Assembly: GCA_001799695.1 (NCBI GenBank)
Contig: MGTY01000038.1
Location: forward strand, 7,880 to 58,564
Source of the DNA: Elusimicrobia bacterium GWA2_69_24
GTDB taxonomy: Bacteria; Elusimicrobiota; Elusimicrobia; UBA1565
Reading direction: 5' to 3'
DNA length: 50,685 nt
The notes beneath the pieces were generated by a model that worked only from the letters and a program-made list of their open reading frames with translations, ran no database searches and was not told the origin of the DNA. Positions within the stretch are counted from its first letter, which is position 1. Every line of letters starts with the position of its first letter. Of this stretch, positions 1 to 50,685 are shown piece by piece. Both the position numbers and the translations under genes were made by a program.

Positions 1-1
1 A

Positions 2-283
2 CGCGCGGACAATCCCGCCGTGCTCCTGCAGTTCCGCGCGGAGGACCTCTCGCCGCTGGTCCTCGGCAAGGTCTTCGCGGCCGCCCTGGCCGCGACCGAC
101 CGCGGCATGCCCCCCATCCATGCCGCCTATGTCGCGGCGACCAAGCCCGTCCCCCTCTCCCTCATGACCCGGGAGTCGAAGGAATCGCTCCTCGTCTGGC
201 TGCGGGCCAAGGCGGCGCGCCGCCCGGACGAACCCCGCTGGGCCGAGTTCGCCGCGCTCTTCGAGCGCGCGCTCGCGCCCTGA
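2..283 (+). CDS. Hypothetical protein, C-terminal part only
   Basis: The frame is open from the first bases of the window to a TGA, so only the last ~93 residues are visible; an internal GTG at 20 is not a convincing start. The tail is alpha-helical and charged, with no motif I recognise. It ends 6 bp before the antiporter gene, so the two are probably co-transcribed. Codon use matches the G+C-rich neighbours, which supports real coding. No function can be assigned. Confidence 0.5.
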   Translation, partial: RADNPAVLLQFRAEDLSPLVLGKVFAAALAATDRGMPPIHAAYVAATKPVPLSLMTRESKESLLVWLRAKAARRPDEPRWAEFAALFERALAP

Positions 284-289
284 GGCGCC

Positions 290-1264
290 ATGCACTCCTG
301 GGCCCTGCTGGCGGCGGCCGTCGCCGCGGGACTCGCCCTCCTGACGTTCTGCGGCGACCAGCTGGTCGATTTCGCGGCCTCCGTCGCCGAGAAAGCCGGT
401 CTCACGCCGGCCGTGATCGGGCTGACCATCGTCGCCGCGGGCACCTCCGCCCCCGAGCTCTTCGTCTCGCTCACGGCGTCGCTCTCCGGCTCCCCCGATA
501 TCGCCGCGGCCAACGTGGTGGGCTCCAACATCGCGAATCTCACCCTTATCCTGGGGCTGGCGGCCCTGGTGCTCCCTATTCCGATCGGCGGCAGCGTGGT
601 CCGGCTCGACTACCCCTTCATGCTGCTGTCATCCTGGATCACCCTGCTCCTCTGCCGCGACGGAAGGCTCGACCGGCTGGAGGCCGGCTTCTTTTTGGCC
701 TCCACGGTCGCCTTCGCCGCCTACTCCGTGCTGGCGGCCAGACTCGCGCGGCGCTCCGAATCGCGGGACCTCGCGCACCTGGTGCCGCCGCTCGCCGAGG
801 GACTGCGCCGCCGTCCTATGGGCATCCTTCTGGCGGGGCTGGCCGCCTCCATCGCCGGGCTGGTCGTGGGCGCGCGCCTCCTGGTCTACGGCGCCTCCGG
901 GGCGGCGGCGGCGCTCGGCGTGAGCGAGCGGGTGATCGGCCTGACCGTCGTCGCGGTCGGAACCTCCCTGCCCGAACTCACGGCGTGCATCATGGCGGCC
1001 CGCAAGGGCCAGCACGAGATGGCCGTGACGGGACTGGTCGGCTCCAACATCTTCAACGCGCTCTTCATCCTGGGAGTGACCGGCCTCGCGCGCCCCATCC
1101 CCATCTCGCCCCGGCTCACGGGGACGGACATGTGGGTCATGCTGGGAGCGGCACTGCTCATCTGTCCGATGGTCTATGTGCGGCGGCGCGTCTCGCGCCT
1201 CTCGGGAGGCGTCCTTGTCGCCGGCTACCTCGCGTACATGGCGGTGCTCGCCGCCGGCGGGTGA
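290..1264 (+). CDS. Calcium/sodium antiporter, CaCA family (YrbG-like)
   Basis: A 324-residue integral membrane protein made of two homologous halves, the hallmark of cation/Ca2+ exchangers. The first alpha repeat carries GTSAPELFVS followed by VVGSNIANLTLILG; the second carries GTSLPELTA followed by LVGSNIFNALFILG. The two acidic Glu residues in the PEL motifs and the paired GSN motifs are the ion-binding signature. About ten hydrophobic segments are present, and length is normal for YrbG-type proteins. It should exchange Ca2+ for Na+ (or H+) across the inner membrane. The ion specificity is inferred from the family. It starts 6 bp after the preceding gene and lies 50 bp before tmk. Confidence 0.9.
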   Translation: MHSWALLAAAVAAGLALLTFCGDQLVDFAASVAEKAGLTPAVIGLTIVAAGTSAPELFVSLTASLSGSPDIAAANVVGSNIANLTLILGLAALVLPIPIGGSVVRLDYPFMLLSSWITLLLCRDGRLDRLEAGFFLASTVAFAAYSVLAARLARRSESRDLAHLVPPLAEGLRRRPMGILLAGLAASIAGLVVGARLLVYGASGAAAALGVSERVIGLTVVAVGTSLPELTACIMAARKGQHEMAVTGLVGSNIFNALFILGVTGLARPIPISPRLTGTDMWVMLGAALLICPMVYVRRRVSRLSGGVLVAGYLAYMAVLAAGG

Positions 1265-1314
1265 GACCGCACCGCGGGTTTGCCCGGATCGGCGAAAAGG
1301 GCTTGAATATACGC

Positions 1315-1986
1315 ATGGCCCGCGCGCGCGGCGTGTTCATCGTCCTGGAAGGACCGGATAAGTGCGGCAAGTCGACCCAGGCCCGCCTGCTGGTCTCGGC
1401 CCTAAAGAAGACCGGCCGCGAGGTCGTCCACACCCGCGAGCCGGGCGGCACGCGTCTCGCCGAGCGCATCCGCGGCCTCCTGCTCGACCCCGGGCCCAGC
1501 GTCCACCCCCTGGCGGAGCTCCTCCTTTATGAGGCCGGCCGCGCCCAGCACGTGTCGGAGTTCATCCGTCCCGCTCTCGCGCGGGGCGCCGCCGTGGTCT
1601 CCGAGCGCTTCACCTTGGCCACGTTGGCCTATCAGGGCTGCGCGCGCGGCTTCCCCCTCGGCCTGATCCGGAGGCTCAACCGCATCGCGACCGGCGGCCT
1701 CGAACCGGACTTGACCGTGGTCCTGGACATCCCCGACTCCGCCTTCCGCCAGCGCGACCCCTCCCGCAAGCTCGACCGCCTGGAACGCGAGGACACGGCG
1801 TTCCGCCGCCGCATGCGCGCCGGCTACCGCAAGCTCTCGGTGCCCGCCCCGGCGACCGGCCGCCCCCGAGGCCGCATCCTGCGCATCGACTCCACCCCGC
1901 CCCGCGCGGCGGTGCACCGCCGCATCCTCGCCCTCCTCGGGACGGTTCTGAGGATGCCGCTGAAACTGATAAAATCCCCAGCGTGA
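1315..1986 (+). CDS. tmk: Thymidylate kinase
   Basis: Phosphorylates dTMP to dTDP. The 223-residue protein opens with FIVLEGPDKCGKSTQ, a Walker A P-loop (GPDKCGKST), followed by HTREPGGT, the DR(E)PGG-type motif that binds dTMP, and later SERFTLATLAYQG, equivalent to the DRY/S-AYQ region. The ATG gives the expected N-terminus directly before the P-loop; the frame stays open further upstream, but that extension reads like a shadow of the antiporter. The stop overlaps the holB start by 4 bp. With ThyX further along, dTMP synthesis and phosphorylation are both covered in the window. Confidence 0.93.
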   Translation: MARARGVFIVLEGPDKCGKSTQARLLVSALKKTGREVVHTREPGGTRLAERIRGLLLDPGPSVHPLAELLLYEAGRAQHVSEFIRPALARGAAVVSERFTLATLAYQGCARGFPLGLIRRLNRIATGGLEPDLTVVLDIPDSAFRQRDPSRKLDRLEREDTAFRRRMRAGYRKLSVPAPATGRPRGRILRIDSTPPRAAVHRRILALLGTVLRMPLKLIKSPA

Positions 1987-2948
1987 GCCTATCCTCCATC
2001 CTCGGCCAGGAGCGCGCCCTTCAGCGCCTGCGTTCCATCCTCACGACGCGCGCCGTGCCTCCCGCGCTCCTCTTCCACGGACCCCAGGGCGTGGGAAAGG
2101 CCACGGCCGCCCTCGAGTTCGCCAAGGCCCTCAACTGCGAAAAGCGGCAGGACGACAGCTGTCCCCGCGAGGGACCCTGCCCCTCCTGCGCCGGGGCCGA
2201 CAAGGGAATCGACCCGGACATCCGCAAGGTGGACGCGGCCTATCAGGCGAGCCTCCTGGAGCAGGAGGAAGCCAAACAGCGCTCCATCAAGATCGACACC
2301 GTGCGCCATCTCATACGGGACCTCGAGATGCGCTCCATGCTGGGCCGCTGGAAGACCGCGGTCCTCGAGGACGCCCATACCCTGGTTCCCGCCGCCGCCA
2401 ACGCGATGCTGAAGACCCTCGAAGAGCCGCCCTCCCGCACCGTCTGGATACTGGTCACCCACCGGCCCGGGGAACTCCTCGCCACGATCCGCTCGCGCTG
2501 CCATCCGGTGCCGTTCGCGCCGCTGGCTGCGGACGTCATCATGCAGGGCCTGCTGGAGCGCGGCATCGCCCGGCCGGAGGCGGAAGCCGCGGCGCCGCTC
2601 GCCGAAGGCTCCCTGGGCCGCGCCCTGCAGACCCTGGAACGCGCGCAGCCCGACCCCGAGGAGTGGCTCGCCGCCCCCCTCGCCCCGTTCGAACTCGCCG
2701 ACGCCCTGCCCACCGGACTGCACCTGGCCCGCCCGCTCGTGGAGGACCAGCTCCACCGGATGGAGTGGCACGTGCGCCGGAGCCTGGGGCCGCGGACCTA
2801 CGCCTCGGCCGAGGCGCGCGCGGTCCTGCGCGAGCTGTCGGACCTGCGCCGGGCGCTGCGCTCCAACGCCAGCCCGCGGCTCGTCCTCGAGCTGGCCGCC
2901 CTGCGCCTGCAGGAATTCCAGACCGCCGGGAGCCCCAAGCCGCCATGA
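1983..2948 (+). CDS. holB: DNA polymerase III delta-prime subunit
   Basis: A clamp-loader AAA+ protein of 321 residues. It has LLFHGPQGVGKATAA (Walker A, residues ~28-42), a four-cysteine zinc module (C51, C58, C64, C67 region), VLEDAHTL as Walker B-like, the EEPPSRT segment and TIRSRCHPVPF containing the SRC motif. Position between tmk and metG is typical of holB. Start is GTG inside the tmk stop (4-bp overlap). Lysine and threonine of the P-loop are retained. A DnaX-like role is less likely because of the short C-terminal domain. A TAAAAT box 7 nt before the GTG could give an internal leaderless transcript. Confidence 0.88.
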   Translation: MSLSSILGQERALQRLRSILTTRAVPPALLFHGPQGVGKATAALEFAKALNCEKRQDDSCPREGPCPSCAGADKGIDPDIRKVDAAYQASLLEQEEAKQRSIKIDTVRHLIRDLEMRSMLGRWKTAVLEDAHTLVPAAANAMLKTLEEPPSRTVWILVTHRPGELLATIRSRCHPVPFAPLAADVIMQGLLERGIARPEAEAAAPLAEGSLGRALQTLERAQPDPEEWLAAPLAPFELADALPTGLHLARPLVEDQLHRMEWHVRRSLGPRTYASAEARAVLRELSDLRRALRSNASPRLVLELAALRLQEFQTAGSPKPP

Positions 2949-4489
2949 AGAAATTCTTCATCACGACGCCGCTCTACTACGTCAACGCCGCTCCCCACAT
3001 CGGGCACGCCTACACCACGATCGCCGCCGACATCCTGGCGCGCCATCGCCGGCAGAAGGGGGAGCAGGTCCACTTTCTGACCGGGACCGACGAGCACGGC
3101 TCCAAGATCGAGCTGGTGGCCCAGGAGGCGGGGGTCACCCCCCAGGCCTGGGCCGACCGCATCGCCGCGGAGTTCGCCGACCTCTGGAAGCACCTCGACA
3201 TCCAGTACGACGACTTCATCCGGACCACCCAGCCCCGCCACTCCGAGCGCGTGCAGCAGGTCTTCGCGCACCTCCTGGAGAAGGGCGTCGTGTACAAGGG
3301 GATGTACCAGGGCTACTACTGCGTCTCCGACGAGACCTACTGGACCGAGACCGAGGCCCCCCCCGACGAGAAGGGCCGCCGCCTCTGCCCCAACCCGGAC
3401 TGCCGCAAGGAGCTCAAGGTCACCGAGGAGGAGAGCTATTTCTTCAAGCTCTCCGCCTATCAGGAACCCCTGCTCCAGCACTACCGGGACAACCCCAAGT
3501 TCCTCCAGCCCGCGCACCGGGCCAAGGAGATCGTCAATTTCGTGGGCGAGGGCCTGCGCGACCTCGCCGTGTCGCGCACCAAGGTCTCCTGGGGCATCCC
3601 CCTCCTCTCCGACCCGGGCCACGTGGTCTACGTGTGGTTCGACGCCCTGCTCAACTACCTGACCGCCACCGGCTACCGCCCCCCGGGGATGGCGGAGGGG
3701 CCTTCGGACTACGCGGCCCTCTGGCCGGCCGACGTGCACCTGGTGGGCAAGGAGATCTACCGCTTCCACACCGTCATCTGGCCGGCCATGCTCATGGCCC
3801 TGGGCGTGCCGCTCCCCCAGAGCGTCTTCGCCCACGGCTGGTGGACGGTCGAGGGCGCCAAGATGTCCAAGTCCAAGGGCAACTTCATCGACCCGCGCGA
3901 GATCACCCGCGAGTACGGCGTGGACGTGCTGCGCTACTTCCTGTTCCGCGAGATGCCCTTCGGCAACGACGGGGACTTCTCCCAGCAGTCCCTGAAGAAG
4001 CGCTACAACGCCGAGCTCGCCAACGACCTGGGCAATCTGGTCAGCCGGGTCACCAACATGGTGGACCAGTACCTCGGCGGCGCCCTTCCCGGCAAGCCCC
4101 CCCTGGACCGCGTCTCTTTGGTCAAGGAGCTCCGGGAAGAGACCGCGGGCATCGAGGAGGCCATGGAGCGCCTGGCCTTCCAGGATGCCCTCAACCGCAT
4201 CTTCGCCGTGGTGGGCCGTCTGAACCTGCATGTGGACCAGAACAAGCCCTGGGCCCTGGTCAAGACCGACCCGGAGGCCGTGAAGTGGCTGCTCTTCGAC
4301 CTGGTCTGCTCCCTGCGCATGGTGGCCGGCTGGCTGACGCCGTTCATGCCGGTGACCTCGGCCAAGATCCACTCCATGCTGGGGGTCCGCCGCGTCGCGG
4401 AGCCCCTCACCCCCGAGGAGGTCCTCGCCGGACCCTCCGGGGACCGCATAGCCAAAGGGCCGCCCTTGTTCCCGAGGAAAACGCCATGA
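2945..4489 (+). CDS. metG: Methionyl-tRNA synthetase
   Basis: Class I aminoacyl-tRNA synthetase charging tRNA-Met. The 514-residue protein begins KKFFITTPLYYVNAAPHIGHAYT, with the HIGH motif in PHIGHAYT; the KMSKS motif is AKMSKSKGNF near residue 305. A single zinc knuckle (CPNPDC) lies in the connective peptide. It stops shortly after the anticodon-binding helices and lacks the C-terminal tRNA-binding (EMAP/Trbp111) domain, so it is the short form. ATG overlaps the holB stop (ATGA), and its own stop overlaps the next start the same way, indicating translational coupling. Confidence 0.96.
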   Translation: MKKFFITTPLYYVNAAPHIGHAYTTIAADILARHRRQKGEQVHFLTGTDEHGSKIELVAQEAGVTPQAWADRIAAEFADLWKHLDIQYDDFIRTTQPRHSERVQQVFAHLLEKGVVYKGMYQGYYCVSDETYWTETEAPPDEKGRRLCPNPDCRKELKVTEEESYFFKLSAYQEPLLQHYRDNPKFLQPAHRAKEIVNFVGEGLRDLAVSRTKVSWGIPLLSDPGHVVYVWFDALLNYLTATGYRPPGMAEGPSDYAALWPADVHLVGKEIYRFHTVIWPAMLMALGVPLPQSVFAHGWWTVEGAKMSKSKGNFIDPREITREYGVDVLRYFLFREMPFGNDGDFSQQSLKKRYNAELANDLGNLVSRVTNMVDQYLGGALPGKPPLDRVSLVKELREETAGIEEAMERLAFQDALNRIFAVVGRLNLHVDQNKPWALVKTDPEAVKWLLFDLVCSLRMVAGWLTPFMPVTSAKIHSMLGVRRVAEPLTPEEVLAGPSGDRIAKGPPLFPRKTP

Positions 4490-5265
4490 ACCGCGCCGTC
4501 GCCCTCATCGCCCTAGCCGCGCTCTGCTGCGCCTGCCAATCCGTGCCCTACACCGGCCGCAGCCACATCATGCTGGTCTCCGACGGCAAGGAGAAGGACC
4601 TGGGCGCCCAGGCCTACAAGGAGATCCTGGCCAAGGCCCAGCTCTCCCCCGACCAGGCCGATACCGAGCTCATCCGCAAGGTGGGCCTGCGCCTCTCCCA
4701 AGTGGCCGAAAAGCCGGACTTCCAGTGGGAGTTCAACCTCATTTCGGACGACCAGCAGATCAACGCCTTCTGCCTGCCCGGCGGCAAGGTCGCCTTCTAC
4801 ACCGGCATCCTGCCCGTGGCCCAGGGCGAGGACGGCATCGCCGTGGTCATGAGCCACGAGATCGCCCACGCCCTGGCCCGCCACGGCGCCGAGCGCATGA
4901 GCCAGGGCATGATCGTCAACGCGGGCGGCCAGCTCCTGGGCGCGGCCGTGGGCGCGCGCTCGCCGCAGGAGCAAAAGCTCTACCGGGAGTTCTACTCCGT
5001 GGGCACGGGCGTGGGCTTCATGCTGCCCTACAGCCGCAAGCACGAGTCCGAGGCGGACAAGATCGGCCTCATCCTCATGGCCAAGGCCGGCTACGACCCC
5101 GCGCAGGGATTGCTGTTCTGGAAGCGCATGGAAGAGGCCACCAGCAAGGGCCGCAAGGACGACCCGCTGGCCAAGTTCATGAGCACGCACCCCACCAGCG
5201 TGGACCGGCAGAGGCAGATCCAGGACTGGCTGCCCGAGATCAAGCGCCAGTACTACCGCCCCTGA
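4486..5265 (+). CDS. M48 family metalloprotease, putative lipoprotein
   Basis: A 259-residue periplasmic zinc protease of the Oma1/LoiP/BepA type. The N-terminus is a signal peptide ending in a cysteine-rich lipobox-like sequence (AALCCAC). The catalytic motif SHEIAHALARHG carries HExxH at about residues 124-128, and KHESEAD about 60 residues later supplies the third ligand Glu. The segment YTGRSHIMLVSDGKE resembles the conserved N-terminal part of this M48 subgroup. Likely quality control of envelope proteins; substrate unknown. Start overlaps the metG stop by 4 bp. The stop codon lies within a hairpin shared with the convergent pssA gene. Confidence 0.88.
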   Translation: MNRAVALIALAALCCACQSVPYTGRSHIMLVSDGKEKDLGAQAYKEILAKAQLSPDQADTELIRKVGLRLSQVAEKPDFQWEFNLISDDQQINAFCLPGGKVAFYTGILPVAQGEDGIAVVMSHEIAHALARHGAERMSQGMIVNAGGQLLGAAVGARSPQEQKLYREFYSVGTGVGFMLPYSRKHESEADKIGLILMAKAGYDPAQGLLFWKRMEEATSKGRKDDPLAKFMSTHPTSVDRQRQIQDWLPEIKRQYYRP

Positions 5266-5292
5266 CGGTGCCGGGGGCGGCGCTCCGTCAGG
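5261..5292. terminator. Hairpin between convergent genes
   Basis: CCTGACGG and CCGTCAGG form a perfect 8-bp outer stem, with further GCCG/CGGC pairing inside. Both stop codons (M48 protease on plus, pssA on minus) sit inside the stem arms. There is no T-run on either side, so intrinsic termination is possible but not certain; protection of both mRNA 3' ends is an alternative. Confidence 0.5.
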
Positions 5293-6082
5293 GTTCGCCG
5301 GGGATGTCGGGCGAGACCGGGGGCGGGGTCTCTTTCGGCCGCCGGAGCAGGCCCATCAGCCCCGAGACCACGTAGAACAGGAAGATGAGGAACACCGCGT
5401 TCTGGGGATAGAAGTAGAGCAGGGTCATCGTCACCCCGACGCCGGCCAGCAGCTTCACGTTCCGGGGCCGGAACACCTCCTTCTGCTTGAACGCCCCGTA
5501 AGGGATGCTCGAGACCATGAGGAACGACAAACCCAGCACCAAAAACAGCCCCAGGCCGGCCACCCGCGGGATCTGGCTCATCACCCAGCCCAAGGTCTGC
5601 CCGGAAAGCCCCTCTTCCTCCAAGGTGTACAGCAGCACGAAGGAAGCCAGGAACCCCGCGGCCGCGGGGATGGGCAGGCCCTGGAAATGCGTCTTGGACC
5701 CGGCCCCGGAGTGGGCCACGGCGTTGAACCGGGCGAGACGCAGGGCTCCGCACAGGGCGTAGATGAAGGCCGTGATGAAGCCCACGGGGCCGTAATCCTT
5801 GAGGAGCAGGTCGCACATCATGTACGCCGGCGCCACGCCGAAGGTCAGGAAATCCGATAGGGAGTCGAACTCCACGCCGAAGGAGCTCTCGCCCCGGACC
5901 AGGCGGGCGACCCGGCCGTCGAGCATGTCGAAGATGATCCCGCCCAGGATGCAGGTCGCCCCGACCCGGAAGTCGCCGATGCTCACGGCCATCAGCGAGT
6001 AGAACCCGCACGCCATGTTCCCCATCGTGAAGATGGAGGGCGCCAGGACCTGGCTGGAACGCTTTATCTTGTGGCGGTCCAT
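5288..6082 (-). CDS. pssA: CDP-diacylglycerol--serine O-phosphatidyltransferase
   Basis: Makes phosphatidylserine from CDP-diacylglycerol and serine. The 264-residue membrane protein holds the CDP-alcohol phosphotransferase signature DG-x2-AR-x8-G-x3-D-x3-D, seen as DGRVAR...GVEFDSLSD around residues 55-76, followed by several hydrophobic helices. It follows psd and overlaps its 3' end by 19 bp, so the two-step route to phosphatidylethanolamine is encoded as one unit. The ATG at the gene start is inside the psd coding end, suggesting coupled translation. The C-terminus is proline-rich and variable. Confidence 0.95.
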   Translation of the reverse strand: MDRHKIKRSSQVLAPSIFTMGNMACGFYSLMAVSIGDFRVGATCILGGIIFDMLDGRVARLVRGESSFGVEFDSLSDFLTFGVAPAYMMCDLLLKDYGPVGFITAFIYALCGALRLARFNAVAHSGAGSKTHFQGLPIPAAAGFLASFVLLYTLEEEGLSGQTLGWVMSQIPRVAGLGLFLVLGLSFLMVSSIPYGAFKQKEVFRPRNVKLLAGVGVTMTLLYFYPQNAVFLIFLFYVVSGLMGLLRRPKETPPPVSPDIPGEP

Positions 6083-6702
6083 TCCGCGACCGGAGTGATG
6101 CCGCCGACCACGCGGTCGCCGGGCTTGACCAGTGAGCGCGTCCCGGCCGGGAGATGCACGGCGGCCTGGGAGCCGAACTGGATGAGCCCGTAGCGCTCCC
6201 CGGCCCTGCCGGAGGCGCCGGCCGTCACCCAGCAGCGGATGCGCCGGGCGATGAGCCCCGCGATCTGCTCCACGACCACCAGGGACCCGCGCCCCTCGGC
6301 CGAGATGGTCACGATGTTCCGCTCGTTCTCCTTGGCTTCCTTATCCATGGCCATGGCGAAGGTCCCGGGCACGTACTCGACCTTCTCGATCCGGCCGGCG
6401 ACCGGGAGCCGCTGGACGTGGACGTCGAAGATGGAGAGGAATATCCGGATCGTGTCCCCCTCCCCCGCCTCCCGTCCCACGCTGAGGACGCGGCCGTCGC
6501 CGGGGGAGTAGATCCTGGCCGGATCCGCGGGCAGGGGCCGCTCCGGGTCCCGGAAGAAGTAGCCGCAGAAGGCCGCGAAAAGGAGCCCGGGGGCGGCCAG
6601 CGCCCAACCCGCGCCCATGCCCCGGCGCACGAAGGCGAGCCCGATGGCCCCGAAGACCAATCCTCCGATGATGTACGGCCAGCCGACCACCGCTATCTTC
6701 AT
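6064..6702 (-). CDS. psd: Phosphatidylserine decarboxylase proenzyme (short, archaeal-type)
   Basis: Converts phosphatidylserine to phosphatidylethanolamine with a pyruvoyl cofactor generated by self-cleavage. The 212-residue protein has two N-terminal hydrophobic stretches, YFFRDPER, FLSIFDVHVQRLP and a C-terminal YGLIQFGSQ; cleavage should fall between Gly177 and Ser178 of FGSQ, the counterpart of LGST in the long enzymes. I chose the ATG giving MKIAVVGW, because the next upstream ATG lies inside the tRNA. The start is only 8 bp beyond the tRNA-Leu 3' end, and an AAGGG ribosome-binding site occupies that gap. Confidence 0.93.
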   Translation of the reverse strand: MKIAVVGWPYIIGGLVFGAIGLAFVRRGMGAGWALAAPGLLFAAFCGYFFRDPERPLPADPARIYSPGDGRVLSVGREAGEGDTIRIFLSIFDVHVQRLPVAGRIEKVEYVPGTFAMAMDKEAKENERNIVTISAEGRGSLVVVEQIAGLIARRIRCWVTAGASGRAGERYGLIQFGSQAAVHLPAGTRSLVKPGDRVVGGITPVAEWTATR

Positions 6703-6710
6703 AGATCCCT

Positions 6711-6794
6711 TGGGCCGGGTGGGACTCGAACCCACATGACCTTGCGGTCGGCGGATTTTAAGTCCGCTGCGTCTGCCAATTCCGCCACCAGCCC
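6711..6794 (-). tRNA. tRNA-Leu (UAA)
   Basis: On the minus strand an 84-nt cloverleaf can be drawn. The acceptor GGGCTGG pairs with CCGGCCC (one G-U), followed by the leucine-type D arm TGGCGGAATTGGCAGACGC, an anticodon loop with TAA in ACTTAAAAT, a long variable arm typical of class II tRNAs, and the T arm GTGGGTTCGAGTCCCAC. The CCA end is not encoded. The gene is immediately upstream of psd on the same strand. Confidence 0.95.
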
Positions 6795-6803
6795 CTTAAA
6801 GCA

Positions 6804-6822
6804 CCCCTCGCTACGCTCGGGG
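6804..6822. repeat. REP-like palindrome
   Basis: CCCCTCGCTACGCTCGGGG, a short imperfect palindrome. A related form with the same TACGCTCGGG half lies inside a coding region at 30421-30446. It sits 10 bp upstream of the tRNA-Leu 5' end. Confidence 0.5.
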
Positions 6823-7007
6823 ACTGAAGGCCGGCGCTCGAGAAGTGCCTTGCTCGCGCCGGTGCTTCCCAAGGGGGCTGCCGCCCCCTTCGGCGCCGTC
6901 GGCTCGCTTGCGCTCGCCAGGACGGCTGAACCCCCATGCGGTGTCGCGGACCATGCCGCGACATCCCATTCGCCGACCATTTAAGCATTTTATGGTTTCC
7001 CGGGGGC

Positions 7008-7082
7008 TCAGCCGCCGAGCGACTCGCGGACCTGGGCCAGCTCTTCCGGAACCAGGCACTCGGGGTGGTTCTTCTCGATCAT
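7008..7082 (-). CDS. Possible 24-residue peptide
   Basis: A short minus-strand frame encodes MIEKNHPECLVPEELAQVRE plus four residues, with GGGAG six bases before the ATG and host-like codon choice (third positions nearly all G or C). It resembles the tail of a longer helical protein, so it may be a gene remnant. Its size makes chance plausible. Confidence 0.25.
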   Translation of the reverse strand: MIEKNHPECLVPEELAQVRESLGG

Positions 7083-7153
7083 GCGGGGCTCCCGGTGAAG
7101 GAAGGATACCACAAGCTGTTGCCATCGGGGAACGGACTTTCCATAATGAGGAC

Positions 7154-8956
7154 ATGAACATACGCTTCGCCGCCGCCCTCGCCTTCCTCGTCCTCGCATC
7201 GGCCGCCCCCGCCCGTGCCATCGACATCGTCCCCGCGCCCACCGTGGCCGACGCCCGGGCCTTCGTGGCCCGTGCCGAGGGCGAGCTGGAAGCGCTCAAC
7301 GTGAAGTACGCCTTCGCGGACTGGACCTACCAGACCTACATCATCTACGACACCGAGAAGCTCTCGGCCGACACCCAGCTCGCGCTCTCCGCCGCCTCCG
7401 CCCGCCTGGCCGAGGAGGCCAAGCGCTACGAAAAACTCGACCTGCCCGCGGACCTGCGCCGCAAGCTCACCCTCCTCAAGCTCTCGGTCGTGGCTCCGGC
7501 CCCCCAGGACCCCAAGGAGCAGAAGGAGCTGTCGGACATCCAGGCCTGGCTGCAGGGCGAGTACGGCAAGGGCAAGTACTGCCCCACCCCGGACAAGTGC
7601 CTGACCCTGCCGGACATGGAGGACGTCCTGCGCGACAGCCGCGACCCCAAGGCCCTGCTCGACGTCTGGAAGGGCTGGCGCACGGTCTCCCCGCCCATGA
7701 AGGCGAAGTACGCCCGCTTCGTCGAGCTCTCCAACAAGGGCGCGCGGGACCTCGGCTACAAGGACACGGGCGATTTCTGGCGCGCCAAGTACGACATGGA
7801 CCCGGCCGCGTTCTCGGCCGAGCTCGACCGCCTTTGGTCCCAGCTCCAGCCCCTCTACGACTCCCTGCATACCTACGTGCGCTCCCGCCTCATAGAGAAG
7901 TACGGCAAGGAAGCGGTGGGCGACGACGGGCTCATCCCGGCGCATCTCCTCGGCAACATGTGGTCGCAGAGCTGGGAGAACATCTACCCGCTCGTGGCCC
8001 CGCCCTCGGCCCCCGCCGGCTACGATCTGACCAAGATCCTGGAGTCCCGCAAGACCGACGAGCGCGAGATGGTCCGCTTCGGCGAGCGCTTCTTCACCTC
8101 GCTGGGCTTCCCGGCGCTCCCCGCGACCTTCTGGGAGCGCTCGCTCTTCACTAAGCCCCGCGACCGCGAGGTGGTGTGCCACGCCTCGGCCTGGGATGTG
8201 GAGAGCCCGCAGGACCTGCGCATCAAGATGTGCATCAAGACCAACGCGGAGGACTTCACCACCATCCATCACGAGCTGGGCCACAACTTCTACCAGCGCG
8301 CCTACGGCGAGCAGAGCTACCTGTTCCGGGGCTCCGCCAACGACGGCTTCCATGAGGCCCTGGGCGACACCATCGCCCTGTCGGTCACGCCCGAGTACCT
8401 CAAGCAGCTCGGGTTCATCGACCAGGTCCCCGGCCCGGAGGGCGACACGAGTCTGCTCATGAAGATGGCGCTCGAGCGCCTCGCCTTCCTGCCCTTCGGC
8501 CTGCTGGTGGACCAGTGGCGCTGGAAGGTGTTCTCCGGCGAAGTGAAACCCGAAGGCTACAACCAGGCCTGGTGGGACCTGGTCGAGAAGTACCAGAAGG
8601 TGAAATCCCCGGCGGCGCGCGCCGCGACCGACTTCGACCCGGGCGCCAAGTACCACGTGCCGGCCAACGTGCCCTACACGCGCTATTTCCTGGCCCATGT
8701 CCTGGAGTTCCAGTTCTACCGGTCTTTGTGCCGGCAGTCGGGCTACCAGGGCCCCCTGCACCGCTGCTCGTTCTACGGCGACAAGAAAGCCGGGGACAGC
8801 CTGCAGAAGATGATGGCGCTGGGCATCAGCCGCCCCTGGCCCGACGCCCTGGAGGCCATGACCGGCTCCCGGAAGATGGATGCGGGCGCGGTCGCCGAGT
8901 ACTTCGCCCCCCTGAAGGCCTGGCTCGACGCCGAGAACGCCCAGCGCGCCAAGTAG
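7154..8956 (+). CDS. Secreted M2 family metallopeptidase (ACE-like peptidyl-dipeptidase)
   Basis: A 600-residue homologue of angiotensin-converting enzyme, removing dipeptides from peptide C-termini in the periplasm or outside the cell. A signal peptide (MNIRFAAALAFLVLASAAPARA) precedes the mature helical protein. The zinc motif HHELGHNF gives HExxH at about residues 373-377, and GFHEALGD about 24 residues later supplies the third ligand Glu. Length is that of a one-domain M2 enzyme. The ATG was chosen because it opens the signal peptide; the long upstream extension of the frame is non-coding in character. It stands alone, and a palindromic repeat follows the stop. Confidence 0.92.
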   Translation: MNIRFAAALAFLVLASAAPARAIDIVPAPTVADARAFVARAEGELEALNVKYAFADWTYQTYIIYDTEKLSADTQLALSAASARLAEEAKRYEKLDLPADLRRKLTLLKLSVVAPAPQDPKEQKELSDIQAWLQGEYGKGKYCPTPDKCLTLPDMEDVLRDSRDPKALLDVWKGWRTVSPPMKAKYARFVELSNKGARDLGYKDTGDFWRAKYDMDPAAFSAELDRLWSQLQPLYDSLHTYVRSRLIEKYGKEAVGDDGLIPAHLLGNMWSQSWENIYPLVAPPSAPAGYDLTKILESRKTDEREMVRFGERFFTSLGFPALPATFWERSLFTKPRDREVVCHASAWDVESPQDLRIKMCIKTNAEDFTTIHHELGHNFYQRAYGEQSYLFRGSANDGFHEALGDTIALSVTPEYLKQLGFIDQVPGPEGDTSLLMKMALERLAFLPFGLLVDQWRWKVFSGEVKPEGYNQAWWDLVEKYQKVKSPAARAATDFDPGAKYHVPANVPYTRYFLAHVLEFQFYRSLCRQSGYQGPLHRCSFYGDKKAGDSLQKMMALGISRPWPDALEAMTGSRKMDAGAVAEYFAPLKAWLDAENAQRAK

Positions 8957-9069
8957 GCCCGGGCTGTGCCCGGGCACAGTTGCGGCGCGCGCGCCGGCAG
9001 GCAACTGGCAGCGCACGCCGCAGACCGTGAGCGTTGGGCAGACCTGAAGCAGAGCGGAATAGAAGAGCC
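8957..9069. other. Structured spacer downstream of the M2 peptidase gene
   Basis: The 113-bp gap begins with the dispersed palindrome CTGTGCCCGGGCACAG. An inverted repeat AGTTGC...GCAACT enclosing GGCGCGCGCGCC follows. No T-run is present, so termination is uncertain. Confidence 0.45.
8964..8979. repeat. Dispersed 16-bp palindrome, copy 1
   Basis: CTGTGCCCGGGCACAG, perfectly self-complementary, 7 bp after the M2 peptidase stop codon. Four further identical cores occur in the window, all intergenic. Confidence 0.8.
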
Positions 9070-9097
9070 TTGACATTCCCGTTATTACTGTTATAAT
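9070..9097 (+). promoter_or_regulatory. Consensus sigma-70 promoter of the toxin-antitoxin operon
   Basis: TTGACA (9070-9075), a 16-bp spacer and TATAAT (9092-9097): both hexamers match the consensus exactly. This is the clearest promoter in the window. A GGAGG ribosome-binding site follows 5 nt before the antitoxin ATG. Confidence 0.9.
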
Positions 9098-9102
9098 AAC
9101 AG
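9088..9102. promoter_or_regulatory. Operator-like perfect dyad over the -10 box
   Basis: CTGTTAT and ATAACAG are perfectly inverted around one central A and cover the -10 hexamer. GTTA and TAAC lie just outside on each side. Autoregulation by an AbrB/MazE-type antitoxin binding such a dyad is usual for these operons; here it is inferred from position. Confidence 0.75.
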
Positions 9103-9121
9103 TGTACTAACGGAGGCGGTC

Positions 9122-9349
9122 ATGGTAAAATTCCTCACCAGAGTCGGCAATAGTGAAGCGCTCGTCATAGACAAGGCCATACTATCCCTTCTTCATATAT
9201 CCGAGACCACGCCCCTGGAGATCACGACGGACGGCAAGAATCTGGTCATCTCTCCGATCTCGGAACCCGGCCAGGTCAAAGAAGCGCTCAAAGCGTATCG
9301 TACCGTTAAGAAGAGGTTCGGCCGCGCCTTGAAGCGACTGGCAGATTGA
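9122..9349 (+). CDS. AbrB/MazE-type antitoxin
   Basis: A 75-residue protein with the swapped-hairpin DNA-binding fold of AbrB/MazE/SpoVT proteins. The N-terminus reads MVKFLTRVGNSEALVIDKAIL and then LEITTDGKNLVISPI, matching the GNS-x(n)-V-I-x-K and DG-x-L-x-I-x-P features of the family. The basic C-terminal helix (about residues 50-75) would wrap and neutralise the toxin. It has its own consensus promoter and GGAGG site. The toxin ATG follows directly on its TGA. Base composition is visibly less G+C-rich than the flanks, suggesting acquisition. Confidence 0.85.
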   Translation: MVKFLTRVGNSEALVIDKAILSLLHISETTPLEITTDGKNLVISPISEPGQVKEALKAYRTVKKRFGRALKRLAD

Positions 9350-9751
9350 ATGTCGCCGCGTTTCCTATCACTCGCGGAAGTCCTCGAGTTCCACGAGGAT
9401 CTGCTCCGCTCTTTCGGAGGGAAACCCGGCATCCGAGACCTGGCGCTGTTGGAATCCGCAGTGGTAATGCCGCAGAGCGGATCGGGGCAAGAGTACTTTC
9501 ACGAGTTCCCTTTCGGAATGGCGGCGGCCTACGCATACCACATAGCCCAGAACCATGCTTTCGTCGATGGGAACAAGCGGACTGCGCTGGCAACCGCGCT
9601 GGTCTTCTTGGAGATCAATGGGCATCCCGTGCTGGGCGGTGAAGCTGAGTTGGAGGCAGCCACCCGAAGAGTCGCCTCAGGCAAGCTGGACAAGGACGGC
9701 TTTGCAAGCATACTCGAGAAGACCTACAAACTCTGTAAGGGCGGAACCTAA
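9350..9751 (+). CDS. doc: Doc/Fic-type death-on-curing toxin
   Basis: A 133-residue Fic-fold toxin. The signature HAFVDGNKRTAL matches the Doc motif HxFx[D/N]xNKR, with all active-site residues present. Upstream segments (GIRDLALLESAV, YAYHIAQNHAF) also fit Doc proteins. E. coli phage P1 Doc phosphorylates EF-Tu and stalls translation; the same activity is inferred here. The partner is AbrB/MazE-like rather than the classical Phd, a mixed pairing. No intergenic base separates it from the antitoxin stop codon, so translation is coupled. Confidence 0.9.
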   Translation: MSPRFLSLAEVLEFHEDLLRSFGGKPGIRDLALLESAVVMPQSGSGQEYFHEFPFGMAAAYAYHIAQNHAFVDGNKRTALATALVFLEINGHPVLGGEAELEAATRRVASGKLDKDGFASILEKTYKLCKGGT

Positions 9752-9781
9752 GTTGCCAAGGGCATACCCAAGAATGGCTAG

Positions 9782-9922
9782 ATGGTCAAGCACAAGAACT
9801 CGCCCCACATCGACTTCTGGTGGAATCTGAAAGAGGGATATGATTTCTTTGAGAGGTCGAAGACGCCGCCCAATGCCGAGGCCTCACGCGGCCGATATGT
9901 TTTCAGAGCGGAAGCGGACTGA
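9782..9922 (+). pseudogene. Remnant of an L,D-transpeptidase-like gene (C-terminal tail)
   Basis: An ATG-to-TGA frame of 46 codons gives MVKHKNSPHIDFWWNLKEGY, then DFFERSKTPPN and GRYVF. The W-x-NLKEGYD-x-FE ... PP ... GRYVF pattern is what I recall from the C-terminus of YafK-type murein L,D-transpeptidases. No upstream catalytic domain (HxG...SxGC) is found; a TAG stands immediately before the ATG. It lies just after the toxin gene, so the rest of the gene was probably lost when the toxin-antitoxin module arrived. The family call rests on memory of the motif only. Confidence 0.45.
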
Positions 9923-10028
9923 GACGGCTGACATCGGGGACGGTTGGTTCCAGTTGCGGAGCGACAGACGGCGCGACGATCGTAGTCGGGACTGTGCCCG
10001 GGCACAGTCCTCGGCCCGCCCGGGGGGA
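9923..10028. other. Short spacer with dispersed palindrome
   Basis: About 105 bp between the L,D-transpeptidase remnant and the end of the SRPBCC gene. It contains palindrome copy 2 and no recognisable gene. Confidence 0.5.
9992..10007. repeat. Dispersed 16-bp palindrome, copy 2
   Basis: CTGTGCCCGGGCACAG, here extended to a perfect 22-bp palindrome (GGA...TCC, 9989-10010). It lies downstream of the minus-strand SRPBCC gene, where it could act as a 3' hairpin. Confidence 0.8.
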
Positions 10029-10469
10029 TCAGGCGGTCGCGTCGAAGCGGTCTTCGAGTTCCTTCACGGCGCGCGCCTTCTCTTCCTTAAGCTTCTGGCT
10101 GAGCATCGGGAGCATCATCTTGTACATGACGCTCTTGGGCTCCATGCAGACCTCGGCGGTCAGGCGGGTGCCCCCGACGCACTCCTCGAACTGGAGGGAG
10201 ACCGTGGTGGGCAGGTCCTTGATGTCGAGGCGGAAAGCGGCGAGCCGCGGCGGCTCCCACTCCGTGGTCTCGCAGCGGATGGGCTCCACGGCGGCCATGG
10301 TGGTCTGGATCCGGTAGGCGGCCCCGACCCCCTTCTTGGGTGAATCCGGCACCCGCTCGACCGTCACCTTGGACTTCACGACCTCGGCCAGTTTCTCGAA
10401 ATCGGTCAACGCCTCGAAGGCGAGGTCCCGCGGCCGCTGTATCGTCAGAGTCACGCTTTCTTTGAACAT
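10029..10469 (-). CDS. SRPBCC/START-like domain protein
   Basis: A 146-residue single-domain protein of the SRPBCC (START/Bet v1) helix-grip fold. It opens MFKESVTLTIQRPRDLAFEALTD, like the polyketide cyclase/dehydrase group, followed by alternating beta strands (YRIQTTM, CETTEWEP, FRLDIKD, VSLQFEE, TRLTAEV) and a long C-terminal helix. It should bind a hydrophobic ligand; which one is unknown. I chose the internal ATG because the upstream 43 codons overlap the divergent glgX promoter and start. Only 55 bp separate the two divergent genes. Confidence 0.75.
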   Translation of the reverse strand: MFKESVTLTIQRPRDLAFEALTDFEKLAEVVKSKVTVERVPDSPKKGVGAAYRIQTTMAAVEPIRCETTEWEPPRLAAFRLDIKDLPTTVSLQFEECVGGTRLTAEVCMEPKSVMYKMMLPMLSQKLKEEKARAVKELEDRFDATA

Positions 10470-10510
10470 GGGGTCGAGATTACCATTTTCCTGCGGCGGC
10501 GTTAATAATG

Positions 10511-10516
10511 GATAAT
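10511..10516 (+). promoter_or_regulatory. -10 box of the debranching enzyme gene
   Basis: GATAAT followed by CGGG, ending 8 nt before the ATG. Transcription would begin within a couple of bases of the start codon. No clear -35 hexamer or Shine-Dalgarno sequence is seen. Confidence 0.55.
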
Positions 10517-10524
10517 CGGGCACC

Positions 10525-12618
<2,094 letters not shown>

Positions 12619-12627
<9 letters not shown>

Positions 12628-12989
12628 TGAGTCATAAGTCCAATGACATTCGTCACCCCGGCGAAAGCCGGGGTCCAGGCGCCACACGTCACCCCGGCGA
12701 AAGCCGGGGTCCAGGCAACAGAACAGGATTCTTGAATCCGTTCCACACGCTGGCTACCGGCTGGCGCCGGTATGACGGCTAGCCCGAACCTTCTGGGCGA
12801 CTGTGCCCGGGCACAGTCCGGGGGGGACCGTCGCTAGATGAAATGGACGAGCCAGGCGCCAGTCGTCACCCCGGCGAAAGCCGGGGTCCAGGCAACAGAA
12901 CAGGATTCTTGAATCCGTTCCACACGCCGGCTACCGGCTGGCGCCGGTATGACGGATTTTTAAATGCAAAGAAGCGTTGCGTACACTAG
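12619..12989. mobile_element. MITE-like element, copy A
   Basis: A non-coding element of ~370 bp between convergent glgX and the phosphoesterase gene. The left end CTAA-TGTAGTGAGTC matches the inverted ends of copy B; the right end ...TACA-CTAG is partly deleted. Inside are two copies of a unit that starts GTCACCCCGGCGAAAGCCGG and ends CTGGCGCCGGTATGACGG, the first with a 34-bp internal duplication. Between the units is the palindrome CTGTGCCCGGGCACAG. No transposase is present. The flanking stop codons lie in the element ends: glgX TAG on the left, phosphoesterase TAG within the right CTAG. Confidence 0.7.
12801..12816. repeat. Dispersed 16-bp palindrome, copy 3
   Basis: CTGTGCCCGGGCACAG in the centre of MITE-like element A, between the two long internal repeat units. 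Confidence 0.8.
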
Positions 12990-14113
12990 TCCTTGATGAC
13001 GAACTCGTCGAAGACCCGAAGAGCCGCGCCCGGCTCGGCTGCGACGCGGCTGCCCTGACGGGCCGGGACGCCCCAGGTCTTGACCGCGACGGAATCCGCG
13101 TGGACCTCGAGGACCGAGTAGCCGAAGAAATTCCCGCCCACGAAGTCGTTGGACGCCTGGCACTTGTCCCCCTTCCCGTGCGGGTAGCCCAGGGCTTTGT
13201 AGTAGCGTTTCGCGGCCCCGAACGTCAGCCACTCATGCGGCAGCTGCGGCAGGCCGCCCTTGGGCTCATGGCAGGGCGCGAGGGCGTAGAGGGGAGCCCC
13301 CGCCGTGCCGGTGACGATCTGGTAGACCCCCTGGATGGATTGCCGGCCGTAAGCGTGGTCGTCGCCGCAGAAATAGGCGGCCACGCGGTTGTCGGCGAGT
13401 ATCTTCCAGAACGCGTCGCGCAGGCGCAGATACTTGCGGTCGGAGCGGCTCCAGAAGAAGCGCTTCCACCCGACGTTGGGCAGGGCGCTGATGAGATGCC
13501 CCTCCGCCACGGGGAAGGCGGGCTGATGCCCGAACACGAACAGGTGGCGGGCGCCGCGCCGGCGCGCCGCCTCCAGGTCCGCGCGCAGCCAGTCCAGGTC
13601 CCAGACCTGATGGGTCATGGACTTGTCGTCCTTGGGGTCGGCGGGGTCGCCCAGGTCCCAATGCTCGGTGTTGACCACCGCGAAATGGGAGTCGCCCCGG
13701 TCGAAGGAATAGGTGAAGCCTTCCTCGCCCTTCGGGCCGTTCGCCGGCAGGCCGGGGAAGGCCTGGCGGTACGCCGCCACCCCCTCGGCCCGCCGCATCT
13801 CGTGGTTTCCGGTCACGGGCCAGACCTTGAGCGGGGCCATGATCTCCTTCCAGCGCGCGAGCTCCCGGGGCAGGACCTCAGGGTCCTTGCCGCTCCCCGA
13901 CACCATGTCGCCCGGGAAGACCGTGAACGCCGCGCTGGAAGCGGCGATGTGGTCCACCAGCAGGCGCAGCACCGGCTCATTGACCCCGCTCTTCTCCCCC
14001 CGGCTGTCGCAGAACACCGCGAACGAGAAGTCCTCCGCGCCCAACGGCAGGCAGGGGGCGGCGGCCAAGAGGATGCCGGCGAGGGAGGTTGCGGCCAGGC
14101 GCGAGTGTCTCAT
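12986..14113 (-). CDS. Secreted metallophosphoesterase
   Basis: A 375-residue calcineurin-like phosphoesterase exported by a signal peptide (MRHSRLAATSLAGILLAAAPCL...GA). Metal-binding motifs are in order: FAVFCDSRG (D-x-R/H variant), TVFPGDMVSGSG (GDxV), WPVTGNHEMRR (GNHE), FVFGHQPAF (GHxP) and YFCGDDHAYGR (GDxH). It resembles purple-acid-phosphatase-like periplasmic enzymes; the substrate is unknown. The frame is open far upstream, but that part is the shadow of the divergent genes. GGAA lies upstream of the chosen ATG. Its stop codon is in the CTAG at the end of the repeat element. Confidence 0.85.
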   Translation of the reverse strand: MRHSRLAATSLAGILLAAAPCLPLGAEDFSFAVFCDSRGEKSGVNEPVLRLLVDHIAASSAAFTVFPGDMVSGSGKDPEVLPRELARWKEIMAPLKVWPVTGNHEMRRAEGVAAYRQAFPGLPANGPKGEEGFTYSFDRGDSHFAVVNTEHWDLGDPADPKDDKSMTHQVWDLDWLRADLEAARRRGARHLFVFGHQPAFPVAEGHLISALPNVGWKRFFWSRSDRKYLRLRDAFWKILADNRVAAYFCGDDHAYGRQSIQGVYQIVTGTAGAPLYALAPCHEPKGGLPQLPHEWLTFGAAKRYYKALGYPHGKGDKCQASNDFVGGNFFGYSVLEVHADSVAVKTWGVPARQGSRVAAEPGAALRVFDEFVIKD

Positions 14114-14145
14114 AGGTAGTTCCATGATATCAAACAAGTTCAGAG

Positions 14146-14154
14146 TGCTATAAT
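14146..14154 (+). promoter_or_regulatory. Extended -10 promoter (TGcTATAAT)
   Basis: TGC followed by a perfect TATAAT and CGGG, 25 nt before the ATG of the membrane protein gene. A GGGGGG ribosome-binding site lies between, so this transcript has a short normal leader. No good -35 is visible. Confidence 0.65.
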
Positions 14155-14179
14155 CGGGAGACATCCCAGGGGGGATTTC

Positions 14180-15265
14180 ATGCTGAAGACCACGGAAGGG
14201 AGTACCGGGCGTCTCATCCAGCTTTGCAGCGGCTACTTCTTTTTCTACGTCGTCTTCGGCGTAGCCACCAAGTACTTCACCGGCAAATCCGCGCTCATCG
14301 TCCCCCCGATGACCGACATGGAGTATCTGGTCTGGACGACCCTGGGCGGGACCCTCATCTGCCTGGCCGTGGTGTTCGCAGCGGGCTGGTACAAGACCAA
14401 GACCGACCGCTTCGTGCAGCTCGGCCCGCTGCGCGTGCCGGCCGAATACCTCTACATCATCCCCTCCGGCTTCTGCACGGCCGTGGTCATCCCCACGACC
14501 ACGCTCATGTACATGCTGCTCAAATCCGTCATGGTCGCCATGGTGATCATGCGGGCCAGCGTCATCGTCATCAGCCGGCTCGTGGACGAGGCCCAGATCC
14601 GCCAGGGGATCCTCCATAAGAAGGTGTACTGGGAGGAGAATGTCGGAGTGGTCTGCGCCGTCGGCGCGGCCGGGACCCAGATCTTCCTGGCCAAGAGCGG
14701 CGACTTCGATTTCCTCCAGAACCCCGCGGCCATGGCGGTGCTCTCCGCCTACATCCTGGCCTATTCCTTCCGCATCTACATCATGAACTACTACAAGAAC
14801 ACCCGCCCCCAGGGCACGCCGCTCGACAACAAGTGGTTCTTCTCCATCGAACAGATCGCCGCCAGCGTCGCCATGATCGCCGCCGCCCTCATCATCTACC
14901 ACAGCGGCTCCGAGCTGAGGCCGGTCGCGGCCTTCCACGCGGCCGTCGCGACGGTCCACGACCAATGGCTCCCGGCCATGCTGGCCGGGGCGGTCTACGG
15001 AATGGTGGCCTTCTTCTCGGTCTTCATCTTCATGTTCAAGGGCCGCACCGCGACCTTCGCGGGCCTGGTCAACCGGCTCACCTCTCTGGTGGCCGGGACC
15101 ACGGCCACCCTGATCTCCTATTTCGTATACGGCGGCCGGTTCCCGAGCACCGCGGACTGGGCTTCCCTGGGACTCATCTTCGTCGCCGTCGGGTTCCTGA
15201 CCCTGGCCGAGAAGAAGCGCACCCAGGAGCTGTCGGCCGCGCAGGAGATCAAAGCCGGAACCTAG
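14180..15265 (+). CDS. Multi-pass membrane protein, DMT-transporter-like, unknown substrate
   Basis: A 361-residue protein with about ten hydrophobic segments. The central part (TTTLMYMLLKSVMVAMVIMR then ASVIVISRLVDEAQ) resembles the second and third helices of drug/metabolite or nucleotide-sugar (UAA) transporters, and FAGLVNRLTSLVAGTTATLI the matching part of the second half. The topology would be two five-helix repeats. This family call is tentative. It has its own extended -10 promoter and GGGGGG site. The next gene's ribosome-binding site (TAGGAGG) overlaps its stop, so the two are made together, which suggests one function. Confidence 0.6.
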   Translation: MLKTTEGSTGRLIQLCSGYFFFYVVFGVATKYFTGKSALIVPPMTDMEYLVWTTLGGTLICLAVVFAAGWYKTKTDRFVQLGPLRVPAEYLYIIPSGFCTAVVIPTTTLMYMLLKSVMVAMVIMRASVIVISRLVDEAQIRQGILHKKVYWEENVGVVCAVGAAGTQIFLAKSGDFDFLQNPAAMAVLSAYILAYSFRIYIMNYYKNTRPQGTPLDNKWFFSIEQIAASVAMIAAALIIYHSGSELRPVAAFHAAVATVHDQWLPAMLAGAVYGMVAFFSVFIFMFKGRTATFAGLVNRLTSLVAGTTATLISYFVYGGRFPSTADWASLGLIFVAVGFLTLAEKKRTQELSAAQEIKAGT

Positions 15266-15277
15266 GAGGCCGCACCC

Positions 15278-16258
15278 ATGGCTGACAAAGTCCTCGATAC
15301 GATACTGCTGCTGGCCCTGCCCGCCTCGGGCAAATCCGAGGTTCGGCGCTACCTGGAGCTGCTCTCCCCGGCGGACCGGAGCAAGGACTTCCACATGGGG
15401 CCGAACGTCCAGTTCGACGACTTCCCCTACGTCCACGTGATGCGCCGCATCGACGACGAACTGGCCGCGCGCCGCAAGGGCCGCATCTTCTTCAACTCCT
15501 CCGACAAACCCTTCCAGAACCCGCGGGATTGGGGGACGCTGACGGCGCTCCTCAACGACGACTACCAGGACCTCCTGTCCGCGAAGACCGCGGCCCCGGC
15601 CTCCGCCGCGGAGCATCTCTGCGACCGCATCGACGCCGCCCACAGCGCGGTCGGCGGGGCCGAGCGCCTGAAGCTCCTCGACGCGGCCACGCGCAAGGGC
15701 GTGAGCACCGCCCTGGAGAAGGAGTGCCGCGATCTGCTGGACGAGCGCCGCTCCATCCAGGGGCTGGACCTCACAGGCAAGACCGTGGTCATCGAGTTCG
15801 CCCGCGGCGGTCCCCACGGCTCCCCCCTGCCCCTGCCGGAGTTCTACGGCTACCGCTACTCGCTGTCCCAGCTCTCCGACGCGATCCTGCGCAAGGCCGT
15901 CATCCTCTACATCTGGGTCACGCCCGAGGAGTCCCGGCGCAAGAACGAGGCCCGCAACGACCCCAACGACCCCGGCTCCATCCTGCACCACGGGGTGCCG
16001 CTGGAGGTCATGCTCAACGACTACGGCTGCGACGACTTCGAGTGGCTGGAATCGGAGGCCGACAAGCCCGGGACCGTGACGGTGGAGGCGCACGGGAAGA
16101 AGTACTCCATCCCATTCGCGCGCTTCGACAACCGGGTGGACAAGACTTCGTTCCTCCGGGAAGACCAGAAGCTCTGGAAGCCCGCCGACGTCAAGGCCGT
16201 GCACGACGGGATGAAGGGCGCCCTGGACAAGCTGGCCGGCCTGGCCGCGGCGGTCTGA
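15278..16258 (+). CDS. P-loop NTPase/kinase-like protein of unknown function
   Basis: A 326-residue soluble protein. ILLLALPASGKSEVRR (residues ~9-24) is a Walker A motif of the AxxxxGKS form, following a hydrophobic beta strand. TVVIEFARGG (~165-175) and AVILYIWVTPEESRRKNEAR (~207-227) look like the Walker B-like strand and the lid region of small-molecule kinases. I recognise no named family. It starts 12 bp after the membrane protein gene with a perfect GGAGG, implying the pair forms a functional unit, perhaps import followed by phosphorylation. That role is inference from neighbourhood only. It converges on fumC with 4 bp between the stops. Confidence 0.6.
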   Translation: MADKVLDTILLLALPASGKSEVRRYLELLSPADRSKDFHMGPNVQFDDFPYVHVMRRIDDELAARRKGRIFFNSSDKPFQNPRDWGTLTALLNDDYQDLLSAKTAAPASAAEHLCDRIDAAHSAVGGAERLKLLDAATRKGVSTALEKECRDLLDERRSIQGLDLTGKTVVIEFARGGPHGSPLPLPEFYGYRYSLSQLSDAILRKAVILYIWVTPEESRRKNEARNDPNDPGSILHHGVPLEVMLNDYGCDDFEWLESEADKPGTVTVEAHGKKYSIPFARFDNRVDKTSFLREDQKLWKPADVKAVHDGMKGALDKLAGLAAAV

Positions 16259-16262
16259 CCGG

Positions 16263-17630
16263 TCAGCCGGTCAGGCGCTTCGGGTCGAGCAGGCGCTCGA
16301 GCTCCGCGCGGGGGATGTCCGTCATCTCGGCGGCGACCTCGACCACGCTCCGTCTCTCCCGTGACGCCTTCTTCGCCACCTCGGCCGCCCGCGCGTAGCC
16401 GATCCGCGGATTCAAGGCGGTGGCCAGGACGGGGTTGCGCCCGGCCTGCGCCGCCAGGCGTTCCCGATGCACCGTGAACCCCCGTATCGCCTTGTCGGCC
16501 AGGAGCTCCGCCGCGCCGGCCAGGAGCGCGACCGCTCCCAGCAGGTCGTGCGCGATCAGCGGCAGCATGCCGTTGAGCTGGAAGCTGCCGGATTGCCCGG
16601 CGACCGTGATCGCCGCGTCATAACCGATCACCTGGGCGCAGGCCATGGCGACGGCCTCCGGGATGACGGGATTGACCTTCCCCGGCATGATGCTCGAACC
16701 CGGCTGCAGCGCGGGCAGGGAGATCTCCCCCAGTCCCGCCTCCGGGCCCGAGTTCATCCAGCGCAGGTCGTTGGCGATCTTCATGAGGCTCAAGGCCGTC
16801 GTCTTGAGCTGGCCCGAGAGCTCGACCGCGGCGTCGACCGCCGCCAGCTTCTCGAAGCGGTTGGGCGCGGCCTGGAAGGGGAAGCCGGTCCGGCGCCGCA
16901 GGCCCCGGATGACCCGGGGCGCGAAGCCCGCGGGGGCGTTCACCCCGGTGCCCACCGCCGTGCCCCCGATCGCCAGCTCCGCCAGCCGGGACAGGGCCGA
17001 GCGCAGCCGGGCCTCCGCGCCCCCGGCCTGGGCGGACCAGGCGGACAGCTCCTGGTCCATCCGGATGGGCAGCGCGTCCATGAGATGGGTGCGCCCGGTC
17101 TTGACCACCCCGCGCAGGGACCGGGCCTTGCGGTCGATCGTCCGGCGCAGGTGCGCCAGCGCCGGGAGGAGCCGGCCCGAGACCTCGAGGCAGGCGCTCA
17201 CGTGGATCGCGGTGGGGATGACGTCGTTGGAGGATTGGCACATGTTGACGTGGTCGTTGGGATGCACCTGGGTCCCGGTCCGGCGCGACGCCAGGGCCGC
17301 GATGACCTCGTTGGCGTTCATGTTGGTGCTGGTGCCGGAACCGGTCTGGAACACGTCCACCGGGAAATGCGCGTCGTGGCGCCCCCTCGCGACCTCCAGG
17401 GCCGCAGCCGCGATGGCGCGCGCGGCGCGGACCGGCAGCAGGCCCAGCCCGCGGTTCGCCTCCGCGGCGCAGGCCTTGATGAGCCCGAGGGCCCCCAAAA
17501 ACGGCCGCGGCAGGCGGGTCCCGCCCAGCGGGAAGTTCTCCACCGCCCTCTGGGTCTGCGCTCCGAAGAGGGCCCGCGCCGGGACGCGGACCGGCCCCAT
17601 GCTGTCGGTCTCGATGCGATAGCGTTTCAT
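16263..17630 (-). CDS. fumC: Fumarate hydratase, class II
   Basis: Interconverts fumarate and malate. The 455-residue protein of the fumarase/aspartase superfamily contains QTGSGTSTNMNANEV, HPNDHVNMCQSSND, KTGRTHLMDA (catalytic His) and the signature loop GSSIMPGKVNP. The GSGT and QSSND forms favour fumarase over aspartase. HPNDHVNMCQSSND differs from the usual HPNDDVNKSQSSND at D-to-H and KS-to-MC, a minor divergence near the B-site that is worth noting. Start overlaps the esterase stop by 4 bp (ATGA), so it is the last gene of a lipoprotein-esterase-fumC unit. Confidence 0.9.
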   Translation of the reverse strand: MKRYRIETDSMGPVRVPARALFGAQTQRAVENFPLGGTRLPRPFLGALGLIKACAAEANRGLGLLPVRAARAIAAAALEVARGRHDAHFPVDVFQTGSGTSTNMNANEVIAALASRRTGTQVHPNDHVNMCQSSNDVIPTAIHVSACLEVSGRLLPALAHLRRTIDRKARSLRGVVKTGRTHLMDALPIRMDQELSAWSAQAGGAEARLRSALSRLAELAIGGTAVGTGVNAPAGFAPRVIRGLRRRTGFPFQAAPNRFEKLAAVDAAVELSGQLKTTALSLMKIANDLRWMNSGPEAGLGEISLPALQPGSSIMPGKVNPVIPEAVAMACAQVIGYDAAITVAGQSGSFQLNGMLPLIAHDLLGAVALLAGAAELLADKAIRGFTVHRERLAAQAGRNPVLATALNPRIGYARAAEVAKKASRERRSVVEVAAEMTDIPRAELERLLDPKRLTG

Positions 17631-18430
17631 AGAGGCAGCTTCCTCCGCTCCGGGCCGACGAGGCGCAGTTTTCCCGCCGCGCCCTCCGGGTGCACCACCC
17701 CGGCGCGCAGCTCATGGAAGAAGCGCTGGGCCTGCTCCTTCCAGGCCCACCAATCGTGCTGGTAGCGCTCGCCCCACACCGAATACCAGGTAGGAAGGCC
17801 CTTCTCCGCCATGACGCGGCAGACCTCCCGGGTGACGTCGATGTCGATCTCCCAGGAGCCCAGGCCGTGGCACACGATGAAGTAGCCCCGGCGCAGCTTC
17901 GCCAGGAGCGCCTCGTCGCTCAGGCCGGACAGGTAGGCCGAGGGGTCGTTGAAGTAGACGGAATCATCGTAATAGTTCCCGATCACGGGCCGCAGGGAGT
18001 AGATGCCGCTCAGGCAGACGCAGGAATCGAAGCGCTCCGGGAACTTCATGCAGAAGTTCAAGGCGTGGTAGGCCCCGAAGCTGCAGCCGGTGGCCAGGAA
18101 GCGCTCCTCCACGCCGAACTCGCGCCGCATATCGGAGGCCGCGTCCTCCGCGATGGCCAGCTCGTAGGCGCGGTGCCTCCGGCCCATCTCCGTCCCGCGC
18201 CAGGGGCCGTGCCAGCCCTCCTCGTCGCGCCCGTCCACCGCGAAGACCCGGAGGTCGCCGGCGTCGATGAAGGACTCCAGGGCCGCGACCATCCCGAAAT
18301 TCTCGTAATCGAAGAAGCGCCCGCAATAGCTGGGGAAGGCCATCACGGGCTTGCCCCCGCTCCCGTAGACCTTGTATTCGAGGTCGGTCCCGAGGCTCGG
18401 GGAGTGGAACTTCCGGGTGTGGGTTTCCAA
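17627..18430 (-). CDS. Esterase-family alpha/beta hydrolase
   Basis: A 267-residue cytoplasmic alpha/beta hydrolase, similar in shape to the esterase D/PHB-depolymerase-like group. The nucleophile elbow is TGCSFGAYHA (GxSxG). FAVDGRDEEGW and the C-terminal HDWWAWKEQA segment are typical of a family annotated simply as esterase. The His of YQHDWW is a candidate for the triad. Length is normal. It follows the lipoprotein gene by 4 bp and overlaps fumC by 4 bp. The substrate cannot be predicted. Confidence 0.8.
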   Translation of the reverse strand: METHTRKFHSPSLGTDLEYKVYGSGGKPVMAFPSYCGRFFDYENFGMVAALESFIDAGDLRVFAVDGRDEEGWHGPWRGTEMGRRHRAYELAIAEDAASDMRREFGVEERFLATGCSFGAYHALNFCMKFPERFDSCVCLSGIYSLRPVIGNYYDDSVYFNDPSAYLSGLSDEALLAKLRRGYFIVCHGLGSWEIDIDVTREVCRVMAEKGLPTWYSVWGERYQHDWWAWKEQAQRFFHELRAGVVHPEGAAGKLRLVGPERRKLPL

Positions 18431-18434
18431 GGCC

Positions 18435-18962
18435 CTATTTCCGCATCTCGTCCTGGAAGTAACGGCCCAGCCGGTAGGCGGCCTGCTTGAAGGCGAAGTA
18501 CTTGTCCGCGCCGAACATGGCGCCCGCGATCTCCTGGTCGATGGTGACCTGCGCGACGGTCTTCTTGCCGTCGTAGCAGAAGACGTCGAAGACCACCCGG
18601 CCCCGCCCCGCGCCCACCAGGAAACGGGCCGCGGCGCTGCCGGGGTCGTAGCTCTTGAGCACCGGCCGGCAGGCGAGCGTGCGCTTGGGGTCGTCTCCCT
18701 TCCACTTGGCGTCGAGCCATTCCTGGGTGGTGTTCTTCATGATGGCCACCCCGTCCTTGGCGAGCGACTCGTACTTCTTGCGGTCCTCGTCGTCGCGCGC
18801 CTTGACGTTGGCCAGGAATTCCTTGGCGTCGCCCTCCATCATCTTGACCTTCCCGAAAGTCTTGAGCGGCGTGGCGGGCTCCTGGACGACCAGATACATC
18901 TTCATGCAGCCCATGGCGAGCACGATCCCGGCCAACGGCAAAAAGACCCCGGCTTTCTTCAT
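18435..18962 (-). CDS. Putative lipoprotein of unknown function
   Basis: A 175-residue protein with signal peptide MKKAGVFLPLAGIVLAMGC ending in a good lipobox (LAMGC). The mature part has a charged helical region (~35-75) followed by a beta-rich domain with VVFDVFCYDGKKTVAQVTID. I recognise no family. The ATG was chosen for the signal peptide and a GGGGG site 4 nt before it; a TATAGT -10 box (19001-19006) lies upstream. It is the first gene of the unit that continues into the esterase and fumC. Confidence 0.6.
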   Translation of the reverse strand: MKKAGVFLPLAGIVLAMGCMKMYLVVQEPATPLKTFGKVKMMEGDAKEFLANVKARDDEDRKKYESLAKDGVAIMKNTTQEWLDAKWKGDDPKRTLACRPVLKSYDPGSAAARFLVGAGRGRVVFDVFCYDGKKTVAQVTIDQEIAGAMFGADKYFAFKQAAYRLGRYFQDEMRK

Positions 18963-19088
18963 AAGACCCCCAGGCGCGCCCGGCATCGACGACATGGCCG
19001 ACTATAGCAAAACGCGGGGGCTTCGGGATTTCTTCGTGGTTCGCATCGGGACCCGCGCTACAGTTAGGGTGAGCAGGGAGGCCGAGCC

Positions 19089-19844
19089 ATGAACGATGAG
19101 CACAACCAGAACGTCGCCGGGTACTTGACCCACGAACTGCGCGCGCCCCTCACCGCGATGAAGCACGCGCTGAATATCCTTCAGGACGAGCTCGGCCCCG
19201 GCGCCTCGGAGCGGAGCCGGCGCATCCTGAAAGCCGCCCTCCTGACCGCGGAGCGGGTCAACCGCACCGTGGACGACATCCTGGACCTCTCGCGCCTGCA
19301 GTGCGGGCGCATGCCCCTGTCCGCCCTCCCCTGCGACCCCGCGCGCCTGGCGGCGGAAACGGTCGAATCCTTCCTCCCCTGGGCCGAACGCCAGGAGGTC
19401 CGGCTTTACGCCCGCATCAGCCGGGACTGCCCCTCGGTCTCGGGGGACGGCGCCCGGATCATCCAGGTGCTGACCAACCTCATCTCCAACGCCCTCAAGT
19501 TCACCCCCCCGGGCGGCGAGATCGCGGTCCTGGTCGAACCCGGCCGCCGCGACGACGCCGGGAGCGTGGTCTTCTCGGTGAAGGACACCGGCCGCGGCAT
19601 CGCGGCCCAGGACATCCCGCTGGTCTTCCGCTACTTCATGCAGGTCGGCCCGGCTTCGGAGCGGGCCCAGGGGTCGGGACTGGGCCTGCCGCTGGCCCGG
19701 TCCCTGGTGGAGCTGCACGGCGGACGCATGTGGGTGGAGAGCGCGGAGGGAGCGGGGTCGACCTTCTCCTTCACCATCCCCGTCAACATCGGGGCCCCCG
19801 CGGGCGCGGAGAAGCCGCCGGCCGCCGACGCCCTCACTCTGTAG
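19089..19844 (+). CDS. Orphan sensor histidine kinase, no input domain
   Basis: A 251-residue protein consisting almost only of HisKA and HATPase_c domains. The H-box THELRAPL has the phosphorylated His at residue 15. N-box NLISNALKFTP, G1 DTGRGIA, the F-box region and G2 GSGLGLPL are all intact, so it should be catalytically competent. There is no membrane segment and no PAS or GAF domain, so input must come from a partner protein. No response regulator adjoins it; the nearest one is at ~29.5-30 kb. GGGAGG precedes the ATG. The last 11 bp overlap the convergent gene. Confidence 0.88.
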   Translation: MNDEHNQNVAGYLTHELRAPLTAMKHALNILQDELGPGASERSRRILKAALLTAERVNRTVDDILDLSRLQCGRMPLSALPCDPARLAAETVESFLPWAERQEVRLYARISRDCPSVSGDGARIIQVLTNLISNALKFTPPGGEIAVLVEPGRRDDAGSVVFSVKDTGRGIAAQDIPLVFRYFMQVGPASERAQGSGLGLPLARSLVELHGGRMWVESAEGAGSTFSFTIPVNIGAPAGAEKPPAADALTL

Positions 19845-20520
19845 GATTTCCCCCGGAGCCCCCGCCCTGCGGCATGTTGGGGATCATGCCGGCCATGCCG
19901 GGAGGCATCCCGGGAGGCATGCCCGGGGGCGCGCCGGCGCCTTTGTCGCCGCCCCCCTTGCCGTCCCCTCCCTTCCCCTCTTCCTTCCCTTCGCCGCCGT
20001 CCTCTTTGCCGCCCCCGCCGAAACTCTTCACGCCGCCGGAGGGGAGGCTGCCCTTCCGGAACGGCTTGCGCTTCCGGCCCCCGGCGACTTTGGCCTTGCC
20101 CGACCCCTCGCCGCCGGAATTCTCCTCGACGATGGCCTCCTCCACGGTGTCTCCGCCCTCGGATTCGGCGGGAGGCTCCTCCTCCGCGGACTCTTCGGCC
20201 GCGACCGCGGCCTTGCGGCCCTTCTTGGCCGCCGCGGGCGAGGGGCGGCGCTTGCCGGGCTTGCGGGAGAGCTTCTTCTTATCCTTCTTCTTCTTCTCCT
20301 TCTTGGCGGCCTGCTTCGCCTCCTCCTTCTCCACGGGGTTTCCGCGCGCGTCGAAGATGTAATAGCGCTGGGTGTCGTTGGAGGGAGCGATGTACTTGGA
20401 TTTTCCGAAGACGGCGTCATCCTCGTCCACTTCATCCTCGCCTTGGGCCGAAACGGCCATGGCGCAGGCGGCCAGGAGGGCGGCGCAAACCATGAGCCTG
20501 GGAAGCCGGGGGGTCTTCAT
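19834..20520 (-). CDS. Secreted low-complexity Lys/Glu/Gly-rich protein
   Basis: A 228-residue protein with signal peptide MKTPRLPRLMVCAALLAACA followed by an acidic stretch, a short folded-looking segment (KYIAPSNDTQRYYIFDARGN), a Lys-rich region (KKEKKKKDKKK), Ala/Glu repeats, a Gly/Lys-rich run and a terminal PPGMPPGMPPGM repeat. Such composition suggests an extended periplasmic or surface protein; function unknown. A TATACT box lies 8 nt before the ATG, with AGGAG directly against the start codon, suggesting a leaderless or nearly leaderless message. It is the last gene of a minus-strand series. Confidence 0.65.
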   Translation of the reverse strand: MKTPRLPRLMVCAALLAACAMAVSAQGEDEVDEDDAVFGKSKYIAPSNDTQRYYIFDARGNPVEKEEAKQAAKKEKKKKDKKKLSRKPGKRRPSPAAAKKGRKAAVAAEESAEEEPPAESEGGDTVEEAIVEENSGGEGSGKAKVAGGRKRKPFRKGSLPSGGVKSFGGGGKEDGGEGKEEGKGGDGKGGGDKGAGAPPGMPPGMPPGMAGMIPNMPQGGGSGGNPTE

Positions 20521-20554
20521 CTCCTGAGAGTATAGCCGAGGAGTTGTTGCGGCT

Positions 20555-21355
20555 TCAATACCGGGAGACCCTGATCCGCATCAGGTCCTCGGCCCGCCGG
20601 AAACGCCGCTTCCCGCGCAGAGCGGCGGCCAGCCCCCTCTCGGACGCCGGCGAGAGATGCGTCAACAGCACCTGACGGGCGCCGGAAAGCCGCCCCAATT
20701 CCAGGGCCTCGGAGACCCGCAGATGCCCCTCGCCGCGCTCCCCGTCGGCCAAGGCGCACTCGCTCACCAGCAGATCCGCCCCGGCGGCGAAGCGGGCCAG
20801 GCCCGGATCCCACGAGGTGTCTCCCGTGTAGCAGAGGCTGCCCTCCTTCGCCTCGAAGCGATAGGCCAAAGACTCCGTGGTGTGGGGCACTTCCCGGCAA
20901 AGGACCCGCCACCCCGAGCCGCGGACCACGCTGCCTTCCTCCAGGGTCTCGAGCTTCAGGTCGAACCCCCGCGGCCGCAGCCAGGGGTGATGCGCCCGGA
21001 AGAGCCGCTCCACGAACCCGGCCGTGCCCCGCGGTCCGCAGACGCGCAACCGCTTCCCCTGGGGCTTCCCGTCATAGCGGTAGTAGAAGAGCAGCGCGGC
21101 CAGGTCTCCCGTGTGGTCCGGATGGCGATGGGAGAGGAATACCGAGCTCACCCGGTCCGGATCCAGCCCCGCCCGCACCATCTGCCGGAAGTTCCCGAAA
21201 CCCAGGTCGAAGAGGAGTATCTCGTCCTGGCAGCGCAGGGCGTAGCCCGCCGGATTGCGGACGCCGCCCCGCCCCGGCCCCTCCGGAGGCCGTCCCGGAG
21301 TGAAGGTCCCCGAGCCCAGGACGACGAATTCCAGCGCCCCTCTCCCCTCGGTCAT
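20555..21355 (-). CDS. MBL-fold metallohydrolase (RNase Z-like)
   Basis: A 266-residue metallo-beta-lactamase-fold hydrolase. LSHRHPDHTGD is the metal-binding HxHxDH motif, HTTESLAYRFE carries the next His, CYTGDTSWD the bridging Asp and LLTHLSP the last His. The N-terminus FVVLGSGTFTPG is like RNase Z/ElaC and related phosphodiesterases. It is shorter than typical RNase Z and lacks an obvious exosite arm, so tRNA processing is not assured; a general MBL phosphodiesterase is the safer call. Start overlaps the FKBP stop by 4 bp. Confidence 0.85.
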   Translation of the reverse strand: MTEGRGALEFVVLGSGTFTPGRPPEGPGRGGVRNPAGYALRCQDEILLFDLGFGNFRQMVRAGLDPDRVSSVFLSHRHPDHTGDLAALLFYYRYDGKPQGKRLRVCGPRGTAGFVERLFRAHHPWLRPRGFDLKLETLEEGSVVRGSGWRVLCREVPHTTESLAYRFEAKEGSLCYTGDTSWDPGLARFAAGADLLVSECALADGERGEGHLRVSEALELGRLSGARQVLLTHLSPASERGLAAALRGKRRFRRAEDLMRIRVSRY

Positions 21356-21987
21356 GGCGCCGCGCCCGCGGCAGCGGCGCGGTCCTGCGTCGCCTCAGGA
21401 AGGGCGTCAGACGCATGGGCCGCGCCCGCGGCAGCGGCGCGGTCCTGCGTCGCCTCAGGAAGGGCGTCAGACGCATGGGCCGCGCCCCGTTCCGGAGGCG
21501 ACACCGCCAGGATGCGCACCCGGATCTCCAGGGTCTTGCCCGCCAGCGGCGGGTTGAAATCCAGCGTCACGGTATCCTCTTCCACCCCGACGATGCGGGC
21601 CTCGGCCGCCGTGCCGCCGAGCATCCCCTGCACCTTCATCCCGGGGCGGAGCCCCTGGCCCTGGGCCCCGAACCGGGCCCGCGGGATCTTCTGCAGCGCG
21701 GCGGGATCCGGCTCCCCGTACGCCTGCGCCGGAGGCAGCTTGAACTCGACGTCGTCGCCCGCCGCCAGGCCCAGGAGCCGCTCCTCGAGGGCCGCGAGCA
21801 GCTGCCCGCTCCCGATCCTCACCGTGAGGGGATCGAACCCTTCCGTCGTATCCACCAGTTCCCCGTCCGCGCGCACCGTGTAGTCCAGCCGCACCAGCGC
21901 GCCCGCCTGGACCTCGGGAGCCTTGCCGCCGCAGGCCGCGGCGCCGCAGAGGACGAACAGGACCGCCGGAGCGAGGCGGCGGCTCAT
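21352..21987 (-). CDS. FKBP-type peptidyl-prolyl isomerase lipoprotein (SlyD-like) with duplicated tail
   Basis: A 211-residue SlyD-like FKBP. The lipoprotein signal ends in GAAACGG. The domain runs VRLDYTVRADGELVDTTEGF, IGSGQLL..LEERLLGL, PPAQAYGE, an IF insert and DFNPPLAGKTLEIRV, close to the DxNHPLAGK of SlyD with His replaced by Pro. The C-terminal tail contains HASDALPEATQDRAAAAGAA twice because of an exact 60-bp tandem DNA duplication. It should catalyse prolyl isomerisation or act as a chaperone in the periplasm. ATGA overlaps couple it to both neighbours. Confidence 0.87.
   Translation of the reverse strand: MSRRLAPAVLFVLCGAAACGGKAPEVQAGALVRLDYTVRADGELVDTTEGFDPLTVRIGSGQLLAALEERLLGLAAGDDVEFKLPPAQAYGEPDPAALQKIPRARFGAQGQGLRPGMKVQGMLGGTAAEARIVGVEEDTVTLDFNPPLAGKTLEIRVRILAVSPPERGAAHASDALPEATQDRAAAAGAAHASDALPEATQDRAAAAGAAP
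21361..21480. repeat. Exact 60-bp tandem duplication inside the FKBP gene
   Basis: Two identical 60-bp copies (21361-21420 and 21421-21480), with the first bases of a third copy (CGCGCCC). The unit is a multiple of three, so the frame is kept and 20 residues are repeated. Perfect identity implies a recent event or an assembly artefact. Confidence 0.95.
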
Positions 21988-22901
21988 GGGACGGAGCGCA
22001 GCCAGGCGTTCACCCTCTTCGTCAGGTCTTGCTGGGCGGCCCCGCGGAACGGCCCCAGCCGCTCCTCGACGCGGGCCAGGCCTTCCCGGTCGCGCACCGC
22101 GGCCGCCGCCCGGGCCACCCGTCCAGGATAGACCCGCCCCTCGACCACGGCCAGGCGCCCGTCGGCCCGGTACTGCACGCGGGCGGCGTCCGCCCCATGC
22201 AGGTCCAGGAAATCCTTGAGTTCGGTGAGCGTCACCGCCTCCGGCCCCAGTCCGGCGGTGTCGACGGCCGCGGCGTACACCGCGTAGGGGTCCTCCGAGA
22301 AGAGGTAGAGGCCGAACGCGATCCGCGCCAGCGGATCCTTGGGCGGCATCCCCGGGAAGAGCACCGGGTCCTGGTTCCCCTGGCCGCGGGCGCTCTTCTG
22401 CATGCGGCGGCGGGATTCGACGAGCTCCCGCGCCCCCGCCGTGGCCTGGCGAAGCTTGGCCGCGAACTCCTTGTCCGCCTCGGCCTTCTGCAGGGCGTGC
22501 TCCAGGACCGACTGCTCCGCCGCCATCTCCTCGTCCGCCAGCTCGATGGGCAGGGCGCAGAGGGCCTTCCAGCGCGCGCGCAGGAACAGGAGCTCGAACT
22601 CGAGCGGCAGGAGCCGGGGCGCGCGCTCCGCGTCCACCTCGATGACCGGCTCCGGCGCGAGCACCGCCCGCACCGGGCGGCCGTAGGTCTGCCGCCGCTC
22701 GACGATGGGGACCTGCGCCGTCAGGGTCAGGAGGTAGCGCCCGTACTCGGTCCCGGACAGTTCCCGGTTGACCCGCCGCAGGGCTTCCCGCAGCGGCTCG
22801 GAGAGCTTGCGGGTGCCGGGGTGGGTCGTGACCGGGGCCTGGACCTCGGGCGCGGCCTGGGCCGCCGCGGCAAGGAGAACGGAGAGGAGAAGCGCTCCCA
22901 T
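21984..22901 (-). CDS. Secreted protein of unknown function
   Basis: A 305-residue protein with signal peptide MGALLLSVLLAAAAQAA. The mature part is mostly alpha-helical and rich in Arg, Glu and Ala, with segments such as LREALRRVNRELSGTEYGRY and LFPGMPPKDPLARIAFGLYL. No catalytic motif or known family is apparent. It lies 16 bp downstream of the DDAH-like gene and overlaps the FKBP start by 4 bp, so it is in the middle of a five-gene minus-strand run. A periplasmic location beside an FKBP chaperone is the only context clue. Confidence 0.6.
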   Translation of the reverse strand: MGALLLSVLLAAAAQAAPEVQAPVTTHPGTRKLSEPLREALRRVNRELSGTEYGRYLLTLTAQVPIVERRQTYGRPVRAVLAPEPVIEVDAERAPRLLPLEFELLFLRARWKALCALPIELADEEMAAEQSVLEHALQKAEADKEFAAKLRQATAGARELVESRRRMQKSARGQGNQDPVLFPGMPPKDPLARIAFGLYLFSEDPYAVYAAAVDTAGLGPEAVTLTELKDFLDLHGADAARVQYRADGRLAVVEGRVYPGRVARAAAAVRDREGLARVEERLGPFRGAAQQDLTKRVNAWLRSVP

Positions 22902-22917
22902 GGCTTTCCGGAACGGC

Positions 22918-23814
22918 CTAGTAGAGATGCATCCTCAGTCCGCAGACCGAGGCGCCCGACTTGAGGAACTCGGAAGTGTCCACCTCGAGGATCTTCATCC
23001 CGATGGCCTGGATGTGGCGGGCCGCGGTGACGGCCCCTTTCTGGATGATCGCCGTCGAGTCCACCACTCCCGCGCAGCAGGGGAGCTTCGAGGACACCTC
23101 CCGCTCGTCCGCCGCCAGCACGATGGGGAACATGCGCAGGATGAGCTCGAGGCTGTCGGGGTCGAACGCCGGCGGGTAGATGAGTACGGCTTCCGGGGTC
23201 AGGGGACAGAAGCAGGTGTCGAGATAGAAGAAGCGCTCGTTGACCAGCTTGAGCAGGACGACCGGGGTCTCGAAGGCCTGGGCGACGTGCTCGTACACCT
23301 CGGGGTCGGACCGGAAGCCGTGCGCGCCCCAGAGCAGCCGCTTGCCGGGATGCCACAGGCAGTCCCCCATCCCCTCGAAGCGGAACGCGGCGTCCTTCAA
23401 GCGGACGATCTGATAGCCCTCCTGACGGAACCAGCGCTCGAAGAGCGGAACCTCGCCCTGCCGGGCCGGATGACACATCTGACTGAGCATGCAGACGCGC
23501 TCCATGCGCGTGGTCAGCCCCGTGAAGGTCTGCGCGGAGGCGAAGACCATGTCCTCGAAGCCCGCGGCCGCGTCGATCAGGCGGACGGGCTTGCCCAGCG
23601 ACGCGAAGGCCGCCCGCACGGCTTCCCACTGCTGGCGGGCCGTCGCCTTATCCACGCGGCCGATGCCGGCCGCCATGTAGGGGTTGCGGATCTCCGAGAT
23701 GTCGTAGAAGTCGGGAGCGCACATCAGAGCCCCGCTGGGCGCCGGCATGGAAGGGCAGTTCTTGACCGAAAAGCCCTTGAGGTCGGCCGCGTGCGCGTAG
23801 ATCCGAGTATTCAT
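22918..23814 (-). CDS. Dimethylarginine dimethylaminohydrolase/amidinotransferase-like protein, catalytic residues altered
   Basis: A 298-residue protein of the guanidine-modifying enzyme superfamily. Conserved landmarks are NPYMAAG, the substrate-binding RFEGMGDCLW (EGxGD) and FYLDTCFCPL. The family's catalytic His normally stands in (Y)HLDT; here the codon is TAT, giving Tyr. The catalytic Cys normally follows two residues after the Val of GGSVxC; here the sequence is GASVCGL, with Cys one residue early and Gly in its place. It may therefore be inactive or have changed chemistry. Start MNTRIYAH was chosen over the upstream ATG; TACACT lies 9 nt before it. Confidence 0.75.
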   Translation of the reverse strand: MNTRIYAHAADLKGFSVKNCPSMPAPSGALMCAPDFYDISEIRNPYMAAGIGRVDKATARQQWEAVRAAFASLGKPVRLIDAAAGFEDMVFASAQTFTGLTTRMERVCMLSQMCHPARQGEVPLFERWFRQEGYQIVRLKDAAFRFEGMGDCLWHPGKRLLWGAHGFRSDPEVYEHVAQAFETPVVLLKLVNERFFYLDTCFCPLTPEAVLIYPPAFDPDSLELILRMFPIVLAADEREVSSKLPCCAGVVDSTAIIQKGAVTAARHIQAIGMKILEVDTSEFLKSGASVCGLRMHLY

Positions 23815-23823
23815 GCTCCGCCG

Positions 23824-23829
23824 AGTGTA
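23824..23829 (-). promoter_or_regulatory. -10 box of the DDAH-like gene
   Basis: TACACT on the minus strand, ending 9 nt before the ATG, again with almost no room for a leader. Confidence 0.5.
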
Positions 23830-23850
23830 CAATATTGGACCTAGGCAGTT

Positions 23851-23881
23851 ATCGACAAGGCAGTCATCGGCTCTTGTCGAT
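23851..23881. promoter_or_regulatory. Inverted repeat in a divergent intergenic region
   Basis: ATCGACAAG and CTTGTCGAT are perfect 9-bp arms around a 13-bp spacer. GGCAGTTATCG/GGCAGTCATCG is an overlapping direct repeat. It lies between the divergent DDAH-like and histidine kinase genes, a natural operator position. The binding protein is unknown. Confidence 0.55.
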
Positions 23882-23917
23882 GGCGGCCGATTGCGCTAAG
23901 CTTGGGAAATCCCAGCC

Positions 23918-25156
23918 ATGGAAAGCGACGCCAATTCCAAACTCGCCCACCGCTACGAGATCGCGGTCTCGGTGTTCCTGCTCGCCCTGACCTTCCTATG
24001 GCGGGACAACCCGGAATTCGTGTTCCCCGAGATCCTCTACGTCATCGTACTCCTGCTCGGGGTCAACCTGGGGACGGGAGTGGTGATGCGGCGCCTCCCG
24101 GTCGGCTCCTGGTTCTTCGCCCCCATGACCATGGCCAACTGCGCCGTCATCACCGCGGCCCTGCGCTGCTCCGGGGGGGCCGAGTCGCGGCTGTGGGTCC
24201 TCTATCTCCTGCCCATCTTCACGAGCTGCCTCCTCCTGACCGGGCGACAGGTGCTCTGGGTCCTGCTGGGGACGCTCACGTTCAATGGAGCCTTCCACGC
24301 GACCGCCGCCGCGGTGTTCGGACGCCAGGAGCTCTTCGAACTCGTCCTCAAAAGCGGCGTCCTGGTCTTCAGCGGCGCCGCGGGCTGGAAGCTGGCCAGC
24401 CGCCAGCGCGCGGCCGCGGAGCGCGCGGACCGGCAAAGGCTCGACCTGGCGCGGCTGGAGGCGCAGGCCGCCGAGCGGGAGAGCCGGCATGACGCGTCGG
24501 ACGGGGAGGGCGACCTCGGCCTCATGGTCTCGCGGCTCACCCACGACCTGCGCACCCCCGTCGCCATCATCCTGGGGAGCACGGAACTCCTCCTCCTCCA
24601 GGACGAGCTCCCTCACGACGAGCTGAGGCGGGACCTTGAGCGCATCCAGCGCAGCGCCAAGAGCTGCTCCACCCGGCTCGACTGGATATCAGGCATCGCC
24701 GGACGCAAGGAGTTCCACCCCGTCCCCTGCGACTTCCCCGCTCTGCTGACCGCGGCGCTCACGGAAGCGGGGCCGTCTTTGCAGCGGCGCCGCCTCTCGG
24801 TCGAGACCGTCTGCGGCGACGGACTGCCGCAGGTGTCCCTCGACGCCCCGCAGCTCGAACGGGTCCTGCGGACCCTCCTGGCCGCCCTGGCGGAGAACCT
24901 CCGCGATGACGGCCGCCTCACCGTCTCCACGGAGGCGGTCCTGGACGAAGGGATCCTGTCCCGGATCCGCTGCGCGTTCCGCTCCGAGGACGCAGTTCCC
25001 GGGAACCGGCTGGACCTGGACTCCACCGTCGAGCTCTGCCTGGCCCGCGAGATCGTCCGCCGTCACGGCGGAGAACTGGTAGCGGAAGAGACTCTGGGGA
25101 CCCGCATCGGGGCCTTCTTCACTTTGCCGGCCCCGTCGCCCTCTCCCACGATCTAG
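23918..25156 (+). CDS. Membrane histidine kinase with degenerate ATPase domain
   Basis: A 412-residue protein. About five to six hydrophobic helices fill residues 15-165, a linker coiled coil follows (RAAAERADRQRLDLARLEAQ), then HisKA with LTHDLRTPVAII (His209). The ATP-binding domain is unusual: the N-box position reads LERVLRTLLAALAENLRDDG without the canonical NLxxNAxK, and no DxGxG or GxGLGL is visible, although LDSTVELCLAREIVRRHGGE resembles the region after G2. It may bind ATP poorly or act as a scaffold or phosphatase. Its TAG stop is inside the CTAG at the left boundary of repeat element B. Confidence 0.75.
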   Translation: MESDANSKLAHRYEIAVSVFLLALTFLWRDNPEFVFPEILYVIVLLLGVNLGTGVVMRRLPVGSWFFAPMTMANCAVITAALRCSGGAESRLWVLYLLPIFTSCLLLTGRQVLWVLLGTLTFNGAFHATAAAVFGRQELFELVLKSGVLVFSGAAGWKLASRQRAAAERADRQRLDLARLEAQAAERESRHDASDGEGDLGLMVSRLTHDLRTPVAIILGSTELLLLQDELPHDELRRDLERIQRSAKSCSTRLDWISGIAGRKEFHPVPCDFPALLTAALTEAGPSLQRRRLSVETVCGDGLPQVSLDAPQLERVLRTLLAALAENLRDDGRLTVSTEAVLDEGILSRIRCAFRSEDAVPGNRLDLDSTVELCLAREIVRRHGGELVAEETLGTRIGAFFTLPAPSPSPTI

Positions 25157-25492
25157 TGCAGTGAGTCATCAGTCCAATTACATTCGTCACCCCGGCGAAG
25201 GCCGGGGTCCAGGCGCCAGAACAGGAATCTTGAATCCGTTCCACACGCTGGCTGCCGGCTGGCGCCGGTACGACGGCTAGCCCGAACCTTCTGGGCGACT
25301 GTGCCCGGGCACAGTCCGGGGGGGCCCGCCGCTAGATAAAATGGACGAGCCAGGCGCCAGTCGTCACCCCGGCGAAAGCCGGGGTCCAGGCGCCAGAACA
25401 GGAATCTTGAATCCGTTCCACACGCTGGCTGCCGGCTGGCGCCGGTATGACGGCTTTTCAAATTTAAAGAAGCGTTGGACTCACTACACTAG
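25153..25492. mobile_element. MITE-like element, copy B (complete ends)
   Basis: A 340-bp non-coding element. It is bounded by CTAG on both sides, with inverted ends TGCAGTGAGTC (25157-25167) and GACTCACTACA (25478-25488) matching at 10 of 11 positions. Two ~95-bp units beginning GTCACCCCGGCGAA(A/G)GCCGG flank a centre containing CTGTGCCCGGGCACAG. It is alignable with copy A along its length. The 4-bp CTAG at each end looks like a target duplication, as made by IS5-type transposases, which prefer YTAR. The stop codons of both convergent neighbours are these CTAG copies. No transposase is encoded. Confidence 0.8.
25299..25314. repeat. Dispersed 16-bp palindrome, copy 4
   Basis: CTGTGCCCGGGCACAG in the centre of MITE-like element B. 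Confidence 0.8.
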
Positions 25493-26757
25493 GGGAAGCT
25501 TTCCGCGGCGAACGCTCGGGCGAAGTCCCGCAGCCCGCGTTCGGACTCGGCACCGGTCCGGTCCAGGACCCGCACCCTGCGGTCCCGGCCCGCGGACAGG
25601 AGCGCTACGGGAGCGCCGAAGGAGAACTGGACGCCGCTGCGGTCCCCCCAGCGCAGCGGCAAGAGCAGCACCGGAGTCCCCTGCCGCACGACCCGCCCCG
25701 CCAGGAAGCCGAACAGGCGCTCCCGGTAGGGCGTCTCCCGCGCGAACTCCGAGCGCAGGTCCGCGGCCGCGACCTCCGCTTCCGCCTCGGAGAGTCCCGC
25801 CGCCAGGGCGACGGCCCGGACCGCGTCCCCGGAGCGCGGCGGCAGCACCCCCTCCTTGGCCCACGGGAAGGCGTCCGTGGCGCAGAGCGTGGAGAGCAGC
25901 CAGCTTTCCGCGAGCCGCCAAGCGCTGCGGCCCAAGGGTCCGGCTTTCACTCCGTTCAAGTACGCCGCGAATTCCGGGGCGGACTCCGCCAACCTCCGGC
26001 GGAACTCGGGGCCCGGAACGCCGCCCCGGCACAGCCGTCCCGCCCACTCGCGGGCGCAGTAGTAGAGCCGCGCGGTGGCAGGCATCCCCCCGCCGAGGAC
26101 CATGATGACCTCCTCGCCCGCCCCCAGGCTGCGCGCGATGCGGAAAGCGATGGACGGCCAGACGGCGTGGCGCAACAGGAGCCGCGCGGTCCAGGCGCGC
26201 CCCCGGGGCAGGCGGTCGAAACCCAGATGCGCCCGCGACATGAAGCCGGCGTATCCTCCTTCCCGGTGGAGCCGCAGCATGTCGATCCCGAAAGGGTCCA
26301 CCGCGACGACCATGCGGGGCCGGCAGGGGCGGCCGCGGACCTGGTTCAGGCCCTTCAGCGCGTGGCGCATGAGCTCCAGGTTCAGGTAGAGCGCGTCCGA
26401 ATCGATCGGCGGATGGGACTCCAGGCACAGGAGGGCGCAGCGGCGGCCGGTCCGCTCCTCCGCCCGCGCCGCCAGGGCGGCGGCCTCCCGCAGGCCCGCG
26501 CCGTCGGGCGCGAAGGGGATGGTAGGCTTCCCACCGCCCAGGAAATGGTAAAGACGGTCCTGCAGCGCCATGTCCGCCGCGGCCGGGATGGCTTCCAGGA
26601 ACGCGGCCGCGGCCGCTCCGAGCAGGTGGAACCAGGGCTCCACGCAGAGGCGGCCGAACGGGGTCTTGCGGGGCAGGAGGGCCTCGCGTCCCCGGGTATC
26701 GGCCCGGGCCAGGAAGGCGAGCAGGTCCGAGACGTCGCCGCGGGGAGGGTAGAGCAC
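25489..26757 (-). CDS. Hypothetical protein, 422 residues
   Basis: I do not recognise this protein. It is cytoplasmic by appearance (no signal peptide), rich in Arg and Ala, with segments such as LESHPPIDSDALYLNLELMR, RMVVAVDPFGIDML and EEVIMVLGGGMPATARLYYC that look like Rossmann-type strands and loops. The Gly-rich LGGGMPATAR could bind a nucleotide or phosphate. The GTG start lies 5 bp after the RNase HI stop, so the two are co-transcribed. Its stop codon comes from the CTAG at the right boundary of element B. Confidence 0.6.
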   Translation of the reverse strand: MLYPPRGDVSDLLAFLARADTRGREALLPRKTPFGRLCVEPWFHLLGAAAAAFLEAIPAAADMALQDRLYHFLGGGKPTIPFAPDGAGLREAAALAARAEERTGRRCALLCLESHPPIDSDALYLNLELMRHALKGLNQVRGRPCRPRMVVAVDPFGIDMLRLHREGGYAGFMSRAHLGFDRLPRGRAWTARLLLRHAVWPSIAFRIARSLGAGEEVIMVLGGGMPATARLYYCAREWAGRLCRGGVPGPEFRRRLAESAPEFAAYLNGVKAGPLGRSAWRLAESWLLSTLCATDAFPWAKEGVLPPRSGDAVRAVALAAGLSEAEAEVAAADLRSEFARETPYRERLFGFLAGRVVRQGTPVLLLPLRWGDRSGVQFSFGAPVALLSAGRDRRVRVLDRTGAESERGLRDFARAFAAESFP

Positions 26758-26762
26758 TGGGC

Positions 26763-27236
26763 TCAGCCGGGTGCGCCGCCGCCGCGGATGGCCTCAATCC
26801 CCTGCCGCGCCAGGACGTCGGCCCGCTCGTTGAGCTCCACTCCGGAGTGGCCCGTCACCTTGTGGAAGGTCACGGGGAGCCGCTCCACCCGCTCGAGGAG
26901 ACGCTCCCAGAGGTCCCGGTTGTCCACGGGTTTCTTCTGGGCGTTCTTCCAGCCGTTGCGGCGCCAGCGCTCGTACCACTTCTGATGCATGCAGCTGACG
27001 AGATAGGCGCTGTCCGAATGCACCTCGATGGGGGTCCGCACGGCCTTCACCGCCTCGAGCGCCCGGATGCAGGCCAGGAGTTCCATGCGCTGGTTCGTGG
27101 TATTCGGCTCCCCGCCGCAGAGCTCCTTCACCTGGCCGCCGCAGCTCAGGACGCAGCCCCAGCCCCCCCAGTTCTTGCCGAACTGGTTGCCGGAACAGGC
27201 CCCGTCGCAGAAGATCACGATCCGCCGCTCGCTCAT
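26763..27236 (-). CDS. rnhA: Ribonuclease HI
   Basis: Degrades the RNA strand of RNA-DNA hybrids. A 157-residue type 1 RNase H with the four acidic catalytic residues in VIFCDGACSGN (Asp), NQRMELLACI (Glu), EVHSDSAYLV (Asp) and NERADVLAR (Asp), plus HKVTGHSG carrying the flexible-loop His. YERWRRNGWKN is the basic handle. The ATG giving MSERRIVIF was preferred to the ATG 13 codons upstream, because a TAGATT box lies 10 nt before it. It is followed by an unknown gene in the same unit. Confidence 0.94.
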   Translation of the reverse strand: MSERRIVIFCDGACSGNQFGKNWGGWGCVLSCGGQVKELCGGEPNTTNQRMELLACIRALEAVKAVRTPIEVHSDSAYLVSCMHQKWYERWRRNGWKNAQKKPVDNRDLWERLLERVERLPVTFHKVTGHSGVELNERADVLARQGIEAIRGGGAPG

Positions 27237-27360
27237 GCCGCTTGGGAATCTACAAACATTCCGTCCGCGGGGCAATAAGCCCCATGGGCCCTTGGACCTA
27301 CATGGGCCCAGGCCTTAAGGGTCTACTGGAGCCGGACATCCCCGTCTACCCTGGATAGTG

Positions 27361-27957
27361 ATGATCCGCCCGGCCCACCCTGGAAGACCGGCCCTCCTAA
27401 GCCTCTCGCTCGTCGCCCTCCTGTGGAGCGGCGCGGGCGCCCAGGAGTCCGGGAGCGTCCTGGACGGCCTCCGGGAAGACTCCCAGGGGATCGTCGACAT
27501 GGACGCGCCGTCCGTGGAGAGGGAAGGGAGCCTGGGAAACACCTATGACGGTACGGGCGCCCGGAGCGGCGCCGTCGGCCGCGAGTCCGGCAGCGGGTCC
27601 GTGGTGGACGCCTCCTCCATGGGGGACCCGGACACCGCCCTGCGGATGCGCGCAGTCCTCCTGGAAGCCAAGCGGACCCCGGACATGAACTGGCACAGCG
27701 GTCTCGTCATCCGCCCGGTCCCCGTGCCCCGGGTCAGGAATCTCAGGCCGGAGCGCAAGAATGTCCCCATCCGCTCCGGCGCCCAGCAAGGACTCGAGGG
27801 CGCGGCCCTCATCATGACCGCCTTCCTCCTGCTCCCGGCCGCCAGCGAACTCAGCGCCCGGGCCATCGGCACCATGGCCGGCCTCGCGAGCTCCGAGGAC
27901 CGCCCGGCCCTGGAAGGCCCGGAAGCCTACCAGAACGACGAACGCTCCCTTTGCTAG
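27361..27957 (+). CDS. Secreted hypothetical protein
   Basis: A 198-residue protein with an N-terminal signal peptide (HPGRPALLSLSLVALLWSGAGA). The mature part is disordered in appearance, rich in Ser, Gly and Asp, with a single hydrophobic segment near residues 145-170 (GAALIMTAFLLLPAASELSA) that could be a membrane anchor. No family is recognised. GTG three bases upstream is an alternative start. It stands alone and is followed by repeats and a strong terminator. The stop TAG is in a CTAG. Confidence 0.5.
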   Translation: MIRPAHPGRPALLSLSLVALLWSGAGAQESGSVLDGLREDSQGIVDMDAPSVEREGSLGNTYDGTGARSGAVGRESGSGSVVDASSMGDPDTALRMRAVLLEAKRTPDMNWHSGLVIRPVPVPRVRNLRPERKNVPIRSGAQQGLEGAALIMTAFLLLPAASELSARAIGTMAGLASSEDRPALEGPEAYQNDERSLC

Positions 27958-28106
27958 TACCCACTCCGTCTCAACGAAAGCCGGAATCCACTCGTCGTCC
28001 CGGCGAAGGCCGGGACCCAGAACTTGCCGTTGAACTGGACCCCGGGGTCAAGCCCCGGGGTGACGGTGCGGGGTCAAGCCCCGGGGTGACGAATCACGGA
28101 GATAGA
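27958..28106. repeat. Intergenic repeats related to the CCCCGGCGAAAGCCGGGG family
   Basis: One copy of GTCCCGGCGAAGGCCGGGAC near 27997 is followed by two copies of a 22-bp unit reading GGGGTCAAGCCCCGGGGTGA plus CG (28044-28065 and 28070-28091). These resemble the arms inside the MITE-like elements. No coding potential is seen. Confidence 0.65.
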
Positions 28107-28142
28107 GCACGGGCCGGGAGAGACTCCCGGCCCGTGCTTTTT
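28107..28142 (+). terminator. Strong intrinsic terminator
   Basis: A perfect 14-bp GC-rich stem (GCACGGGCCGGGAG/CTCCCGGCCCGTGC) with an AGA loop and five T residues on the plus strand. It ends the transcript of the secreted protein gene and may also stop transcription from the convergent porin gene. Confidence 0.9.
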
Positions 28143-28165
28143 GCGCGCCCCGCGGGCGCGATTCC

Positions 28166-29389
28166 TTAGAACCCGATCCCGGCCGAGACCGCCCCGGTCA
28201 CGTTCTTGCCTTCCCGGCCGTACCTGAGCTGCGCCAGGGTCAGCGAGCCGTCCACCGACACGACCCAGATTTTCAGGCCCGTGCCGAGGAACACCGAGGT
28301 GGCCTCTTTGTTGTTGAAGTTCGTGGAGTTCTTGACGTCGCTCTGGAAGCCCGCCCGGATGGGCAGGAAGGGGATGATCCGGGTCTCCACGCCGGCGCGG
28401 ACGAGCGCCGCCTCGCGGTCCTTGATGTTCACCCACTCGTAGTCCACATCCAGGAGGAGGAGCTTGCCGAAGTCCAGGCCCACGCCCCCGGTGTAGGTCG
28501 GGGCGAAGCGGTTGTAGGTCTTCTCGGTCGCCCCCGGGTCGTAGACCCAGAAGTTGCCGGCTCCCACCGCGAAGTCGTCGCGCCAGAGGTAGTCCTGCGT
28601 GACCTTGACGTTGCCCAGCATGTTCTTCGCCGAGAAGCCCAGCTTCAGGAACCCGAACTTGGCCAAAGCTCCCAGGTCGCCGGTGTAGCCGCTGAAGTCG
28701 GCCCGGTCCTCGGAATTGAACTGGCTGTTGAACCCGGTGCCCTCGCGGGAGCTGACCCGGCCGCGGACGTAGCGGAACACCGTGCCGTCGATGGCGTTGA
28801 AGTTCGCGCCCACGGCCAGATGGCCCATGTCGAGAGCGGCCGAGACCGTGTAGGTCTTCAGGTTGTTGACGTCGATGCGGTCGCTGAACCGGTCGTACTG
28901 CATGACATAGCCGTCCGGAGCCCGCACGTTGTTCTGGATCGCGCCGAAGCTCTGATAGACGTTGTCGAAATGCGGCCTGCGCATCGCGACCCCGGCCGTA
29001 ATGCGCCATAGCTTGAAGGCCGCCGCCGCGAAGCTCGGGTCCGTCTCCCATTTCTGCTTCTTTTCGAAGTCGCTGGTGGCGCCCAGCTCCGTGTTCCGGC
29101 TCATCACGCCGAGCATGCTGACCTGCAGATGCTTGACGTTCGCGAGCCCGGCCGGGTTGTACTCGATGGCGGCGAGGTCGTCGCCGATGGCCGTGTAGGC
29201 GCCGGCCATGCCCATGGCCCGGGCCGATCCGCCCGACCGCCAGGGCAGATAGTCGTTGACATTCACGAACACGTTCTCGGTATGTACGTTGGTGTCGTGA
29301 CCCGTATACGTGTAATCAAGAGCCGCGGCCGGAGCAGCCGCGAGCGCGCAGACCAGGGTGAGCAACGCCAGATTACGGATGACCTTCAT
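28166..29389 (-). CDS. PorV/FadL-like outer-membrane beta-barrel protein
   Basis: A 407-residue exported protein with signal peptide MKVIRNLALLTLVCALAAAP..A. After a short N-terminal part, GGSARAMGMAGAYTAIGDDL and AIEYNPAGLAN match the N-terminal signature of FadL/PorV-type barrels, and the rest alternates amphipathic strands, ending in a terminal Phe (SAGIGF) as expected for BAM substrates. Role could be a porin or a component of a type IX-like secretion or surface system; this is not decided by sequence. A strong AAAGGAGG site 5 nt before the ATG fixes the start. Divergent from nothing; it follows the response regulator convergently placed terminator region. Confidence 0.8.
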   Translation of the reverse strand: MKVIRNLALLTLVCALAAAPAAALDYTYTGHDTNVHTENVFVNVNDYLPWRSGGSARAMGMAGAYTAIGDDLAAIEYNPAGLANVKHLQVSMLGVMSRNTELGATSDFEKKQKWETDPSFAAAAFKLWRITAGVAMRRPHFDNVYQSFGAIQNNVRAPDGYVMQYDRFSDRIDVNNLKTYTVSAALDMGHLAVGANFNAIDGTVFRYVRGRVSSREGTGFNSQFNSEDRADFSGYTGDLGALAKFGFLKLGFSAKNMLGNVKVTQDYLWRDDFAVGAGNFWVYDPGATEKTYNRFAPTYTGGVGLDFGKLLLLDVDYEWVNIKDREAALVRAGVETRIIPFLPIRAGFQSDVKNSTNFNNKEATSVFLGTGLKIWVVSVDGSLTLAQLRYGREGKNVTGAVSAGIGF

Positions 29390-29454
29390 CGAACCTCCTT
29401 TACGGTCAGGCGGGATAATATCAAATTCCGGCGGAAAGGCAACTGGAATCCCGG

Positions 29455-30000
29455 TCAGGCCAGGGATTGCTTTTTGGCGCACTCGAGGCAGATGCCGTGG
29501 CTGAACTTCCGGCCGCCGGCTTCCTGGAAGTACTGCTCGAACTGGATGTAGGCTCCGTCCGGACGGCGGATCCTGCGGCAGGATGAACAGACCGGGACGA
29601 GGGACTGCATGTCCCGCACCTGGTGCGTGAGGCGCAGGATGCGCTCCGCGACCACCAGGCGGACCCGCAGGAGCTCGGAATCCACGGGCTTGGTGATGTA
29701 CTCGTCGGCTCCAGCCTCCATGGCCCGCAAGTAGTCCTCATGCGTGGTCTTCATCCCGGTCAGGAGCATGAAATAGACGTAGTCGGGCCGGTTGGAACGC
29801 CGCACCTTGCGGCAGAATTCCAGCCCGTCGATCTCGGGCATCACCCAATCGGAGAGGATGACCTGGGGCTCTCCGGCCAGGAACTCCGTCAGCGCGGCGG
29901 CGCCGCCCGCCGCGGGGATCGCCTCATGGCCCAGGTAGCGGACCATGGCGGAGATGATCTTCACGTAGTGGGGTTCGTCGTCCGCGATGAGGATCTTCAT
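29455..30000 (-). CDS. Response regulator with C-terminal zinc-binding tail
   Basis: A 181-residue single-domain response regulator. The REC domain has ADDEP, phospho-acceptor Asp51 in LSDWVMPEIDG, LLTGM (Thr switch) and ITKP (conserved Lys). After a coiled-coil helix, the C-terminus has VCSSCRRIRRPDG and FSHGICLECAKK, a CxxC...CxxC pair likely to bind zinc; this tail is shared with a known group of bacterial response regulators. No DNA-binding domain is present, so it probably signals by protein contact. It lies ~50 bp from the divergent FG-GAP gene and could serve either kinase in the window. Confidence 0.88.
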   Translation of the reverse strand: MKILIADDEPHYVKIISAMVRYLGHEAIPAAGGAAALTEFLAGEPQVILSDWVMPEIDGLEFCRKVRRSNRPDYVYFMLLTGMKTTHEDYLRAMEAGADEYITKPVDSELLRVRLVVAERILRLTHQVRDMQSLVPVCSSCRRIRRPDGAYIQFEQYFQEAGGRKFSHGICLECAKKQSLA

Positions 30001-30052
30001 CCTCCCGATGATAGATTATCCGGACTCCCTCGCGCCAGAGCGGGAAAATGAT

Positions 30053-31429
30053 ATGCTCCAACGCGTGAAACGCCTGCTTTTGTCGCTCTCTTTCGCCGTT
30101 CTGTCCGGCGCCCCGGTCCTGGGAGCCGACGCCCCCCGCGACGGGGTCGTGGTCCGCACCGAAGGGGGCCGGCTCTTCTTCGACCTGGGCCGGGAGTCCG
30201 GGATAACCCTCGGCCAGCGCTTCGAGGTTTATAAGGAAAAGGGCGAGCTCAAGCATCCGGTCACGGGCGCCTCCTTGGGTCCCATCATCGAAAAGCTGGC
30301 CGCGGGGACCATCACCGAGATCCAGGAGAAATACTCCGTTGGCACCGCCGCCGGGGACCCGGCCGCGGTGACCCCGGGCGACAAGGTCCGCATGCTGCCG
30401 CGGGCGGACCCCGAATCCGGCCGTCCCTCGACTACGCTCGGGACGGCGCCGGCTCCTGCAGGGCAGTCGCGGGTGCCGCTGTACCGCAGTCCGCTTGTGC
30501 CCCTGGAGGCGGTGGACATCGCGGCGGGCGACCTCGACGGCGACGGCGCGGCCGAGGTCGCGCTGGCGGACCCGGACCGGGTCCTGGCCTACCGCTACTC
30601 GGAGACCGCCGCCGAATGGACCCCGCTCTGCTCCGGCGACCTGAAAGGGACGGGCAGCCGCTACGTCTCCCTGGAAGCCGCGGACCTGGACCAGGACGGC
30701 CGGGCCGAGGTGTTCGCCACCCTCCACAACGGGATGCTCAAGCGCATGGAGACGCAGGTCCTGGACTGCGGCGCGGGCGTCTTCTCCGTCCGCGCCGTGA
30801 TCCCCTGGATGGTGCGCTCCTTCGACTCCCAGGGCGTCCGCGCCCTCGCGGTCCAACAGCTCGAAGACGACCGCAATTCCCCCCTCTCCAACGCCTACAC
30901 GCTCGACTACTCCGACGGAAAATACCGCCCCAAGGACTCCCTGCGCAAGCTCGGGGTCGATTGGATCTACGCCTTCGGAGCCGCTCCCGGGCCGGACGGC
31001 CCCCTGCTTCTGGGCTACACCGAGGCCGACCGCCTCCGCGTCCGCTTCCGAAAAGGCGGGTGGCTGCGCAAGGGCTCCTGGCTGTCCAAGGAGAACTACG
31101 GCCAGACCTCGACCCGGCTCGAATGGCAGGGCCGCATGCTCCGCTTCAATCCGCGCCTCTACGCCGACGGCGGGGTCGCCGGGCTGGCCGGCGTCTACAC
31201 CCTCCGGAACATCCCGCGCTTCGGGTCCCTTGCCGGCTCGTTCGGCCTCTACGGGAAATCCGAATTCCACCACCTGGCCTGGAATGGCCTCAGCCTGGAA
31301 CCGGACTGGCAGGCCGAGCTCGGAGGCTACGCGGCGGGTCTGACCGAACTCCCGGGCGGGGACCGCCGCTTCGCCGTCGCCGTGGTCGGGGCCGGGGGCA
31401 AGACCTCGGTCTGGACCTTCGGCCGCTGA
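30053..31429 (+). CDS. Secreted FG-GAP/VCBS repeat protein
   Basis: A 458-residue exported protein. The signal peptide is KRLLLSLSFAVLSGAPVLGA. Residues ~25-110 form a domain like the C-terminal part of FlgT (LGRESGITLGQRFEVYKEKG...PGDKVRML). Two FG-GAP calcium-loop repeats follow, DLDGDGAAEVALAD and DLDQDGRAEVFAT, typical of beta-propellers. The remainder is beta-rich. An in-frame GTG at 30065 is an alternative start with TATGCT 7 nt before it. A REP-like palindrome lies in the coding sequence and encodes RPSTTLGTAP between the two domains. It ends 7 bp before the PBP gene. Confidence 0.7.
   Translation: MLQRVKRLLLSLSFAVLSGAPVLGADAPRDGVVVRTEGGRLFFDLGRESGITLGQRFEVYKEKGELKHPVTGASLGPIIEKLAAGTITEIQEKYSVGTAAGDPAAVTPGDKVRMLPRADPESGRPSTTLGTAPAPAGQSRVPLYRSPLVPLEAVDIAAGDLDGDGAAEVALADPDRVLAYRYSETAAEWTPLCSGDLKGTGSRYVSLEAADLDQDGRAEVFATLHNGMLKRMETQVLDCGAGVFSVRAVIPWMVRSFDSQGVRALAVQQLEDDRNSPLSNAYTLDYSDGKYRPKDSLRKLGVDWIYAFGAAPGPDGPLLLGYTEADRLRVRFRKGGWLRKGSWLSKENYGQTSTRLEWQGRMLRFNPRLYADGGVAGLAGVYTLRNIPRFGSLAGSFGLYGKSEFHHLAWNGLSLEPDWQAELGGYAAGLTELPGGDRRFAVAVVGAGGKTSVWTFGR
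30421..30446. repeat. REP-like palindrome within a coding sequence
   Basis: CCGTCCC and GGGACGG arms around a TCGACTACGCTC centre. It is read in frame as RPSTTLGTAP, forming a linker in the FG-GAP protein. Confidence 0.6.
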
Positions 31430-31436
31430 GCCGGCC

Positions 31437-33746
31437 GTGTCCCCCCGGCGCTCCGGCTCCCGGACACCCCGCCGCGCGAAAGCGGTGCGCTCCCTGCAGC
31501 TGCTGGCCGGCTTCGCCGCGGCCGGACTCGCCATTGTCGCCGGCATCATGTTCTATGCGGAACGGAGCATCGCCCCGCTCTTCGACACGGATTGGCGCGG
31601 ACAGTACACCACGCGGATATACTCCGCGCCCTTCCGCCTCCGGGTCGGGGATGCCCTGGCTCCCGGCGAACTGCGCGCCCGTCTGAAGCGGCTCGACTAC
31701 CGCCCGGCCGCCCCCGACGCCCGTTCTTTGTCTCCGGGGGAATTCGCCGCGGAGGGAGAGCGCCTGCGCATCCACCTGCGGGACTTCCGTCACCCCCTGG
31801 TCCCCGCGACCCCGGTCGCCGCGGAGATCGAGCTCGACCAAGGCCGCGTGCACTCGCTCCGCCTGGCCGGGACCGGAGCGCCGCTGGTCTCGGCCGCGCT
31901 CGAGCCCGAGCTCCTCTACGAGGTCTCGGGCAAGCGCCGCGTGCGCCGCGCCCCCCTCCGGGCGGAGGACATCCCGCCCCGCATGCTGGAGGCGCTGGTC
32001 GCGGCGGAGGACCGCCGCTTCTTCGCGCACCGGGGCCTGGACCTGCGCGGCATCGCCCGGGCCGCGTGGCGCAACCTCCTGGCCCGCCGGATCACGGAGG
32101 GGGGCAGCACCCTGACCCAGCAGCTGGCCAAGAACCTCTTCCTGAGCCCCCAGCGCACCTTCTCCCGGAAGTTCCGGGAAGCCCTATGCGCCTTCTACCT
32201 CGAGGCGCGCTATCCGAAAGAGGAGATCATCCGCATCTACCTCGACAGCGTCTATTTCGGCCAGGACGGTCCGGTGAACATCATCGGTCTCTCCGCCGCG
32301 GCCCAGCACTACTTCGGACGCCCCCCCTCCGCCCTCTCTCTGGCCCAGAGCGCCTTCCTGGCCGGACTCCTGCGCTCACCCGGCAGATACAACCCCATGC
32401 GCGACCCCGCGGCCGCGCTGCAGCGGCGCGGCGTGGTGCTGGCTGCCATGCGGCAGGAGGGGTTCATCACTTCCGCGGAGGAGGAGGCGGCGGCGCGGGA
32501 GCCTCTCGGCGCGCTCCGCGGGAGCCGCCGGCTGCCGCACGAATCGGACTACTTCCTGTCCTACGTCCAGGGTCTGCTGGAGGAGCGCTACGCGGACGAA
32601 GCCTGGCTGACGCGGGGCATGACGATCCACACCACCTTGGACCCCTGGATGCAGGAGCTGGCGCGGGCCGCGGTGCAGCGGGCCAAGTATCAAGCGGCCT
32701 TCGTCGCCCTGGACCCGCGCAGCGGGGCCGTGCGCGCCATGGTCGGAGGCAAGGACTACGCGGCCGCCCCCTACAACCGGGCGGCGTTGGCCCTCCGCCA
32801 GCCCGGCTCCGCCTTCAAGCCGTTCGTCTACGGCGCCGCCCTGCACGACGCTCCCCGCTGGACCCTCGCCTCCCTGCTCTCCGACGCCACCGCCTCCTAC
32901 TCCATCCCGGGCGGGACCTGGACGCCCCGCAACTACGACCGGCATTACCGGGGCCCGGTGCCCCTGCGCAGCGCCTTCGCCCTCTCCCTCAACGCCGCGA
33001 CCGTGGGCCTGGCTGCCGAACTCACCCCGGCCCGCGTCATCGCCTATGCCCGCCGCCTGGGCATCCGCAGCCCGCTGCGGCCCGAACTGGGCCTGGCCCT
33101 GGGCGCTTCCGAGGTGACGCTCCTGGAACTGGTGGGGGCTTACTGCCCTTTCGCCAACGGGGGGCTACGCGTCGAGCCCTACGCCCTGGAGGCCGCGCTG
33201 GACGCGGAAGGGACCGCTCTCGACGTCCACGCCTCCGAGCCCCAGTCCGTGCTGGATCCCGGCGAAGCCTATCTCATGAGGTCTTTGCTCCGCGAGGTCG
33301 TCATGACCGGGACCGCCCAGCCGCTCAAGCGCTGGGACCTCAACACCCTGGCGGCCGGCAAGACCGGCACCACCGACGACGGCAAGGACGCCTGGTTCGT
33401 CGGCTTCACCCCGCGCATCGCGGCCGGAGTCTGGACGGGGACCGACCTGCCCGCCCGCCTCGGCCTCTCGGGTGCGACGGACGCGCTCCCGGTGTGGGCG
33501 GAGTTCGCGCGCTCGGTCGAGCCGCCTCCCGGGGCCCGCGAAGGTCTCGAGGGCGACGCCGCCTGGCCCCGTCCGGAGGGCGTCGTATCCGTCCGCATCG
33601 ACCCCGCCTCCGGCCTGCGCGCCCGCGCCGGGTGTCCGGAGTCCCGCACCGAGCTGTTCCTGGCCGGCACGGAACCCCTGGAGGACTGCCCGCTCCACCC
33701 GGGAGGGATCGTCGGCTGGTTCAAGAGCCTCTTCCGAGGCAAGTAG
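31437..33746 (+). CDS. Bifunctional penicillin-binding protein 1b-like murein synthase
   Basis: Polymerises and cross-links peptidoglycan. The 769-residue protein has one N-terminal membrane helix (~19-40), a UB2H-like region, a GT51 glycosyltransferase domain (AAEDRRFFAHRG with catalytic Glu191, GGSTLTQQLAKNLF, YLDSVYFG) and a transpeptidase domain with SxxK in PGSAFKP (Ser458), SLN and KTGTT (Lys642). A short C-terminal extension has two cysteines. The UB2H-like region suggests PBP1b and regulation by an outer-membrane lipoprotein. GTG is used as start, 7 bp after the preceding stop. Confidence 0.93.
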   Translation: MSPRRSGSRTPRRAKAVRSLQLLAGFAAAGLAIVAGIMFYAERSIAPLFDTDWRGQYTTRIYSAPFRLRVGDALAPGELRARLKRLDYRPAAPDARSLSPGEFAAEGERLRIHLRDFRHPLVPATPVAAEIELDQGRVHSLRLAGTGAPLVSAALEPELLYEVSGKRRVRRAPLRAEDIPPRMLEALVAAEDRRFFAHRGLDLRGIARAAWRNLLARRITEGGSTLTQQLAKNLFLSPQRTFSRKFREALCAFYLEARYPKEEIIRIYLDSVYFGQDGPVNIIGLSAAAQHYFGRPPSALSLAQSAFLAGLLRSPGRYNPMRDPAAALQRRGVVLAAMRQEGFITSAEEEAAAREPLGALRGSRRLPHESDYFLSYVQGLLEERYADEAWLTRGMTIHTTLDPWMQELARAAVQRAKYQAAFVALDPRSGAVRAMVGGKDYAAAPYNRAALALRQPGSAFKPFVYGAALHDAPRWTLASLLSDATASYSIPGGTWTPRNYDRHYRGPVPLRSAFALSLNAATVGLAAELTPARVIAYARRLGIRSPLRPELGLALGASEVTLLELVGAYCPFANGGLRVEPYALEAALDAEGTALDVHASEPQSVLDPGEAYLMRSLLREVVMTGTAQPLKRWDLNTLAAGKTGTTDDGKDAWFVGFTPRIAAGVWTGTDLPARLGLSGATDALPVWAEFARSVEPPPGAREGLEGDAAWPRPEGVVSVRIDPASGLRARAGCPESRTELFLAGTEPLEDCPLHPGGIVGWFKSLFRGK

Positions 33747-33759
33747 CGGCCGGTTACTT

Positions 33760-33768
33760 TGTTAGAAT
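33760..33768 (+). promoter_or_regulatory. Extended -10 promoter (TGtTAGAAT)
   Basis: TGT plus TAGAAT ending 9 nt before the ATG of the CbiX-like gene. CCTCC rather than a Shine-Dalgarno sequence precedes the ATG, so leaderless initiation is likely. Confidence 0.6.
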
Positions 33769-33777
33769 AGGACCTCC

Positions 33778-34737
33778 ATGCTCCGGCCCCTCCTGCTCCT
33801 CTCCCTCTGCGCCTGCGCCGCCGGCGCGGTCCCCGCCCAGGCCTCCCCCTGGGGCAAACAGCCGTACGGGCTGGTCATCGTCGGGGAGGGAGGCGGCGCG
33901 GACGCGGACTGGGACAAGTTCGTGGCCGAGCTGCGCAAGGCCTTCGGCAAGCGGTACCCCATGGAGACCTTCTCGGGCCCCGTCGCCACCCGCGACCTCC
34001 AGCAGTCGCTCGACCGCCTCAAGGCGGCCAAGGTGCAGAAGATCATCGTCGTCCCGGTGTTTTTGAGCTCCCAAGACCCCGCGCTGGAACAACTCCAGTA
34101 CCTGCTCGGCCTGCGCCAGTTCCCGTCCGAGGCATTCCTGTCCTCCTGGAAGATGAAGGCGCAGATCGTGCCCCGGGTGAAGGTCCCGGCGCCCCTGGTC
34201 CTCACCTGGGCCCTGGACGACGACCCGGTGATCGCCGAGATACTCTACAGCCGCGCCAAGGAGATGAGCCGGGAGCCCCGGAAGGAGTCCGTGGTCATCG
34301 TCGGAGAAGGGCTCGCCAAGGACGCGGACAACGCGGTCCTGCAGCGGCGACTCGACGGGCTCTCCCAGAAGGTCGCCAAGCAGGGCGGCTTCTCCGCGGT
34401 GCGCGCCGTGCTCCTGCGCCCCGATGCCGAGAAGGCGCCCATGCAGGCGGAGAGGACGGAGCACGCGCTCACCAAGACCATCCGGGGCCTGAGCTACACG
34501 AGCCGGGTCATCGTCGTGCCCTATCTCCTCACGCGGGACGGCCGGGCCCGCGCCTGGCGCAAGAACCTCGACAACCTCTTCTTCCGCTGGAACGAGAAGG
34601 GCCTCCTCCCCGACGCGCGTCTGGGCCGCTGGGTGGACGCGCAGGTGGGCAGCTTCCGGGATACTGCGGACATGGTGCGGTTCAAGGACGCGGGGCAGGC
34701 CCTCCCTCCCCCGGAGCGGAAAAGAAACGTAAAATAG
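33778..34737 (+). CDS. Exported CbiX/sirohydrochlorin chelatase-like protein
   Basis: A 319-residue protein with a signal peptide (MLRPLLLLSLCACAAGAVPAQA). Two half-domains repeat the same pattern: GLVIVGEGGGADADWDKFVA...IIVVPVFLSS and SVVIVGEGLAKDADNAVL...VIVVPYLLT. Strand-glycine-helix order and the VVPxFLS element fit the chelatase fold of CbiX/SirB. The usual metal-binding HGS-type His is replaced by GEG in both halves, so metal insertion activity is doubtful. Export is also unusual for a chelatase. The stop codon adjoins the thyX leader. The family call is by fold pattern only. Confidence 0.6.
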   Translation: MLRPLLLLSLCACAAGAVPAQASPWGKQPYGLVIVGEGGGADADWDKFVAELRKAFGKRYPMETFSGPVATRDLQQSLDRLKAAKVQKIIVVPVFLSSQDPALEQLQYLLGLRQFPSEAFLSSWKMKAQIVPRVKVPAPLVLTWALDDDPVIAEILYSRAKEMSREPRKESVVIVGEGLAKDADNAVLQRRLDGLSQKVAKQGGFSAVRAVLLRPDAEKAPMQAERTEHALTKTIRGLSYTSRVIVVPYLLTRDGRARAWRKNLDNLFFRWNEKGLLPDARLGRWVDAQVGSFRDTADMVRFKDAGQALPPPERKRNVK

Positions 34738-34741
34738 CTCT

Positions 34742-34754
34742 GCCTCCAGGAGGC
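34742..34754. promoter_or_regulatory. Palindrome containing the thyX ribosome-binding site
   Basis: GCCTCCAGGAGGC is perfectly palindromic and includes a full AGGAGG Shine-Dalgarno sequence 6 nt before the thyX ATG. Base-pairing within it or with another molecule could mask the site; an operator function is also possible. Confidence 0.45.
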
Positions 34755-34759
34755 TTCTC

Positions 34760-35476
34760 ATGCGCGACATACCGGTCCTCGACAAGGGTTTCGTCCGCCT
34801 CATCGAATCCATGGGCGGGGACGCCGGCGTGCTCCAGGCGGCCCGCGTCTCCTTCGCCGGGTCCTCGAAAGGGGAGGTCGCGGACCGCCGCCTCATCGAA
34901 TACCTGCTCAAGCACCAGCACCTGACCCCCTTCGAACACGCCGTGCTGAAATTCCACGTGAAGGCCCCCATCTTCGTGGCCCGGCAGTGGTTCCGGCACC
35001 GCTTCGGCGCCTACAACGAGATCAGCTTCCGCTACACCACGCCCTCCGAGGATTTCTACACGCCGGAATCCTTCCGGGCGCAGGACCAGAAAAACAAGCA
35101 GGGCTCCGTCGCGGCCCCCTCCCTCGACCAGGAGGGCCTGCGGCGCTCCTTCGCCGCCTCGGTGGACCTGGCCTTCAAGACCTACCACGGGATGGTGGAG
35201 GCCGGAGTCGCCCGCGAGATGGCCCGCATGGTCCTGCCGGTGACCGTCTACACCGAGTTCTTCTGGACCGTGAACGCGCGCAGCCTCATGAACTTCCTCT
35301 GGCTCCGCGCCGACGCCCACGCCCAACCGGAGATCCAGCGCTACGCCGAGGCCCTCTCGGAAGGCTTCGCCCAGACCTGCCCCTGGACCTACGCGGCCTT
35401 CCTCTCCCACCTGTGGACCGGGAAGAACGCGAAACTCGACGCGGAAAAGGATCGCCTATGCTCGGCCTCATCCTGA
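34760..35476 (+). CDS. thyX: Flavin-dependent thymidylate synthase
   Basis: Makes dTMP from dUMP using FAD, NADPH and methylenetetrahydrofolate. The 238-residue protein contains the ThyX motif RHRFGAYNEISFRY (RHR-x7-S). HQHLTPFEHAVLKFHVKAPI and the C-terminal LRADAHAQPEIQRYAEAL are also diagnostic. Length is normal. A strong AGGAGG precedes the ATG. The 3' end overlaps the next gene by 19 bp. No ThyA or dihydrofolate reductase is seen in the window; ThyX organisms often lack both. Confidence 0.95.
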   Translation: MRDIPVLDKGFVRLIESMGGDAGVLQAARVSFAGSSKGEVADRRLIEYLLKHQHLTPFEHAVLKFHVKAPIFVARQWFRHRFGAYNEISFRYTTPSEDFYTPESFRAQDQKNKQGSVAAPSLDQEGLRRSFAASVDLAFKTYHGMVEAGVAREMARMVLPVTVYTEFFWTVNARSLMNFLWLRADAHAQPEIQRYAEALSEGFAQTCPWTYAAFLSHLWTGKNAKLDAEKDRLCSASS

Positions 35477-36522
35477 TCCCCCTCCTGAGCGTCCCCCTCG
35501 CCGCCCAGGGCGTGGGCCAGGCGAAGCGGGGCACGCTCCGGGTGCTCATCCACACCGGCGGCACGGTGCGCACCGAGGACGTCTTCCAGATCAGCTCCTC
35601 CATCGAGGGCCGCGTGGAGGAGGTGCGCCCCAAGCCCTACTTCTGGGCCACGGGTCGGACCGCCATCGGCTACGTGCTGAACCAGGAGCTCTCCGCCCTG
35701 ATGGACTCGCGCCAGACCACCCCCTCCCAGATCCTCGAGGAGCGCTGGCAGCGCATGTACAAGCCGACCCCCATCCGCTGCCCCGGGACCTGCTTCGTCC
35801 TCAAGATCTTCGCCCGACCCACCAAGTGGGTCAAGCCCGGGGCCCTGCTGGCGGAAGCGGCCTCCCGCCTGCGCCTGGTCGGCCGCGTGCGGCCCGGCGA
35901 CACGCACTGGATCCGCGACGGGCAGATCCTCACCTTCTGGGCCAAGAACGACCCGAAGAAGCGGCTCCAGGGCCGCGTGGAGCAGTTCAAGCTGGACGTC
36001 CAGGGCGAGCTCATCGAACCCGGCGGGACCTTCACCTGCCTTCTCGACGAAAGACACTACCTGGAGCCGGAGACCGAATGGGAGGGAGAGATCACGGCGC
36101 TGGTGCGCAAGGACGTGCTGCGCGTGCCCACCGAAGCCCTCATCTCCTTCAACGGGGAGACCTTCCTCCCGGTGCGCGTCTCCACGGGCATCACGACCTA
36201 CGACGAGACCGAGATCTCCTCCGGGATCACGGAGCGGTCCCGGTTCCTGATCCTGAGCACCGCGAGCGTCAGCTCGGTCGGCTTCCACCGCCCGTCCGGC
36301 ACGGCCCGTCCGCCGGAAGCGGTGCTCCCGGAGGACACAGCCCCCCGGGCCCGCGGCGCCGGCCGGCAGCCGCAGGGCGCTCCCGTCGGACCCGGCACCC
36401 GCGACAACGAGCGCGGCGCGGCGCGGCCCAAGAAGTCCACGCCGTCCCAGATCGACGCGTTCCCCGAAGACTCGGAGGTCTCCCGTGATGAACGTTACCC
36501 GAGCGATATCGATGCCGATTGA
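35458..36522 (+). CDS. Exported HlyD/RND-adaptor-like protein
   Basis: A 354-residue protein with a short signal peptide (MLGLILIPLLSVPLAAQG). The layout IEGRVEEVRPK...KWVKPGALLAEA and VPTEALISFNGETFLPVRVS then TGITTYDETEISSGI resembles membrane-fusion proteins: a barrel-sandwich strand pair, then a beta-barrel and a membrane-proximal domain. It lacks the long coiled coil, and no partner efflux pump adjoins it. The C-terminal ~80 residues are Pro/Arg/Ala-rich and disordered. Start is inside the thyX 3' end (19-bp overlap), and its own end overlaps the following gene by 38 bp. Confidence 0.5.
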   Translation: MLGLILIPLLSVPLAAQGVGQAKRGTLRVLIHTGGTVRTEDVFQISSSIEGRVEEVRPKPYFWATGRTAIGYVLNQELSALMDSRQTTPSQILEERWQRMYKPTPIRCPGTCFVLKIFARPTKWVKPGALLAEAASRLRLVGRVRPGDTHWIRDGQILTFWAKNDPKKRLQGRVEQFKLDVQGELIEPGGTFTCLLDERHYLEPETEWEGEITALVRKDVLRVPTEALISFNGETFLPVRVSTGITTYDETEISSGITERSRFLILSTASVSSVGFHRPSGTARPPEAVLPEDTAPRARGAGRQPQGAPVGPGTRDNERGAARPKKSTPSQIDAFPEDSEVSRDERYPSDIDAD

Positions 36523-37099
36523 GAAGGAGAAGGCCGCCGGCGTCCTCTTCTCCGCCCTGCAGTTCTTCCGGCTGGACCCGTCCTTCCACTCGCTGATGAA
36601 CAACGAGAAGCTCGTGGCCAAACAGGATTTCCTGGGGGTGTTCGACCGCTTCCAGGAGCGCAACCGCGTCGCGGCCTACACCCTCACCGGGCTGAGCGCG
36701 GACTGCGACATCCTCCTGTGGTCGGTGAGCCCGCGGCTCGAGGACTTCATCGAGATGAGCAATCGCCTGCAGGAGTCCGGGTTCGGCAAGCACCTGGTCC
36801 TGGTGCGCTCCCACCTCGGCACCCTCTCCGCCCCCGGGAGCGGGTCCCGTATGCTGTTCGTCCAGCCGTTCCCGGAAGAGGCCCTGGCCGCACTGACCGC
36901 CCCAGCCCCGGACGCGGGCGGGAAGCTGCAGGTCCTGGACGGACGCGGCCTCGGAGAGCAGCCCCTGGTCGCGCTCTTCGAATCGGACGACCCTCTCGCC
37001 TTCCGGAGGGTCCTCGCCCGCTCGCCCGAGACCGCCGGAGCTCCGGTGCACGTCTGCGTGCTCCGCGACATCCGGGACCTGGTCGACGGGATCGCGTGA
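36485..37099 (+). CDS. Chlorite-dismutase-like protein
   Basis: A 204-residue protein. YTLTGLSADCDILLWSVSPR and LEDFIEMSNRLQESGFGKHL match the first half of the chlorite dismutase/HemQ fold; a second half ends FESDDPLAFRRVLAR...VLRDIRDLVDG, like the DDPxxF...RDT region of HemQ. The proximal heme His is not evident, so heme binding is uncertain and a haem-free Cld-like role is possible. The GTG start (or ATG three bases on) lies inside the preceding gene. The stop overlaps the GH57 GTG by 4 bp. Confidence 0.5.
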   Translation: MMNVTRAISMPIEKEKAAGVLFSALQFFRLDPSFHSLMNNEKLVAKQDFLGVFDRFQERNRVAAYTLTGLSADCDILLWSVSPRLEDFIEMSNRLQESGFGKHLVLVRSHLGTLSAPGSGSRMLFVQPFPEEALAALTAPAPDAGGKLQVLDGRGLGEQPLVALFESDDPLAFRRVLARSPETAGAPVHVCVLRDIRDLVDGIA

Positions 37100-39621
37100 A
37101 GAATAAGTTCTACTGCGTCCACGCCCATTTCGACGTCCCCTTCCGGGAGGACCCCTGGACCGAGGAGTGCGGGGAGGAGCCCGGGCGGCTCTTCCGCGAC
37201 TGCATCGGCCCCAACACCGCGGCGGCCCTGCTCGACTGGCCGGGAAGCATGGCGGGGGTCCGCAACAACTTCGAATCCCTGAGCTTCGACTTCAGCCCCG
37301 CGCTCCTCGAATGGCTCGAGCGCCGCGAGCCCCGCGCCTACGCCGGCCTCCTGGAGGCGGACCGCCTCTCGCGGGCCCGCAACGGCGGCCACGGCAGCGC
37401 CCTGGCCTCGCCCTGCCCGAGCCTGATCCTGCCCCTCGCCTCCGAAGCGGACAAGCGCGCGGCCATCCGCTGGGGACTCCTGGATTTCGAACGCCGCTTC
37501 GGGCGCCCCGCCGAGGGCCTCTGGCTCCCGGAGAACGCGGCCGACGAGGAGACCCTCGCCGCCGCCGCCGAGGCCGGGGTCCGGTTCACCCTGCTGTCCT
37601 CGGCGCAGGCCGCCCGGGTCCGGCGCGCCGGCTCCCGATCCGAGGAGGAATGGGCGGAGGCGGCGCCCCGGACCCTGGCTCCCACCCGGCCCTACCTATG
37701 GCGTTCGCAGTCCCGCCCGGCGCTGTCCTTGGCCGTGTTCTGCTACCGCGCCGACCTCTCCCCGGAACGTCTCCTCGGCGCCCTGCCCCTGACGCTATCG
37801 ACCGTCAGGGACCGCGCAAGAGAATGTTCTCCTGACGCGCGGCCGTCCGCGGGGACGCCCCCGGAACAGGCGCGGGAGCGCATCCTGGAATCCGGCGAAC
37901 GATTCGCCAACCGCCTCGTGGATTCCCTTACCGCCAACGACGCCGCGGAGCTCGCGCACGCGGCCCTGGACGGGGACTGGTTCGGCCTGCGCCAGCCCCA
38001 CGGGGAATGGGCCCTGGCCGTCGCCCTGGAGCTGCTGTCCCGCGACGCCCCCGCGCGCAGCGTGAACTACGGCCGCTTCCTCGACTTGTTCCCCCCGCCC
38101 CAAGAGGTCGAACTGCGGCGTTTGAGCTCCCGCAGCTGCCCGCACGGCGTAGGCCGCTGGAGCACCGACTGCGGCTGCGGCCCCGAGGCCAGGTGGCGCG
38201 CCCCCCTGCGCGAGGCCCTGCACTGGCTCTCCGCCGAGGCCGACCGCCGCTTCGAGGGACTGGGCCGCAAGGTCTTCGTCTCCCCCGCCGCCGCGCGCGA
38301 GGACTACGGACCCCTCATCCGCCTGCCCGGACCCGCCGCCCCCTTTCAGGCCTTCCTCGACCTCCATGCCAAGCGGCACCCGACTCCCGGCGAGGCCCGC
38401 CTGGCCCTGCGCCTGTGCGAGATGGAGCGCTGGCGCCTGACCATGCTGGCGCGCTGGGGTTGGGAGGGGTCCTTGCTCACCGACCCGGGGCCGGTCTCGG
38501 CCCTCCTCGCCGCGGCGCGGACCATGGACCTCATGGCCCTCGTGGAGGACGACGGCGCGCTTGGAAGCGCCGTCCCCCGGGGGGGACCGGCCGCCTCCGA
38601 GGCCCTCCGCCAGGGACTGCTCTCCCGCCTGGCGCGGGTTCCCGCGGCGGGAACGCCCTACACCGACGCCGCGGAGGCGTTCGTCCGCCTGGTCCAGCCG
38701 TCGCGCCTGGAGCTCCGCCGCGGCGCCGCCCACTACGCCGTCGCCGACCACCTCCGCGACCTCGGCCTCCTCGACGAAGACGCCGGCGCGGGCCCCGCCC
38801 GGACCCTGGACTTCCGTTCCGCGGCCCTGTGCCGCCGGGGCTTCGCGTCCCGGCGCCGGGAGCGCTCCCTGTCCGTGAGCCGCTTCTCCCTGCGCAGCCT
38901 GCGCACCTGCGAGAGCCTGGACGGCTGCGCCGCCGTGCTCCACTGCGGCGGCACCGACCTGCGCTGCTGGATCCTGCCCGGGGCGGACCGGGCGCGCTGC
39001 GAGGAGATCGCCGCCGCTCTGGACGAAGCCCTGCTGCGCGCCAGCGCGGCGGCCCCGGAGCCCGGCGCCGCCGCGCTCGACGAGGCGCTCGACCGGATCT
39101 TCGGCCGCGACCACTTCACGCTCGACGCGCTCTTCCCCGCGGCGCGGCGCGCCGCCGCGCGGCGGCTCCTCCCCCGGGGAGACTCGCGCAAGCGCCGGGC
39201 CCTGGAGGAATGGGACGCCTTCATCGCCCGGCTCCGGACCGCACCGGCGGAAGTCCCCTCCGGGGAACTGGCCCGGCTCCTGGCCGAGAACGCCGAGCTG
39301 GGGACCGTCGTCGACGCCCTGCCCGGGGCGGAGGTCCTGCGCCGGCATCTGCGCGCCCTGGCCGCGGCCCTGGAGCGCGCCCCCGAACCGGCGCGCCTTT
39401 CGGGACTGGTGTCCTTGCTGGAGACGGCCGCCGGAGCCGGCCTGCACGTGGACCTATGGGAACTGCGGGCCCTGGGCTGGCGCCTCGCGTCGGAGCGGAC
39501 GCTGGCCCCGCTCCCGCGGGAAGCGCTCTCCCGCCTGGCCCGCCTGCTGGGACTCCCGGAGCCCGTCCTGCCGCCGGAGGCGGCCGCGGGGACGCAGGAG
39601 CCTGAGCTGGAGGAGGCATAG
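37096..39621 (+). CDS. GH57-like glycoside hydrolase with DUF3536 domain
   Basis: An 841-residue cytoplasmic protein. The N-terminus KFYCVHAHFDVPFREDPW, then NNFESLSFDFSPALLEWLE and EGLWLPENAADEETL, follow the GH57 catalytic barrel: HxH strand, NFE and the WLPE motif. The rest matches the arrangement of DUF3536 proteins, in which a long helical domain follows a GH57-like barrel. DUF3536 proteins often accompany glycogen or alpha-glucan genes. GTG is the start, overlapping the preceding stop by 4 bp. It abuts phoH with no spacer. The substrate is unknown; an alpha-glucan is likely. Confidence 0.8.
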   Translation: MKNKFYCVHAHFDVPFREDPWTEECGEEPGRLFRDCIGPNTAAALLDWPGSMAGVRNNFESLSFDFSPALLEWLERREPRAYAGLLEADRLSRARNGGHGSALASPCPSLILPLASEADKRAAIRWGLLDFERRFGRPAEGLWLPENAADEETLAAAAEAGVRFTLLSSAQAARVRRAGSRSEEEWAEAAPRTLAPTRPYLWRSQSRPALSLAVFCYRADLSPERLLGALPLTLSTVRDRARECSPDARPSAGTPPEQARERILESGERFANRLVDSLTANDAAELAHAALDGDWFGLRQPHGEWALAVALELLSRDAPARSVNYGRFLDLFPPPQEVELRRLSSRSCPHGVGRWSTDCGCGPEARWRAPLREALHWLSAEADRRFEGLGRKVFVSPAAAREDYGPLIRLPGPAAPFQAFLDLHAKRHPTPGEARLALRLCEMERWRLTMLARWGWEGSLLTDPGPVSALLAAARTMDLMALVEDDGALGSAVPRGGPAASEALRQGLLSRLARVPAAGTPYTDAAEAFVRLVQPSRLELRRGAAHYAVADHLRDLGLLDEDAGAGPARTLDFRSAALCRRGFASRRRERSLSVSRFSLRSLRTCESLDGCAAVLHCGGTDLRCWILPGADRARCEEIAAALDEALLRASAAAPEPGAAALDEALDRIFGRDHFTLDALFPAARRAAARRLLPRGDSRKRRALEEWDAFIARLRTAPAEVPSGELARLLAENAELGTVVDALPGAEVLRRHLRALAAALERAPEPARLSGLVSLLETAAGAGLHVDLWELRALGWRLASERTLAPLPREALSRLARLLGLPEPVLPPEAAAGTQEPELEEA

Positions 39622-40635
39622 ATGGGGACCCGCAAACTGCTCCTCAGGAGCGATCAGGAGTCCTTGTACCTTCTGGGCGAGCAGGACTCCCACCTGCGCC
39701 GAGTGGAGAACGAATGCGGCGTCGAGATCTTCCTGCGCCACGAGGTCCAAGGCGACGAATTGCACCTCACCATCCGCGGCGTCTCCTCCCGCGTCCAGAA
39801 GGCCTACCGGCGCCTCAAGGAGCGGCTCGACGGGATCCGCTCCGGGGCCCTGCCCGACGCGGAACCGGCGGCCCCCGCCGCCCCCCCCGCGGGCGGTGGA
39901 CGGCGCCGCCCAGGGGACGGCGGCCCCTGGGCCGCCGAGTTCCCCAACGGCCCGGCCCCCATGCCCGAGGACGCCGTCCTCCTCTCAGCATACGGGAAGG
40001 CCATCCGGCCGCGGACTCCGCTTCAGAAGGAGTACGTGGAGACCATCCTGGCGGGGGACATGACCTTCGGCATCGGCCCCGCCGGCACCGGCAAGACCTT
40101 CCTGGCCGTGGCCACGGCCCTGCGCCTGCTCCGGGCCCGCGAGATCTCCCGCATCATCCTCACCCGCCCGGTGGTCGAGGCCGGGGAGAAGCTGGGCTAC
40201 CTGCCGGGCGATTTCTACGACAAGGTGAACCCCTACCTCAAGCCGCTCTTCGACGGCTTCGTCGCCTGCCTCGGCCCGGACAAGTTCCGGCTCCTGCGCA
40301 ACGAGGAGATCATCGAGATCGCGCCGCTGGCCTACATGCGCGGCCGCACCCTCGAGGACGCCTTCATCATCCTCGACGAGGCCCAGAACACCACGATCGG
40401 GCAGATGAAGATGTTCCTCACCCGCATGGGGACCGGCTCGCGCGTGGTCGTGACCGGGGACGTCACCCAGATCGACCTGGAGAACCCCCGGCGCTCGGGG
40501 CTGGTGCTCATCGAGAAGATCTTCGGGCACATCCCCGACATCCGCTTCGTCCATTTCAGCGAGCGTGACGTGGTCCGGCATCCGCTGGTGGCTGAAATCG
40601 TCAAGGCGTTCGACGCCTGGGAGAAAGAGAAATGA
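39622..40635 (+). CDS. PhoH family ATPase (PhoL/YbeZ)
   Basis: A 337-residue P-loop ATPase. An N-terminal KH-like region ([19 protein letters not shown]) precedes the RecA-type core with Walker [33 protein letters not shown], Walker [13 protein letters not shown] and [11 protein letters not shown]. The Pro/Ala/Gly-rich stretch near residues 80-105 is a variable linker. YbeZ works with the RNase YbeY, which follows with a 4-bp overlap; this pairing is conserved in many bacteria and is linked to RNA processing and ribosome quality control. Confidence 0.93.
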
Positions 40636-41078
40636 AAGTGACCCTTCTGGGAGCGGGAAAGCTGAAGCCGGCCCAGCGCCGCCTGGTGACCGCGGCCGTG
40701 CTCCAGGGGCTGGGCGCCCGGCGCCGGCGCCGGGGCGAGCTCTGCCTGGCCCTGGTCACCGACCGCGGCATCCGGTCCCTCAACCGGCGCTTCCTGGGCC
40801 AGGACCGTCCGACCGACGTCATCGCCTTCCCTTATCCCGAGAGCGGACCCGGAGCCGCCGCGCCCTCGGATGAATCTCCCTTCGGGGACATCGCCGTCTC
40901 CCTGGGGGCGGTGCGCCGGCAGTCCCGCGCGCTGGGGCATCCCCCCTTCAAGGAGCTCCTGACCCTGGCGGCCCACGGGGCCCTGCACCTGGCCGGCTAC
41001 GACGACGGCCGCGCCGCGGACCGCGAGCGCATGTTCCGCCGGCAGGAACGCATCGTCGCTTCCCTCTTCAAGGCCTGA
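40632..41078 (+). CDS. ybeY: Endoribonuclease YbeY, one zinc ligand altered
   Basis: A 148-residue metalloprotein for 16S rRNA 3' maturation and ribosome quality control. LVTDRGIRSLNRRFLGQDRP, TDVIAFPY and FGDIAVSL are family motifs. The zinc site is normally HGxLHLxGYDH; here it is HGALHLAGYDDGRAADRERM, with the third His replaced by Asp. Asp can bind zinc, so function may be kept. ATG overlaps the phoH stop (ATGA). The next gene starts 2 bp after its stop. Confidence 0.9.
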   Translation: MKVTLLGAGKLKPAQRRLVTAAVLQGLGARRRRRGELCLALVTDRGIRSLNRRFLGQDRPTDVIAFPYPESGPGAAAPSDESPFGDIAVSLGAVRRQSRALGHPPFKELLTLAAHGALHLAGYDDGRAADRERMFRRQERIVASLFKA

Positions 41079-41080
41079 GG

Positions 41081-42802
41081 ATGCGCGACCCCGTCTGGAC
41101 GCTGCTATGGTGCGCGGCGTTTTTGGCCCTGGCCGTGGTCCCGGACCAGAAGATCCTGCGCTGGAAGCTCCTCGCCGCCGAGGCGGGGGTCGGCGCGGTC
41201 CTCCTGTCCGTGCTCGCCTCCTGGCTGTCCGCGGCGGGCGCCGCCTGGCTGCGCACGCCCCTCGACCTGCCGGTGGCGCTCTACGCCGCGGGCGGGATAT
41301 TCTTCTACGCCCTGTCGCCGGAACGGGGCGCCTCCGCGCTGGAACTCAACCGGATCCTGTTCTCGGCCGCGACCTTCTTCGCCGCCTCCCAGACCATCCC
41401 CCGCCTGAAACGCCCCGCGCGGGTGGCCGGACTTTGGACGGCCAGCGCGGCCCTGCTCGGCGTCTACGCCCTCCTGCAGACCCGGGGCGGGTTCTGGGTG
41501 CTCGCGGTGCCCGAGCTGGAGCGCCCCATCGCGACCTTTGGAAACCCCATCTTCTTCGCCGCGTACCTGGCCGCGTCCTTCGCGGTGGCGCTGTCCATGA
41601 CCCGGTCCGCGTCCGCCGCATCCAAGGTCTTCTTCGGCGTCTGCGCCGCCCTCATCGCCGCAGGGCTTCTGACCACCCAGACCCGGGCCTCCGTCGTAGG
41701 ACTGGGCGCCGCCCTGGCGGCAGGCGCCGTCCTCCTGGGCCAGGGCCGCGCGCGCTGGGCGGCCCTGTTCGGCGCCCTGGCCCTGGGCGCCGCGGCGGCT
41801 TGGTGGTTCCGCGACCGCCAGTGGACGCACGGCCTCATCTGGCGGGACACGGTCGCCCTCTGGCTGTCCCGGCCGTGGTTGGGCTGCGGATTGGGACGCT
41901 TCCACATCGAATTCCCCGAGTACGCCACGGCCGCCCTGCGCGCCCTGTGGCCGGAACAGAAGGTCATCATCAACTATGCCCACAACGAGTACCTCCAGGT
42001 GCTGGCGGAGACCGGGATCGTGGGCTTCGCCCTCCTGGCGAACCTGGTCGTCGCGGCGCTGATCGCGTTCCGCCGGACCTTGCGCCTGGACGGGGCCGGC
42101 GGCCCCTTGGCCGCCGGCCTGGCCCTGGCCGCCGCGGCGCTGCTGGCCCAGAACCTCTTCTCTCCGGACCTGCGTTTCGGGGTGTCCGCATTCCTGGCTT
42201 TCTTCTGCCTGGGCTCCGCCCTGGGACTGAGCGCGGAGCCCTCCCTCCGGGAGAGCCCCCTGCCCGAGTTCCCGGGCCGCTACGGCCTGGCGGCCCTGGG
42301 CGCGGCCGCGCTCCTGGCCTGGGGTTCCCTGGCCGCGCAGCCGATGCTCGCCCAGCGCCGGCTCAGCCGCCAACCCGGCTTCCACGTCCAGCCGTCGCAG
42401 GAGCTCTCCGAGGCCCTGCGCATCCTGGAGGAGCGTCTCCGGGCCGAGCCCGGCAACGCCGACCTCGCCGAGAGCCTCGCCTTCGCTTACGCCAAGGAGA
42501 AGTCCTGGGATCTGGCCATGGACCGTTTCGAGCTCGCGGCCCGGCTGGCCCCGGCGCGCCCCGGCCCGCTCAACAACCTGGGCAACATCCAATACTCCCT
42601 GGGGAACCTGCCCAGGGCCATCGCCTACTGGGAGCGCTCGGTGGTGGTCGCGCCCGACCAGATCGACGCGCACCTCAACCTCGGGAAGGCGCTCTACGAG
42701 ACCGGCAAGCTCAAGGAATCCTCCAGCCACCTGCAGGCCGTCCTGCGCCAAGACCCCGCCAACGAGAAGGCGCAGATCCTCCTCAAGAAGATGATCGAAT
42801 AG
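41081..42802 (+). CDS. O-antigen ligase/polymerase-like membrane protein with TPR tail
   Basis: A 573-residue protein. Residues 1-415 hold about twelve hydrophobic helices with the Wzy_C-type features FGNPIFFAAYLAAS, SRPWLGCGLGRFHIEF and YAHNEYLQVLAETGIVG, the periplasmic loop signature of O-antigen ligases/polymerases. Residues ~435-573 are tetratricopeptide repeats (LAFAYAKEKSWDLAMDRFEL, NNLGNIQYSLGNLPRAIAYW, LNLGKALYETGKLKESSSHL). It may ligate or polymerise a surface glycan, or glycosylate a pilin; no other glycan genes adjoin it. It is downstream of ybeY by 2 bp. Confidence 0.83.
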   Translation: MRDPVWTLLWCAAFLALAVVPDQKILRWKLLAAEAGVGAVLLSVLASWLSAAGAAWLRTPLDLPVALYAAGGIFFYALSPERGASALELNRILFSAATFFAASQTIPRLKRPARVAGLWTASAALLGVYALLQTRGGFWVLAVPELERPIATFGNPIFFAAYLAASFAVALSMTRSASAASKVFFGVCAALIAAGLLTTQTRASVVGLGAALAAGAVLLGQGRARWAALFGALALGAAAAWWFRDRQWTHGLIWRDTVALWLSRPWLGCGLGRFHIEFPEYATAALRALWPEQKVIINYAHNEYLQVLAETGIVGFALLANLVVAALIAFRRTLRLDGAGGPLAAGLALAAAALLAQNLFSPDLRFGVSAFLAFFCLGSALGLSAEPSLRESPLPEFPGRYGLAALGAAALLAWGSLAAQPMLAQRRLSRQPGFHVQPSQELSEALRILEERLRAEPGNADLAESLAFAYAKEKSWDLAMDRFELAARLAPARPGPLNNLGNIQYSLGNLPRAIAYWERSVVVAPDQIDAHLNLGKALYETGKLKESSSHLQAVLRQDPANEKAQILLKKMIE

Positions 42803-42812
42803 GATAGGCAAC

Positions 42813-44018
42813 ATGATCGAATACCACGAAGCCCGCCGCGCGGTTGCAGCTCGAGCCAAGCCCCTGCCCGCCGAGTCCGTCGCCCTGGCGGCGGCCCTCG
42901 GCCGGTCCTTGGCCCGGGACGTCGTGGCCCGCAGGCCCGTCCCCCCTTTCGCCAAGGCCACCATGGACGGCTACGCCCTGCGGGCCGCGGATGTCCGGCT
43001 GGCCGGGCCGCACCGCCCGGCGGAGCTGGAAGTCATCGGGGACCTCCCGGCCGGCCGCGTCCGCCGCGGGGCCGTCGGCCCGGGGCAGGCGCTGCGCATC
43101 ATGACCGGCGCCCCGCTCCCGGCCCGCGCCGACGCCGTGGTCATGGTCGAGGACACCGAACCCGCGGGCGACCGGGTCCGGATCCGGCGCGCGGTGCGGC
43201 GGGGCGAGAACGTCGGCGCGGCGGGGGAGGACCTCGCCCGCGGGGAGCGCGTCTTGCAACGAGGCTCCCTGCTCGGTCCCGCCGCGGTGGGGATACTGGC
43301 CTCTTTGGGGCTGGCCTCGGTGCGGGCCGTGCGCCGCCCCCGGCTCGCCATCATCGCCACAGGCGACGAGATCGTCGAGCCGGGCACGGAACCGGGCCCG
43401 GGACGGATCTGGAACTCCAACGGCCACGCCCTCACGGCCCTGGCCCGCCAGGCCGGGGCCGAGGCCTTCTACCTCGGCATCGCCCGCGACCGGGCCGCCT
43501 CCCTGCGCCGCAGGCTCCAGGCCGCCCGCTCGGCCGACATCCTCGTCCTCTCCGGGGGCGTCTCGGTCGGGGACTACGACCTCGTAAAGGAGGGGCTCCG
43601 GAGCTTCGGGGTCCGGACCGTCTTTTCCGAGGTGCGCATCAAGCCGGGCAAGCCCGCCTTCTTCGGCGTGCGCGGCCGCCAGCTCGTGTTCGGCCTCCCC
43701 GGGAACCCGACCAGCGCCCTGGTGACCTTCCACCTCTTCGTGCGGCCCGCGATCGAGGCGATGCTCCGGCGGCCGGGGCCCGATCTCCGCGTCGGCCGCG
43801 CCATACTGGGGAGCGCGCTCACCCTCAAGCCCGGCCGCCTGCACTTCCTGCGCGGCATCCTGGCGGGGACCGGCCCCGCCCTGCGCGTGGAGCCGTTCCC
43901 GGACCAGCAGAGCGGGGTGCTCAAGTCCATGCTGCGCAGCCAGGTCCTCATCGTGGTGCCGGCCGCCGCCGCGCGGGTGCCCAAGGGCCGCGTGGTCGAC
44001 ATACTCCGCCTCGACTGA
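42813..44018 (+). CDS. moeA: Molybdopterin molybdenumtransferase
   Basis: Inserts molybdate into adenylylated molybdopterin. The 401-residue MoeA has FAKATMDGYALRAAD, IMTGAPLPARADAVV, GENVGAAGEDLARGE, the MoCF-domain ATGDEIVEPG and LSGGVSVGDYDLVK, and FGLPGNPTSALV. Length is normal. No other molybdenum-cofactor gene or molybdoenzyme lies in the window, so partners must be elsewhere. AGGA overlaps the upstream stop and precedes the ATG. The leuS promoter starts within its last codons. Confidence 0.95.
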   Translation: MIEYHEARRAVAARAKPLPAESVALAAALGRSLARDVVARRPVPPFAKATMDGYALRAADVRLAGPHRPAELEVIGDLPAGRVRRGAVGPGQALRIMTGAPLPARADAVVMVEDTEPAGDRVRIRRAVRRGENVGAAGEDLARGERVLQRGSLLGPAAVGILASLGLASVRAVRRPRLAIIATGDEIVEPGTEPGPGRIWNSNGHALTALARQAGAEAFYLGIARDRAASLRRRLQAARSADILVLSGGVSVGDYDLVKEGLRSFGVRTVFSEVRIKPGKPAFFGVRGRQLVFGLPGNPTSALVTFHLFVRPAIEAMLRRPGPDLRVGRAILGSALTLKPGRLHFLRGILAGTGPALRVEPFPDQQSGVLKSMLRSQVLIVVPAAAARVPKGRVVDILRLD

Positions 44019-44040
44019 ATCCTCCCCCCAATGTTATAAT
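44011..44040 (+). promoter_or_regulatory. leuS promoter with extended -10
   Basis: TCGACT (44011-44016), an 18-bp spacer and TATAAT (44035-44040) preceded by TGT. The -10 ends 8 nt before the leuS ATG, with CGGGGCCT between. The -35 overlaps the end of moeA. Confidence 0.75.
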
Positions 44041-44048
44041 CGGGGCCT

Positions 44049-46589
<2,541 letters not shown>

Positions 46590-46596
46590 GGTCGTC

Positions 46597-47229
46597 ATGA
46601 AGCAACTGAATGTGCGCAGGGCATTGCCGGGACTGCTGTTCTGTCTGGTGTGGATGGGGTGCGGCGGGGGCGACGACATCCTCTACAAGCCCGCGGCCCA
46701 GATCCTCCCCCAGCACATCAAGAAGATCGCCATCCGTCCCGTGGTCAACAAGACCCAGCAGTTCGGCCTCGAGGACAAGCTCACCCTGCGCATCCGCGAC
46801 GAGTTCCTGCGCGACGGCCGCTATCAGATCCTGCCCGAGTCCCTCGCGGACGGGGTCGTGCTGGTCACCGTCACCCGCTACATCCTCACCCCCACCCAGT
46901 ACGACTCGGTGATGACCAACACGGCCTACAAGCTGCGCGTCATGGCCGACCTCCAGTTCATCGACCGCTCCCGCAACCAGATCCTGTGGACCGAGCCGAA
47001 CCTGGAAGGCATCCAGAGCTACACCGCCTCCACCTTGGCCGGCGGCATCACCGAGGAGCAGGCGCGCGAGCTCATCTGGGAGATCCTGGCGCACGACGTC
47101 GTGAAACGGACGATCGAAGGCTTCGGCTCGGTCTCGGGCACCTCCCAGCGCGGCATCAGCTCCGACACGCCTCCCAGCGAGGGCACCCCCTCCATGCCCA
47201 ACCGCCCGGTCAACCCGAACCCCTACTGA
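46597..47229 (+). CDS. lptE: LptE-like lipopolysaccharide-assembly lipoprotein
   Basis: LptE plugs the LptD barrel and helps place LPS in the outer membrane. The 210-residue protein has a lipoprotein signal (ALPGLLFCLVWMGC), then IKKIAIRPVVNKTQQFGLED and ITEEQARELIWEILAHDVVKRT, matching the LptB-fold strand-helix pattern of the LptE family, with TVTRYILTPTQYD between. The C-terminal 35 residues are Pro/Ser-rich. Its place between leuS and holA, 7 bp after leuS, supports the assignment. It also supports an LPS-bearing outer membrane. Confidence 0.8.
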   Translation: MKQLNVRRALPGLLFCLVWMGCGGGDDILYKPAAQILPQHIKKIAIRPVVNKTQQFGLEDKLTLRIRDEFLRDGRYQILPESLADGVVLVTVTRYILTPTQYDSVMTNTAYKLRVMADLQFIDRSRNQILWTEPNLEGIQSYTASTLAGGITEEQARELIWEILAHDVVKRTIEGFGSVSGTSQRGISSDTPPSEGTPSMPNRPVNPNPY

Positions 47230-47234
47230 GCGGA

Positions 47235-48236
47235 ATGCCGGAGTTCACCCCCCAGGCTCTCGCGCAAGAGTGGAAGCAGGGCCGCTTCCGCCCGGCCTAC
47301 TACCTTTTCGGCGAGGACGGCCCGGCCAAGGCGGCCGCGGTTGACGGGCTCAAGAAACTGCTCAAGCCCGACGACTTCAACCTCAGCGAATACTCCGGGA
47401 ACGAGGGCGAGGCGGCGGACCTCGTCGCCACCTGCCAGACCCCGCCCATGTTCGCCGACCGGCGCCTGGTGATCGTCCGGGACGCCAAGTTCGCGGCGGA
47501 ATCGCGGCGCCTCATCGCCGACTACCTGCGCGACCCCCTGCTCAGCACCACGCTCTGCCTGGTCTCCTCCGAGAAGAAGCCGGACGCCAAGGACGCGCTG
47601 GCGGCCGCGGTCCGGGCCCTGGATGGGATCGCGCTCTTCAAGGCCCTGCGCCAGGGCGAGGCCGTGGCCAAGCTCTGCGAGGCGGCCCGCCAAGCCGGCT
47701 TCGAGCTGCCGACCGAAGCCGCCGAGTTCATGGTGGAGGAGGCAGGCTGCGAGTGGGGCATACTGCGGGCCGAGCTGAGCAAGCTCCGCCTGTTCCTCAA
47801 GGACCGCAAGAAGATCACTCTCTCGGACGCGGCCGCCTGCCTGGGCTATCATCAGCAGGCCAGCCCCTTCGAACTGCCCCGCAAGCTCGAGAAGCGGGAC
47901 GCCGCCGGTTCCCTGGCCCTGCTCCGGCGCATGCTGGAGGAAGGCGAGGACCCCTTCAAGCTCCTCTACGACGTCTCCCGCGCGGTCAACCGCCAGCTCC
48001 GGGCCAAGCGCCTGCTCAAGAGCGGGCAGCCCCCGGACCGGATCTTCCAGCTCCTGCGGCTGAACGCCTACTACGACCGGGAATACCTGGCGACGGTGGG
48101 ACGCATCCGCGAAACCAGCCTCATCCGGGCGCTCCGCTCCTGCGTGGAGACCGAAGTGGCCCTCAAGTCCAAGACCTGGCTGGAGCCGGCCATCGAGCTG
48201 GAACAGCTGGTCCTGCGGGTCTGCGGCAAAGCCTGA
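47235..48236 (+). CDS. holA: DNA polymerase III delta subunit
   Basis: The clamp-opening subunit of the clamp loader. The 333-residue protein opens PEFTPQALAQEWKQGRFRPA then YYLFGEDGPAKAAAVD, the usual YLxxGEDxxLxxE-type N-terminus, followed by TPPMFADRRLVIVRDAKF and the helical C-terminal domain (VEEAGCEWGILRAELSKLRL, FELPRKLEKRDAAGSLALLR). It has no intact P-loop, as expected. It is 5 bp after lptE. With holB at 2 kb, two clamp-loader subunits are in the window. Its stop abuts the convergent beta-barrel gene stop (TGACTAG). Confidence 0.9.
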   Translation: MPEFTPQALAQEWKQGRFRPAYYLFGEDGPAKAAAVDGLKKLLKPDDFNLSEYSGNEGEAADLVATCQTPPMFADRRLVIVRDAKFAAESRRLIADYLRDPLLSTTLCLVSSEKKPDAKDALAAAVRALDGIALFKALRQGEAVAKLCEAARQAGFELPTEAAEFMVEEAGCEWGILRAELSKLRLFLKDRKKITLSDAAACLGYHQQASPFELPRKLEKRDAAGSLALLRRMLEEGEDPFKLLYDVSRAVNRQLRAKRLLKSGQPPDRIFQLLRLNAYYDREYLATVGRIRETSLIRALRSCVETEVALKSKTWLEPAIELEQLVLRVCGKA

Positions 48237-49544
48237 CTAGAACGTCACGCCCACGAACGCCCCGCTGACGTTGTCCAGGTAGTTGAACTGGGCGCTCTGC
48301 GTGGAATGCTTCTCCTTGTGCGAGTAGGAGAGCCCGACGCTGAGATAGTCCTGAATGTCGTAGGTGAGGGACGCGAACTGCGTGTAGATGTCATCGCGCC
48401 GGTTCGCCTCGGTGTCCGAGACGGCCTCCGGGTATTGGTCGAATCCGATGGCGCCCCCCAAGGCGATGACGAGCTTGTAAGGCAGCTTGTGCTTGATGCT
48501 GAGGGCCGCGAGGTTCGCGATGTAGAACCGGTTGCCCGCGTAGGTGGATTCCTGGAGTCCGCGGCTCAGGCGCAGGTTGACGTCCGTGCGCGCGCCGGGC
48601 TTCCACTGGCTCTGACCCATGATCACCCAGTTCCTGGTCGAGCCGGTGCGGCGGGCCGTGATTTCGGCGCGGTCCGTCTCGGGGCCGTCGTACGTGCGGT
48701 GCACGACGCCGGTCTCGATCGAGCCCTGCACCTTGGGCAGGATCCGCCCTTCGATGCCGGCGACGAGGAGGTCCGCCTTGTTGTTCTTCGCGTCGTAGGT
48801 GTTGCCGCCGGCCGCGTACTCGTCGATCGTATAGTGCACGATCTGGCGCTTGTAGCCCGCAAAGACCCGGGTCTTGGTCATGATCCGCAAGCCCATGCGG
48901 CCGCCGACGGTGAGTTCGTAGCGGTCGAGGGCCGCGGCGAGGCTCTCGTTCTGGTAGCGGTGGACGAGATGCTCACCGTCGGCCGCGATGTAGAAAGCCC
49001 CCCCGCCCGGCGCGTACTCGATGACGCCGCCGGCCGAGTTCTGATAGCGCTGTTCCCGGTCCACGAGCTCGGAGCTGGCCGGGTCCTGGGTGTTCACGTA
49101 GGTGTCCTGCGCCTTGAGGGAGAAGCCGGCCGGGCCCTTGAACCCGTAGCCCAGGTTGACGTTCTGCTGGACGGTGTTGTTCCGGCTCGGGTGCTTGGAG
49201 TACGCCAAGGACTGGCCGGCGTAGCCCCCCTGGAACTGATGCCGGCTCGTCGCGGGAAGCTTCAGGCTCACACCGAAACTGTTGTCGATGATCATCGAGC
49301 CGAACACCTGCTGGGAGTCCTGCGAGCGCAGGTAGATGTTGTCGTCGTAGCTCGCGGTGACCCTGTAGTACGGGTGGAACTCCAGCTTGCCGAACTTCAG
49401 GTTCGGCTTCTTGAACTGGGTGATGGACTCCTTCAGGTTGAAGAAGACGTCCAGCAGGTCGCCCCCGCGCAGGAAGTCGTCGGCCGAGGCGGCTTGCGGG
49501 ATGAGCAGCGCTCCCGCCAGCAACATGGTCAGCGATCGAAGCAT
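48237..49544 (-). CDS. Outer-membrane beta-barrel protein
   Basis: A 435-residue exported protein with signal peptide MLRSLTMLLAGALLIPQAASA. After ~40 residues, HPYYRVTASYDDNIYL starts a long run of alternating amphipathic strands (YDDNIYLRS is typical of the OMP_b-brl_2 group found near exopolysaccharide genes). The last residues VSGAFVGVTF end in Phe, a BAM signal. Function is unknown; a porin or exopolysaccharide-linked channel is possible. GGGGG lies 8 nt before the chosen ATG, 16 codons inside the longest frame. The upstream hairpin may form part of its leader. Confidence 0.75.
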   Translation of the reverse strand: MLRSLTMLLAGALLIPQAASADDFLRGGDLLDVFFNLKESITQFKKPNLKFGKLEFHPYYRVTASYDDNIYLRSQDSQQVFGSMIIDNSFGVSLKLPATSRHQFQGGYAGQSLAYSKHPSRNNTVQQNVNLGYGFKGPAGFSLKAQDTYVNTQDPASSELVDREQRYQNSAGGVIEYAPGGGAFYIAADGEHLVHRYQNESLAAALDRYELTVGGRMGLRIMTKTRVFAGYKRQIVHYTIDEYAAGGNTYDAKNNKADLLVAGIEGRILPKVQGSIETGVVHRTYDGPETDRAEITARRTGSTRNWVIMGQSQWKPGARTDVNLRLSRGLQESTYAGNRFYIANLAALSIKHKLPYKLVIALGGAIGFDQYPEAVSDTEANRRDDIYTQFASLTYDIQDYLSVGLSYSHKEKHSTQSAQFNYLDNVSGAFVGVTF

Positions 49545-49564
49545 GGACTTATCCCCCTTAAGCA

Positions 49565-49593
49565 CTTGACCCTCCCCGGAGGGAAGGGTCAAG
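49565..49593 (-). terminator. Hairpin between rpsT and the beta-barrel gene
   Basis: CTTGACCCTTCCC and GGGGAGGGTCAAG pair over 13 bp with one mismatch and a TCC loop. No T-run follows, and the beta-barrel ribosome-binding site begins 8 bp further on. It may attenuate read-through from rpsT or structure the leader. Confidence 0.5.
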
Positions 49594-49619
49594 CAGCCGA
49601 GCCGGAACCGAAGAGGCCG

Positions 49620-49907
49620 TTAAGCCGCTGCGGTCTTCGCGAGTTGGGCGGCCAGCCGGGATTTCCGGCGGGAAGCCGTCTTCCAGTGGATGGTGCCCTT
49701 CTTCGCCATCTTGTCCAAAGCGGAGTAGGCGGACGTCAGAAGCTTCTTGGCGTCCCCCTGCTTCTCTTTCGTGCCCACCGCGGTCATATACTCCTTGGTG
49801 GTCTCGCGCATCTTCTTGCGAAGGATGCGGTTGCGGAGCGCCGCTCTCTGCGACTGCCGGTGAGCCTTCATGGCCCCCGTGTGCCGTCCGGTCTTCAGTT
49901 TCGCCAT
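49620..49907 (-). CDS. rpsT: 30S ribosomal protein S20
   Basis: A primary 16S rRNA-binding protein. The 95-residue sequence is highly basic and helical, with NRILRKKMRETTKEYMTA, SALDKMAKKGTIHWKTASRR and KSRLAAQLAK, all characteristic of S20. Length is normal. A TTGACG-18-TATAAT promoter ends 8 nt before the ATG and there is no Shine-Dalgarno sequence, so translation is probably leaderless. It sits near holA as in many bacteria, with the beta-barrel gene between. Confidence 0.95.
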   Translation of the reverse strand: MAKLKTGRHTGAMKAHRQSQRAALRNRILRKKMRETTKEYMTAVGTKEKQGDAKKLLTSAYSALDKMAKKGTIHWKTASRRKSRLAAQLAKTAAA

Positions 49908-49915
49908 AGGGGTTG

Positions 49916-49945
49916 ATTATAGCCTTTCCCGTCGGAATCCGTCAA
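49916..49945 (-). promoter_or_regulatory. rpsT promoter
   Basis: On the minus strand TTGACG, an 18-bp spacer and a perfect TATAAT, with CAACCCCT between the -10 box and the ATG. The start point would be at or next to the start codon. Confidence 0.85.
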
Positions 49946-49962
49946 CGACCCCCGTTCGCCGA

Positions 49963-49978
49963 CTGTGCCCGGGCACAG
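49963..49978. repeat. Dispersed 16-bp palindrome, copy 5
   Basis: CTGTGCCCGGGCACAG, the first of three perfect palindromes within 85 bp in the region upstream of rpsT. Confidence 0.8.
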
Positions 49979-49992
49979 GTGCGCCGGACCGA

Positions 49993-50046
49993 GCATGCTC
50001 CGGAGCATGCCCGACGCCCAGCGCAAAGGCCGACCGGCCGGTCGGC
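49993..50046. repeat. Two further perfect 18-bp palindromes
   Basis: GCATGCTCCGGAGCATGC (49993-50010) and GCCGACCGGCCGGTCGGC (50029-50046) are each fully self-complementary. Together with the preceding 16-mer they form a cluster of cruciform-prone sites. The rest of the 267-bp gap (to 50174) is AT-richer and holds a direct repeat AGGATTAA(T/A) at ~50082-50098, but no gene. Confidence 0.75.
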
Positions 50047-50111
50047 AGTTCTCTGCTTTCTTGCCTGATCCACCTCCCCAGGATTAATGAGGATTAAATG
50101 GACTTTTGCCA

Positions 50112-50120
50112 TGCTATGAT
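50112..50120 (+). promoter_or_regulatory. Possible extended -10 promoter (TGcTATGAT)
   Basis: TGC plus TATGAT, 54 nt before the lipoprotein ATG. No clear -35 is seen. It lies before the GTTAGAC boundary, so it could act as an external promoter for a captured gene. Confidence 0.4.
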
Positions 50121-50162
50121 TGGTTTTAGTACCCCGCGAATTACAGGTCAGCCCACTCTATC

Positions 50163-50616
50163 GTTAGACTCACGATGAATCTAAAACGAGGTTTGGCGGG
50201 ACTTTTGGCAGGGCTCTTCCTGGCGAATGCCTGCGAGTATTATGTGGTGCCAGAGCGCGGGAAGACATTGCTTCAAGTTGACGTCGACACAATAACGCGA
50301 GGCACAACAACGAAGAAGGAGGTTGAGACACGATTTGGCAAGCCCGACGCGAGACAACTCACCCCTTCAGGGGAGCCATTCTGGCAGTACTGTCATTCAC
50401 CAGGTGGGCGAGTGGAACACCTAAGCATCCAAGGCCAGTCCTCTGACAATCGCCGATGGAAATGCTTGAGCATCGTGTTTTCGTTGGATGGCATTGTTAA
50501 GGATTACGTGTTCCGCGAATTTAGCGCTGGGCTGGATCAGTATGATAAGCAGGGTGGCCTTTGGACGCCTGGGCGAGTTCAGTTATACCCATAGATTATG
50601 GCAAGCGGAGTCTAAC
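50163..50616. mobile_element. Possible integron-type gene cassette boundaries
   Basis: GTTAGACTC (50163-50171) just before the gene and GAGTCTAAC (50608-50616) just after it are perfect 9-bp inverted repeats. GTTAGAC fits the integron core site GTTRRRY and GTCTAAC the inverse core RYYYAAC, in the places expected for a cassette. No integrase gene is in view, and the window ends before a full attC site could be confirmed. Confidence 0.4.
50175..50594 (+). CDS. BamE/SmpA-like small lipoprotein, atypical composition
   Basis: A 139-residue protein with a signal peptide (RGLAGLLAGLFLANAC) ending in a lipobox-like Cys. ITRGTTTKKEVETRFGKPDA is the G-xT-xxxV-xxxxGxP motif of SmpA/OmlA/BamE-type domains, followed by WQYCHSPGGRVEH and SIVFSLDGIVKDYVFRE, the usual strand pair. 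It is likely an envelope lipoprotein, but not necessarily BamE itself. Codon use is clearly less G+C-biased than in neighbouring genes, indicating recent acquisition. It is bounded by inverted repeats like integron core sites. Confidence 0.7.
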   Translation: MNLKRGLAGLLAGLFLANACEYYVVPERGKTLLQVDVDTITRGTTTKKEVETRFGKPDARQLTPSGEPFWQYCHSPGGRVEHLSIQGQSSDNRRWKCLSIVFSLDGIVKDYVFREFSAGLDQYDKQGGLWTPGRVQLYP

Positions 50617-50685
50617 ATTCGGTACTGCGGGCGCGGGCCTCGAATAGGAACAGACATGCCGGGACCGGTTACCGTCGGCACCCAC
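50595..50685. other. Window end, possible attC remainder
   Basis: The 91 bp after the lipoprotein gene contain GTCTAAC and then ATTCGGTACTGCGGGCGC, returning to high G+C. ATTCG and CGAAT are short inverted arms here. No gene is visible before the end. Confidence 0.4.

Follow-up and report, generated by a model that had tools for sequence, protein, structure and literature searches.

How can a transposon-like element sit between two convergent genes when each gene takes its stop codon from one of the element's own borders, and both still seem to encode a complete protein? This question is raised by a locus in the window, the whole 50,685-nucleotide stretch of Elusimicrobia bacterium GWA2_69_24 analyzed here, in which a 340-bp non-coding segment (25153-25492) with near-identical inverted ends is flanked by CTAG on its left and on its right. 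An earlier note on this DNA had described the segment, its inverted ends and the enclosing CTAGs exactly as the letters stand, and had also read correctly that each convergent neighbor ends at a TAG within its own CTAG, the histidine kinase gene at the left one and a conserved gene of the opposite strand (gene B) at the right one. The account that I favor, and to which I give a probability of about 85%, is that an IS630-derived MITE inserted in a CTAG shared by the overlapping stops of the two genes and left both proteins unharmed.

The element and its repeat family

The junctions read ACGAT-CTAG-TGCAGTGAGTC ... GACTCACTACA-CTAG-GGGAAGC, with the two CTAGs at 25153-25156 and 25489-25492, and exact matches to CTAGTGNAGTGAGTC occur within the window at these two sites only, while a second family copy has its left end at position 12619, which matches CTAGTGNAGTGAGTC with 1 mismatch. 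If the duplicated target is TA, the outer C (25153) and the outer G (25492) belong to the target and the element proper runs from 25156 to 25489 (Table 1). The element is a long form of its family, with a segment X flanked by two cores.

Table 1. Features of the locus and of the second family copy, in window positions
Feature	Position	Strand	Remarks
Histidine kinase gene	23918..25156	+	Stop TAG 25154-25156
Gene B, 422 aa	25489..26757	-	Stop TAG read 25491 to 25489; conserved protein
MITE, 334 bp on the TA-duplication model	25156..25489	+	Imperfect terminal inverted repeats, two core copies, central segment
Left TA of probable target duplication	25154..25155	.	With C25153 and the element's G25156 gives CTAG; choice of TA over 4 bp based on IS630 family membership and G008 copies
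Right TA of probable target duplication	25490..25491	.	With the element's C25489 and G25492 gives CTAG
Left terminal repeat	25156..25186	+	Family left end vs G012 IS630 left end: 21/31 positions identical
Right terminal repeat, plus strand encoding KFKEALDSLH then TAG	25460..25489	-	Vs five IS630 right ends: 24-28 of 31 identical
First core copy with hairpin module GTCACCCCGGCGAAGGCCGGGGTCCAG	25181..25278	+	98-nt direct repeat, 97% identical to second copy
Second core copy	25358..25455	+	Direct repeat of first core
Segment X between cores	25277..25351	+	Contains palindrome GACTGTGCCCGGGCACAGTC (25297-25316); other long copies have X too, and it also lies beside MITE ends
Second family copy in window, longer and more degraded	12619..12989	+	Left CTAA, right CTAG; segment X present

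Within the assembly of its own genome (G000; 4.2 Mb in 132 contigs, 85% complete), a blast search with the element gave 67 matches, and the bare terminal inverted repeat (TIR) TGYAGTGAGTC occurred 36 times against 0 for a reversed control pattern, so the repetition is not due to chance. The further copies with the same ends that the earlier note had expected do exist, approximately 99 ends and 39 paired copies having been found in the ~650 kb of G000 examined, where the usual copy is 154-155 bp long and longer forms carry extra modules. The core hairpin modules are of the type GTCACCCCGGCGAAAGCCGGGGTCCAG, at times in tandem with 36-bp spacing, and their number differs from copy to copy. The element, being short, non-coding, multicopy and TIR-bearing, belongs to a large MITE family, whose ends are also found in other genera of the order, with the CTAG plus TIR pattern present in 8 genomes from 6 genera among the 56 genomes searched.

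A few peculiarities of the copies are recorded here in their own right. Segment X lies both inside long MITE copies (window 25277-25351 and 12779-12850) and directly beside MITE ends (L251, L015, L226 and L012), as if two copies had carried the host DNA trapped between them along as a composite. A near-perfect palindrome with the core CTGTGCCCGGGCACAG appears in the window at 8962, 9990-10009, 12799-12818, 25297-25316 and 49961; there is one such palindrome per long MITE copy, within segment X, and outside the MITEs it was seen at about two dozen places in ~650 kb, nearly all of them apparently non-coding. Binding by a protein, or a further kind of hairpin repeat, may account for it. Also, in a solo left end (L225 14536, G000 C72:29532) CTAG comes immediately after the hairpin (GGGGTCCA-CTAG), as if a one-ended 50-bp form had inserted, and at another left end (L060, G000 C103:137-151) unrelated sequence begins about 66 bases further on and looks like the terminal part of a group II intron.

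An IS630 partner and the duplicated unit

The earlier note had attributed the element to IS5-type transposases that insert at YTAR and duplicate 4 bp, and it is this assignment that was not supported. A pattern match in G012 (contig C4) proved to be the end of a complete element encoding a transposase of 352 aa that matches NF033545 (IS630 family) with E=4.6e-80 and DDE_3 with E=6.7e-20; a second complete IS630 element with the same ends is present in G045, its transposase 71% identical, and IS630 right ends together with transposase C-termini were found in G031 (two), G002 and G054. The insertion sequence with the same terminal repeats that the note had suggested looking for was thus found in IS630-family elements, complete in the related genera represented by G012 and G045. 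Between the right ends of the MITEs and those of these insertion sequences, as many as 30 of 31 positions agree. In the window copy the right end, in my own reading, gives KFKEALDSLH-stop where copies of the insertion sequence end in ...KSKEALGTLH and ...KCKEALETLH, each before a stop, such that the MITE appears still to encode what is left of the IS630 transposase C-terminus. Furthermore, none of the six IS630 right ends found has a stop of the transposase frame inside the TIR; in each, the frame ends at the TAG made by the TA and the target's G. Since the matching transposases and ends are of IS630 type, the class of the element is IS630, probably with TA duplication and with a preference for CTAG, not IS5 with a 4-bp YTAR target.

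Mobilization by an IS5-type transposase with duplication of a 4-bp YTAR target could draw on the CTAG at both sides, which is a 4-bp direct repeat, on the variants CTAA and TTAG, both of which match YTAR, and on a copy (L074) with CTAA on both sides; I consider it very improbable, given that elements with these ends encode IS630 transposases and that DDE_Tnp_1 (PF01609; IS4/IS5-type) is represented by few genes in nine genomes, none carrying these ends. Other candidate partners were discarded as well: searches of rve (PF00665) and IS701-type (PF13546, absent from G000) transposases gave none with these ends, a TIR-like stretch beside transposases of G000 contig C51 (TGTCGTGAGTCATCCGTCC) was dropped for want of a partner, and the resemblance of an IS1634-like element in G042 (L116) is short only. 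No IS630 transposase was found in G000 (assembly 85% complete) or in the assembly of G026, a genome discussed below; that of G000 may have disappeared from the genome or fall outside the assembled part, and a relic family is not defined by having such a copy in its own genome.

Which unit is duplicated has to be judged from other copies, because CTAG is palindromic and TA and 4-bp duplications are indistinguishable at the window locus. The IS630-family members that have been studied duplicate TA (PMC2170065), and the IS630 target has been given as NTAN (PMC5678879). In genus g5, the outer base of the copies may be C, T or A and is other than C at 9/21 ends, whereas the inner G varies at 2/21 (p=0.03; this and the later p values are nominal, with several tests run on the same data), which also speaks against the IS5-type reading; as a CTAG-containing pattern was used to find some of these ends, the outer variation is, if anything, underestimated. 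Four non-CTAG copies of G008 (L136, L233, L237 and L239) need zero mutations under TA duplication and do need mutation under 4 bp, while for two others (L074 and L236) the 4-bp duplication fits better, and an empty site between atpD and atpC, described below, is compatible with both. On balance, I take TA to be the more probable duplicated unit.

The element also folds strongly as RNA (-160.9 kcal/mol, z=-5.4), and one could suppose that it is kept as a bidirectional terminator or a REP-like hairpin repeat between convergent genes, with mobility incidental or ancient, as the fold, the convergent location and the variable number of hairpin modules among copies would allow. The ends, the target sites and the transposase remnant are all of transposon type, copies also lie between co-directional genes such as atpD/atpC, and an Rfam search with the element gave no match, for which reasons I find this improbable as the principal explanation; a terminator role could be a secondary function of a MITE that arrived by transposition.

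Stop codons at the ends of the element

The plus-strand neighbor is a kinase by its HisKA domain (E=3.4e-10; profile match, with the open frame checked), and gene B matches nothing in Pfam or NCBIfam and has relatives in 45/57 genomes. The protein of gene B aligns to its last residue, ending in ...FARAFAAESFP in the window, ...FARAFVEARFP in G001 and ...WARDFVEARFP in G007, each followed by the stop, and since its C-terminus falls at the alignment column of its orthologues, the stop is native and the protein has not been truncated by the element. When the flanks are joined without the element (ACGATCTAGGGGAAGC), a single CTAG remains, whose TAG ends the kinase frame on one strand and, through its complement, that of gene B on the other. 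The earlier note's idea of one former CTAG serving as overlapping stops is therefore what the joined flanks yield, and an exact empty site, again with a single CTAG, exists for a sister insertion in G026. Its further statement that target duplication gave each gene its own stop is right in outcome and not in detail, as on the TA model the terminal base of the element completes both stops.

The kinase adjoins gene B in 0/29 loci examined in relatives, hence there is no orthologous empty site at the window locus, and a kinase scan of genome contigs returned distant kinases only. For the insertions of G026, where the copies have near-identical ends, joined flanks were searched in genomes of the same genus, and the insertion between atpD and atpC has its exact empty site in G021, GACGCCTCC-TAG-GCCGCGAGC, with 93% identity over 480 bp and with its one CTAG being the atpD stop. 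Similarly, an insertion at a probable rnhB in G026 lies on the gene's stop where the G021 counterpart has TAA, and an element in G042 lies on the stop of a gene that, judged by its sequence alone, probably encodes a branched-chain aminotransferase; at that stop G029 and G033 have TAA. As a side observation, four contigs of G026 (C18, C28, C50 and C52) break at their ends inside copies with near-identical ends, which suggests recent activity.

How general is this placement? Gene stops were called with my own simple codon-usage score, trained on the same genome and with my own thresholds, rather than with a gene caller. By this measure, 17/35 intact CTAG ends in G000 are stops of a coding frame reading toward the element, as compared with 51/400 sides of other CTAGs, and 0 intact ends lie within another coding frame. 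When all ends are included, decayed ones too, 22/97 are stops against the same 51/400 control sides (p=0.017), an enrichment of only about twofold. In G026, 6/11 ends are gene stops against 18/127 in the control (p=0.004; the count leaves out a plus-strand "gene stop" at L253 that is antisense of atpC), and all eleven ends are CTAG. Both convergent neighbors stop at the ends of an element in three G000 copies, namely the one in the window, L022 and L212.

Stop use goes together with an intact CTAG (17/22 versus 18/75, OR 10.8, p=9e-6 in G000), suggesting that CTAG is maintained where selection acts on the stop. CTAG is rare in G000, at 0.37 per kb versus 2.9 expected, 7/14 of the CTAGs in the window are in or at the two MITE copies, and non-stop junctions in G000 are often decayed, with CCAG the commonest product. 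These same observations (the depletion, the frequent decay at non-stop junctions and the association of intact CTAG with stop use) could be taken to mean that the excess of stop codons is an effect of decay and not of insertion or survival, a counter-selected CTAG persisting only where its TAG is a needed stop. I regard this as unlikely, albeit the most serious of the alternatives considered, as the twofold excess remains with all ends counted, the near-identical, uniformly CTAG ends of G026 are still often gene stops, and the precise native end of both genes at the window locus would go unexplained. A separate observation on the left junctions of G000 is that CCAG (20) outnumbers CTAG (16), the change being mostly T to C on the strand reading into the element, and this excess, along with the genome-wide shortage of CTAG, hints at CTAG-directed mutation or selection.

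Proposed mechanism and comparison with known systems

In the mechanism that I propose, the MITE would be a non-autonomous deletion derivative of an IS630-family insertion sequence, whose transposase, acting in trans as I infer, would excise it, insert it at the TA of a CTAG and duplicate that TA. The element starts with G and ends with C, and insertion would thereby recreate CTAG at both junctions, C-TA-[G...C]-TA-G. The target here would have been the lone CTAG formed by the overlapping stops of the convergent kinase gene and gene B, so that after insertion the TAG of each gene would consist of target TA plus the element's terminal G, with no codon changed in either protein, and the event was presumably neutral at this locus. 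Copies at stop codons would survive because they are harmless, their CTAG kept by selection on the stop and decaying at other junctions. A broader and more tentative idea, which I hold at somewhat under even odds, is that stop codons serve as safe sites for an IS630 lineage specific for CTAG and for its MITEs, in that the element's ends rebuild the host TAG and the transposase borrows its own stop from the target TAG, tying together target choice, host tolerance and transposase termination.

Beyond the corrected class, IS630 in place of IS5, the significance of the locus would lie in a sequence-level reason for the tolerance of transposons in gene-dense genomes, in that a rare palindromic target is often a stop codon, and element ends that restore the stop of both neighbors would be part of that tolerance. 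IS630-linked MITEs, the CTAG preference of IS630 and neighbor stops encoded by repeats are already known; for the double stop arrangement and the borrowed transposase stop, no description was found in the literature searched, which lacked most subscription journals.

With IS630 of Shigella sonnei and ISY100, of the IS630/Tc1/mariner family, the element shares its transposase family and, probably, TA duplication, and the title of Tenzen and Ohtsubo (1991), as cited in PMC2170065, indicates that IS630 prefers the TA in CTAG; it differs in being a non-coding derivative from another bacterial lineage, and may differ as well in that the six related IS right ends take the transposase stop from the target TAG. 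The MITE RUP of Streptococcus pneumoniae, which is linked to IS630-Spn1 (PMC2229807), is likewise a short non-autonomous repeat with IS630-like ends, a TA target and many, mostly intergenic, copies, but its sequence and host differ, and the present element targets CTAG, carries hairpin modules, occurs in long composite forms and is placed on stop codons. The BOX repeats of S. pneumoniae encode stop codons of their neighbors, for 36 genes in one strain (PMC3049150); however, the BOX stop lies inside the repeat, whereas here a pre-existing TAG would be rebuilt at the junction, at the native end of the protein and on both sides at once. Finally, REP/BIME elements with RAYT (Y1_Tnp) also feature intergenic hairpin modules in variable number, but a RAYT link was rejected here, as 0/14 Y1_Tnp loci have a hairpin module nearby and the element has the ends and target of a DDE transposon.

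Follow-up and report, generated by a model that had tools for sequence, protein, structure and literature searches.

An integron attI/Pc platform without a neighbouring integrase, carrying a first gene cassette beside rpsT in an Elusimicrobia genome

Introduction

How does a gene cassette come to stand beside a ribosomal protein gene with no integrase next to it? The usual picture of an integron comprises a single integrase, a single attI site and a single array. The window (the whole stretch of DNA analysed here, 50,685 bases of Elusimicrobia bacterium GWA2_69_24, positions 7880-58564 of contig MGTY01000038.1, or C38) ends with a small gene between inverted repeats, which the original prediction had read as an isolated integron cassette. 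Taken as a whole, that reading was partly supported: the gene belongs to an integron cassette with R' and R'' core sites, but the cassette is not an isolated one.

Results and discussion

A truncated gene cassette at the end of the contig

The gene stands between GTTAGACTC (50163-50171) and its perfect inverse, GAGTCTAAC (50608-50616). Neither has a further copy in the 50,685-base window, against 0.11-0.15 expected per shuffled window, and the integron-core-like inverted repeats first noticed around the gene thus hold up. The features at this end of the window are:

50164-50685, + strand: first gene cassette, truncated (9-bp R'/R'' pair, start of attC, contig end)
50175-50594, + strand: cassette gene for a 139-residue presumed lipoprotein, possibly BamE-like (open reading frame, N-terminus, weak fold matches)
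50608-50616, + strand: R'' core GAGTCTAAC, the inverse of the cassette start (exact-match count against shuffles)
50610-50685, + strand: attC, the 5' 76 nt, cut by the contig end (R1 covariance model, 57.7 bits)

At least 522 bp of the cassette are visible. The final base of the window is also the final base of C38, which is why neither the cassette nor its attC is complete. The gene had been described as poorer in G+C than its surroundings, in agreement with the 53% of the 500-base bin 50001-50500, the lowest among the bins listed for the window; the second lowest is 9001-9500, at 55%. The product is plausibly a lipoprotein, as had been suggested, to judge from a signal-like N-terminal stretch followed by Cys20, but no family was found for it at E<=0.1 in Pfam or NCBIfam. 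Its structure model is poor (pLDDT 52.6), and the fold search returned weak matches to BamE/OsmE among others (best E overall 0.04), so that the protein is at most possibly BamE-like.

The original prediction hinged on an attC at the right boundary and on similar boundaries around other genes. An attC does begin at 50610, as assessed with a covariance model (R1) made from eight other attC sites of the same genome, the window site not included: the match has an E-value of 8.5e-14, covers model positions 1-76 of 109 and is truncated at the 3' side. About 74 bases at the right end of the window also match nine other places in the genome with 74-89% identity, four on C105, four on C21 and one on C132. 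Eight of these are the complete sites of the R1 alignment; the ninth (C105 near 18949), whose right half differs, was omitted. The structure, drawn from one site, has an R stem, an L stem with two bulges and an inner hairpin. Across the eight sister sites 84.7% of the cells pair, compared with 29-41% when the partners are slid by 1-3 columns, and 11 of the 32 pairs show changes on both sides. When R1 was run over the whole genome, with 150 of 2728 first-look candidates scored, it gave at least 18 matches at E<=0.01 on at least 11 contigs, a list of 18 from which the truncated window attC is itself absent. The further cassettes that had been anticipated are thus present, as additional attC arrays whose sites all belong to one subfamily; weaker matches that have no clear R sites may be degenerate attC. 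Matched ends surround other genes of the genome too, those of the cassettes on C21 and C105 being 8-9 bp long. We conclude that the element flanked by GTTAGACTC and GAGTCTAAC is a real integron gene cassette.

The leader and its paralogues

Window positions 50028-50169 are a paralogue of the segment that lies directly 3' of the integrase gene (intI) on contig C3. There, the order is a terminator-like palindrome, an extended -10 promoter and attI, and we refer to this unit as the leader. Its features in the window are:

50029-50046, no strand: GCCGACCGGCCGGTCGGC, a perfect palindrome that corresponds to the terminator-like stem behind intI on C3 and in relatives (alignment with the C3 and C67 leaders)
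50080-50097, + strand: direct repeat AGGATTAA TG AGGATTAA, kept in the C3 leader and mostly in that of C67
50112-50120, + strand: TGCTATGAT, the extended -10 of what is presumably the cassette promoter Pc, identical in three leader copies
50100-50169, + strand: attI site, outer limits approximate (C3 paralogue 86%, C67 paralogue 88%)

A DNA search of the genome with window positions 50075-50175 found exactly three places, the window itself, C3:41070-41148 (86%) and C67:22882-22945 (88%). Homology to the window leader is clear from the palindrome near 50028; that of C67 begins upstream of the leader, inside the last codons of intI and right after another gene. The palindrome GCCGACCGGCCGGTCGGC occurs once in the window at up to two mismatches, and similar stems stand after intI in relatives; a simple terminator scan listed none at 50029-50046. 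The two copies of AGGATTAA occupy 50080-50087 and 50090-50097. The presumed Pc is recognised by the extended -10 conserved in the three leaders, and a strict -35/-10 promoter scan of the window did not list it. The repeat and the extended -10 had been thought to belong to an attachment and promoter region; because their stretch has paralogues on C3 and C67, they are not there by chance and the assignment was borne out. The window attI shares an ACTC-NNNN-GTT ending with the attI of relatives. We infer that recombination takes place between G50163 and T50164 (GTTAGAC, which conforms to GTTRRRY), and the position of the paralogous site beside intI suggests that the window site would function as attI.

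That a leader has simply been misjoined to rpsT, its neighbour in the window, by assembly or binning is very improbable. All three leaders of the genome end at or near contig ends (C3 ends within its own), so that one cassette of one dock, as we call such leaders, is all that is visible in this genome, and the assembly is 85% complete in 132 contigs. Against this, the window copy diverges by 14% from the C3 leader and by 12% from that of C67 and is therefore a sequence of its own, and intI-less leaders of relatives lie inside long contigs, as at 101.6 kb of the 124-kb contig C63 of G010 and at two places on C67 of the same genome (128 kb). Simple misassembly was rejected on the strength of the 12-14% divergence.

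A lone cassette at a non-classical genomic site (attG) is more improbable still. Insertion at attG has been described in the accessible part of PMC12901181, and a single visible cassette beside a housekeeping gene would suit it; the insertion point, however, lies in a paralogue of an intI-adjacent attI and not in generic sequence. As an attG is neither attC nor attI by definition, this candidate was rejected.

The integrase and the chromosomal site

The sole integron integrase gene of the genome lies at C3:40040-40978 and reads towards the leader. Its product scores 445 bits against TIGR02249 (curated cut-off 265) and 281 bits, over residues 95-406, against the solved structure of Vibrio IntI4 (chain 2a3v), with the IntI-specific stretch aligned. 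The R, H..R and Y motifs, which we take to be the catalytic residues, are kept in this alignment, and the integrase looks intact from its sequence. The early statement that no integrase is visible therefore applies to the window but not to the genome. About 90 further residues precede the integrase domains at the N-terminus of the protein (L022 18256-18540), and two Nitrospira homologues align with it from residue 11. In relatives of the same order, too, the reading direction of intI leads to a stem, promoter-like DNA and an attI with GTT.

No intI stands beside the window platform: intI is found on C3 alone, and the other side of the leader is occupied by rpsT. The locus is thus an integron platform without an integrase and not a complete integron. 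In layout it is an attI/Pc platform with its first cassette and without intI, and its architecture is that of a 'reverse' integron. The view of an isolated cassette was abandoned, as the leader is paralogous to the intI-adjacent attI/Pc on C3 and other arrays, as well as intI, exist in the genome.

The chromosomal flank of the platform is:

49620-49907, - strand: rpsT, ribosomal protein S20 (PF01649, 74 bits; TIGR00029, 69 bits)

In six of seven relatives of the same family, inspected by eye, rpsT lies head to head with uvrC (UvrC was model-confirmed in two); in the seventh, G006, another gene takes this position. In our genome the platform occupies the usual position of uvrC, and uvrC was not found in the assembly (85% complete, 132 contigs). 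Its absence is expected if uvrC lies beyond the unassembled array, and an assembly of this completeness may lack the gene otherwise. The intI-less leader of G040:C45 (L235 1-260) starts directly after the 3' end of a uvrC gene, whereas the platform of our genome adjoins rpsT, which usually flanks uvrC on the opposite side. A gene for a beta-barrel porin (PF10082; window 48237-49592) lies between a holA-like gene and rpsT and is absent there in two relatives.

Leaders without intI in relatives

A set of 57 genomes, our own included, was searched for intI and for leaders. Matches to intI at E<=1e-30 occurred in 22 of the 57 genomes, and over the cut-off in 21. The window leader, used as a DNA query, had no match in the 56 other genomes. 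A leader of G003, from the same family, found a further copy at G003:C2, with no intI within the fetched flank. From a leader of G049, copies lacking intI were found in G014 and in G010; alignment of the G014 copy with an intI-adjacent leader begins at about the stop codon of intI. A sequence profile of seven leaders (R2), five beside intI and two not, was then run over the 57 genomes and gave 22 leader matches at E<=1e-5 (seven of them the training leaders), all in one genus of the same order and in seven genomes: seven in G010, six in G040, three in G051, two each in G014 and G019 and one each in G049 and G022. An intI accompanied five of these 22 strong leaders and was lacking at 17. A tblastn search with the intI product of our genome at 20 leaders (the 17 strong ones and three weaker) detected no intI, merely C-terminal scraps at G022:C72 and G051:C32 and one further match at chance level. 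The total of intI-less docks listed across the order is 20, and two are found in this genome.

The reach of R2 is limited. It finds none of the leaders of our own genome at E<=0.1 (the window leader reached E 0.011 in a small search) and scores the intI-adjacent leader of G010:C21 at E 0.06 only; 12 matches outside the genus were weak and were left unused. For G051 and G022, no intI was found in the search of the 57 genomes, so a supply in trans is not evident there.

In the related genus, a hairpin is predicted between the -10 and attI (L031, L174, L036, L037, L048, L051 and L175; A4 columns 56-75), six of its eight predicted pairs changing on both sides. It could form a 5' hairpin of the cassette transcript; its counterpart in the window leader is weak. 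Two complete integrons of G003, on C44 and C16 (ends of L033 and L049), show the same 21 bases after attI at contig breaks, as if both arrays started with the same cassette.

Cassettes at the docks

Loading was assessed at 17 loci with downstream DNA, namely the window, 15 of the 17 strong docks and G003:C2. A 9-bp R'/R'' pair was found at 6 of the 17, the window included, and an 8-bp pair at two more, whereas among 498 control GTT starts taken upstream 9 bp were matched in none and 8 bp in eight. For the attC sites of the docks we relied on R1, an exact-arm detector having been dropped as too strict. Over 21 regions (160 kb, both strands), R1 detected seven attC at E<=0.05, all seven downstream of a leader and on its strand, which accounts for 6 of the 17 strong docks; it detected none at the other 11, in two cases because the contig breaks off immediately. 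Docks without intI hold cassettes.

Proposed origin and mode of action

We put at about 0.7 the probability that the locus is a platform (stem, Pc and attI) with a first cassette and without intI, on which the C3 integrase most likely acts in trans. According to this model, the integrase, encoded beside a paralogous attI, would act on dispersed attI docks, inserting circular cassettes, through their folded attC, at the G|TT of each, and the local Pc would express the first cassette at each dock. Loading in trans would then most likely be the function of the intI-less docks. For the order as a whole, the integron may be a distributed one, with scattered stem-Pc-attI docks of about 140 bp that are served in trans by one or a few integrases drawing on a shared cassette pool, and with some of the CALINs counted in surveys being docks whose attI went unrecognised; this wider proposal is tentative, and we give it not quite even odds.

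The copies without intI would derive from complete 'reverse' integrons in which either intI was lost except for its 3' end or the 3' part was duplicated. Relics of the intI tail stand just before the stem at 4 of the 20 intI-less copies, three recognised by a SPAD motif (C67 of our own genome, G000; G010:C50; G051:C32) and one by tblastn (G022:C72). In copies free of relics, homology starts at about the intI stop or at the stem, in two leader groups. This pattern fits the loss of intI down to a stem-Pc-attI unit and, equally, the copying of that unit.

The relics also suit a decaying remnant of a complete integron, in which the loss of intI has left a platform and a last cassette that are now inert, or kept only because Pc drives a useful gene, with no loading in trans. 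Several weak or partial leaders, the degenerate attC sites and an interrupted array copy of a toxin gene point the same way. Decay, which we regard as doubtful, is opposed by the perfect 9-bp ends of cassettes at 6 of 17 docks tested, by attC sites that the model still recognises and by several docks per genome with differing first cassettes. Somewhat less probable again, and in our opinion unlikely, is that the stem-Pc-attI module is itself mobile and spreads as a unit independently of intI loss. The nearly constant start of homology in the intI-less copies (intI stop or stem), seen in three leader groups, would be explained in this way, as would the up to seven strong copies per genome on different contigs; however, the intI relics that precede some copies indicate loss in place, and neither a transposase nor a target duplication nor a fixed right end was found for the module.

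Relation to known integrons

Loading of integrase-less docks in trans, the reading we prefer, departs from the known systems in different respects. The integrons of Treponema have a 'reverse' intI, which faces attI and has the same orientation as the cassettes, and the available part of the paper that describes them states one attI per integron (PMC3607928). The present system resembles this sedentary chromosomal type in the orientation of intI and in its attI, attC and cassette ends, but in Treponema attI lies beside intI, whereas here copies of attI/Pc are also found at other loci without intI. Cassettes and attC without a neighbouring intI recall CALINs, whose mobilisation in trans has been proposed as possible (PMC9668308 and PMC12444791, in the portions accessible to us). 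CALINs, however, are defined by two or more attC and without attI or a promoter, whereas the window has one truncated attC before the end of C38 and an attI/Pc leader at the head. According to the accessible text of PMC9024848, detection of attI by IntegronFinder 2.0 is confined to class 1, and docks without intI would therefore be filed as CALINs. Sequences derived from attI also occur in arrays, away from intI, in the delta-attI cassettes of mobile integrons, which, as far as the accessible part of PMC12901181 goes, are mostly short attI pieces that replace attC within one array; here, in contrast, it is a whole stem-Pc-attI leader at a separate locus. No description of dispersed attI/Pc platforms was found in the literature searched, within the portions of it that were accessible and with preprints and most subscription papers outside its scope.

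If docks are dispersed and loaded in trans, both their number and the length of the array would set the capacity of an integron, and the expressed first position could be held by several cassettes at once. Dispersed docks also offer a testable origin for part of the integrase-less cassette clusters.

Other cassettes and repeats of the genome

The arrays on C21 and C105 have a ParDE-type cassette in common, with 89% identity, which, together with the single attC subfamily, speaks for a pool of cassettes shared between arrays. This toxin-antitoxin cassette lies near 40.1-40.7 kb of C21 (L020) and near 18.4-18.9 kb of C105 (L018), and its toxin frame is open in the C21 copy only. An Rfam search over the window and the C105, C21 and C132 stretches returned one tRNA.

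A 16-base palindrome, CTGTGCCCGGGCACAG, occurs five times in the window (8964, 9992, 12801, 25299 and 49963) and never in shuffles. This motif also makes up the inner hairpin both of attC sites (C132, C63 and C17) and of attC-like repeats that lack clear R sites (C31, C42, C2, C107 and C49), and could represent a dispersed repeat common to attC sites. Window positions 9001-10000, a second stretch of low G+C (55-58%), contain one of these palindromes.
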